NCBI GenBank assembly: GCA_005893225.1
Contig: VBOT01000002.1
Coordinates: forward strand, 3,720-42,455
Direction: 5' to 3'
Origin: Candidatus Eiseniibacteriota bacterium
Lineage (GTDB): Bacteria > Eisenbacteria > RBG-16-71-46
DNA: 38,736 nt
Shown here: in pieces, positions 1 through 38,736 of the stretch
Numbering within the stretch: position 1 is the first letter of the stretch
How the letters are laid out: each line of letters starts with the position of its first letter
Made by a program: the position numbers and the translations under genes
The notes under the pieces: model-generated
What the model was told of the DNA's origin: nothing
Database searches by the model: none
What the model saw: the letters and a program-made list of their open reading frames with translations, nothing else

Positions 1-1
1 A

Positions 2-1027
2 TCGCTCCAGATCGACCAGGTCTCGCCCGTCCTCGGGATCGACGTCGGCATGATCAGGGAGGTGACCGATCGGCCCGTTGTGGGTCTCCTGGGTCAGCGT
101 GTCATCGGAAGCCGAGTCGTGTACATCGACTATCGAGCCGGGCTGGTGGCCCTGATACCGGCTGGCGCCGATCATGACGAATCAACGCAAAGTGATGCAC
201 GTAAATCTGATAACGGAACTACTTCAGCGGATGGGACCGCAGATTCGGTGGCTTCTTCGCGCGCCGAGCTGCGCGGTGTGCTCTCGCGAACCGCGGTGCC
301 CGTGCCGTTTCGTCTTTTGGGCGATGGGAAGATGCTGGTGCGTGGCCGCGTTTCCATTCCGTTCCCGCCCCGCTTCAGTCCCTGGCTGACGCTGGTGATC
401 GACACCGGCTCCACGAAGTGCGTCCTGTTCGAGGAGGCGCTGGCCGACTTCGCCGCCGCGACGCGGCCGTGGCCGGCCCTGCGCGGACTTCAGGCGCCGA
501 CGCTGGTCGGGGCATCGTCGGCCCGGCTCGCCCGCGTCCCCTACCTGGAGCTCGAGGCGATGGGAAAGGAACTCCGGCGCGCCGGCGTCGATGCCGCCGT
601 CATGCAGAGCGCCCTCTCGGGCGTGCTCTCGCGCGCCGTGGGTGAGCCGGTCCACGGGCTGCTCGGGTATTCCTTCCTCAGGCATTTCCGCGCCACCATC
701 GACTACCCGCGACACGTGATGTGGCTCGACCCGCAGCCCGGCGGCTGGGACGATCGACCCTACGAGTACTCCCACGTGGGATTGCAGCTCGAGCGCCGCG
801 GCGCGGCGCTGCGGGTGATCGCAGTCGCGGAAGGTTCGCCCGCCGACAAGGCCGGCATCCTCCCGGGCGACGAGGTCGTCGCGGTCGACGAGGAGCAGGT
901 GTCCGGGCTCGACCTCCTAACCGTCACCCGCCGCCTGGAAGGTCCGCCGGGAACTCGCACCGCGATCACCCTGCGCAGAGGCTCGGTTGAACGGACCTAC
1001 TCGCTCGTCCGGCGCCGGCTTCTCTGA
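2..1027 (+). CDS. Retropepsin-like aspartyl protease with C-terminal PDZ domain (5' partial)
   Basis: The frame is open from the first base, so the start lies outside the window. The visible N-terminus is the end of one aspartyl-protease-like unit: a GLLG motif, then VVYIDYRAG at about 100-145. A low-complexity Ser/Asp/Thr linker follows (about 165-265). A second, complete unit carries the catalytic-type motif VIDTGST (Asp codon at 401) and ends in its own GLLGYSFL...ATIDYP. A PDZ domain closes the protein (about 780-990), with GSPADKAGILPGDEV as the ligand-groove signature. Clan AA proteases of this kind are usually secreted or periplasmic, and the PDZ would recruit substrate C-termini. The two similar units suggest a single-chain pseudo-dimer. 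Whether the first unit keeps its own catalytic Asp cannot be seen. The 3' end overlaps the next gene by 41 nt. Confidence 0.8.
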   Translation, partial: SLQIDQVSPVLGIDVGMIREVTDRPVVGLLGQRVIGSRVVYIDYRAGLVALIPAGADHDESTQSDARKSDNGTTSADGTADSVASSRAELRGVLSRTAVPVPFRLLGDGKMLVRGRVSIPFPPRFSPWLTLVIDTGSTKCVLFEEALADFAAATRPWPALRGLQAPTLVGASSARLARVPYLELEAMGKELRRAGVDAAVMQSALSGVLSRAVGEPVHGLLGYSFLRHFRATIDYPRHVMWLDPQPGGWDDRPYEYSHVGLQLERRGAALRVIAVAEGSPADKAGILPGDEVVAVDEEQVSGLDLLTVTRRLEGPPGTRTAITLRRGSVERTYSLVRRRLL

Positions 1028-2012
1028 CGTCGCCGAGGCGGGCGAGCCGACGGGTGCGGGCTCTGATCGCCCCCGCGGCCTCAGCCTCGATCCTCGCTGG
1101 CTCGTCTTCGCCGCCACGTTCTTCTGGGGAACGACCGCCACCCTCGCGCGGTTCATCTTCCGCGACCGCCACGTGCCGGCGCTCACGGCGGTCGAGCTGC
1201 GGCTCGTCTTCGCCGCCGGCATCCTGGGCCCCTGGCTTGCCTGGCGTCATCCCGAAAGGCTCTGCGTCGCGCGCGAGGACTGGGGCTACATCCTGGTGCT
1301 CGGGGTCGTGGGACTCGCCGGAGTTCAGGGCAGCTACTACTACTCGATCTCGGTTCTTGGTGTGGGGCTCGCGATCCTGCTGCAGTATCTAGCCCCGACC
1401 CTGATCGTGATCTATCAAATGGCGCGCGGCGCCCGGGTCGGAGCATCGACCCTGGCAGCGGCGCTCGGCGCCCTCGCGGGGACCGCATTGCTGGTCGGAG
1501 GGATGGGCCGCAACGCTACCAGGCCCCTGCCGCTGCAGTGGGCGGTGGGCTTCAGCTCGTCCCTGCTGTTCGCCTTCTACATCCTGTTCACGAAGCGAGG
1601 GCTGGCCCGCTACGCGCCCGAGACGCTGCTCTTCTACGCGTTCTCCATCGCGGCGGTGCTCTGGGCGTGCGTCACCCCTCCCTGGAAGATCCTGAGCGCC
1701 GGATACGGACCCGACCTATGGATGCTCTTCGCGATCCTGGGAGCCTTCTCGACCCTGGTGCCGTTTGCCCTGTTCAATGCCGGGCTCCGGCGCCTGCCGG
1801 CACCCCAGGCGGTGATCGTCGCAACCCTGGAGCCGGTGGTGGCGGTTGCCTCATCGGCCCTCCTTCTCGGCGAGGGCCTCAGGCCCGTGCAGTATCTCGG
1901 AGCCGTGCTGGTGCTCGGCGCCGCGATGCTGGCTCCGGCGGAGGTCGAAGGGCAGTCCGCCCGTGCTCCCATGACGGAGGCGAGCACGCCGGAGGCCGCG
2001 CCCCGAGCCTAG
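987..2012 (+). CDS. DMT-superfamily (EamA) transporter
   Basis: This 341-residue protein has about ten hydrophobic segments in two EamA repeats. The first begins at WLVFAATFFWGTTATLARF (residue ~38). The second includes the conserved end of the family, in which APQAVIVATLEPVVAV is followed by LLLGEGL. EamA proteins are inner-membrane exporters or importers of amino acids, nucleotides or other metabolites, and the substrate cannot be predicted here. The only start before the first membrane segment is TTG at 987, which overlaps the upstream protease gene by 41 nt, so translational coupling is likely. The N-terminal 35 residues are polar and poorly constrained. A second, divergent EamA protein lies at 3914-4816. 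Confidence 0.85.
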   Translation: MNGPTRSSGAGFSDVAEAGEPTGAGSDRPRGLSLDPRWLVFAATFFWGTTATLARFIFRDRHVPALTAVELRLVFAAGILGPWLAWRHPERLCVAREDWGYILVLGVVGLAGVQGSYYYSISVLGVGLAILLQYLAPTLIVIYQMARGARVGASTLAAALGALAGTALLVGGMGRNATRPLPLQWAVGFSSSLLFAFYILFTKRGLARYAPETLLFYAFSIAAVLWACVTPPWKILSAGYGPDLWMLFAILGAFSTLVPFALFNAGLRRLPAPQAVIVATLEPVVAVASSALLLGEGLRPVQYLGAVLVLGAAMLAPAEVEGQSARAPMTEASTPEAAPRA

Positions 2013-2146
2013 GGCCGCCAGGGCCGGACCCCGCTGGCCGTCGGGCCCGCGCGGCGGCGACGAACAGGGTGCAGCTCTCGCGGCAGCCGAGCGATCGCCG
2101 GTGGTGGAGCTACAGGCGTTGGCCTGCCAGGATCGGGCTCCTCGGC

Positions 2147-2615
2147 TCAGCTCCCCGTGGCAAGCTCCTCGTCGGGTGCGTGCAAGGCGCGCAGGCGGTC
2201 CCGCACGCGCTCGACTCGAATCGCGCTCACCGTCTCGACCGCACGCCCGCAGCTCGGGGAAGCGCGAAAGCAGGAGCGCGCCCGTCCGGCTCTTGAGCTC
2301 GCGAACCACGCTCGACACGCTGTGCGTGGGGCGGAGCGCCATGAGCAGATGAACGTGATCCGCTCCGGCCCTCACCTCGAGAAGCGTGTGCCCGCGCTCT
2401 TCGCACACCTGTTCCACGAACCGTGTCAGCGCGTGCGCATGGCGGTCTCGAAGCACCGCCCGGTGTTCGCGAGTGCCCCAGGTCACGAGGTAGTGGAGCT
2501 GACTCCGATAGACCGGCTCCCACCGGCCGTGCAGCGTCTCCTTCACTTCAGGGGCCAGGCTTTGTTCCACGGAACACTCCTCATCGCGGGGACGGGTTGG
2601 AGATGCATCGAACAA
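2147..2615 (-). pseudogene. Decayed IS200/IS605-type Y1 transposase (TnpA) remnant
   Basis: The N-terminal part reads as a Y1 transposase. HYLVTWGTREH is the first strand, the metal-binding HUH motif appears as ADHVHLLM, and RELKSRTG and FPELR follow. The canonical next block (LW-x-GYF) is then absent, and homology appears to resume one frame over as TVSAIRVERVRDRLRALHAPDEE before a stop at 2147. Where the family has its nucleophilic Tyr (VxxYIxxQ), the recovered frame has Arg. A small deletion plus frameshift and loss of the catalytic Tyr make activity very unlikely. The original frame runs on to 1851 but loses all similarity. It starts 19 nt downstream of the lexA stop on the same strand. 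No terminal hairpins or target duplications were identified. Confidence 0.7.
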
Positions 2616-2634
2616 GACTTGGAGGCCAAGCCGT

Positions 2635-3255
2635 TCAGCGTTTGAGAGTTCGAACCACCCCCCTCACGATGCCCAGGATCCTGAAATCCGAACCTTCACG
2701 GACAACGATCGGCTTGTACTTCGGGTTGGCGGGAATGAGCTCCACCTGGTCGCGAACGCGGCGGTAATACTTCACGGTCGCCTCGTCGCCCAGGAGAGCG
2801 ACGATCATCTCGCCCGGAGATGCCCTCTCCTGATGCCGGACGACGACGTAATCGCCCTCGAAGATGCCGGCGTCGACCATGCTGTCGCCCCTGACCCGCA
2901 AAGCGAACAGACCATTCGGGTCGCCGAACAGCTCTCCCGGCTCGAGCCTTCCCTCGTAGCACTCTTCAGCCAGGATCGGCTGGCCTGCCGCGACGCGGCC
3001 GAGGATCGGGATGCCTCGGCTCGCCGGCCCCCGAGCGCCGGAGGAGGCCGGGCCCAGGCTCTCGATGCCTCGAGAGATCTTGCCGCTCCGCTTGAGGAGC
3101 CCGGCCTTTTCCAGAACGCTGAGGTGGTAACGCACCCCGTTGGTCGAGGAGATGCCGAAGGCTTCGCCAATCTCGCGGATCGTCGGCGGAAACCCCCTCT
3201 CGCGCTTGAAGGCCTGGATGAAGCCCAGAATCTCGCGCGATCTGTCGTTCAACAT
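2635..3255 (-). CDS. lexA: LexA repressor (SOS response)
   Basis: The 206-residue protein is full length for LexA. The N-terminal winged helix (residues 1-65) contains FPPTIREIGEAFGISSTNGVRYHLSVLEKAG. The C-terminal S24 peptidase domain has the Ala90-Gly91 self-cleavage site (RVAAGQPIL), catalytic Ser125 in GDSMVDAGI and catalytic Lys162 in ATVKYY. The spacings (35 and 37 residues) equal those of the E. coli protein. RecA filaments on damaged DNA trigger self-cleavage and derepress DNA-repair genes. The frame is open much further upstream, but the ATG at 3255 gives the normal LexA N-terminus and lies about 40 nt from the predicted transcription start. A dedicated promoter with an embedded operator lies at 3303-3332, so autoregulation is expected. 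Confidence 0.97.
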   Translation of the reverse strand: MLNDRSREILGFIQAFKRERGFPPTIREIGEAFGISSTNGVRYHLSVLEKAGLLKRSGKISRGIESLGPASSGARGPASRGIPILGRVAAGQPILAEECYEGRLEPGELFGDPNGLFALRVRGDSMVDAGIFEGDYVVVRHQERASPGEMIVALLGDEATVKYYRRVRDQVELIPANPKYKPIVVREGSDFRILGIVRGVVRTLKR

Positions 3256-3302
3256 GTCGGCCCCCGTTGAAAGAGTCCATCCATGGACCCGGCACGAGCA
3301 GC

Positions 3303-3332
3303 ATCCTACTGCACGCCTGTGCAGGGAGTCAA
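3303..3332 (-). promoter_or_regulatory. lexA promoter
   Basis: On the minus strand TTGACT (-35, 3332-3327) is followed by 18 nt and TAGGAT (-10, 3308-3303). The predicted start is near 3296, about 41 nt from the lexA ATG. The spacer consists almost entirely of the LexA-box palindrome at 3309-3324, so bound repressor would block RNA polymerase directly. Confidence 0.7.
3309..3324. promoter_or_regulatory. LexA operator (SOS box)
   Basis: CTGCACGCCTGTGCAG is a perfect inverted repeat: CTGCAC, 4 nt, GTGCAG. It lies between the -35 and -10 boxes of lexA. It resembles but differs from the E. coli box CTGT-N8-ACAG, having CTGC and GCAG as outer arms. Position and symmetry make a LexA operator the most economical reading. 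No second copy was noticed by eye elsewhere in the window. Confidence 0.75.
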
Positions 3333-3399
3333 GGGATCTCTCGTGACCATTCCCCTTGTGGTCGTTCGCGATCGCGGAAAGCGGCAGGGATCTCTCGTG
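3332..3399. repeat. 14-bp direct repeat upstream of lexA
   Basis: AGGGATCTCTCGTG occurs exactly at 3332-3345 and again at 3386-3399, a 54-bp offset. The first copy abuts the lexA -35 box. The repeat could be an activator or repressor site for lexA, or a duplication scar. No known motif is recognised. Confidence 0.55.
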
Positions 3400-3913
3400 T
3401 GCTCGAGGCAGCCTACGGCACCCACTCGGCGAGACAGCGCCTGGCGCCGCTCGCTCGCCGCACGTTTCAGTGGCCACGATGGGCACAGGGTGTGAGCCGC
3501 CTTTCCCGCGCGGCCACTCGCTTGGAGCCCTCGGAGTTGACGCGTCGATCCGCCGACATGCCCAGGAACGTCGTGGACAAGGCCCCGCCTTCCCGAACGC
3601 TTCGGACTCGCCGCGAGACGCGCCGGCGCGGTCGTAATCAAGGCTTTGGCGGCGCACACGAATTCCGCGCGGTCTGGTACGCCGGTTGCGATGCGAGATC
3701 CGGTGAGGCCGAGAGGCCTCGACCACGACAGGCAAGCAGCGGGGGCCCGGGATCGCGGAGGTTGATCGCTATCGGGGGCCGGTTGACCGAAGGGAGCCCA
3801 CCACCGCTGTCTTGTCGGTCGGGGGAAAGCCGCAGATCAAGGCCGCGGGCTCCCGGCCTGGCTTGCGGACAGCGTCGCTAAGCCGAGGCGTCATCGTCTA
3901 GATTCGGCGGCCC
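3400..3913. other. Intergenic stretch without recognisable gene
   Basis: About 500 nt between the lexA promoter region and the next transporter gene. Open frames exist on both strands, but their translations are Arg/Ser-rich with no recognisable domain, as expected of GC-rich non-coding DNA. A short hairpin (GAGGCC, loop GAGA, GGCCTC) sits at 3705-3720 with no U-tract. No tRNA fold was found. Confidence 0.6.
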
Positions 3914-4816
3914 ATGCCCCGGCGTCCGGCTCTTCTCCTTCCCGCGCTCGCGGTCAACGTGATCATCGCGAGCGGAACGTTCCTGGTCGCCAAGCGCACG
4001 CTCGCCGAGTTTCCACCCCTGACGCTAGCGCTCCTGCGGTTCCTGCTCGCGGCCGGCTCCTTGTGGCCGCTCACGCGCTTGCTGCTTCGGGGGAGGCGCA
4101 TCGAGCGGGCGGACCGCCCGCGGATCCTCCTCCTCGGCCTGCTCGCGGTGCCCCTTAACCAGGGGCTCTTCCTGGTCGGGATGCAGTGGGCGAGCGCCTC
4201 GCACGCCGCGCTGCTCTACGCGCTCACCCCCGCCTTCGCGATCCTGTTCCTGGCGCTCGGCGGCGGGCCGCCGCCGGGCGCTCGTCAGGCGGTCGGGATC
4301 GCGCTGGCGTTCGCCGGTGTCCTGGCGCTGATGCTCCAGCGCGGGCTCCACTTCGATCGCCACTCGCTCGCGGGTGACGCGGTCATCCTGGTGGCGGTGG
4401 TCGCCTGGGCGCTCTATCTGGTCGCGGGGCGCACGGTGACTCGCCGCTACGATCCCTTGCTCGTGACGACCGAGTCCTTGCTGGCGGGCACGGCGCTCTA
4501 CCTTCCCATCGGGATCGTCGCGATCCGTGGCTTCGACCCGAGATCGATTTCCGTGGCCGGGTGGGTGGGCCTCCTCTACCTCGCGTGGCTTACGTCGGCG
4601 GTCAACTACGTGATCTGGTTCTGGGGGCTCCGGCATCTCAAGCCCGGCACGGTGGCGCTGCTCACCAACGTTCAGCCCGTAGTGACCGCGGCCATGGCGT
4701 GGGCGTTCTTGCGCGAGCCGCTGCCAGCCGGCTTCGCGCTATCGTCGGCTCTGGTGCTCGGCGGCGTATGGATCGCCCAGCCTCGACAGGCGCCGGAGGA
4801 AGGCCCTGCCGGGTGA
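3914..4816 (+). CDS. DMT-superfamily (EamA) transporter
   Basis: This 300-residue, ten-segment membrane protein has two EamA repeats. The first starts at LLLPALAVNVIIASGTFLVAKR and includes LALLRFLLAAGSLWPL. The second starts near DAVILVAVVAWALYLVAGR and ends with LKPGTVALLTNVQPVVTA and FLREPL, the typical DMT C-terminal signature. It is predicted to be an inner-membrane metabolite exporter or importer of unknown substrate. It is only distantly similar to the EamA protein at 987-2012. The start is ATG at 3914, with no strong ribosome site in front. The quinone cluster begins about 110 nt downstream on the same strand. Confidence 0.88.
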   Translation: MPRRPALLLPALAVNVIIASGTFLVAKRTLAEFPPLTLALLRFLLAAGSLWPLTRLLLRGRRIERADRPRILLLGLLAVPLNQGLFLVGMQWASASHAALLYALTPAFAILFLALGGGPPPGARQAVGIALAFAGVLALMLQRGLHFDRHSLAGDAVILVAVVAWALYLVAGRTVTRRYDPLLVTTESLLAGTALYLPIGIVAIRGFDPRSISVAGWVGLLYLAWLTSAVNYVIWFWGLRHLKPGTVALLTNVQPVVTAAMAWAFLREPLPAGFALSSALVLGGVWIAQPRQAPEEGPAG

Positions 4817-4924
4817 GAGCCGGGGGCCGCGCCACCGCGCAATCCCCGAGAGTGTGAAGGATCGGAGGCGCCGCCGCAGGCGTCTCGCGGGTGCGGATTT
4901 GGTTCGACGATCCGAGGGGAGGCG

Positions 4925-5869
4925 GTGGCGTTGACGGCCTCATCCTGCCAAACTGCCGGCGTGTCCACCGTCTCCGCCTCGATCGCGACCCCGGGCCGGC
5001 TGCGCACCTACGCCTCGTTCGTGCGCTTCGAGCACACCCTCTTCTCCCTGCCGCTCCTCCTCGCCGGGATCTTCAGCGTCCCCGGTCCCGCGCTCGAGTG
5101 GCGCCGCTGGCTGCTCGTCGGCGTGGCGGCCGTGGGCGCGCGCACCGCCGCGATGGCACTCAACCGGCTGATCGATCGGCGCCTCGATCGACTGAACCCG
5201 CGCACGCGCGGCCGCGAGCTTCCGGCGGAGCGGATGAACCTCGGCGAGGCGTGGGCCCTGCTCGCCGGGAGCTCGATGGCGTACCTGGTCGCGTGCGCGG
5301 CCCTCGGGGCCTGGTTCATCAGGGTTTCCTGGATCCCGCTCGCGGTGTTCGTGATCTATCCCTACCTCAAGCGGCTGACCCCGCTCTGTCACCTCGGCGT
5401 GGGCGCGGCTCTGGCGCTCGCCCCTCTCGCCGGCTACGCCGCCGCGCACCCCGATCTCGCTCGGCCGGGCCCATCGCTCTGGCTCGCGGGCTTCGCGCTC
5501 GCCTGGGTGAGCGGGTTCGACATCATCTACGCCACGCTGGACGAGGTCTTCGATCGCACCCACGGCGTGCACTCCATGGTGGCGTGGCTGGGCAGGGGGC
5601 CGGCGCTCAGGGTCTCGGCCGTGCTTCATCTCCTGGCATTCGGGTGCCTCGTGGCGCTGGCGTTCGCGCTCCCCGCGGGAGGAGGCACGGCGGGCTGGTG
5701 GCCGCTCGCGGCGACGGTCCTGCTCGGCGGCGCGGGAACGCTGCTCCTCCTCGAGCAGCGCTGGGCGGAGAATGTGAACCTCGCCTTCTTCAAGGTGAAC
5801 GTGTGGGTGGGCTTCGCGGTGCTGGCGCTGGTGCTCGCGGCGCGCGCCGCGACGCCGGGCGGACTCTAG
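4925..5869 (+). CDS. UbiA-family prenyltransferase (quinone biosynthesis; MqnP-like)
   Basis: This 314-residue membrane protein has the two UbiA Asp-rich motifs that bind Mg-prenyl diphosphate. The first is NRLIDRRLDR (N80, D84, D88) and the second is DIIYATLDEVFDR (D199, Y202, D206). Hydrophobic helices follow to the end. UbiA enzymes attach a polyprenyl chain to an aromatic acid. Directly followed by UbiX and UbiD, this member is most likely the MqnP-type enzyme of the futalosine menaquinone route or a 4-hydroxybenzoate prenyltransferase. Start choice is uncertain. GTG 4925 lies only 2 nt after a strong GAGGGGAGG (4914-4922), whereas TTG 4931 has ideal spacing. GTG 4961 is also possible. 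All three leave the catalytic region intact. Confidence 0.87.
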   Translation: MALTASSCQTAGVSTVSASIATPGRLRTYASFVRFEHTLFSLPLLLAGIFSVPGPALEWRRWLLVGVAAVGARTAAMALNRLIDRRLDRLNPRTRGRELPAERMNLGEAWALLAGSSMAYLVACAALGAWFIRVSWIPLAVFVIYPYLKRLTPLCHLGVGAALALAPLAGYAAAHPDLARPGPSLWLAGFALAWVSGFDIIYATLDEVFDRTHGVHSMVAWLGRGPALRVSAVLHLLAFGCLVALAFALPAGGGTAGWWPLAATVLLGGAGTLLLLEQRWAENVNLAFFKVNVWVGFAVLALVLAARAATPGGL

Positions 5870-5891
5870 TCCTCGGGCGCGGAACGCTGGC

Positions 5892-6446
5892 GTGGCCAGG
5901 TACCTCATCGGAATGACCGGAGCCTCGGGGATCGTTCACGGGGTCGACTTCGTCAGGCGCTGCCCGGGTGAGAAGTATCTGGTGCTCTCCGACTGGGCGC
6001 GGCAGGTCCTCCAGTCGGAATGCGGCCTCAAGCCCTCGGACCTGGAGAAGCACGTGAAGCGCGCCTTCTCCGACACCGACCTCGCCGCCCCGTTCTCGTC
6101 CGGATCCAACCGCTACGACGCCTTCGTGGTCGTTCCCTGCAGCGTCTCGACGCTCGCCAAGATGGCGGTCGGGATCGCCGACACGCTCATCACCCGGGCC
6201 GCCCAGGTGGCGCTCAAGGAGCGGATGCGAACGCTCCTGTGCGTGCGCGAGACGCCGCTCACCGCGATCGCGCTCGAGAACGCCCTGAGGCTCGCGCGCG
6301 AGGGGGCGATGATCGTGCCCATCTCGCCGCCCTGGTATCGCAATCCGAAGTCCATCGAGGAGCTGGTCGGCGGCTTCACCGACAAGCTGCTGGGGCTCCT
6401 GGGCGAGTGCTCGGGAGCCGGATGGCGGGCCGAGGAGCTGGAGTGA
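5892..6446 (+). CDS. ubiX: Flavin prenyltransferase UbiX (makes prenyl-FMN)
   Basis: At 184 residues this has the normal UbiX length. The N-terminal MTGASGI is the FMN-phosphate loop. It is followed by the family blocks PCSVSTLAKMAVGIADTLITRAAQVALKE and RETPLTAIALENALRLAREGAMIVPISPPWY. UbiX joins dimethylallyl phosphate to reduced FMN, giving the prenyl-FMN cofactor that UbiD decarboxylases need. It sits 22 nt after the prenyltransferase gene and 46 nt before ubiD, so one operon is likely. The start is GTG 5892. Confidence in the family is high; the exact quinone pathway is inferred from context. Confidence 0.93.
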   Translation: MARYLIGMTGASGIVHGVDFVRRCPGEKYLVLSDWARQVLQSECGLKPSDLEKHVKRAFSDTDLAAPFSSGSNRYDAFVVVPCSVSTLAKMAVGIADTLITRAAQVALKERMRTLLCVRETPLTAIALENALRLAREGAMIVPISPPWYRNPKSIEELVGGFTDKLLGLLGECSGAGWRAEELE

Positions 6447-6492
6447 CGGGCCTCGGCACCCGGCGCGACCCGCCCGGCGTCCGGCCCCTGCC

Positions 6493-8310
6493 GTGACCGG
6501 CTTCCGCACCCTCTCCGATTTCCTCGCCGATCTCGAGCGACGCGGCGACCTCAGGCGCGTGACGCGCGAGGTGGAGTGGGCCTACGAGGTGACCGAGATC
6601 GCCTCGCGCGAGGCGAGGGCCGAGGGCCCCGCACTGCTCTTCGAGCGGGTGCGCGGCGCTCGCTTCCCTCTGGCAGTCAACGTGCTCGGGGCGCGGCGGC
6701 GAATCGAGTGGGCGCTGGGGCGCACACCCCGCGCGGTCGGCGCCGAGCTCGAAGAGATCCTCCACAGTCTGCCCCCGCGGGCGCTCGGCGACCTGCTCAA
6801 GCTGCGCAACAGCGCGGGGCGCGTGCTCGCGATGCAGCCCAAGCATGTCCCGAGCGGGCCGGCTCAGGAGGTGGCCGCTGCCCCGGACCTCGAGCCGCTT
6901 CCCAACCTCAAGCTCTGGCCCAAGGACGGCGGCCGCTTCGTCACCTTCGGCCTGGTGCTCACCGAGGACCCTGGGTCGAGGAAGCGCAACCTCGGCATCT
7001 ACCGCATGCACATCTACGATCAGCGGACCACCGGGATGCACTGGCAGATCGGCAAGGGCGGGGGCTTCCACTACCACGGCGCCGAGAAGCGCGGGCAGCG
7101 CCTCGAGGTGGCCGTCGCCGTCGGGGCGGATCCGGCACTCCTGCTCGCCGCCGTGTCGCCGCTTCCCGAGGGAATCGACGAGCTCGCCTTCGCCGGTTTC
7201 CTGCGCGGCGCGCCCACGCGTCTCGCGCGCGGGCGAGCCCTGTCCATGAGCGTCCCCGCCGATGCCGAGTTCGTCCTCGAAGGCTTCGTCCCCCCGGGCG
7301 AGCGCCGCCCGGAAGGGCCGTTCGGGGACCACTTCGGCCACTACTCGCACCCGGCGCCCTTCCCGGTGTTCCACCTCGAGGCCATCACGCACCGCCACGA
7401 GCCGGTGTTCCAGGCCAGCGTGGTCGGCAAGCCGCCTCAGGAGGACAAGTTCATGGGCGAGGCGGTGCAGGAGTTCTTCGCCGGCGTCCTCAAGGTGATC
7501 CACCCGGAGGTCGCGGACCTGTGGGCCTACTTCGAGGCCGGGTTCCACAACCTGCTGGTGGTGGCGGTGGAGAACCGCTTTGCCAAGGAAGCCAAGAAGA
7601 CCGCCCTGGGCCTCTTAGGAACCGGCCAGCTCTCGCTCACCAAGGTGGTCGTGCTGGTGGACGAGCAGGTGAATCCGCGCGACCGCGCCGCCGTGTTCGG
7701 CGCGCTGGCGCGAAACTTCGACCCAGCGGAGGACTTCATCCTGCTGCCCGGGGTGCCACTCGACACCCTCGACTTCACCTCCTACACCATGAACCTCGGA
7801 AGCAAGATGGTCCTGGACGCGCAGACCAAGCCGGACCGGCCGGCGAGCGCGCCGCCCGAGCGCGTGCCCGATCCCCGTGGCCTGGTCGAGGGGATCGTGG
7901 CTCACCGGCTCGCCTGGGGCGCGATGCTCGTGGTGCAGACGCGCGAGCCCGGCCGTGGCGTGGTGGAGCGCCTGGTGCGGCGCCCCGAGTATCAATCGGT
8001 GAAGCTCGTGGTCGCGGTCAGCCCCGACGTCCCGCTCGAGGACGATGAGCTTCTGCTCTGGGGGATCTTCACTCGCTTCGACTGCGCGCGCGACATCGTG
8101 CCGGCGGCGGCGGAGGTGCGAGGCGCCTGGCTCACCTGTCGCGGCCCGCTCGGGATCGACGCGACTTGGAAGGGCGGCTACCCCGATCCGGTGGAGAACC
8201 TGCCCGAGGTGATCGAGCACGTGGATGGCTGGTGGGGGCGCGGGGCCGTGGGAGTGAACGGGCCGGAAGGGGCGGTGCCGCCGGCGCAGGTGACGCAAGC
8301 GCCGGGTTGA
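6493..8310 (+). CDS. UbiD-family prenyl-FMN-dependent decarboxylase (MqnL/UbiD-like)
   Basis: This 605-residue protein carries UbiD hallmarks. Residues around KRNLGIYRMHIYD and GMHWQIGKGGGFHY form the prenyl-FMN/metal site. EGPFGDH (E274 to D279) supplies the acidic catalytic pair in the form used by E. coli UbiD. VGKPPQEDK and VVVAVSPDV-type segments follow. It removes the aromatic carboxylate from the prenylated ring intermediate using the cofactor made by the adjacent UbiX. It is about 100 residues longer than E. coli UbiD (about 497). From memory, that length matches the long decarboxylases of menaquinone-futalosine organisms, which supports an MqnL role. The start is GTG 6493. A MOSC gene follows 37 nt later with its own ribosome site. 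Confidence 0.9.
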   Translation: MTGFRTLSDFLADLERRGDLRRVTREVEWAYEVTEIASREARAEGPALLFERVRGARFPLAVNVLGARRRIEWALGRTPRAVGAELEEILHSLPPRALGDLLKLRNSAGRVLAMQPKHVPSGPAQEVAAAPDLEPLPNLKLWPKDGGRFVTFGLVLTEDPGSRKRNLGIYRMHIYDQRTTGMHWQIGKGGGFHYHGAEKRGQRLEVAVAVGADPALLLAAVSPLPEGIDELAFAGFLRGAPTRLARGRALSMSVPADAEFVLEGFVPPGERRPEGPFGDHFGHYSHPAPFPVFHLEAITHRHEPVFQASVVGKPPQEDKFMGEAVQEFFAGVLKVIHPEVADLWAYFEAGFHNLLVVAVENRFAKEAKKTALGLLGTGQLSLTKVVVLVDEQVNPRDRAAVFGALARNFDPAEDFILLPGVPLDTLDFTSYTMNLGSKMVLDAQTKPDRPASAPPERVPDPRGLVEGIVAHRLAWGAMLVVQTREPGRGVVERLVRRPEYQSVKLVVAVSPDVPLEDDELLLWGIFTRFDCARDIVPAAAEVRGAWLTCRGPLGIDATWKGGYPDPVENLPEVIEHVDGWWGRGAVGVNGPEGAVPPAQVTQAPG

Positions 8311-8347
8311 TAGTCTGGGGTCGCCAGGTCGAAGGAGGGACGGAGCA

Positions 8348-9199
8348 ATGCAAACGCCAGCCCCGCTGGGCACGGTGGTCTCACTGTGGCGATATCCCGT
8401 GAAGTCGATGATGGGAGAGGAACTGACTGCCGCGGAGTTAACGGAGCACGGCCTGCGCGGCGATCGCGCCTACGCCCTCGTGGACACCACGGACGGCAAG
8501 GTCGCCACTGCCAAGAATCCCCGCAAATGGCCGCGACTGTTTGAATTCCGTGCCGCATTCACAGGTGCTGACAAGGCCGAGGCACGGCCGGCCCCGGTCA
8601 GCATCACGCTGCCCGATGGGACCACGGTCACCAGCGAGCAAGTCGACTGCAACAAGATCTTGTCGCGGGCGCTCGCGCGGGAGGTGATGCTGGAGAGTGT
8701 GAGCGAGAAGGTCACGTCGGGCGCCCCGGCCCCGGCGGCCAGTGCAGAAGAGTACTGGCCCGACATGGAAGGCCTCGACTTCCGCGACACCGTCACGGAT
8801 TTCGCCCTGCCGGCGGGCACGTTCTTCGACTGCGCGGTGGTTCATCTGCTGACGACGGCGACGCTCGACCGCCTCGGCGAGCTGTATCCTCAAGGGCGTT
8901 TCGAAGTCCCTCGATTTCGACCGAACATCGTCGTACACGCGGCCTCGGGGGCGAGGGATTTCACCGAAGATCAGTGGGTCGGGCGCACTCTCGACATCGG
9001 CGACCAGGTCTGTCTGAGCATCACCGGTCCGTGTGCTCGCTGCGTGATGACGACCTTGCCGCAAGGGGACCTTCCCCGAGACCCAGGCATCCTGCGTACG
9101 GCGGCGCAGCACAACCACGTTCACGTCGGCGTGTATGCGGGTGTGGTGCGGGGCGGCATGATACGCCGCGGTGATCCCGTCCGATGGAGGGATGCGTAG
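8348..9199 (+). CDS. MOSC-domain protein (molybdenum-cofactor sulfurase C-terminal type)
   Basis: This 283-residue protein has an N-terminal MOSC beta-barrel (VSLWRYPVKSMMGEEL, then LTEHGLRGDRAYALVD) and a C-terminal MOSC domain containing FRPNIVV and the conserved GPCARCVMTT, whose cysteine binds the metal or carries sulfur in related proteins. The C-terminal segment HVGVYAGVVRGGMIRRGD is typical of YcbX/mARC relatives. These proteins bind Mo cofactor and reduce N-hydroxylated compounds or transfer sulfur, so the specific reaction is unknown. A strong ribosome site, AAGGAGGGA (about 8333-8341), precedes the ATG. No Fe-S ferredoxin domain is present, so an external electron donor would be needed. 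Confidence 0.88.
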   Translation: MQTPAPLGTVVSLWRYPVKSMMGEELTAAELTEHGLRGDRAYALVDTTDGKVATAKNPRKWPRLFEFRAAFTGADKAEARPAPVSITLPDGTTVTSEQVDCNKILSRALAREVMLESVSEKVTSGAPAPAASAEEYWPDMEGLDFRDTVTDFALPAGTFFDCAVVHLLTTATLDRLGELYPQGRFEVPRFRPNIVVHAASGARDFTEDQWVGRTLDIGDQVCLSITGPCARCVMTTLPQGDLPRDPGILRTAAQHNHVHVGVYAGVVRGGMIRRGDPVRWRDA

Positions 9200-9279
9200 C
9201 CGGCGGAGAACCAACGCTCACGGGGCACCGAGCGTGCAACACTGGACGCTCATCGTGTCCGGGCGATAGCCTCGGCCCT

Positions 9280-10101
9280 ATGGACACCCGCGGCACCATC
9301 GCATCGATCTTCGGCGCCCCCCGCGCGCTAATCGGCATGATCCACCTGGGCGCCTTGCCGGGGAGCCCGGGCGGCCGGCTCCGCATGGACGCGATCCTCG
9401 AGACCGCGCTGGCCGAGGGAGCCCTCTACGCCGAGGCCGGCTTCAACGGTCTCATGATCGAGAACATGCACGATCGCCCCTACATGAAGGGCGCGGTCGG
9501 GCCGGAGACCGTGGCGGCCATGGCGGCGGTGGGGCGCCAGATCCGGTGCGAGATCCCGCTCCCCCTCGGCGTCCAGGTCCTGGCCGGGGGCAACCGCGAG
9601 GCGATCGCCGTGGCGCACGCGTGCGGCGCCGCGTTCATTCGGGTCGAGGGCTTCGTGTTCGCGCACGTGGCCGACGAAGGCCTGATCGAGTCGAGCGCCG
9701 GCGAGCTCCTGCGCTACCGCCGCGCCATCGGCGCCGAGACGGTGCGGGTCTTCGCCGACATCAAGAAGAAGCACTCCTCGCACGCCCTCACGGCCGACGT
9801 CGAGCTGGTCGAGACCGCGCGCGCGGCCGAGTTCTTCCTCGCCGACGGCGTGATCGTGACGGGGTCGTCGACCGGCCGAGAAACCGATCCCGCCGAGGTC
9901 AAGGCGGTGAGCGACGTCGTGGCGATCCCGACCCTCGTCGGCTCCGGGGTGACGCCCGACAACCTGATGCGTTTCGCGGGGGCCGACGGCTTCATCGTCG
10001 GCTCGGCGGTGAAGGAAGAGGGTGTGTGGTCAAACCCGGTCGACCCGATGCGGGTGGACGCGGTGGCGAGCGCGTTCAGGGATCTCGTCCGGGCGAGGTG
10101 A
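9280..10101 (+). CDS. BtpA/SgcQ-family TIM-barrel protein
   Basis: The 273-residue product starts at ATG 9280; upstream in-frame codons lack family similarity. The family signature is clear: IGMIHLGALPGSP at the N-terminus, AGFNGLMIENMHDRPY, IRCEIPLPLGVQVLAG and a C-terminal GSGVTPDNLMRFAGADGFIVGSA phosphate-binding loop. BtpA was named for a factor needed for photosystem I in cyanobacteria. The E. coli relative SgcQ sits in a sugar-phosphate operon, and the fold is that of a phosphate-binding TIM barrel. Its stop overlaps the GTG of the PfkB gene by 4 nt (GTGA). In this operon an enzymatic role on a sugar phosphate or nucleoside breakdown product is more likely than photosynthesis. The exact reaction is unknown. 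Confidence 0.85.
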   Translation: MDTRGTIASIFGAPRALIGMIHLGALPGSPGGRLRMDAILETALAEGALYAEAGFNGLMIENMHDRPYMKGAVGPETVAAMAAVGRQIRCEIPLPLGVQVLAGGNREAIAVAHACGAAFIRVEGFVFAHVADEGLIESSAGELLRYRRAIGAETVRVFADIKKKHSSHALTADVELVETARAAEFFLADGVIVTGSSTGRETDPAEVKAVSDVVAIPTLVGSGVTPDNLMRFAGADGFIVGSAVKEEGVWSNPVDPMRVDAVASAFRDLVRAR

Positions 10102-11021
10102 AGGTGCCCGTCGATCTGGTCCTGGCCGGCAACTTGCTCGTGGACGACGTGGTGCACGCCGACGGCAGGACACGCATGGGGGAGGCCGGGGGCGCGATGC
10201 TCTACGCCTCGCTCGGGGCAGCGCTGTGGGGCGCTCGCGTCGGGGTGGTGAGCGTGGTGGGGAGCGATTACCCGGAGGAGACGCTGGCGGCGCTGGGGGC
10301 ACGCGGCGTGGATCTCGGCGGCCTGAGAAGGCTCGATCGTCCCGGGCTCCGCACCTGGCTCCTCTACGAGCGCGAGACGCGTCGAGTCCTCAATCAACTC
10401 GGCGGGCCCACCCACGAGGAGGTCTCTCCCGAGCCCGAGCATCTTCCGGAGGCCTACGAGTCTGCGCGGGCCTTTCACCTGTCGCCCATGCCGCTCGCGA
10501 GACAGCGAGCCTGGGTCGAGCATCTCGGCTCACGGCGGGGCACGACTCTCTCGCTCGATCCCCACGAGAGCGTGCGCGAGGAGAACCTCGCCCCCTGGCT
10601 CGAGACGCTGAAGAACGTGGACGTCTTCTTCACTGCCGAGGACGAGCTGCGCCTGGATGGCGCGTCCCGCGACCCCCGCGCCGCGCTGAGGAGACTGGCC
10701 TCGGGCCGGCTGGATCTGGTGGCGTTCAAGCGCGGCGCGTGCGGCGGGCTCCTGCTCCACTCGAGCGGCGAGCGGTTCCTGGAATGGTCGCCGAGCGCGG
10801 TCGTGGTGGTGGATCCTACCGGCGCCGGTGACGCTTTCGCCGGCGGATTCCTGGCCGGACTGATCGCCGGTGTGGGGCTCGAGCGCGCCCTCCAGCAGGG
10901 CGCCGTCTCGGCCGGCTTCGCGATCGAGGAGTGGGGCGCGCGCTGCCTGCTCCAGGCCACGCGCGAGCAGGCGGAGCGGCGCCGCCGGGAGTGGTTCGAC
11001 TCCGCGATGAGGCTCCCGTGA
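10098..11021 (+). CDS. PfkB-family carbohydrate/nucleoside kinase (pseudouridine kinase candidate)
   Basis: This 307-residue kinase of the ribokinase/PfkB family starts at GTG 10098, overlapping the previous stop by 4 nt. The N-terminal LVLAGNLLVDDVV and GEAGGAMLYASLGAALWGARVGVVSVVGSDYP form the substrate lid and di-Gly region. The C-terminal DPTGAGDAFAGGF is the anion hole, with catalytic Asp245. The 3' end again overlaps the next start by 4 nt (GTGA). Its partner is pseudouridine-5'-phosphate glycosidase, so the parsimonious role is PsuK: pseudouridine to pseudouridine-5'-phosphate. Similarity alone cannot distinguish pseudouridine from ribose or another nucleoside as substrate. Confidence 0.85.
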   Translation: MKVPVDLVLAGNLLVDDVVHADGRTRMGEAGGAMLYASLGAALWGARVGVVSVVGSDYPEETLAALGARGVDLGGLRRLDRPGLRTWLLYERETRRVLNQLGGPTHEEVSPEPEHLPEAYESARAFHLSPMPLARQRAWVEHLGSRRGTTLSLDPHESVREENLAPWLETLKNVDVFFTAEDELRLDGASRDPRAALRRLASGRLDLVAFKRGACGGLLLHSSGERFLEWSPSAVVVVDPTGAGDAFAGGFLAGLIAGVGLERALQQGAVSAGFAIEEWGARCLLQATREQAERRRREWFDSAMRLP

Positions 11022-12031
11022 CGGGCTTCTTCGCCGTCTCCGAGGCGGTAGCGCAGGCGCTCGCGGAGCGGCGTCCGGTGGTGGCGCTCGAGACCACGCT
11101 CGTCACTCACGGGCTTCCTGCGCCCGAGGGCGTGGAGGCGGCGCTCGAGCTCGAACGCGAGGTCGCCTCGCGGGGCGCCGTGCCCGCGACCATCGGGGTG
11201 CTGGACGGGAAGCTCCGCGTCGGGCTCGAGCGAGCGGACCTCGAGCGACTGGCCGCCGGCGGCGGCGGCGGCGCGGGACCGACAGAGCTTCGCGGTGGCC
11301 CGCCGGGCGGAGCGGGACCGGCGCCGGCCATCGCGCGCACGGCGGTCGCGAGCGAGCGGCGCGCGGCGAAGCTGAGCCTCGGCAACCTGGCCGCGGTGCT
11401 CGCCAGCGGGGAGCCGGGGTCGACCACCGTGGCGGCCACCTTGTTCGCGGCCGCGCGCGTCGGGATCCAGGTGTTCGCGACCGGGGGGATCGGGGGTGTC
11501 CACCGCGGCGCCTCGGAGACCGGCGACGTCTCGACCGACCTCGTGGCCCTCGCCCGCTTCCCGGTGGCCGTGGTGTGCGCGGGCGCCAAGGCGGTGCTCG
11601 ACCTGGAGAAGACGGTCGAGATGCTCGAGACGCTTGGCGTCCCCGTGCTGGGCCACGGCACCGACGAGTTTCCCGCCTTCTACCGGCGCTCGAGCGGGCT
11701 TCCCGTCGATCGCCGCTACGATGTTCTACGCGATCTGGCCGTCGCCGTGCGCGCGCACTTCGCTCTCGGCCTCGGGACCGGCGTCGTGATCGGGAACCCG
11801 ATACCCGCCGAGCACGAGATGCCGCTCGAGCTCTACGAGGGCTCGCTCGCCACCGCCCTCGCCGATGCGAGAAGGCTCGGAGTCCGGGGCCGCGAGGTCA
11901 CTCCCTACCTGCTCGAGCGCCTGCGCGAGCTCACGGCCTCGGGCAGCGTGTTCTCGAACCGGGCCCTGCTGGTGCACAACGCCCGGGTCGCAGCAGGGCT
12001 CGCGACCGCGATCGCGGAAGGGGCGCCCTGA
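11018..12031 (+). CDS. psuG: Pseudouridine-5'-phosphate glycosidase
   Basis: The 337-residue protein starts at GTG 11018 within a GTGA overlap. Family blocks are strong: VALETTLVTHGLP (Glu25), VPATIGVLDGKLRVGL, FATGGIGGVHRGA (His162), VVCAGAKAVLD (Lys191, the Schiff-base lysine) and GTDEFPAFY. PsuG cleaves the C-C glycosidic bond of pseudouridine 5'-phosphate to uracil and ribose 5-phosphate. Spacing from His162 to Lys191 equals that of E. coli YeiN (H137/K166, from memory), but Glu25 to His162 is 31 residues longer. The extra sequence is a Gly/Pro/Ala-rich stretch at about residues 78-110 (11250-11345). It probably forms a surface loop and is not expected to disrupt catalysis. Confidence 0.93.
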   Translation: MTGFFAVSEAVAQALAERRPVVALETTLVTHGLPAPEGVEAALELEREVASRGAVPATIGVLDGKLRVGLERADLERLAAGGGGGAGPTELRGGPPGGAGPAPAIARTAVASERRAAKLSLGNLAAVLASGEPGSTTVAATLFAAARVGIQVFATGGIGGVHRGASETGDVSTDLVALARFPVAVVCAGAKAVLDLEKTVEMLETLGVPVLGHGTDEFPAFYRRSSGLPVDRRYDVLRDLAVAVRAHFALGLGTGVVIGNPIPAEHEMPLELYEGSLATALADARRLGVRGREVTPYLLERLRELTASGSVFSNRALLVHNARVAAGLATAIAEGAP

Positions 12032-12318
12032 GGGCCCGCTCGTCCACCGAAAACCTTCGTTCGTCGCTCCCCGGTTGCCCCCTGAACCCATCGACGCAAA
12101 CCTGAAACCCGGGCCGGTTCCCTTGCGTAAGCGACGTCATGCTGCTTGCCGAGTGGGGCGTGCCGCTCCCCTGCGGGAAGCATCTCGAGCCGGTCGGACG
12201 CCGGCGGGCGCAGCATTCGTCGCCCGTATCATCCCGTTCCAACCTTCCGGCCCCGGCGGCTCTCTAATAACCCGGTCGCGATCGCAGAGCCTGGACCCGA
12301 TGCCCGGAGAGTTCCGCG

Positions 12319-14979
12319 ATGAACCTTGCCCTTGCCTCCCTGGTCTTCCTGGCCGCCGCCTCGCCCACGGCCCCGGCCGAGAAGACCGCGCCCGCCATCC
12401 AGGCCGCTCGTCTCACGGAGCCGGTGACCGTGGACGGGTTGCTGAAGGAAGCGGTGTGGCAGAACGCCGAGGCGGCCACCGACTTCAAGCAGCGTGACCC
12501 CGAGGAGGGCGTGCCGCCGAGCCAGCGCACCGAGGTGCGCATCGCCTTCGACGACGACGCCCTCTACGTGGGCGCACGCCTGTACGACACCGTCCCCGAC
12601 TCGATCCTCGCGCGGCTCGCGCGCCGCGACGTGTCGATCCCCTCGGATCGCTTCTGCATCTACCTCGATCCGTATCACGACCGTCGCACCGGCTATTACT
12701 TCATGGTGAACGCCGCCGGCACTCATTACGACGGCACGCTCTACAACGATAGCTGGGATGACGATTCGTGGGACGGTGTCTGGGAGGCCAAGCCTCACAT
12801 CGATGCGCAGGGCTGGACGCTGGAGATGCGAATTCCCTTCTCCCAGCTCCGCTCCCAGCGGGGCGAGAATTGCGTGTGGGGCGTCAACTTCAAGCGCGTG
12901 ATCCCGCGGCGCAACGAGGAGGACTACCTGGTCTACCAGCCGAAGAAGGGGAGCGGGTTCGTTTCGCGCTTCCCGGACCTGGTCGGAATCGAGACCGGCC
13001 GTGCGGGGCGGTCGATCGAGATCCTCCCGTACCTGACCACCAAGGCCGAATACCTCCAGCACAAGCCGCTCGATCCGTTCCACGACGGCTCCCGCTACGA
13101 GCCCGACGGCGGGGCCGACCTGCGCATGGGAGTGGGCAGCAGGCTGACGCTCAACGCCACCATCAACCCGGACTTCGGGCAGGTCGAGGTCGACCCGGCG
13201 GTGGTCAACCTGAGCGACGCCGAGACCTACTTCCAGGAGAAGCGCCCGTTCTTCGTCGAAGGTTCGTCGAATTTCGGCTGCGGCAACCAGGGAGCGAACG
13301 ACTACTGGGGCTTCAACTGGCCCGAGCCGACGTTCTTCTACAGTCGCCGGATCGGCCGCAATCCCCAGATCGGCGCCCCCTCGAATGCGGACTTTGTCGA
13401 CTACCCGGTGGGAACCAGCATTCTCGGCGCCGCCAAGCTCACCGGGAAGATCTCGCCGACCTGGAATTTCGGCACGCTCCACGCGCTCACCGCGCGCGAG
13501 AACGCCGACCTGGCGTTCGGGCCGCGGCACTCCGAGTTCGAGGTGGAGCCGCTCACCTACTACGGCGTGACCCGCGGCCTCAAGGAGTTCAAGAACCGCC
13601 AGCAGGGGCTCGGCGCGATGACGACCATGGCGATTCGCTCCTTCGACGCCCCCCAGTTTCGCGATCAGCTCAACCGGCAGTCGTTCATGACCGCCATGGA
13701 CGGCTGGGTGTTCCTCGACAAGAGCCAGACCTGGGTGATCTCGGGCTGGTCGGCGGTCTCGCGCATCGAGGGGAGCAAGGAGCGCATCACCAGCGCCCAG
13801 AGGAACTCGCTGCACTACTTCCAGCGACCGGACGCCGATCACGTCGAGGTCGACGCCAACGCCACGTCGCTGACCGGGTTCGGCAGCCGCTACTGGCTCA
13901 ACAAGCAGAAGGGCAGCACGTTCTGCAACGCCGCGCTCGGCTTCATGACGCCCAGCTTCGACGTCAACGATGTGGGATTCATGACGCGCGCCGACGTCAT
14001 CAACGGGCACTTCGGCGGCGGCTACAAGTGGACCCAGCCGAATCGGATCCGCAAGTACCAGGACGTGCTCGGAGCCGTGTTCGCGAGCTACGACTTCCAG
14101 GGGAATCCGATCTGGGGCGGCGTGTGGGGCGGCGCCTCGACGGAATACATCAACAACTACAGCTGGAGCTACCGCGCGGCGTACAACCCGCAGACCGTGA
14201 ACAACCGGCGCACCCGGGGCGGGCCGCTCACTCTCAACCGGCCGGGCTACGAGCTCACCACCAGCTTCGACACCGACAGCAAGAAGAAGCTCTTCTATTT
14301 CGTGTCGTTCGACGACTACACCACCGAGTCGAACTCGGTCGATTGGTACGTGAGCCCCGGCGTCGAATGGAAACCGGTGTCCAACATCTTGGTGCGCATC
14401 GGCCCGACGTACGAACACGTGCTCGAGGATGCCAAGTGGCTGGGCTCGTACGCGGACCCGCTCGCGGCCGCGACGTTCGGGCGGCGCGAGCTGTTCGCCA
14501 AGCTCGATCAGAAGACCGTCTCGGCGGATCTGCGACTCAACTGCACGTTCACGCCCAACCTGAGCCTGCAGCTCTTCGTCCAGCCGCTGATCTCGTCGGG
14601 GAGCTACTCCGACTTCAAGGAACTGGCGCGCGCGAGGAGCTACGACTTCACTCACTATTCGACCAGCGGGGCCACGGTGGACGAGAAGACGGGCATGATC
14701 GATCCCGACGGGCCGGGTCCGGCACCCGCGTTTACCGCTCAGAATCCCGACTTCGGTTTCAGCGGCAACCCCGACTTCAATACCAAGTCGCTGCGCGGGA
14801 ACGCCGTGCTGCGCTGGGAGTACATGCCCGGTTCCACCCTGTACCTGGCATGGACCCAGCAGCGCAACGACTTCGAGAACATGGGCGAGCTCGACCTGGA
14901 TCCGTCTTTTAGAAGACTGGGCCAGGCGAAACCGGACAACATCTTTCTGGCCAAAGTGAGCTACTACTTCAATATGTGA
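12319..14979 (+). CDS. DUF5916 outer-membrane protein with N-terminal CBM9-like domain
   Basis: This 886-residue secreted protein begins with a signal peptide (MNLALASLVFLAAASPTAPA). A CBM9/DOMON-like beta-sandwich follows (residues ~30-215): LTEPVTVDGLLKEAVW, VRIAFDDDALYVGARLYD, then YYFMVNAAGTHYDG and WTLEMRIPFSQL. The rest is DUF5916, with DFGQVEVDPAVVNLSDAETYF and KRPFFVEGSSNF, which resembles a large outer-membrane barrel. Alternating amphipathic strands run to the end (AKVSYYFNM), consistent with barrel insertion, although the last residue is Met and not Phe. The substrate is unknown; related proteins are linked to carbohydrate or peptide handling at the cell surface. A moderate GGAGAG precedes ATG 12319. 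The 287 nt upstream (12032-12318) hold no recognisable gene. Confidence 0.88.
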   Translation: MNLALASLVFLAAASPTAPAEKTAPAIQAARLTEPVTVDGLLKEAVWQNAEAATDFKQRDPEEGVPPSQRTEVRIAFDDDALYVGARLYDTVPDSILARLARRDVSIPSDRFCIYLDPYHDRRTGYYFMVNAAGTHYDGTLYNDSWDDDSWDGVWEAKPHIDAQGWTLEMRIPFSQLRSQRGENCVWGVNFKRVIPRRNEEDYLVYQPKKGSGFVSRFPDLVGIETGRAGRSIEILPYLTTKAEYLQHKPLDPFHDGSRYEPDGGADLRMGVGSRLTLNATINPDFGQVEVDPAVVNLSDAETYFQEKRPFFVEGSSNFGCGNQGANDYWGFNWPEPTFFYSRRIGRNPQIGAPSNADFVDYPVGTSILGAAKLTGKISPTWNFGTLHALTARENADLAFGPRHSEFEVEPLTYYGVTRGLKEFKNRQQGLGAMTTMAIRSFDAPQFRDQLNRQSFMTAMDGWVFLDKSQTWVISGWSAVSRIEGSKERITSAQRNSLHYFQRPDADHVEVDANATSLTGFGSRYWLNKQKGSTFCNAALGFMTPSFDVNDVGFMTRADVINGHFGGGYKWTQPNRIRKYQDVLGAVFASYDFQGNPIWGGVWGGASTEYINNYSWSYRAAYNPQTVNNRRTRGGPLTLNRPGYELTTSFDTDSKKKLFYFVSFDDYTTESNSVDWYVSPGVEWKPVSNILVRIGPTYEHVLEDAKWLGSYADPLAAATFGRRELFAKLDQKTVSADLRLNCTFTPNLSLQLFVQPLISSGSYSDFKELARARSYDFTHYSTSGATVDEKTGMIDPDGPGPAPAFTAQNPDFGFSGNPDFNTKSLRGNAVLRWEYMPGSTLYLAWTQQRNDFENMGELDLDPSFRRLGQAKPDNIFLAKVSYYFNM

Positions 14980-15095
14980 TCGGGATTGTGCTGGCGGGCT
15001 GCGCTGCAGCTCGTCGCTGCTGGTGCCCGCGGGTGGTCAAGCCGCGGCCTCCTCGACGATCGTCCTCCCGACTCTTGACCGGGCGGGAGCGCCCA

Positions 15096-15122
15096 GAGCC
15101 CGGCGCGTGATGCGCCGGGCTC
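15096..15122. terminator. Hairpin terminator between convergent genes
   Basis: GAGCCCGGCGC (15096-15106), loop GTGAT and GCGCCGGGCTC (15112-15122) form a perfect 11-bp stem followed by CGGGTGTTT. A smaller hairpin (GGGCG, GGAG, CGCCC) lies just before it at 15081-15094. It sits between the ends of the DUF5916 gene (plus) and the fragment at 15186 (minus), so it could end transcription from the DUF5916 side. The U-tract is short. Confidence 0.6.
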
Positions 15123-15185
15123 GGGTGTTTGGCGCGGCGCCTGCGGCTCGAGCGCGCCCTTGATGTCAGGGTCGTTCTACTTCCG

Positions 15186-16133
15186 TCAGCGATCGATGGA
15201 GTGGTTCCGGTGAGCGGCGCCGAATGACCCGTCGTCCAGCCGAGCGAGGCCGAACAGCCCGCAGTTCGCGTTCCCCACCAGCGTGTAGGTGCCGTTGGTT
15301 GAAGTGTCGAGGAAGATGAGCTCGCCGCCCCCCACTCCACCCGGCTGCGCGCCGACCAGCACCTCGGTCTGCCCGTGGACGCCCGTGAGGGTCTGCCCCC
15401 GCGCGGGATTCCCTACGAGGGCGTTGTCCACGGTCATCGTGATGAAGCCGGTCTGGTCTAGACGTCCTTCGATCGAGCCATCCGTCGACTCGCCGAGCGT
15501 GGCATCCACGCGGCCGTAGTTGAATTGCACACCGGTCGTCGGATCGAAGGTGTCCATCTCGAGGAAGTACTCGGTCCCGTTCGGAGCGGTGAACAGCACT
15601 TCCCAGCCGTTGTTGGGCGGCAGGTTGGTGGGATCGAGGCTCTCGACCTTGAGCGTGGCCACGAGCTTCTGCGAGCCGTCCGCGAAGAACGGCTCCGCGA
15701 ACATGACCGAGTCGATGTCCGCCTGCATGTTCGCCGGCGCGCCGTTCTGGTCCCCGGCCGGATCGCGTACCACCGTCACGCCCGGCAGCTTGCACGGATC
15801 GTGCGGCGGCGGCGGGCAGGTGGTGCACGCGATGTTGGTCGGGCAGGTGGTCGATTTGTCGACGATGGTCGTGCCGGCGATCGCGGAGACACCAGAAAGC
15901 TGCTTCGAGATGTACGTGCCGCCCTCGGCGCCGTCGTCGGTGTAGGTGATGAACGACAACCCGTCGACCGGATTGATGTCCATCTCGAACAGGTCGAGCA
16001 GCTCGCGGTTCCCGTCGCAGCTGATGGCGTCTGCGCGGAGACGAATGCGCGACGGGTCGGCGAGGGACTCACGAAGAGGGCGCGTATCGATGACCGCCGT
16101 GAGCCCTCGCCGCTGGGCCTCACACGGCGACAA
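15186..16133 (-). pseudogene. Probable 5'-truncated secreted protein fragment
   Basis: From about 16010 down to 15186 the translation looks like a genuine extracellular beta-rich protein. It contains DINPVDGLSFITYTDDGAEGGTYISKQLSG, a Cys/Pro-rich hinge (CPTNIACTTCPPPPHDPC), then a Thr/Asn/Gly-rich domain (TEYFLEMDTFDPTTGVQFNYGRVDATLGES, NGTYTLVGNANCG). The first ~40 residues from the nominal start at 16133 are Arg-rich, lack a signal peptide and do not match the rest in style. The frame begins 13 nt after the stop of the NmrA gene. I infer that the real gene lost its 5' part at a recombination junction near 16000-16150. The alternative is a frameshift hiding the N-terminus. The retained half resembles sialidase/BNR-associated secreted proteins, but the family is not certain. 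Confidence 0.5.
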
Positions 16134-16146
16134 TCAGGCGAAGCAG

Positions 16147-17022
16147 CTACGCGGTCGTCCGGGCCAGCAGCTTCCCCAGCACCTCTCCCGGCCTGAGCGT
16201 GCCGAGGCGCAGCACCGCGCGGCCCCCTTCCCGCGCCAGGTGGCCGCTGTTGATGGCCTCGTACATTTCCCGCATCAGCTCGGCGGAGCCGGTCGAGAAC
16301 CCGCTGGAGGTGAAGACCGGGACCACCTGATCGAGCGGCACGCCCTGCACGCGCACGTCGCGTCCGAGCGCGACCGCCACCGCCTGGGCCACGTCCTCCG
16401 GGCTCCAAGGCGCCGGGCCCTCAAGCTCGATGATGCGGGTTCCCTGCGCGGGCCGGAGCAGCATCTCGGCGGCCACGCGGCCGATGTCCGCGGTCGCGAC
16501 CATCGGGATGGCGCGGCCGGGCGTGAGGAACGACGGCAGCACGCCGCTCTTCTGCGCCTCGCCCAGCACCGGCGCCCAGTTCTCGATGAAGTAGGCGGCC
16601 CTGACGATGGTGATGTTTCGCGCCGCCTTCCCGATCGCCTCCTCGGCGTGATGCAGCGCGCGGACCGGCCCCGTCCCCTGCGCGTGCTGGGCGCCGTGGG
16701 AGGAGAGCAACACCACGTGCGCGATATCGCTCGCCTTCACCGCCCGCGCCATCGCCTCCGCGACGCGCCGCTGGACGGCGAGGAGGTCGTCGGCCCCGTA
16801 CTGGGGCGGGACCAGCAGGTAGGCGCCGCTCGCTCCTTCGAGCGCGCGTGTGAGGCCGGTCGCATCGTCCAGCGAGGCGATCGCGGTCTCGGCGCCCCGC
16901 GCTCGCCAGGTCGCTCCCTTGGCCGAGTCACGGACCAGAACGCGCAGAGGCCGTCCCTGCGCGAGGAGCGTCTCCGCCACGACCCTTCCCGTGTTTCCAC
17001 TCACTCCGGCGACAACGAACAT
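16147..17022 (-). CDS. NmrA-like NAD(P)-binding oxidoreductase (atypical SDR)
   Basis: This 291-residue Rossmann protein begins with the dinucleotide motif VAGVSGNTGRVVAETLL (GxxGxxG). RVLVRDSAKGATW follows for the NADP phosphate, then HVVLLSSHGAQ and the active-site-region motif IVRAAYFIENW. It matches the NmrA/QOR2-type atypical short-chain dehydrogenases, which act as redox sensors or NADPH-dependent quinone reductases; the exact role is unknown. A strong AGGAGGG ribosome site lies just upstream of ATG 17022. It is separated from the upstream DUF4340 gene by 65 nt and may be read through from the ABC operon or from its own promoter. Confidence 0.88.
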   Translation of the reverse strand: MFVVAGVSGNTGRVVAETLLAQGRPLRVLVRDSAKGATWRARGAETAIASLDDATGLTRALEGASGAYLLVPPQYGADDLLAVQRRVAEAMARAVKASDIAHVVLLSSHGAQHAQGTGPVRALHHAEEAIGKAARNITIVRAAYFIENWAPVLGEAQKSGVLPSFLTPGRAIPMVATADIGRVAAEMLLRPAQGTRIIELEGPAPWSPEDVAQAVAVALGRDVRVQGVPLDQVVPVFTSSGFSTGSAELMREMYEAINSGHLAREGGRAVLRLGTLRPGEVLGKLLARTTA

Positions 17023-17087
17023 GGCCGTCCCTCCTTCAGTCTCGATCGCCCCGCATCACCGCCCCGTCTCGTCGAATGCTGCCGGAC

Positions 17088-18107
17088 CTACTTGCCTACC
17101 GCGGCCCCCGGTTTCGGCGTCCCCGCGGCCTCCGCCGTCTTCGCCGTGGCGAGGAGCTCCTTGAGCGTCACACTCAGCGCTCGCTCGGAGGAGAACTTGC
17201 TGACGCTGACGGCGTACGCGAATCCGGAGCGCGCCGCGTAGCGCTGGTCCTCCTTGCCAGGGACGAGCGCCCCGATCTTGATGGTGACAGGGGCCTGCGT
17301 GGCGGCGGCACTGTCGCCCGCGGCCGGCTGGAATACGATCGTCGCCTCGGGATCGTTCAGGCCCTGGGCCTGCTCGTCCACGGGCCCCACCGGCTCGTCG
17401 AGCGACAGGGCGCACAGGGCGCGACCGAGGGCGTCCACCTTCTCGGGGTCGAGGTCTGCGGTCCTCGTGGTTGGAGACCGAGCACTCCATCTCCCGCCAC
17501 TCTTCTCGAGCTGGAAGCTCCCCTTGCGGTTCGTGACCGAGAGCCCGCCCACCGCTTCCCAGGCGATCGGAACCATGCCGCGCTCGACCCAGGAGCCGGC
17601 GTCGGTCGCGAGGTCGTAGGCGTTGAGCCCGTTCCCCTCGTAGACTGGGTCCTTGCCGCCCAGGCGCACGTGACTCACGCCAAATCCCGGCGAGGTGCCC
17701 ACGAAGACGTCCGCGATCGGCTGGCCCTGGGGCTTCTCCCAGATCCTCACGCGGCGCTCGTAGTCGTTCGCCGCGACCTTGAGCGCGGCGTGATTGAGTC
17801 GGTTGGTCACCACCGGACGGCCCACGCTCAGGTGCCCGAGGTCCTGGACCAGCTTCTCGACCCTGCCCGCGGCGATCGGGTAGCCCTTGGGCTCCGCGAG
17901 CGTCCAGGAGCCGCTCTCGCGCTCGAGCGCGACCGAGTTCTTGCCGTCGTCGATCTCGAGCTTCCGGGGCGTGGTCGAGGCGAGGGCCGGGAGAAGCGGA
18001 TGCTCGCCCGCCGCCGAATGACCCGAGGAGGAAGCCCAGCGGATCACGCCGATCAGCGCGACCTGAACCACGAGCAGTCCGGCGAGCAAGCGCTGGGTGG
18101 AATCCAT
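17088..18107 (-). CDS. DUF4340 membrane-anchored protein of a Gld-type ABC operon
   Basis: The 339-residue protein has one N-terminal membrane anchor (LLAGLLVVQVALIGVIRW). A periplasmic DUF4340 repeat region follows: RKLEIDDGKNSVALERESGSWTL, then PIAAGRVEKLVQDLGHLSVGRPV. A second unit contains GGLSVTNRKGSFQLEKSGGRWSA. DUF4340 proteins habitually follow GldG-like genes in ABC operons, and here the start codon lies 2 nt after the GldG stop. The function is unknown; a structural or cargo-binding role alongside the transporter is inferred. It is the last gene of the four-gene operon. Confidence 0.85.
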   Translation of the reverse strand: MDSTQRLLAGLLVVQVALIGVIRWASSSGHSAAGEHPLLPALASTTPRKLEIDDGKNSVALERESGSWTLAEPKGYPIAAGRVEKLVQDLGHLSVGRPVVTNRLNHAALKVAANDYERRVRIWEKPQGQPIADVFVGTSPGFGVSHVRLGGKDPVYEGNGLNAYDLATDAGSWVERGMVPIAWEAVGGLSVTNRKGSFQLEKSGGRWSARSPTTRTADLDPEKVDALGRALCALSLDEPVGPVDEQAQGLNDPEATIVFQPAAGDSAAATQAPVTIKIGALVPGKEDQRYAARSGFAYAVSVSKFSSERALSVTLKELLATAKTAEAAGTPKPGAAVGK

Positions 18108-18109
18108 GC

Positions 18110-20254
18110 TCAGACCTCGGCCGGGACGCGGATCGCGCCGGTTTCCCGCGGGCGGACGAGCGGCGCCACCTTGCGGCGGCCCACGAAGCGGACCAGGCCG
18201 AAGCCGAGGAGCACGACGAGCGGAATCAGATAGTTGGCTGCCTCGATCGTGATCTCGGCCGGCTTCGCCAGGCGCGCGATGCGCCGCGCCGCCGAGACCC
18301 GCGACCGGATCGCGATGAGATCGTTGTCGAGGTTCATCCAGTCGATCAGATTCTGCACGAAGCCCAGGTTCTGGACGTACGCCTCGCCGAGCTGCCTTCC
18401 CAGCACCCGGGCCACGAGGTCGCTCACGAACTCGGCGTCCCCAACCACCGCGAGACGCGTCTCGGGAGATCGCGCGATCGGAACGTCCCGCCGCGACGAG
18501 TCGCCGGGCGCCGGCGGCACCGGCTTCCCCGCGAAGTAGCTGTCGAACCGCCCCTGCAGCGCCACGGCGACGAGGTGCGGCTTGGTTCCCTGCGGCACGG
18601 TGTAGCTGACGCTAGCCGCGTGCTCGACGTCATCGTCGGTCCACGACTTCTCCGACGAGGAGAGAATCGGGATCACCTTGACCTTCTTGCTGGCCCCGGG
18701 CTCGATCTCGAGCGGGCTCCCCCAGTAGATGCGGACGGCGTCGAGGGTGCCGGAGACCGTGCGGTTCTGGAGCCCGGCGCCGCGGATCTCGACGAGATAG
18801 GGATACGGCCTCATCACCCAGGTCTGGAAGGTGCCGATCGGGGTGCGGTGGAGCTCCGGGATGGGAAGCGGCTGGTTGCGGTCGTCGAGCACGAGCGTCC
18901 TCGAGACCTGGACGCCGCAGTGCCTGAGCCATCCGTCGAGCCCCGAATCGAGGGGGCGCACGTCGAGGCCGTTTTGGCCGAACTGTGTCTCGTAGCCGCC
19001 CGCGCACACGATCACGCGTCCGCCGCGCATCTGGTACTGATCGAGGTTGTAGACCTCACGGTCCTTGAGGTTCTTGGGCTTGAGCACCAGCAGCACGTCG
19101 ACGTCGCTCGGCACGCCTTCGGCGCCGTCGAGCGAGACGTCGCGCACGTTGTATTCCTGGCGCAGCACGCTCTTGACCTGATCGAACTCCGGCGGCGGTT
19201 GCTGCGGCATCTGCCCCTGCATGCGGAGCTGCATCATCACCTCGGGCGGGATCGACGGCTGAGAAGTCACGACGCCCACCGTCTTCAGGAACCCCGGAGC
19301 CTGCCGCTTGAGGGAGCTCTCGATCGCCTCCCGGATGCTCGCCTGCGAGACGTGCCCGGCGGCCAGCGGCAGCTGCTCGGTGTGGTCCCCGACCGAGAGG
19401 AAGCCGTAGAGGTAGAACGATTCGTTGCTGAAGAGCCCGACCGACATCGGCCGGGCGCCGAAGCGCCGGGACACCTCGGCCTCGGCCGCGGCGTCGGCCG
19501 GCGCGATCTCCTCGTACTGGAAGCGGTTGTTGCTGGCCTTCCGTAGCTCGTCCGCCGCCTTGCGCACCGCGTCGGGAACGTCCTTGAAGGCCGCGGGCAG
19601 GCGGTCGGCGGTCATGACGGCGGTGAGTCGCACCGGCTTGCCGATCCGATCGAAGAGCTGGGTCGAGCTCCGGAATCCGAACACCACCTTCTTGATCGCG
19701 CGCGTGAGGTCGTACTCGAGGTTCCGGAGCCGCACGTCGACGTCGCCGTCGGGAAGCGGCTCGACCTCGATCAGGTCGTCGAAGCCGTAGCGCTGGTACT
19801 GGTCGCCGTACTTCACCACCAGCGCGAAGTAGGCGTTGACGATTCCGCTCTCGTACTTGGACGCGAGCCGGAAGGGAGTGCTCGCGACCCCGAACCGATC
19901 GCTCGCCTCCTGCGCCACGCGATCGTTCTCGCCCGGGTCGACGATCTCGACGTGGATCTTCCCCTTGGAGAGCGCCCGGTACTCCTCGAGCAGGTCCTCG
20001 ATCTGCGGCACGAGCGGGGCGAGCTTGGGGTGGGTGCGCTTGGAGAAGTATCCAATAATGGTGAGGTCGTCCTCGAGCGAGCCGAGCAGTTTTCGCGTGG
20101 CCGGGGAGATGGAGAACATCCGGTCCTGGGTGAGGTCGATGCGCGCCGAGGACCACGCGGCGAGCAGGGTGTTGAAGGCGATCAGGTTGGCGCCGAGGAG
20201 CCCCAGCGTGACGAGCACGCCGAGCCTTCGTTTCCGCCTGGTCTCGTCGGGCAT
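18110..20254 (-). CDS. GldG-like ABC transporter auxiliary protein
   Basis: The 714-residue protein starts at ATG 20254, 8 nt after the permease stop. An N-terminal membrane helix (LGVLVTLGLLGANLIAFNTLLAAW) is followed by the Gldg_ABC_sub region: RIDLTQDRMFSISPATRKLLGSLEDDLTIIGYFSK, QIEDLLEEYRALSKGKIHVEIVDPGEN, then a long extracytoplasmic domain with VLLVLKPKNLKD. A C-terminal helix (YLIPLVVLLGFGLVRFV) anchors the other end. In Bacteroidetes GldA/F/G form an ABC complex needed for gliding. Outside that group the same set is widespread and unexplained. The length fits GldG with extended periplasmic domains. Together with the permease and ATPase it forms one operon. Confidence 0.87.
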   Translation of the reverse strand: MPDETRRKRRLGVLVTLGLLGANLIAFNTLLAAWSSARIDLTQDRMFSISPATRKLLGSLEDDLTIIGYFSKRTHPKLAPLVPQIEDLLEEYRALSKGKIHVEIVDPGENDRVAQEASDRFGVASTPFRLASKYESGIVNAYFALVVKYGDQYQRYGFDDLIEVEPLPDGDVDVRLRNLEYDLTRAIKKVVFGFRSSTQLFDRIGKPVRLTAVMTADRLPAAFKDVPDAVRKAADELRKASNNRFQYEEIAPADAAAEAEVSRRFGARPMSVGLFSNESFYLYGFLSVGDHTEQLPLAAGHVSQASIREAIESSLKRQAPGFLKTVGVVTSQPSIPPEVMMQLRMQGQMPQQPPPEFDQVKSVLRQEYNVRDVSLDGAEGVPSDVDVLLVLKPKNLKDREVYNLDQYQMRGGRVIVCAGGYETQFGQNGLDVRPLDSGLDGWLRHCGVQVSRTLVLDDRNQPLPIPELHRTPIGTFQTWVMRPYPYLVEIRGAGLQNRTVSGTLDAVRIYWGSPLEIEPGASKKVKVIPILSSSEKSWTDDDVEHAASVSYTVPQGTKPHLVAVALQGRFDSYFAGKPVPPAPGDSSRRDVPIARSPETRLAVVGDAEFVSDLVARVLGRQLGEAYVQNLGFVQNLIDWMNLDNDLIAIRSRVSAARRIARLAKPAEITIEAANYLIPLVVLLGFGLVRFVGRRKVAPLVRPRETGAIRVPAEV

Positions 20255-20262
20255 CCTGGGCC

Positions 20263-20985
20263 TCACGTCCAGCGGCGCGCGCGCACGGCCATGACGCACG
20301 CGGCGAGGAAGAACAATGTGACCGAGGCGTAATAGACCAGGTCGCGCAGGTCGATGACGCCGCGGGCCACGCTCTGGAAGCGGCTGCCGGTCCCGATCCC
20401 CCGGAGGGCGGCGGCGGTGCGGTCGTCGAACAGCCCCGAGAACGCCTCGGTCCCGACACCGTAGAAGGCGAGGCACACCACCAACGCCAGGATGAAGGCC
20501 AGGATCTGGTTCTCGGTGGTGGCCGAGACGAACTGCCCGACCGCGAGGTACGCCGCCCCGAGAAGAAGCGCCCCGATGTAGCCGCCGATGACCGGGCCCC
20601 AGTCGAGCTTGCCGATCAGCGCCACCGAGAACGGCAGCGCCAACGTGAGCGCCAGCCCGGAAGCCAGCAGGGTCCAGCTCGCCAGGAACTTGCCGGCCAC
20701 GAGCTGGTGATCGCGCACCGGCAGTGTGAGCAGCACCTCGAGCGTGCCCTGCTTCTGCTCCTCGGCCCACAGGCGCATGGTGAGCGCGGGAACGAGGAGG
20801 ATCATCAGGAGCGGCAGCGGGCCGAAGAGCCCCCGCAGGTCGGCCACGCCGCGGGAGAAGAAGCTCCCGGCGTTGAAGAACGTGAACAGCGCCGAGCCCG
20901 CGAACACCGTGAGGAACACGTAGGCGATCGGGGAGTTGAAGTAGGCCCTCAGCTCCCTCGCCGCGACGGCGCGGACGCGACTCAT
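20263..20985 (-). CDS. ABC transporter permease (GldF/ABC-2 type)
   Basis: This 240-residue integral membrane protein has six predicted helices. The N-terminal amphipathic stretch MSRVRAVAARELRAYFNSPIAYVFL is typical of ABC-2/GldF permeases. Next come LPLLMILLVPALTMRLWAEEQKQGTLEVLLTLPV (the family signature) and VAGKFLASW. Its ATG 20985 overlaps the ATPase stop by 4 nt (ATGA), and the GldG gene follows after 8 nt, so co-translation of ATPase, permease and auxiliary protein is expected. The substrate is unknown. Confidence 0.9.
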   Translation of the reverse strand: MSRVRAVAARELRAYFNSPIAYVFLTVFAGSALFTFFNAGSFFSRGVADLRGLFGPLPLLMILLVPALTMRLWAEEQKQGTLEVLLTLPVRDHQLVAGKFLASWTLLASGLALTLALPFSVALIGKLDWGPVIGGYIGALLLGAAYLAVGQFVSATTENQILAFILALVVCLAFYGVGTEAFSGLFDDRTAAALRGIGTGSRFQSVARGVIDLRDLVYYASVTLFFLAACVMAVRARRWT

Positions 20986-21983
20986 GCGATCGGACTCGAC
21001 GGCGCCCACGTCTCCGCCTCTCCCGGCGACGATTCCGCTTTCGGCGCCCATTCCTCTCCCGCGGCCGTGTCGGTCAACTCGCGGAACACCTGCTCGAGCG
21101 ACCGGTCGTCGCGCCTCAGCTCGCGCAGCCGCCACCCCCGCTCCCGTGCCAGCTCGCCCACCGCTTCGCCGATCTCGCCGTCGCCCTCGAGGTGCAGCCG
21201 GAAGGTATGGAATCCGTCGCCGCGGTCAGTCTCATCGACGGCGATCACGCCGCGGAGTCCTTCGAGGTCGTGGCGCGCCGCGACCGGGTCGCGGGCGGAG
21301 AGCGTGACGACCTGGACGCTGGAGCGCGTGATCTCCGCCAGCGAGGCGTCGGCGCGCACGCGGCCGTCGATCAGGATCACCGCCCGGTCGCAGGTAGCCT
21401 CGACCTCGGACAGGATGTGGGTCGAGAGGATGACTGTCTTGGTCGAGCCCATGCGCCGTACGAGGTGGCGCACCTCGGCGATCTGGTTCGGGTCGAGCCC
21501 GGTGGTGGGCTCGTCAAGGACCAGGATCTGGGGGTCGTGCAGCAGGGCGGCCGCGAGGCCCACACGCTGGCGATAGCCCTTGGAAAGCTGGCCGAGCGGG
21601 CGGGTCAGGACCGGCTGGATGGCGCACTCCTCCACCACACGAGCCAGGCGGATGGCGCGAGTGCGCGCGTCGAGACCGCGCATGTCGGCCATGAAGTCGA
21701 GGTACTCCTGGGCCAGCATGTCGAGGTAGAGAGGAGCGTTCTCGGGCAGGTAGCCGATTCTCTCCTGGACCTCGAGCGGGTGGCTCACGACGTCGAAACC
21801 GGCCACCGTCGCGGAGCCGGCGGTCGGGAGCAGGTAGCCGACGATGATCTTGATCGCCGTGGTCTTGCCCGCCCCGTTGGGGCCGAGCAAGCCGACCACC
21901 TCGCCCTTGGAGATCGAGAAGGAGATCCCCTTCAGGGCCCGGGTCTCGCCGTAAGTCTTTTCAAGGTTCTGTAGGGTGATCAT
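20982..21983 (-). CDS. ABC transporter ATP-binding protein (GldA-like)
   Basis: The 333-residue ATPase has all the expected motifs. Walker A is GPNGAGKT (residues 34-41), the signature is a degenerate LSKGYRQR, Walker B is ILVLDEPTTGLDP and the H-loop is STHILSEVE. A C-terminal extension of about 100 residues (after IDGRVRADASL) matches the regulatory tail of GldA-type exporters. ATG 21983 gives the normal N-terminus MITLQNLEKTYG. A sigma70-like promoter at 22000-22028 would start transcription about 10 nt upstream, leaving almost no leader. It is the first gene of the ABC/GldG/DUF4340 operon. Confidence 0.92.
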   Translation of the reverse strand: MITLQNLEKTYGETRALKGISFSISKGEVVGLLGPNGAGKTTAIKIIVGYLLPTAGSATVAGFDVVSHPLEVQERIGYLPENAPLYLDMLAQEYLDFMADMRGLDARTRAIRLARVVEECAIQPVLTRPLGQLSKGYRQRVGLAAALLHDPQILVLDEPTTGLDPNQIAEVRHLVRRMGSTKTVILSTHILSEVEATCDRAVILIDGRVRADASLAEITRSSVQVVTLSARDPVAARHDLEGLRGVIAVDETDRGDGFHTFRLHLEGDGEIGEAVGELARERGWRLRELRRDDRSLEQVFRELTDTAAGEEWAPKAESSPGEAETWAPSSPIA

Positions 21984-21999
21984 GGAATCCGCGACGACT

Positions 22000-22028
22000 C
22001 TTTTAGCCAGCGTTGCCCCCGCTGTCAA
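22000..22028 (-). promoter_or_regulatory. Candidate promoter of the ABC operon
   Basis: Minus-strand TTGACA (22028-22023), a 17-nt spacer and TAAAAG (22005-22000). The -35 box is consensus and the -10 is moderate. The expected transcription start is near 21993, giving a leader of about 10 nt before ATG 21983. The very short leader is unusual but compatible with near-leaderless initiation. Confidence 0.5.
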
Positions 22029-22043
22029 CTACGAGGCTCAGCC

Positions 22044-24335
22044 TCACCGCGAGGGCGGGTCGGCCCCTGGCTCAGTCCGCGGACCCGCCACGTTGCGGGC
22101 GAGGAACGCCTCGATCCGCTGGTAGAGGCGCCGCGTCACCACCGGGTCCGGCACCATGTGGGTGAAGCCCGCCAGGGGGAGAAACTCGAACGGCTTCCCA
22201 GCGCGGAACAACGCCTCGCAGAGCTTCATGCTGTGCAGGAAGTAGACGTTGTCGTCGGCGGTGCCGTGCACGAGGAGCAGCGGGCGCTCGAGCCGGTCGG
22301 CATAGGTCAGTACCGACGCGGCCTGGTAACCGCCGGGGTTGTCGTCCGGGAGCCCCATGTAACGTTCGGTGTAATGCGTGTCGTAGTCACGCCAGTCCAC
22401 CACCGGGGCGCCGGCCACGCTGGCTCTGAAGACGTCGGGCCGCCGCATGATGGCCATGGCCGAGAAGTATCCACCGAAGGACCAGCCGTAGATCCCGACT
22501 CGCGAGAGATCGAGCTCGGGATAGACGGCGCCGAGAGCCCGCAATCCCTCGACCTGATCTTCCAGAGGAACCTCGATGAGGTTTCCCTTGATCGCGCGCT
22601 CCCAGGCGCGCCCGCGTCCCGGCGTGCCGCGTCCGTCCAGCATCACCACCACGAAGCCGTGATCCGCGAGCCACTGGGGGAGCAGAAACGGGTTGCGCGA
22701 GCGCGTGACCATCTGCCCGTGCGGGCCGCCGTAGACGTTCACGATCACCGGATAGCGCACGCCGGGTCTGAAGCTTCTCGGGCGCAGGATCGCGGCGCGA
22801 TACTTCCGCGGTCCCACGGCGACGAACTGGACCCGGGGCGTGACCAGCGGAATCTCGGCAAGCGAGCGAAGAGTGGCGATTGTTTTCCCGTGTGCGTCGA
22901 CCACGGTCTGCGTGGGTGACCCGTCGGATCGTGACAGCGAGCGGACCGCCACCTGGTGCTGGGTCGCGAACACCGTCCCGTTCATTCCCGGATCGTGCGT
23001 CACCTGCTCGATCGACGCGCGATGGGGATCGAGGGGCACGCGGAAGATCTGGATCTGGGTCGGATCGTCTCCTCCCGTGACCCACGCGCATCCTGCCCCC
23101 TGGTCGGCGTCGACGAAGCCGCGCAGGTTGAAGGTTCGCGGCGTCAGGGTGCGGAGGAGGCGCCCGCTCTTGCCATGCAGCTCGAGCTGCCAGCTTCCGC
23201 GGCGCTCGGTGGTCCAGAGGAACGCGCTGCCGTCGTCGAGCCAGTGTGGCATCTTGGGGTCGAGATTGAGCCAGGCCATGTCGCGCTCCACCCACAGCGT
23301 TCGCGTGGCGCCGCTCACCTCGTCCACGGCCAGCAGCGCCTCCTCGGTCTGGCGGCGGTTCTGCACCACCAGGGTGAGCGGCGCGTTCTTGGTCCACCTC
23401 GCCACGGCCAGGTAGGGATAGCTCTGGCGGTCCCACTTCACCCACGTCGTCTTCCCTCCCGTCGCGGGGATGATCCCGAGGCGCACCTCGGCGTTGCTCC
23501 TCCCCGGGCGCGGGTAGCGCCAGGCTTGCGGCTCTCGCTCGGGATGCGCGGGGTCCATGATGTGGAGCACCTCGACCGGCGCCGTGTCGGTCTCCTGATA
23601 GGCGATGCGGCGGCTGTCGGGAGACCACCAGTAGCCGCTGAAGCGATCCATCTCCTCCTGGGCGACGAACTCGGCGAGGCCGTGGGTGATGGTCCCGCTC
23701 GCCCCGCTCGTGATCCTCCGCTCGCGGCCCGAATCGACATCGAAGACGCTAAGATCGCCGTTGCGGACGCACGCCACTTGCGATCCATCGGGCGAGAACT
23801 GCGGATCGATCGGGAATCCGCGCCCGCCGTTCAGTTCCTTGATGGCGCCGCTCCCCCGCTCGATTACGAACAGCCGCCCGGCGAGCGGCACCAGGACGCG
23901 GCGGCCGTCCTCGGAGAGGTCGTAGGAGACGATCCCTCGCGTGGCGACGCGCTGGCGCTCGCGCCGCGCCGATTCCTCGGCCGTCAGGCGCTCCCCGCCG
24001 CCGTGAAGGACGCGCGCCGCGGTGAGGAGGACGCGCTCGCGCCGGGTCGCGACCTCGAAGCACCAGAGGTCGTTGACGAAGCTGCGCGGGCCCGAGCGCA
24101 GGAACAGGACCTGATCGCCGTGGGGAGTGACCTTGATATTCGAGGGGAGTCCGAGGTTGAACCGGTAGGTCGCGGCGTACTGCTCGAGGAATCCGCTGTC
24201 GGGGTCGGCGAAGCTGCCGGCCGCGGCCGCGGCGCCCGCCCGAGCGGGCGCGACGAGGGCGAGCGCCAGGATGAGGATCAGCCCGATCAGCCGGTTCACG
24301 ACCTGATTGTGAACCAGGTTCGGGGCAGCGTCCAT
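22044..24335 (-). CDS. Dipeptidyl-peptidase IV family serine peptidase (S9B)
   Basis: The 763-residue product (from ATG 24335) has a signal peptide (NRLIGLILILALALVAPARAGA). An N-terminal beta-propeller includes the DPP4 Glu-Glu motif in FVAQEEMDRFSGYWWSPD, which binds the substrate N-terminus. The C-terminal alpha/beta-hydrolase has nucleophile GWSFGG (Ser about residue 619), Asp in HGTADDNVYF and His in AGFTHMV. YGGPHGQMV provides the oxyanion-region Tyr. It releases X-Pro or similar dipeptides in the periplasm. An in-frame ATG at 24377 would add 14 residues without changing the signal peptide core, and GTG codons inside the signal region are also possible. It is divergent from the Cys-rich leader/ATP-grasp operon, sharing an 83-nt gap. 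Confidence 0.93.
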   Translation of the reverse strand: MDAAPNLVHNQVVNRLIGLILILALALVAPARAGAAAAAGSFADPDSGFLEQYAATYRFNLGLPSNIKVTPHGDQVLFLRSGPRSFVNDLWCFEVATRRERVLLTAARVLHGGGERLTAEESARRERQRVATRGIVSYDLSEDGRRVLVPLAGRLFVIERGSGAIKELNGGRGFPIDPQFSPDGSQVACVRNGDLSVFDVDSGRERRITSGASGTITHGLAEFVAQEEMDRFSGYWWSPDSRRIAYQETDTAPVEVLHIMDPAHPEREPQAWRYPRPGRSNAEVRLGIIPATGGKTTWVKWDRQSYPYLAVARWTKNAPLTLVVQNRRQTEEALLAVDEVSGATRTLWVERDMAWLNLDPKMPHWLDDGSAFLWTTERRGSWQLELHGKSGRLLRTLTPRTFNLRGFVDADQGAGCAWVTGGDDPTQIQIFRVPLDPHRASIEQVTHDPGMNGTVFATQHQVAVRSLSRSDGSPTQTVVDAHGKTIATLRSLAEIPLVTPRVQFVAVGPRKYRAAILRPRSFRPGVRYPVIVNVYGGPHGQMVTRSRNPFLLPQWLADHGFVVVMLDGRGTPGRGRAWERAIKGNLIEVPLEDQVEGLRALGAVYPELDLSRVGIYGWSFGGYFSAMAIMRRPDVFRASVAGAPVVDWRDYDTHYTERYMGLPDDNPGGYQAASVLTYADRLERPLLLVHGTADDNVYFLHSMKLCEALFRAGKPFEFLPLAGFTHMVPDPVVTRRLYQRIEAFLARNVAGPRTEPGADPPSR

Positions 24336-24382
24336 CGGATGTGGAGGGCGTGACGCGGAACAACGCGCGGCCAACAATAGTC

Positions 24383-24412
24383 TTGACTCCCGACGTTTAC
24401 CGAGCCTAATCT
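24383..24412 (+). promoter_or_regulatory. Promoter for a leaderless cysteine-rich leader ORF
   Basis: TTGACT (-35, 24383-24388), an 18-nt spacer and TAATCT (-10, 24407-24412). With the usual 6-7 nt offset, transcription would start at about 24418-24419, the A of the leader ATG, so the mRNA would be leaderless. The -35 sequence and 18-nt spacer match the lexA promoter in this window. Confidence 0.65.
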
Positions 24413-24418
24413 CCGCGC

Positions 24419-24508
24419 ATGCTGATCGGACATGTGTGCCCGCTGTGTGCCTTCACGATGTGTTGTTGTCCGCCGTGCGGGCGAGAGGGGGCGTGCCTGA
24501 TCCGATAG
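24419..24508 (+). CDS. 29-residue cysteine-rich leader peptide (putative attenuator uORF)
   Basis: This ATG-to-TAG ORF of 29 codons has seven cysteines at residues 7, 10, 15, 16, 17, 20 and 26, including MCCCPPC. Cys is normally scarce (about 1%), so seven in 29 is striking. Four of the seven codons (10, 15, 16, 17) are TGT, the codon expected to be rarer in GC-rich DNA. No ribosome site precedes the ATG; instead the promoter positions the first transcribed base at the ATG. An intrinsic terminator follows 22 nt after the stop and the ATP-grasp gene 100 nt after it. Polycysteine leaderless uORFs that sense Cys-tRNA are known upstream of sulfur genes in mycobacteria. This looks like an independent example. 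The main alternative is a RiPP-type precursor modified by the adjacent ATP-grasp and flavin enzymes. Confidence 0.65.
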   Translation: MLIGHVCPLCAFTMCCCPPCGREGACLIR

Positions 24509-24544
24509 CGTAAACGACCCGACCATCTCCACCCGCTGACGGCG
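24438..24544 (+). promoter_or_regulatory. Alternative RNA pairings of the Cys leader (1:2 and 2:3 antiterminator)
   Basis: Strand 1 GCCCGC (24438-24443, codons 7-9) can pair with strand 2 GCGGGC (24477-24482). Strand 2 with its 5' flank, CGCCGT plus GCGGG (24471-24481), can instead pair with strand 3, CCCGC (24532-24536) and ACGGCG (24539-24544), giving 11 bp with a 2-nt bulge. Strand 3 is the left arm of the terminator, so 2:3 and 3:4 exclude each other. A ribosome stalled at Cys7/Cys10 would cover strand 1 and favour readthrough. The pairings were drawn by eye; energies were not computed. Confidence 0.5.
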
Positions 24545-24568
24545 AACCGCAGCGGGTTTTTCGTTTTC
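24531..24568 (+). terminator. Intrinsic terminator / attenuator before the ATP-grasp gene
   Basis: ACCCGCTG (24531-24538) pairs with CAGCGGGT (24550-24557). Inside this, CGG and CCG pair around a CGAA tetraloop with one bulged A. The stem is followed immediately by TTTTCGTTTTC. This is the clearest rho-independent terminator in the window, yet it lies between a promoter and the genes it should serve, which is the hallmark of an attenuator. Confidence 0.8.
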
Positions 24569-24608
24569 GCCCGGCACGGTGCGTCGCCAGCAGCACAAGG
24601 AGCATCCG

Positions 24609-25748
24609 GTGACGCACCCACGAACCCTAGCTGTCTACTACGAGCACCCCGACTGGTTTCGCCCGCTGTTCGCAGAGCTGGAACGGCGCGGTGTCCACCA
24701 CGTCCGGGTGGACGCGGGCCGCTTCTCCTTCGATCCGGCGGCGCAGATCGATCCGGCCCCACACGGGGTGGGGCGCGACGCCACCGACGCGAGCGATGCC
24801 CCGATCGCCGCGGCGCCCTCCACGAACGGCGCGGGCCACACGCTGGTCTTCAACCGCATGAGCCCCTCGGCATGGAAGCGGGGGCGTGGCCACGCCATCC
24901 TCTACACCCTTCACTACCTGCGCTACCTCGAGCGCGCCGGCGTGCCGGTGGTGAACGGGGTGCGCGCCTTCACCGTCGAGACCAGCAAGGCGCTCCAGGT
25001 CTCGCTCATCCGGCGGCTCGGGCTCCTCGCTCCGCGCACGCGGGTCGTCAACCACCCGACCGTGCTACCCGCAGCCGCCCCGGGCCTGGAGTTCCCGCTG
25101 GTCGTCAAGCCCAACATCGGGGGCAGCGGGGCCGGCATCGTGCGCTTCGACGCGCAGGAGGAGCTCGAGGCGGCGGTGGCGCAGGATCTCATTCCGCCCT
25201 CGGTGGACGAGATCCTATTGCTCCAGGAATTCCATCCCTCGCGCGACGGCAGCATCGTGCGGGTCGAGACGCTTGAGGGGCGCTACCTCTACGGCATCCG
25301 CGTCCATATCGAGGAGGGTGCCGGCTACAACCTCTGCCCGGCCGACATCTGCAGGGACGTGAGCGGCCATGCCCTCGAGAGCGCCGCGTGCCCGGCCGGG
25401 GCGGCGCAAGCCGGTCTTTCCGTCGAGGCGTACGAGCCATCCGGCGAGATCCGCTCCGAGGTCGAGGCGATCGCGCGCGCCTCGGGCCTCGACGTGGGCG
25501 GGATCGAGTACCTGGTGAGCCGGCGCGACGGACGCCGCTACTACTACGACATCAACGCTCTGTCCAACTTCGTGGCGGACCCGGTGCGAGTGCTGGGGTT
25601 CGATCCGACCGCGAAGCTGGTCGACGCCCTGGTGGCGCGAGCGAGCGCAACGCGGCCGGCAGCCTGGGCTCGCAGCAAGCCCGGGCGCGTGCGCGTGGCG
25701 GCGAGACGGGCCTCGGGCAACCTGGCGCGCGCGAAGAGGGCGTCATGA
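24609..25748 (+). CDS. ATP-grasp ligase (RimK-like) of unknown substrate
   Basis: The 379-residue protein starts at GTG 24609, with AAGGAG (24597-24602) at ideal spacing. The N-terminal ~110 residues form a pre-ATP-grasp domain (TLAVYYEHPDWFRPLFAELERRG). The ATP-grasp fold follows: FPLVVKPNIGGSGAGIVRF (Lys167, Gly-rich loop), ILLLQEFHP, then GGIEYLVSRRDGRRYYYDINALSNF with the metal-binding acidic/Asn residues. The Arg/Ala-rich tail looks disordered. ATP-grasp enzymes join a carboxylate to an amine or thiol nucleophile through an acyl phosphate. Two cysteines in CPADICRD lie in the substrate region. The stop overlaps the flavin monooxygenase start by 4 nt (ATGA). Placed behind a Cys-rich leader, it may make or use a thiol compound or peptide; this is inference. 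Confidence 0.87.
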   Translation: MTHPRTLAVYYEHPDWFRPLFAELERRGVHHVRVDAGRFSFDPAAQIDPAPHGVGRDATDASDAPIAAAPSTNGAGHTLVFNRMSPSAWKRGRGHAILYTLHYLRYLERAGVPVVNGVRAFTVETSKALQVSLIRRLGLLAPRTRVVNHPTVLPAAAPGLEFPLVVKPNIGGSGAGIVRFDAQEELEAAVAQDLIPPSVDEILLLQEFHPSRDGSIVRVETLEGRYLYGIRVHIEEGAGYNLCPADICRDVSGHALESAACPAGAAQAGLSVEAYEPSGEIRSEVEAIARASGLDVGGIEYLVSRRDGRRYYYDINALSNFVADPVRVLGFDPTAKLVDALVARASATRPAAWARSKPGRVRVAARRASGNLARAKRAS

Positions 25749-26806
25749 GCCTCCGACTCGGCTACTGGATGCCGGTCTTCGGCGGCTGGCTGCGCAACGT
25801 CGAGGACGAGGGGATGTCCGCGACGTGGGAGGAGGTACGGGCGCTGGCGGTGAGGAGCGAGCGCATCGGGTTCGACCTCACGCTGATCGCGGAGCTGCTG
25901 CTCAACGACATCAAGGGGCCCGAGGCGCCGGCGCTCGAGGCCTGGTCCACCGCCGCCGCCCTGGCCGCCGTGACCGAGAGGCTGGAGCTGATGGTGGCGG
26001 TGCGGCCGACCTTCCACCACCCGGGACTGCTCGCCAAGGAAGCCGCCAACATCGACCACATCGCGGGCGGGCGGCTGTCGCTCAACGTGGTGTCGTCGTG
26101 GTGGCGCGACGAGGCCACCCAGTTCGGGCTCCCATTCGACACCCACGACGCGCGCTACGCGCGCACCGAGGAGTGGCTGGCGGTGGTGAAGGGGCTCTGG
26201 ACCGAGCCGCGCTTCAACCACAGGGGCGAGCTCTACCGGATCGAGGAGGCGATCCTCGAGCCCAAACCGCTCCGCAAGCCCTGGCCGCCCCTCTACGCCG
26301 GAGGGGAGTCCGAGGCGGCGAAGGACCTGATCGCGCGCGACTGCGACGCCTACGTGATGCACGGTGACCCGCCCGAGCGGGTGGCGGCGAAGATCGCCGA
26401 CATGCAGGCTCGCCGCGCCCGTCTCGCCCCCGGCGCCCCGCCGTTGCTCTTCGGGGTGGCCGGCTACGTGGTGCTGCGCGATACGGAGGAAGGGGCGCGT
26501 CGGGAGCTGGCGCGCATCACCAACGTGCGCGGCTCGGCTCGCGGCTACTCCAATTACCAGCAGTGGCTCGCCGGCACGCAACTCGAGCAGCGCGTGAGCC
26601 TCGAGGACTATTCGGTATCCAACCGGGGACTCAGGTCCGGGTTGATCGGGGCTCCCGAGCCGGTGGCCGAGCGGCTCGAGGAGTTCGAGCGCGCCGGAGT
26701 GAACCTGATGCTGCTCCAGTTCAGCCCGCAGGCCGAGGAGATGGAGCGCTTCGCCGAGCAGGTGATCCCGCTGCTGCGAAAGGAGGGGGCGGTGGCAGCC
26801 GCTTAG
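25745..26806 (+). CDS. LLM-class FMN-dependent monooxygenase (SfnG/SsuD-like)
   Basis: The 353-residue TIM-barrel flavoprotein belongs to the bacterial-luciferase family. Signature segments are LMVAVRPTFHHPGLLAKEAANIDHIAGGRLSLNVVSSWW, YARTEEWLAVVKGLW, PPLYAGGESEAAKDLIARDCDAYVMHGDPPE and a C-terminal SGLIGAPEPVAERLEEF. This layout is that of the alkanesulfonate (SsuD) and dimethylsulfone (SfnG) monooxygenases, which release sulfite from organosulfur compounds using reduced FMN. No flavin reductase gene is nearby. Its ATG overlaps the ATP-grasp stop. Its own stop overlaps by 4 nt the stop of the convergent transporter gene. Sulfonate-type chemistry fits control by a cysteine-sensing leader, but the substrate is unproven. 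Confidence 0.88.
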   Translation: MSLRLGYWMPVFGGWLRNVEDEGMSATWEEVRALAVRSERIGFDLTLIAELLLNDIKGPEAPALEAWSTAAALAAVTERLELMVAVRPTFHHPGLLAKEAANIDHIAGGRLSLNVVSSWWRDEATQFGLPFDTHDARYARTEEWLAVVKGLWTEPRFNHRGELYRIEEAILEPKPLRKPWPPLYAGGESEAAKDLIARDCDAYVMHGDPPERVAAKIADMQARRARLAPGAPPLLFGVAGYVVLRDTEEGARRELARITNVRGSARGYSNYQQWLAGTQLEQRVSLEDYSVSNRGLRSGLIGAPEPVAERLEEFERAGVNLMLLQFSPQAEEMERFAEQVIPLLRKEGAVAAA

Positions 26807-28593
26807 TGCAAGTGAACCAGCCCGATCGTGACCAGGATCGGGATCACCACCGCGACGATCGCCTCGCCGGCGATGAAGCCCGACGCGACCGGAGTGAGGT
26901 GCCGGTCCGCGTTCTCCTTCGACACCTTGCTCCAGATCTCGCCCACGATGCCGCCCAGGAACATGGTGATGATGGCGCTCGCGGGGACCAGCATCCCGAT
27001 CCCGATGCCGGTCGGCGAGGGCACCCACTTCTTGTTGATCCGCGTGTCCTCGAGCACCGTGAACAGGATCCCGAGCACCACGGCGATCACGAGCGCCATG
27101 ACCGCGCCTCGGGGCAGCGCGCTCAGGCCCTGGGAGAGGAGCTTGGCGAACCCGGCCCACCGCTGCGAGGTCGGCACCTGGAGGCCGTGTTCCCCGCCGA
27201 TCCCGTAGGTGTCGCGGAGCAGCGGGTAAACGTACGAGACCGCGGCGGCGCCGATCGGCACCGCGAGCAGCTGGGCGTAGGTGAGGAAGCGCGGCGTGCT
27301 CCCGATCATGTAGCCGGTCTTGTAATCCTGCATCAGCCCCTCGGACTGGCTCGCGATCGAGCCGGTCACGCCGCTCGCCGCCATGTTGGCCGCCACCTGC
27401 CCGGGAGCCAGGACGCCGAAGATGGCCTGCATCATGTTCGAGAGAGCGCTGATTGGTCCCCAGTTGGTCTCGCCGAGCACCCGCAGGCCCACCAGCATGA
27501 GGACGATCGAGAAGATCATCGCCACGACCGTCATCCACACCGGCTGGCCGAGGATCACGCGCTGCACCACGATCAGCGCCGCCGCGCTCGCGATCGCCCC
27601 GCCGATCACCCAGCGCATCGGGAAGTCCTCGCTCCGGACCGCCGCCCCCGAGAGGTTCCGGAACGTTCGCACCAGCAGGTGCCAGCGCAGCGCGAGCGCC
27701 GTGAGGCCGCCGGCGACCAGCATCCCGGTCGCGGGCCACATGACCCATAGCAGCACCTCGCGGCGGACCAGCCCCGAGATGATGTGGCGGTCGAGGAGGA
27801 GCGGAGGCGCGACGATCCACGACAGAGCCGTCCCGATCAGCATGCTGGTGTTGATCCGCATCCCGACCAGCAAGCCCGAGCCCAGGCTCAGGAGGCTCCA
27901 GCTCACGCCCACGCCCATCGAGGGCCCGGTCGGCCCGAGCACCTTCATCTCGGGGATGCGGTACCAGACTTCGCCGAGCAGGCGGGCGTCCTCGCGGATC
28001 GTCATCACCAGCGCCGAGAGCGCCGTGCTCCATCCCATCGAGCGCGCCGCGGCCCTGCCCTCGGCGCCGCGAGAGTCGAGCACGATCAGCGTCTCGCCGG
28101 CGGCGACCCCGTCGGCGTAGGTGAGCTTCTGGTCCACCACGAAGTGCTGGCGCATCGGCACCGCGAGCAGCACGCCGAGGCAGCCCGCCGTGGTGAGCCA
28201 CGCGAACGACTGGAGCGGCGAGATCGTGAGTGTGAAGTGGAGGCTCGGGTCGGAGCGCAGGATGTCGAAGGCGGCGAGCAGCACGCACATGAACGCGGTC
28301 TGGCCGGCCGAGGTGCCGGCGGTCTGGACGATGTTGTTCTCCCACCGGTTGAAGGTGCGGGAGACGATCCCGAGTGCCAGATAGCCGAAGAAGGCCGACA
28401 CCACCGAGATGTTGGGGCCGAACCCGAGCTTCATGACGACGTAGGGATACGAGGCGCCGATCACCGCGGCGACGAGCATCGCCACGAGCGCCGCGCGGAG
28501 GGTGAATTCGCGCACCCCGGGCGGCTTGAGAGGCCCCTGGTGCGGGCCCGACTCGGCGCGCAGAGCCTGCTCGGGAAGGGTGACGGCCGGCAT
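26803..28593 (-). CDS. OPT-family oligopeptide transporter
   Basis: This 596-residue polytopic protein has about 14-16 membrane segments. OPT-type signatures include SYPYVVMKLGFGPNISVVSAFFGYLALG, NNIVQTAGTSAGQTAFMCVL, KLTYADGVAAGETLIV, then GVTGSIASQSEGLMQDYKTGYMIGSTPR. ATG 28593 gives a short hydrophilic N-terminus before the first helix; the longer frame to 28683 has no family similarity. Bacterial OPT members import short peptides or metal chelates by proton symport. The gene is convergent with the LLM gene, and the two stops share TTAG (26803-26806), so no terminator separates them. An inverted repeat upstream (28613-28629) may be an operator. Confidence 0.9.
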   Translation of the reverse strand: MPAVTLPEQALRAESGPHQGPLKPPGVREFTLRAALVAMLVAAVIGASYPYVVMKLGFGPNISVVSAFFGYLALGIVSRTFNRWENNIVQTAGTSAGQTAFMCVLLAAFDILRSDPSLHFTLTISPLQSFAWLTTAGCLGVLLAVPMRQHFVVDQKLTYADGVAAGETLIVLDSRGAEGRAAARSMGWSTALSALVMTIREDARLLGEVWYRIPEMKVLGPTGPSMGVGVSWSLLSLGSGLLVGMRINTSMLIGTALSWIVAPPLLLDRHIISGLVRREVLLWVMWPATGMLVAGGLTALALRWHLLVRTFRNLSGAAVRSEDFPMRWVIGGAIASAAALIVVQRVILGQPVWMTVVAMIFSIVLMLVGLRVLGETNWGPISALSNMMQAIFGVLAPGQVAANMAASGVTGSIASQSEGLMQDYKTGYMIGSTPRFLTYAQLLAVPIGAAAVSYVYPLLRDTYGIGGEHGLQVPTSQRWAGFAKLLSQGLSALPRGAVMALVIAVVLGILFTVLEDTRINKKWVPSPTGIGIGMLVPASAIITMFLGGIVGEIWSKVSKENADRHLTPVASGFIAGEAIVAVVIPILVTIGLVHLH

Positions 28594-28612
28594 GGTCGCC
28601 GAGCTTACACGA

Positions 28613-28629
28613 TCCAGGGCGCGCCTGGA
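28613..28629. promoter_or_regulatory. Inverted repeat in the OPT/lipoprotein divergent spacer
   Basis: TCCAGGGCGCGCCTGGA has 6-bp perfect arms around GCGCG and lies 20-36 nt upstream of the OPT start, inside the 84-nt divergent spacer. The position suits an operator overlapping an OPT promoter, but no convincing -35/-10 pair was recognised. Confidence 0.35.
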
Positions 28630-28677
28630 GACGCATTCACACTGCAGCGGGCGGCCTCGGGTGCCGAAAAATAGGAC

Positions 28678-28920
28678 ATGCACCCGAACAGGAAGAGGCT
28701 CGGATGGAAGGCCGCGGTTGCGGCGGCGTGCCTCATGGCCGCCGGGGCCTGCTCCTCACCGAGGGATAACGCCGCGCCCGCCTCGACGCTCACCGAGCAT
28801 CAGCGCGACAGCGTTCTGGCCCGGTCGGCCTTGCCGGGCGCCGGGGTGGTCGGCAGGGCGATATCGGAGTCCCAGCGGGCCGCGACCCAGGCGGCCCAGA
28901 TGGATTCGCTGAGCCGCTGA
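28678..28920 (+). CDS. Small putative lipoprotein
   Basis: The 80-residue protein has a positively charged start (MHPNRKRLGWK), a short hydrophobic segment (AAVAAACLMAAGAC) ending in a lipobox-like AGAC, then a polar mature part, about 55 residues, rich in Ser, Ala, Gln and Arg (LTEHQRDSVLARSALPG). The lipobox is weak because it lacks Leu at -3, so a plain secreted protein is possible. The family is not recognised. It is divergent from the OPT gene. Codon use and length look like a real gene, but there is no homology-based function. Confidence 0.6.
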   Translation: MHPNRKRLGWKAAVAAACLMAAGACSSPRDNAAPASTLTEHQRDSVLARSALPGAGVVGRAISESQRAATQAAQMDSLSR

Positions 28921-29241
28921 ACGGCCGGCCAGGCTGCCTCGCCGAGGCGCCGAACCCTAATCGAATCCTAACCGGCGCGCACATGAACCCCGTCCCGAGC
29001 GCACTCCTTGTCGATCCGGAGCCCTGGCTTTCCTTCAGCTTCGTTGCTCTGAAGAAGAGGGCGCTGAGAAGCCGGATTTCTCACACCATGGCCCGGGGAT
29101 ATACGCGGCTCGGCGCCGGAACCGCCTACTTCACCCGAAATTAGCTGGACCTCTGGCGAGCACGTCGTAGCCTCTTCGATAGAGCTTGCCTCAACTCGCT
29201 CCACCACCGCGCCCCTCGGGCCCTATCTCGAGGAGGATCCC
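28921..29241. other. Intergenic region upstream of first phosphoesterase
   Basis: About 320 nt with no recognisable gene. A short minus-strand frame (28968-29207) has no family similarity and no convincing start signal. A clear ribosome site, GAGGAGGA, lies at 29230-29237 just before the phosphoesterase ATG. No definite promoter was assigned. Confidence 0.55.
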
Positions 29242-30150
29242 ATGCAAGGTAAGCCGGCCCTCTGGTCTTCATCTCTCAAGCGGTCAACGGCGAGCGCTCT
29301 TCTCATCCTGGCGAGCGCGAGCAGCGCTCATGCGGCGCCGAGGATGGACCACGTGATCGTGGTCATCATGGAGAACCATTCCTACAATCAGGTGCGCTCT
29401 GCCTCCTACACGGCGAGCCTGATTGCGAACGGGACGGTCTTCACGAACGCCCATGCGGTCACCCATCCTTCCGAACCCAACTACCTCGCTCTGTGGGCTG
29501 CCGCGACGCTGGGAGTCACCAACGATGCCTGCCCGGCGCCGGGCTCGCCCCTGATGGCCGAGAACCTGGGACACGCGTGCGAAAAGGCGGGACTGACCTG
29601 GAGGGCGTACTCCGAGAACCTGCCGAGCGCCGGGTCGGACGTGTGCTCGGCGGACAGCAAGCTCTACACGCGCAAGCACGATCCGTGGACGAACTTCGGA
29701 AACCTCAACCACCAGAACGAACGGCCGTATTCCGATCTGGCCGTGGACATCGCGCAAGGAAAGCTTCCGAATCTCGCGTTCGTGGTCCCCAACAACTGCA
29801 ACAACTCCCACGACTGCTCCGTGAGCCAGGCCGACGGCTGGCTATCGCATAACGCGCCTGCCATGCGCAATGCCCTGGGGAACAAGGGCATGCTCGTTCT
29901 CACCTGGGACGAGAACGACGGCAGCTCGGGGAATCAGATCCTCACGGTGTTCGCGGGGACACCCGTCAGGCGCGGCTATCAGTCGGGTCAGAACATCAAC
30001 CACTACAGCGTGGTGCGCACGATCTGCGAGGCCCTCGGAATCACGCCGTTCGCCGGCGCGGCGGGCCAGCAATCCATCGCGGACGTCTGGGTCCAGCCCA
30101 CCCCTGCCCTTACCGCGTCATGGGGCAGGGTGAAGACGATCTACAGGTAG
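29242..30150 (+). CDS. Secreted phosphoesterase (AcpA/phospholipase C family), copy 1
   Basis: The 302-residue protein has a signal peptide ending in SSAHA-AP. The PF04185-type phosphoesterase core starts at MDHVIVVIMENHSYNQV, with the metal-binding Glu-Asn. It continues with TNAHAVTHPSEPNYLALWA (Ser/His catalytic region), YTRKHDPWTNF, LAFVVPNNCNNSHDCSV and LVLTWDENDGSSGNQILTVFAG, where DEND binds metal. These enzymes hydrolyse phosphomonoesters or phospholipids outside the cytoplasm. Six or more Cys suggest disulfides. The SD is strong (GAGGAGGATCCC). A paralogue follows at 30485-31399. Confidence 0.9.
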   Translation: MQGKPALWSSSLKRSTASALLILASASSAHAAPRMDHVIVVIMENHSYNQVRSASYTASLIANGTVFTNAHAVTHPSEPNYLALWAAATLGVTNDACPAPGSPLMAENLGHACEKAGLTWRAYSENLPSAGSDVCSADSKLYTRKHDPWTNFGNLNHQNERPYSDLAVDIAQGKLPNLAFVVPNNCNNSHDCSVSQADGWLSHNAPAMRNALGNKGMLVLTWDENDGSSGNQILTVFAGTPVRRGYQSGQNINHYSVVRTICEALGITPFAGAAGQQSIADVWVQPTPALTASWGRVKTIYR

Positions 30151-30247
30151 TGAATTGCCCGGCCGCGGCGGCCGCCTGAACCATCACGGGTGAGGCTGCA
30201 ACGGGTCGCGGCCGGGCTGCCTTCCCCTCGCTCCATCTCCCTACTGG

Positions 30248-30269
30248 CGGGGGCGCCGAAACGCCCCCG
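30248..30269. terminator. Hairpin after phosphoesterase copy 1
   Basis: CGGGGGCG (30248-30255), loop CCGAAA and CGCCCCCG (30262-30269) form a perfect 8-bp GC stem, about 100 nt after the stop of copy 1. No U-tract follows (TACCTTTCCC), so it may be a weak terminator or part of the leader of the next gene. Confidence 0.45.
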
Positions 30270-30318
30270 TACCTTTCCCGCTCGTTTCAGTCGCCCGCAT
30301 CAGGGGTACTCCCATACC

Positions 30319-30338
30319 ACGGCTCATTATTAAGCCGT
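30319..30338. repeat. Inverted repeat in AT-rich spacer
   Basis: ACGGCT (30319-30324), an 8-nt loop CATTATTA and AGCCGT (30333-30338). It is one of three inverted repeats between the two phosphoesterase genes and lies in a locally AT-rich stretch (about 30319-30410) unlike the rest of the window. Confidence 0.4.
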
Positions 30339-30359
30339 CATTAGGTCCATCGCCATGCC

Positions 30360-30403
30360 TACTAATTATCAGCAGTTAGTAAACGCATTGGTCTTGCGAT
30401 AAT
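30360..30403 (+). promoter_or_regulatory. Candidate promoter with inverted repeat, phosphoesterase copy 2
   Basis: An inverted repeat TACTAA (30360-30365), 10 nt, TTAGTA (30376-30381) is followed by GATAAT (30398-30403), a good -10 match. The -35 position falls on the right arm of the repeat (GTTAGT, 30375-30380; 17-nt spacer), so a bound regulator would overlap it. The -35 itself is poor, which suggests activator dependence. Confidence 0.35.
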
Positions 30404-30484
30404 ATATTCGGCCAGAGAACCAGCCCCCTTCGAACCACCATCTGCGTACCCGTGCCCGCCGGGTACCCATCTCTTGGGGAACCA

Positions 30485-31399
30485 ATGCCCCCTTCAACCT
30501 CCGCGCCGTACGCGTCCTGTGCCCGATGGCTCGGGATGGCCGCGCTCCTCATCTCCACGGCAGGGGGCCCCGCAAGTGCCTCCGTGCCCCGGCTGGATCA
30601 TGTCATCGTGGTGATCATGGAGAACAAGTCCTACGATCAGGTGCGAACCCAGCCGTATATCACGAACCTCATCACCCAGGGGACGGTGTTCACGAATTCA
30701 TACGCGGTCACGCACCCCTCATTGCCAAACTACATCGCGCTTTGGGCAGCGACCACGATGGGCGTGACCACCGACGCCTGCCCGCCGCCGGGGGCGCCTT
30801 ACTCGGTCGAGAACCTTGGGCACCGTTGCGAGGCCGCAGGACTGACCTGGAGAAGCTATTCGGAGAACCTTCCGGCGGCAGGATCGACCGTCTGCACCGC
30901 CGACAGCAAGCGCTACACACGCAAACACGATCCGTGGACCTACTTCTCGAACCTGAACCACCTGAACGAGAGGCCCTACTCGGACCTGAGCCTGGAGATC
31001 TCGCAGGGGAAGCTTCCGAGGCTGGCGTTCGTGGTCCCGAACAACGACCACAACATGCATGACGGCACCATCGCCCAGGGAGACGCCTGGCTGTCGAACA
31101 ACGTGCCGCCCATGCTTTCCGCCGTGGGCGTCAAGGGGATGGTGGTGCTCACCTGGGACGAGGACAACGACGCTTCCGGGAATCACATCCTGACCGTGGC
31201 CGTCGGGCCGCAGGTCAAGCCGCGGTACGCGTCCACGGCGACGATCAACCACTACGGAGTCGTGCGAATGCTGTGCGAGTGCCTCGGGCTCACGCCCTTC
31301 GCGGGCGCGTCATCGCAGCCCTCGGTGGGGGACATCTGGGTGGCGCCCACCCCCGTACAGGCTTCCACGTGGGGCAGGATCAAGACGCTCTATCGTTGA
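30485..31399 (+). CDS. Secreted phosphoesterase (AcpA/phospholipase C family), copy 2
   Basis: The 304-residue product starts at ATG 30485; an upstream GTG at 30452 would add 11 residues. A signal peptide (LGMAALLISTAGGPASAS) precedes the same catalytic core as copy 1: LDHVIVVIMENKSYDQV, TNSYAVTHPSLPNYIALWA, YTRKHDPWTYF, LAFVVPNNDHNMHDG, LTWDEDNDASGNHILTVAVG. The two proteins align along their full length, with identical residues at nearly every catalytic block, pointing to tandem duplication. Copy 2 replaces the CNNSHDCS disulfide segment of copy 1 with DHNMHDGT, so stability or specificity may differ. It has its own AT-rich upstream region and is probably expressed separately. Confidence 0.9.
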   Translation: MPPSTSAPYASCARWLGMAALLISTAGGPASASVPRLDHVIVVIMENKSYDQVRTQPYITNLITQGTVFTNSYAVTHPSLPNYIALWAATTMGVTTDACPPPGAPYSVENLGHRCEAAGLTWRSYSENLPAAGSTVCTADSKRYTRKHDPWTYFSNLNHLNERPYSDLSLEISQGKLPRLAFVVPNNDHNMHDGTIAQGDAWLSNNVPPMLSAVGVKGMVVLTWDEDNDASGNHILTVAVGPQVKPRYASTATINHYGVVRMLCECLGLTPFAGASSQPSVGDIWVAPTPVQASTWGRIKTLYR

Positions 31400-31652
31400 T
31401 AGGGAATGCCCCGTCGTTGATCCGCGAGGGGTCGGTCCCTTGGGGGCCGGGTCCGTAGAAAGTCGCATCCCCGCGCCAATGTTAACTCACACCAAACCCA
31501 GGATTACTACGGACCACTCCTGGTAGCCGGGTTGCGACGTTACTGCCGAGACCTACCAAATACCTAATGACAATCCGCCTTCGGCCGTTCATACTAATCG
31601 CTCCGCTGGTCGCCCGACCCGCCCGCTTCATATCCATCCACCCAACGAGTAC
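31400..31652. other. Spacer upstream of the giant secreted protein
   Basis: About 250 nt without a gene. It contains a locally AT-richer part (about 31480-31600) with TAATGA-like elements, but no convincing -35/-10 pair. The ATG at 31653 has no strong ribosome site (CCAACGAGTAC precedes it). Confidence 0.45.
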
Positions 31653-34600
31653 ATGACCCAACCGAATCGCAGTATCAGCAGAGGCAAGGTCTTTGCTCCC
31701 GTGGCCCTGGCGGGCCTTGTGCTTGCGGGCTCCGTTGCCCGCGTCGGCTCTGCCAACGCCAGCGCCGGCTACCGCGACTTCAACTTCGGCTCCACGGTGA
31801 GCAACACCCCCACGGGGGAGAAGCCGGAGAGCAAGCTGTGGTGGAACGACGGTTCGTGGTGGGGCTCTCTGTGGGACCCGGGAACCAACCGCCACACGAT
31901 CCAGCGATTCGATACCGCCACTCAGTCCTGGACCAGCACGGGGACGGCCATCGACCCGCGCAGCAGCTCGAGGGGGGATGCCCTGTGGGATGGAACCCAC
32001 CTCTACGTGGTCTCCCACATCTTCACGACGAGCGGCGGATCGACGACGTCCTCCAACGCGGGGCGTCTCTATCGCTACAGTTACAATCCAGGCTCCAGAA
32101 CCTACAGCCTCGACTCGGGCTTCCCCGTGAATGTCAACCTGTCGAAGTCGGAGACGCTGGTAATCGACAAGGACTCGACCGGGCGCCTCTGGGTGACGTG
32201 GACGGAGGGGGGGAAGGTCAAGGTCAACCGGACGGTTGGCAGCGACCTGGCCTGGGGGCAGCCCTACGACCTGCCGGTGCAAGGCAACAGTGTCACGAGC
32301 GACGACATCAGCAGCATCGCGACCTTCGGCAGTGGTCGAATCGGCCTCATGTGGTCCAACCAGAACGACAAGAAGATGTACTTCGCGGTCCATCTGGACG
32401 GCAACCCCGACACCCAGTGGGAGCCGCGGGAAGACGCGGTGGCAGACAAGTCGCTTGGGGCGGTGGCGGACGACCACATCAATCTCAAGATGTCCTGCGA
32501 TGGCTCCGGCGCCCTTTACACGGTCACCAAGACGAGTCTCGACAACTCATCGGACCCTCTGATCTTCGTGTCCAAGCGGGATGCCTCCGGCACCTGGTCG
32601 CGCCATGTCTTCGGCACCCACTCGGACAACCACACCCGCCCCATCCTCCTGATCGACGGGAATGCCGGGGTCGCCTACGTGTTCGCCATGAGCGACCACG
32701 GCGGCAGGCAGATCATTTACGTGAAGAGCGCCAGCCTGGCGGACCTCAATTTCCCGACGGGCCTCGGCACCCCCTTCATCGACAGCTCGAGCGACGGCAT
32801 GGTCAACAATCCGACCTCGACCAAGCAATGCTTGAGCGGCACGACCGGGCTCCTGGTGCTGGCGAGCGACCAGAACACCCACTACTACCTCCACAACTAC
32901 CTGAGTCTCGGCCCGGCCGCTCCATTCATCGCCTCGTTCTCACCATCCAGTGGCATCGTGGGCTCGGAAATAACCCTGACCGGCAGCCACTTCACCGGAG
33001 CCACCGCCGTCGCCTTCAACGGCACGGCGGCCAGCACGTTCACGATCGATTCGGACACCCAGATCCAGGCGACCGTCCCGTCCGGAGCGGCCACCGGCCC
33101 GATCAGCGTCAGCGGGCCCGGAGGCAACGGGTTGAGCGCCGCGAGCTTCGTGGTGATCACGGCCCCGGCCATCGCGTCCTTCGGACCCTCGAGCGGCGCG
33201 ACGGGTACGCAGGTCACGATCTCGGGAACGGGATTCGCCGGCACCACGTCGGTGACCTTCGGAGGAGTGTCGTCTCAATACACCGTCGACAGCAATGCTC
33301 AGATCCGTGCCACGGTCCCCTCCGGAGCGGTCACGGGAAGGATCGAGGTCACCAACCCTGCGGGAGCGATTCAAAGCGCCCAGGACTTCACGGTCACGCC
33401 GCCGCCCCCGGTGGTCGATTCCTTCCAGCCTTCCAGCGGGGTCGCGAGCACCGAGGTCACCCTCACCGGCAGCTACTTGACGGGGGCCAACGCCGTTGCC
33501 TTCAACGGCACGCCGGCCGCCACCTTCACGGTTGATTCCGACAATCAGCTCCGCGCGGTCGTCCCCTCGGGCGCCACCACCGGCTCGATCCGCGTCACGA
33601 CCCCCTACGGCACGGCATCGAGCGCGACGAGCTTCACGGTCTTCACGCCGCCCTCCATCGCTTCCTTCACTCCATCGAACGGGCTCGCCGGCACGCAGGT
33701 CACCCTCTCGGGCAGCGGATTCATCGGGACCAGCGACGTCACGTTCGGGGGCGTCTCATCCCAGTACACGGTCGACAACGATTCCCGGATCCGCGCGACG
33801 GTGCCCCCGGGTGCTGCAACCGGACGCATCGTGGTCACGAACCCGGCGGGGATCGCGCAGAGCGCCCAGGACTTCGTGGTGCCCTTGTCGCTCACGTTCG
33901 CGGCGGCGGCGGATGCCTACGTGAGCTCGAGCAAGACCAACAACAACTTCGGAACGGCAACGCATCTCCGCGCCCGCCAGAGCGGCACGAGCTACAAGAG
34001 CTACCTCCGGTTCGTGGTGAGCGGCATCAGCGGGACGGTGCTGAGCGCCAAGCTGCGGCTCTACGCCGCGGACGGCAGCTCGGACGCCGGTTCGTTCTAC
34101 GCCGTGTCGAACAACTACCTGGGCACCCCCAATCCCTGGACCGAGACCGGAATCACCTGGAACAACGGCCCGAGCCTGAGCGGCACGCCGCTCGCCACCG
34201 CCGGATCGGTCGCCGTGGGGACGTGGGCGGAGTTGGACGTGACCACGTCCATCGCGGGCGACGGCACCTATTGCTACGGCGTGCTCAACCACTCGAGCGA
34301 TCAGGTGACGTACAACTCGAAGGAGGCGTCGTCGAACCCGCCGCAGCTCGTCCTTCTCGTCCAGCAAGGCTCGTCCTCGCAGAACACGCCGCCGGTGGCC
34401 AATGCCGACAGCTACTCCACCGACGAGGACGTTGCCCTCACCGTGCCGGCCCCGGGAGTGCTGGGGAACGACAATGATCCCGACGGCGATCCCCTCGGCG
34501 TGAGCGGCTCCAGCCTGCCCGCGCACGGAACGCTCGGCATGGCCGCGAACGGCGGCTTCACCTATACGCCTCAGGCCAACTACAACGGCTCGGACTCCTT

Positions 34601-35960
34601 CACCTACGCCATCGGTGACGGCCGCGGCAGCACGGCCACGGCCACCGTGAGCCTCACCATCAACCCGGTCAACGATCCGCCGGTGGCCCATCCCGACTCG
34701 TGGTCCGCCACCGCCGGTCAGACCCTCACCGTCGCCGCCCCGGGCGTGCTGGCCAACGACGTGGACGTGGACGGCGACCCGATGAGCGCGGTGCTCGTGA
34801 CCGACGTCTCGCACGGCACGCTGGCGCTCAATGCCAACGGGTCGTTCACCTACACGCCCGCCGCGGGGTTCACCGGCACCGACAGCTTCACCTGCGGGAC
34901 CACGGACGGTCTCGCGGTGAGCGCCGTCGCCAGCGTCGCGCTCCCCGTGGGCGGGGGCGCGGGCGGCGGTCCGGTGGTCTTCGAGGAGGTGCAGAGCGGC
35001 GGCTCGACCGGAGTGGCGACCGTCTCGACATCGAACTCCCTGGCGGCGGTGTCGGGCGAGCTCTACCTCGCCGCCGTTGCGTGCAAGTCCTCGACCGCCG
35101 TCACGGCGGTGAGCGGTCTCGGACTCACCTGGACCCGGGTCCGCAGCCAGTGCGGCGGGCGCGCGCAGACCAGCGTCGAGGTCTGGGTCGGCAGCGGCAC
35201 ACCGACCGCCGGGACCGTGACCGCGACCCTGCAGAAGGCGGCCACGAACGCCGTGATCATGGTCGCGCGCTACTCCGGCGCCGATCCCACGAGCCCGCTG
35301 GGGAACAGCCTGTCCGGGAACCCCCTGGGACTCAGCGGCCCTTGCAGTGGCGGAGTGGACAACACCACCTTCGCCTTCAACCTGCCGACCGCATCGGGCA
35401 GCCTGGTATTCGGCGCGGTGGCCTCGCGCAGCCACCCGCTCACCCCGGGAGCGGGCTACGTCAAGCGCGGCCAGGTCTTCCAGGGGGTCGACTCCGGCAC
35501 CATGGCATCGGTGTCGGTCGTGGATAAGGCGGCCTTGGGCGACACGACGCTCTTCGACGGTACCTTCGACTCCACCACCGACTGGGCCGTGGCGGCGGTC
35601 GAGATCCGCCGTGCCTCCCTCGCCGCCCAGTCGGTCACGAGCGACGCGACAGCCTCCAGCACCGGCATGCCGGACGATCTGCTTCCCTTGAGCTTCCGCA
35701 TCTTCCCTAATCCGTTCGGCGGGGCCGGCACGTGGATCGAGTACGCCCTGCCCTCCGACCAGTGGGTCGAAGCCTCGGTCTTCAACGTGCAGGGTCGGCG
35801 GGTGCGCACCCTCGCGTCGGGGCACCAGGCGGCAGGGAAGCAGCGGCTCTACTGGGACGGCAGAAATGACCGCGGAACGGATTCGGGGCCAGGAGTCTAT
35901 TTCCTCCGCACCCGGGTAGGGAGCGCGCTGCGCACCTACAGGGTCGTGATGCGGAGGTAG
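31653..35960 (+). CDS. Giant secreted multidomain protein with TIG repeats, DNRLRE/CBM96, cadherin-like and C-terminal FlgD-like sorting domain
   Basis: The 1435-residue protein has a signal peptide (APVALAGLVLAGSVARVGSANASA). A propeller-like region (about 35-420) with repeated SRDG/Asp-box-like turns comes next. Four IPT/TIG domains (about 424-745) start with PSIASF/PSSG motifs. A DNRLRE/CBM96-type domain (about 747-905) contains AAADAYVSSSKTNNNFG, YLRF, WTETGITWNN and TYNSKEA. Two cadherin/VCBS-type domains follow (about 911-1105; NDNDPDGDPL, DVDVDGDPM and GSFTYTP). A further beta domain spans about 1110-1320. The C-terminal ~85 residues are FlgD-Ig/type-IX-sorting-like (FRIFPNPFGGAGTWIEYALP, then VYFLRTRVG). 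It is probably a cell-surface adhesin or polysaccharide-binding protein; no catalytic site was recognised. It follows the phosphoesterases on the same strand. Confidence 0.85.
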   Translation: MTQPNRSISRGKVFAPVALAGLVLAGSVARVGSANASAGYRDFNFGSTVSNTPTGEKPESKLWWNDGSWWGSLWDPGTNRHTIQRFDTATQSWTSTGTAIDPRSSSRGDALWDGTHLYVVSHIFTTSGGSTTSSNAGRLYRYSYNPGSRTYSLDSGFPVNVNLSKSETLVIDKDSTGRLWVTWTEGGKVKVNRTVGSDLAWGQPYDLPVQGNSVTSDDISSIATFGSGRIGLMWSNQNDKKMYFAVHLDGNPDTQWEPREDAVADKSLGAVADDHINLKMSCDGSGALYTVTKTSLDNSSDPLIFVSKRDASGTWSRHVFGTHSDNHTRPILLIDGNAGVAYVFAMSDHGGRQIIYVKSASLADLNFPTGLGTPFIDSSSDGMVNNPTSTKQCLSGTTGLLVLASDQNTHYYLHNYLSLGPAAPFIASFSPSSGIVGSEITLTGSHFTGATAVAFNGTAASTFTIDSDTQIQATVPSGAATGPISVSGPGGNGLSAASFVVITAPAIASFGPSSGATGTQVTISGTGFAGTTSVTFGGVSSQYTVDSNAQIRATVPSGAVTGRIEVTNPAGAIQSAQDFTVTPPPPVVDSFQPSSGVASTEVTLTGSYLTGANAVAFNGTPAATFTVDSDNQLRAVVPSGATTGSIRVTTPYGTASSATSFTVFTPPSIASFTPSNGLAGTQVTLSGSGFIGTSDVTFGGVSSQYTVDNDSRIRATVPPGAATGRIVVTNPAGIAQSAQDFVVPLSLTFAAAADAYVSSSKTNNNFGTATHLRARQSGTSYKSYLRFVVSGISGTVLSAKLRLYAADGSSDAGSFYAVSNNYLGTPNPWTETGITWNNGPSLSGTPLATAGSVAVGTWAELDVTTSIAGDGTYCYGVLNHSSDQVTYNSKEASSNPPQLVLLVQQGSSSQNTPPVANADSYSTDEDVALTVPAPGVLGNDNDPDGDPLGVSGSSLPAHGTLGMAANGGFTYTPQANYNGSDSFTYAIGDGRGSTATATVSLTINPVNDPPVAHPDSWSATAGQTLTVAAPGVLANDVDVDGDPMSAVLVTDVSHGTLALNANGSFTYTPAAGFTGTDSFTCGTTDGLAVSAVASVALPVGGGAGGGPVVFEEVQSGGSTGVATVSTSNSLAAVSGELYLAAVACKSSTAVTAVSGLGLTWTRVRSQCGGRAQTSVEVWVGSGTPTAGTVTATLQKAATNAVIMVARYSGADPTSPLGNSLSGNPLGLSGPCSGGVDNTTFAFNLPTASGSLVFGAVASRSHPLTPGAGYVKRGQVFQGVDSGTMASVSVVDKAALGDTTLFDGTFDSTTDWAVAAVEIRRASLAAQSVTSDATASSTGMPDDLLPLSFRIFPNPFGGAGTWIEYALPSDQWVEASVFNVQGRRVRTLASGHQAAGKQRLYWDGRNDRGTDSGPGVYFLRTRVGSALRTYRVVMRR
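32920..33885 (+). repeat. ABAB tandem duplication of TIG domains
   Basis: Four TIG domains (about 80 codons each) alternate in type. Domains 1 and 3 share AVAFNGT and a SAxSFVV/SATSFTV end. Domains 2 and 4 share VTFGGVSSQYTVD and NPAGxxQSAQDF. The arrangement indicates that a two-domain unit of about 480 bp was duplicated once. Confidence 0.65.
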
Positions 35961-36000
35961 CGCCCGCCGAGGAGGGCCGGAGGGCGCCAGCATCTCCTCG
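35960..36000. terminator. Possible terminator between convergent genes
   Basis: The 43-nt gap between the giant secreted protein (plus) and the DUF899 gene (minus) holds two overlapping inverted repeats: GCGCCC/GGGCGC (35960-35965, 35982-35987) and CGAGGAG/CTCCTCG (35968-35974, 35994-36000). No U-tract is present, so assignment is weak. Confidence 0.3.
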
Positions 36001-36003
36001 AAG

Positions 36004-36693
36004 CTACTTCTGCACCATCTCGTACGACAGCCGGGGATAGAAGTCCACGCCCCGGCCCTCGGGAGTGAGGTCCAGCACGTTCCAGAGCGGCCAGATCAGG
36101 TCCACGTGCCGCGCGTCCTGGCCCCCCTCGGCCGGGGCGTAGAACAGCTCCGAGTTCCAGAAGTGGTGGACCTGGCCGTCCCGTTTCACGAACACGTTCA
36201 TGGCCGGAATCTGGGCACCATCGGCCTTCTCGCCGTGATAGTCGCGGTTGTACGGGTTTCCGGCCGAGGACAGGAGCCGGAGCCTGCGCCAGCCCCTTTC
36301 CCGGGCGAACTCGCGAATCCGCGCGATCGACGACTTCGCCACGACGGCGACGTTAACGCGCTGGGACACGTGGGGTGCGGCGCCGTCGAGTGAATCGAGG
36401 ATCGACGTGCATAAGGGGCAGGCGCGCTTCATCTCGGGTCCGTACATGAAGCTGTACACGACCAGCGTGTCCTTGCCCGGCTCGAACAGCTCCGAGAGCT
36501 TCACCGGGCGTGCCTTCCCCTCCTCTCCCTCGTCGAAGACGTAGTCCTGGGGCACGGCTCCTCCGAGCGGGAGTTTGCGGCGCAGAGCCGCCACGCGCTC
36601 GACCTCCTGCCGCAGGTCCTTCTCGGCCTCGAGTAACTCGTTCCTCGCCTTGCGGTACTGCGGGGTCTCGTTGGGAAAACGAATCGTGTGCAT
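36004..36693 (-). CDS. DUF899 thioredoxin-like protein
   Basis: The 229-residue protein starts at ATG 36693, behind AGGAGGCAGCC. The N-terminal coiled coil (YRKARNELLEAEKDLRQEVERVAALRRKLPLGG) is followed by DYVFDEG and a thioredoxin-like fold with KRACPLCTSILDSLDGA, whose CxxC is redox-capable, and VAVVAKSSIARIREFARERGWRRLRLLSS. DUF899 proteins are thought to be thiol-disulfide oxidoreductases of unknown substrate. The gene is divergent from the outer-membrane gene at 36892, across a 198-nt spacer containing a perfect inverted repeat (36764-36779). The long frame extending to 37476 is read-through into antisense sequence. Confidence 0.9.
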   Translation of the reverse strand: MHTIRFPNETPQYRKARNELLEAEKDLRQEVERVAALRRKLPLGGAVPQDYVFDEGEEGKARPVKLSELFEPGKDTLVVYSFMYGPEMKRACPLCTSILDSLDGAAPHVSQRVNVAVVAKSSIARIREFARERGWRRLRLLSSAGNPYNRDYHGEKADGAQIPAMNVFVKRDGQVHHFWNSELFYAPAEGGQDARHVDLIWPLWNVLDLTPEGRGVDFYPRLSYEMVQK

Positions 36694-36763
36694 GGCTGCC
36701 TCCTGTGGGGCAGTCAAGCTGGCATCGACCGATCCTCCGGTCAAGCGCCGCCGGGGCCGGCCC

Positions 36764-36779
36764 GGGTCATTCATGACCC
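36764..36779. promoter_or_regulatory. 16-nt inverted repeat, candidate operator of divergent genes
   Basis: GGGTCATTCATGACCC has 7-bp perfect arms (GGGTCAT/ATGACCC) around TC. It lies in the divergent spacer, 71 nt from the DUF899 start and 113 nt from the outer-membrane gene start. The symmetry suits a dimeric regulator (MarR-, TetR- or ArsR-like), but no regulator gene is adjacent. Confidence 0.5.
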
Positions 36780-36891
36780 CGCGTCGCGTCCTTGCAGCAA
36801 CGGGCTCATGAGTGATCCGGGCCAGGCCGATAACAGCCGGGAGTCCTGGGCATGGCAACAGGGCCAGGCCCAGCCTTGGGAGGGAGTCTTC

Positions 36892-37482
36892 ATGCGAGTC
36901 AGGCATTTGTTCACCGCCGTGATGACCGTGTTGGCCGTCAGTCCGGCGTATGCTCTGGGCAGCCACCAGATTGGCGTCCAGGCAGGCTTGAGCGTCCCCA
37001 CGGGCGACTTCAGCGACGCCGCCAACGCGGGCTACAACGTCGGCGCCGAGTATCGGTACGTGCTGGATCGGTTCGGTGTAGGCGCCGAGGCCAAGTACAA
37101 CGCCTGGAACGGATCCAACGACTTGAATGCGGCCGCCGAGTCCCTGTACGGCTCGGGCTCGAAGTACAGCTTCAGCGCGTGGCAGACCGACGTGTTCGGC
37201 ATCGTGAGCATGCCCATGGCGGGCGTGCCGAAAGTGCTGCCGTACTTGAGGGCAGGCCTCGGCGTTTACGGCCCCGGAACCAAGCTCGAGATCCCCGGGA
37301 CCAGCACGACCGAGAGCAACAGCGAATTCGGGATGCTGTTCGGGGCCGGATTCGACTTCAGCATGTCCTCCAGCATGAAGCTCGGAGTGGGAGCCACGTA
37401 CCACCGTGTCAAGGACTCGGAGGCGGACTTCTTCAGCACCGAGGTGCGGATGCTGTTCCCGATCAAGGCGGGGCACGACTAG
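36892..37482 (+). CDS. Small outer-membrane beta-barrel protein
   Basis: The 196-residue protein starts at ATG 36892, with GGGAGGGAG just upstream. A signal peptide (MRVRHLFTAVMTVLAVSPAYA) is followed by alternating amphipathic strands typical of an eight-stranded barrel (IGVQAGLSVPTGDFSDAANAGYNVGAEYRYVL, then VLPYLRAGLGVY, EFGMLFGAGFDFSM, LGVGATYHRV). The last strand ends in FPIKAGHD, not a terminal Phe, so the insertion signal is weak. It resembles OmpW/OmpA-like porin-fold proteins of unknown cargo. No peptidoglycan-binding domain is present. Confidence 0.8.
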   Translation: MRVRHLFTAVMTVLAVSPAYALGSHQIGVQAGLSVPTGDFSDAANAGYNVGAEYRYVLDRFGVGAEAKYNAWNGSNDLNAAAESLYGSGSKYSFSAWQTDVFGIVSMPMAGVPKVLPYLRAGLGVYGPGTKLEIPGTSTTESNSEFGMLFGAGFDFSMSSSMKLGVGATYHRVKDSEADFFSTEVRMLFPIKAGHD

Positions 37483-37513
37483 AGGTCGCTGGCGAATTCC
37501 GCTGGAAGCGGCA

Positions 37514-37566
37514 GGCCGCGCCGCCCGCGGCCATGAGGGGCGTCTGGCAGCATGGGGCCAGGCGCC
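37514..37566. terminator. Double hairpin between convergent genes
   Basis: GGCCGCG, loop CCGCC, CGCGGCC (37514-37532) is followed by GGCGTCTGGC, an 8-nt loop, GCCAGGCGCC (37539-37566; one G-U pair). The second hairpin is followed only by TTCC. They lie just after the outer-membrane gene and before the convergent phosphatase gene end. Confidence 0.45.
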
Positions 37567-37653
37567 TTCCGCTGAGGCACAGACCTCGTGCCGCGGATGA
37601 GCCCGTCCGCGCTTCCCGAACGCAAACGCAGGACTCGGCTCAATCCGGGCCGG

Positions 37654-38346
37654 TCACGCACCGTCAGGCTCGAGAGTCGGAGCGGGAGGATCCCACCATT
37701 TGGAGAGGTTGCTCTCGGGGCGTCGCGGCTGGCCGCGGTAGTGCGAAACATCGTTGAAGAGCATGAGTCGCGCGCGGACGGGGTCCTTGAAGTCGACGAC
37801 ATTCAGGCATGCCGGCGACTGATCGAGTCGATCGCGATAGCCGCGGGGATCAAAGCCCAACAGGCTCGATAGAACCAGTCTGAGCGTGGCCTTGTGTGAG
37901 ACCACGAGTACGTTCTCGCCCGGGTGGGTGCTCACGATCTCGCGAATGACGGGCAACGCCCTCGCGAGGACGCCAAGGCCCGATTCCCCTCCGGGAGGGG
38001 CAAAGGTGAAGGGGTCGTCTTCCCACATCTGGTACTCGTCACCGAATTGTGCTTCAACCTCCGCGCGGGTGAGTCCTTCCCAGTGGCCGTGGCCAATCTC
38101 CTGCAAACCGTCACGGCTCACCGGCGCGAGGCCGTGCGGCGCGCAGAGGATTCCGACGGTCTCCACCGCACGACCGAGAGGGCTGGTGTACGCCACCGTG
38201 ATCCGCTCCCCGGCAAGTCGCGCCGCCAGACGATGGACCTGCCAGCGGCCCTCATCCGAGAGGTCCACCCCGACGCTGCCCGAGAAACGATCTTCCGCCG
38301 TCCGCGACGTTGCGCCGTGGCGTACGAGATAGAGGCGTGTCGTCAT
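37654..38346 (-). CDS. Histidine phosphatase family protein (phosphoglycerate mutase-like)
   Basis: The 230-residue protein starts at ATG 38346; the frame is open 22 codons further upstream but without similarity. LYLVRHGATSR contains the phospho-accepting His (RHG). YTSPLGRAVETV and GHWEGLT follow. VVSHKATLRLVLSSLLG has the second catalytic His. Such enzymes dephosphorylate sugar phosphates, cobalamin precursors (CobC) or other small molecules; the target is not predictable here. An AGGAAG ribosome site lies about 9 nt upstream. Confidence 0.9.
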   Translation of the reverse strand: MTTRLYLVRHGATSRTAEDRFSGSVGVDLSDEGRWQVHRLAARLAGERITVAYTSPLGRAVETVGILCAPHGLAPVSRDGLQEIGHGHWEGLTRAEVEAQFGDEYQMWEDDPFTFAPPGGESGLGVLARALPVIREIVSTHPGENVLVVSHKATLRLVLSSLLGFDPRGYRDRLDQSPACLNVVDFKDPVRARLMLFNDVSHYRGQPRRPESNLSKWWDPPAPTLEPDGA

Positions 38347-38618
38347 CACGAGGACTTCCTGGGGGTGGGGATGGATCGCGATGGATCCCGAGGTTCCAAC
38401 CAAAGCTACCACTCGCGCGAAGACTTAGCGCGATGTCGAGGAGTTGACGTGGGGGGGGGCCCGGATCGTCTACTCCGTTGACGACGGCGACGCCAGCATC
38501 ACGGTCGTCAAGGTGGGTCACCGGAGGGATGTCTATCGGTGATTTGATCAGTTCCGTGGGTGACCGAACCGCGGCAAACTCGTGAAGGCGCCTGGGCGGC
38601 GGCGGTTGGCAGCGGGAC

Positions 38619-38736
38619 TCAGAACCCCACGCCGATTCCCACGTTGACTTGCGGCTCCTGGTTCCGGTACCGGCGGCCGCGCGGGTCGTTGAGGACGTCG
38701 GCGAGGATCTCCACCACCAGGGAAGTGTTAGGGCCC
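38619..38736 (-). CDS. C-terminal fragment of an outer-membrane beta-barrel protein (3' end only)
   Basis: The last 38 codons of a minus-strand gene enter from the right edge. The sequence ends QVNVGIGVGF and then a stop, the alternating pattern with terminal Phe that the BAM machinery recognises. Only the end is in the window, so the family is unknown. The 270-nt gap to the phosphatase gene (38347-38618) holds no recognisable gene, only a G9 run at 38451-38459. Confidence 0.55.
   Translation of the reverse strand, partial: GPNTSLVVEILADVLNDPRGRRYRNQEPQVNVGIGVGF

Follow-up and report, generated by a model that had tools for sequence, protein, structure and literature searches.

The question raised by this locus is what a short, cysteine-rich open reading frame does directly upstream of a two-gene operon for an ATP-grasp ligase and a flavin monooxygenase. 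It lies in a 38,736-nt stretch of a Candidatus Eiseniibacteriota contig (the window, meaning the whole stretch that was analysed; the assembly containing it has 3.37 Mb). We regard the element as a leaderless, cysteine-responsive, ribosome-mediated transcription attenuator, with a probability of roughly 0.87. A cysteine-responsive attenuator had been proposed in an earlier note on this DNA, and comparison across relatives supports it by Cys enrichment, terminator, promoter spacing and pairing of the terminator 5′ arm. Amino-acid attenuators are textbook systems; those of the enteric trp and his operons combine tandem regulatory codons, alternative 1:2, 2:3 and 3:4 pairing and an intrinsic terminator. 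A study by Canestrari and colleagues of 2020 (Mol Microbiol 114:93) reportedly deals, by its title, with leaderless polycysteine sORFs of mycobacteria. In the accessible part of PMC13236596, Canestrari 2020 is cited.

The features of the locus are listed below, with the basis of each assignment in brackets.

24383..24412, + strand: sigma-70-like promoter, TTGACT-18-TAATCT (boxes read in the sequence; score 8/12)
24419..24508, + strand: poly-Cys leader ORF, putatively leaderless (Cys at codons 7, 10, 15, 16, 17, 20 and 26)
24448..24456, + strand: region 1, beginning right after the start of Cys10; partner of region 2 in the free RNA, covered when the ribosome is at Cys10 (MFE pairs)
24475..24483, + strand: region 2, predicted antiterminator arm GTGCGGGCG, after the CCC run (folding)
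24531..24538, + strand: region 3, terminator 5′ arm ACCCGCTG (folding)
24550..24567, + strand: region 4, terminator 3′ arm CAGCGGGT with T-rich tail (folding)
24609..25748, + strand: RimK-like ATP-grasp ligase, GTG start, AAGGAG just upstream (TIGR00768, 45.7 bits, below the cut-off of 143.4)
25745..26806, + strand: SfnG/SsuD-like flavin monooxygenase, its start overlapping the ATP-grasp stop (TIGR04021, 249.8 bits, below the cut-off of 382.95)

The leader ORF (24419–24508, + strand) translates as MLIGHVCPLCAFTMCCCPPCGREGACLIR, 29 codons with seven Cys and one run of three. Upstream, the −35 box TTGACT (24383–24388) is followed by an 18-nt spacer and the −10 box TAATCT (24407–24412), the end of which lies 7 nt from the A of the ATG (24419), with 6 nt between box and ATG; this being the usual +1 distance after a −10 box, transcription would be expected to start at the ATG itself. 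Downstream of the ORF, the hairpin ACCCGCTG-A-CGG-CGAA-CCG-CAGCGGGT (24531–24557, −19.1 kcal/mol) is followed by TTTTCGTTTT. A short leader ORF with clustered codons for one amino acid, and an intrinsic terminator between this ORF and the first gene, are therefore both present, as in known attenuators. The earlier note had described the 29-codon ORF with its seven Cys, three of them consecutive, a TTGACT-18-TAATCT promoter placing +1 at the ORF start, a U-tract hairpin after the ORF and a two-gene operon with an SfnG/SsuD-like monooxygenase. ORF and boxes were recovered as described, the promoter spacing fits and recurs over loci, the hairpin with its tail is an intrinsic terminator (24531–24567), and profile matches below their cut-offs agree with the operon as described. 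A generic promoter/terminator scanner reported neither the promoter nor the terminator of the leader, because the promoter, at 8/12, falls short of the scanner's threshold of 9 and the outer stem encloses a longer loop than the scanner allows. None of 40 dinucleotide-shuffled versions of the window's upstream region attained five Cys per 12 codons; unusual folding of the whole uORF-terminator stretch was not found (z −1.56; 13 of 200 shuffles equally good). A search of window positions 24200–24800 against Rfam returned nothing at gathering score, an S box included, and two sub-threshold matches, both on the − strand.

According to the proposed mechanism, transcription would begin at the ATG of the leaderless poly-Cys ORF. 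With ample Cys-tRNA, the ribosome would pass the Cys codons and cover region 2, the 3:4 terminator would form and the operon would be off. With scarce Cys-tRNA, the ribosome would stall on the Cys codons, leaving region 2 free to pair with region 3; this 2:3 pairing would block the terminator, and the ATP-grasp/monooxygenase operon would be transcribed. Translation, stalling, termination and cysteine as the signal are what we infer; the ORF, the Cys enrichment over loci, the terminator, the promoter spacing and, in silico, the competing pairing are observed.

Folding of the window's leader gave a mixed picture. The predicted 2:3 pairing joins 24477–24481 with 24532–24536 when the ribosome is at Cys7, Cys10 or Cys15, before the 3′ arm is made; with the ribosome at Cys15, the predicted antiterminator lasts only until the 3′ arm is made. 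Positions 24434–24443 were tried as region 1 and dropped, the MFE structure pairing region 2 with 24448–24456. For the window alone, the antiterminator pairing has modest support (z −1.46), being equalled in strength by 5 of 60 shuffles. Predicted terminator occupancy is near zero with the ribosome at codons 1–3 (0.01–0.20 over codons 1–4), 0.56–0.90 at codons 5–6, 0.25 at Cys7, 0.34 at Cys10 and 0.88–0.98 from codon 11 onward, so that the predicted profile shows no clean step; at the CCC run it is already 0.98, and any effect of this run would therefore have to be kinetic. In the arm-swap test described below, the window's own arm was unfavourable (−15.2 vs −19.2 kcal/mol for the other types). 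Given this mixed occupancy, the window alone is a moderate case, and the argument is carried by the comparative set.

Relatives were collected by an ATP-grasp alignment scan, which gave 80 loci (the best of 386 relatives) titled Acidobacteria, Gemmatimonadetes, Planctomycetes, Pontibacter and other Bacteroidota, Eisenbacteria and others, and by a search of 297 genomes of one phylum, which gave 23 more loci, four of them copies that were left out. L003 and L005 were excluded as copies of L086 and L109; L036, for which there is no upstream sequence, was counted in the set of 81 loci and excluded from that of 99. The loci include close relatives, and locus counts are therefore not independent. 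Within 47 genomes of the window's class, the ATP-grasp gene was found in five (E 1e-20); in one relative, G008, the contig ends inside this gene.

In the 420 nt upstream of the operon, the best 12-codon stretch of short ORFs held at least three Cys in 54, at least four in 39 and at least five in 26 of the 99 loci, compared with 209, 36 and 5 of 1980 random 420-nt segments of the same loci. At least four Cys in 12 codons were found on the forward strand of 36/81 loci vs 1/81 on the reverse strand. Of the 20 amino acids, Cys stands out over the 99 loci (z 19.1), with Met (9.5) and Leu (8.5) next; most others are mildly raised, short ORFs being more numerous upstream of the operon than in the random segments. 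Apart from the Cys run, the peptides are unlike one another (MCCCPPCG, MCMCMCCCTRERNGG, CACFCCCMPLNERT, CCCCCCC-stop), the Cys motifs of the relatives' leader ORFs being MCCC, MCMCMCCC, CACFCCC and CCCCCCC. Sharing of the Cys runs within an otherwise variable peptide is predicted by codon reading and not by a functional peptide. The earlier note had asked whether the Cys codons, but not other codons, are kept in related genomes: this holds for many relatives and fails for 45 of the 99 loci, in which no ORF with at least three Cys in 12 codons was found, among them the Gemmata loci and eight gp2 Acidobacteria; G028, a member of the window's class, likewise has no Cys-rich short ORF in the stretch examined. 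At L086 and L109, from the window's family, an FMN-reductase-like gene precedes the operon, and a CCC-bearing short ORF with a hairpin lies before that gene.

The promoter spacing was compared over the Cys-ORF loci (49, being the 54 with at least three Cys minus five without a start codon within 75 nt). A promoter pair scoring at least 8/12 with the −10 box ending 4–10 nt before an in-frame start was present at 21 of the 49 loci and at 23 of 1358 control positions, and at a score of at least 9 the counts were 13 and 3, respectively; the controls, coding DNA among them, have fewer in-frame starts per site (1.72 vs 2.43). Leaderless initiation as the probable mode of these leader ORFs is supported by the promoter spacing seen across loci. 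By eye, a short 5′ UTR was seen at L051, L060 and L073.

A terminator just downstream was found in 32 of the 46 loci with an ORF of at least three Cys vs 8 of the 34 without one (first set, 80 loci). The terminator, named together with the Cys codons as something that relatives ought to share, is accordingly kept in those 32, and the simple terminator scan gave none in the other 14; in five aligned Pontibacter leaders, no conserved terminator was identified. Most Acidobacteriota leaders that have a terminator read GGCCGCTC-loop-GAGCGGCC-T-run, and the leader ORF there often carries GAGCGG (Glu-Arg) shortly behind the Cys codons. The arms vary by clade yet match the ORF, as GAGCGG/CCGCTC, as GGGAGC/GCTCCC (Eisenbacteria) or as GCGGG/CCCGC (the window and several Acidobacteriota). 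The pattern GAGCGG...GCCGCTC...GAGCGGC occurs in 7 of 20 genomes, in four of them as the known operon leader; further matches are L119, L121, L122 and L123.

Pairing was measured as the ensemble free-energy gain on adding the 5′ arm to the ORF segment that a ribosome at the first Cys leaves free. Of 37 loci, close relatives among them, 35 gave stronger binding of the arm to this segment than the mean of their shuffles, all but L039 and L061 (mean z −2.03, t −8.5). On swapping arms between loci, the own arm averaged −19.1 vs −15.6 kcal/mol for arms of another type and was better in 29 of 41, with 0 of 10,000 permutations as low as observed; type B, which includes the window, behaved in the opposite way (own −14.8 vs other −15.9 kcal/mol). 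On stalling, the terminator occupancy predicted at equilibrium remains high for most loci, dropping clearly only in L060, L073 and the window.

Concerning the operon itself, the monooxygenase gene was detected in 73 of 81 loci. The second gene belongs by sequence to the family of the SfnG/SsuD/MsuD two-component flavin monooxygenases, and an FMN-reductase-like gene was detected in 9 of 81 loci (L086 checked with Pfam); the second gene differs from that family in scoring below the SfnG equivalog cut-off and in having an ATP-grasp ligase as its partner. Its nearest PDB entries are 3rao (422 bits) and 8vw6 (347.5 bits), SfnG 8t0u giving 177 bits. The predicted fold of the ATP-grasp protein (mean pLDDT 82.9) is nearest to ArgX/LysX and PsnB (PsnB TM 0.57 by query length). 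Selenocysteine, considered for matches with one TGA inside, was rejected for L003, L004 and L005, where the TGA is the ordinary ATP-grasp stop. Among 18 operon-bearing genomes, no match was found to PAPS reductase in 13 and to siroheme sulfite/nitrite reductase (NIR_SIR) in 12, the window's genome included in both cases; plain desulfonation to sulfite would therefore not obviously feed cysteine there. A number of these assemblies are incomplete, but G008 has a completeness rating of 100% and Pontibacter ruber is a cultured isolate. Organosulfur scavenging is a plausible but unproved role of the operon. As a guess, C–S cleavage might release reduced sulfur, as cysteine or as some other compound, while the ATP-grasp enzyme attaches a carrier or blocking group; the S-(2-succino)cysteine route of B. 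subtilis may offer an analogy for such chemistry.

Searches of operon-bearing genomes (Acidobacteriota, the Eisenbacteria family, Nafulsella and one Gemmatimonadete) for PAPS reductase, sulfite reductase and PF01053 gave 33 loci, weak or partial matches and rows without a locus being left out. An upstream short ORF with at least four Cys in 12 codons was present at nine and absent at 24 of these. At L249 and L250, a Cys-rich ORF with hairpin and T-run stands before the genes of a CysM-like cysteine synthase and a PF01053 enzyme (82 nt from ORF stop to gene). The same arrangement precedes NirA-family nitrite/sulfite reductases at L161 (82 nt) and L158 (112 nt) and, at L152, lies 533 nt upstream of a gene identified by eye as CysD-like. 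At these five loci, all Acidobacteriota, pairing of 5′ arm and ORF beats the shuffle mean (z −2.8, −1.1, −2.2, −4.7 and −4.4; one weak). Six PF01053 loci of four Eisenbacteria-family genomes showed no Cys leader. Cys-ORF loci among the 33 also include L149, L153, L154 and L256.

In Bacteroidota, a SAM-I riboswitch aptamer (S box, RF00162; 69.8–82.5 bits) lies directly before the Cys leader ORF in 7 of 8 operon loci, a combination of riboswitch and putatively translated leader that was not found at window positions 24200–24800; the aptamer was absent from six other loci searched alongside and from further sets of 14 and 16. S boxes are present in 40 of 41 genomes of the family of Pontibacter ruber. 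All S boxes above cut-off in 13 genomes (n = 53) were taken for a census, and a set of 70 loci was scored as well, with gene labels assigned by motif and in agreement with Pfam on ten examples. The 38 S boxes not before metH or CGS-like genes are all followed by a short ORF with at least three Cys in 12 codons, 34 of them with at least four: metY 10/10 (by motif), the ATP-grasp/monooxygenase operon 8/8, cysH 7/7, amino-acid permease 5/5 and others 8/8, among the last a further metY by eye, sulfite reductase twice, antiporter-like, TonB-type and M14 peptidase genes. None of the 13 metH and two CGS-like S boxes reaches four Cys; three at metH show three Cys in frames overlapping metH. Under a strict rule (ORF starting at most 135 nt from the aptamer start and ending before the gene), 37 of the 38 pass vs 0 of 15 before metH or CGS-like genes. 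Over the 70 loci the same rule gave metY 16/16, cysH 7/7, permease 7/7, the operon 8/8 and others 7/8 (L218 fails), vs metH 0/18, CGS-like 0/3 and homoserine dehydrogenase-like 0/3. The 41 leaders with at least four Cys begin 88–129 nt downstream of the aptamer start; 40 of them have their last Cys within one residue of the stop. Judged from this arrangement, leaders in Bacteroidota would respond to two sulfur signals, one after the other.

The ORF might also sense cysteine and yet control translation of the first gene, by coupling or unmasking of its start as is reported for mycobacteria, with the hairpin being incidental. Cys leader ORFs of Mycobacterium, P. acnes and B. longum are described in PMC1262725, in the accessible part of which the Mycobacterium leaders are without a conserved terminator hairpin; three Acidobacteriota loci (L133, L136, L140) have an ORF ending NCG.xFESN whose stop lies 24–25 nt from the gene, and no hairpin was seen there. 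Since a hairpin and T-run separate ORF and gene in 32 of the 46 Cys-ORF loci, with a 5′ arm complementary to the ORF, such control is unlikely as the general explanation. Sensing of metal or thiol redox state by the nascent Cys-rich peptide, rather than of Cys-tRNA charging, has a precedent in the Cys-bearing, copper-sensing uORF of CutF, which is characterised in the accessible part of PMC9973294 by a CxxxC motif, an export signal and a proline-rich C-terminus. By eye, no fixed Cys spacing, proline-rich end or export signal is seen in the leaders considered here, the runs extend to CCCCCCC at the very end of an ORF, where the peptide would still be inside the ribosome, and the targets elsewhere are sulfur genes; a sensing peptide is hence quite improbable.

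That the ORF is a RiPP precursor modified by the ATP-grasp enzyme and the flavin monooxygenase is suggested by the small, Cys-rich peptide and the resemblance of the ATP-grasp fold to the graspetide ligase PsnB. The peptides show no conserved core or leader by eye, their length and sequence vary freely save for Cys, and similar ORFs stand before CysM-like, NirA-family, CysD-like, CysH and MetY genes, with no ATP-grasp or monooxygenase gene in first place, so that we give a precursor role hardly any weight. Equally slight is the prospect of a chance ORF in a GC-rich spacer beside an ordinary terminator hairpin: TGYTGYTGY is common in the window's genome, where it occurs at 297 places without being clearly in excess of the reversed pattern (281), but chance is contradicted by the comparative counts, in which neither random segments nor shuffles nor the reverse strand reach the Cys enrichment seen upstream of the operon, and by the placement of the ORFs at promoters.

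The attenuator proposed here resembles the mycobacterial polycysteine ORFs in being short, with runs of Cys codons and a candidate leaderless start before sulfur genes; unlike the actinobacterial Cys leaders, it has a terminator with a complementary arm, and it occurs in other phyla and before another target operon. With the trp and his attenuators it shares clustered regulatory codons, a predicted alternative pairing and an intrinsic terminator, and it differs from them in its Cys codons, its putatively leaderless start and a candidate antiterminator arm placed inside the leader ORF just behind the regulatory codons. Leader-peptide attenuation before amino-acid operons in Flavobacterium is described in PMC9723704, in the accessible part of which cysteine is not named. 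In the open-licence literature searched, neither a terminator-type, leaderless, multi-phylum cysteine attenuator nor a SAM riboswitch joined to a Cys leader was found.

Taken together, leaderless poly-Cys leaders with terminator switches are likely to form a widespread non-actinobacterial cysteine regulon, which in Bacteroidota would be fused behind SAM-I as a two-signal sensor (SAM and Cys-tRNA) on genes of sulfur assimilation and import, and not on metH, homoserine dehydrogenase or CGS-like genes. The same placement would assign the ATP-grasp/monooxygenase operon to cysteine supply, in many genomes without a detectable PAPS reductase and siroheme sulfite reductase; carriers of the operon often have no detected sulfate/sulfite reduction genes of these two families. 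Joined in this way, riboswitch and codon-reading leader would amount to an RNA logic gate, for which the riboswitch without leader at metH provides a natural control. The leader may also serve as a functional label, marking an operon of unstudied chemistry as a likely source of cysteine.

Among the Bacteroidota loci L056, L061, L069, L082, L091, L097 and L105 and the S-box loci L162-L231, poly-Cys leader ORFs were located downstream of SAM-I riboswitches where the genes behind riboswitch and ORF comprised cysH, metY, sulfite reductase, a permease and the ATP-grasp/monooxygenase operon. Behind the SAM-I riboswitches of metH, homoserine dehydrogenase and CGS-like genes, no poly-Cys leader ORF was present in the Bacteroidota S-box loci. 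CysM-like, NirA-family and CysD-like genes of Acidobacteriota (L249, L250, L161, L158 and L152) were preceded by a poly-Cys ORF and a terminator.

At three further Acidobacteriota loci (L133, L136 and L140), an ORF upstream of the ATP-grasp gene ended in the short conserved stretch NCG.xFESN, with its stop 24-25 nt upstream of that gene. No hairpin was seen with this ORF upstream of the gene, and it is perhaps a translational or decayed form.

Matches to PAPS-reductase or NIR_SIR (siroheme sulfite/nitrite reductase) were absent from the operon-bearing genomes G000 (that of the window), G006, G008, G014, G374 and others. Other genes in the window were:

26803-28683, - strand, OPT-family oligopeptide transporter, in convergent orientation to the operon
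29242-30150, + strand, phosphoesterase-family (PF04185) protein, first of a tandem pair
30452-31399, + strand, phosphoesterase-family (PF04185) protein, second of the pair, neighbour of the first

The OPT-family transporter could be an importer of peptide sulfur.
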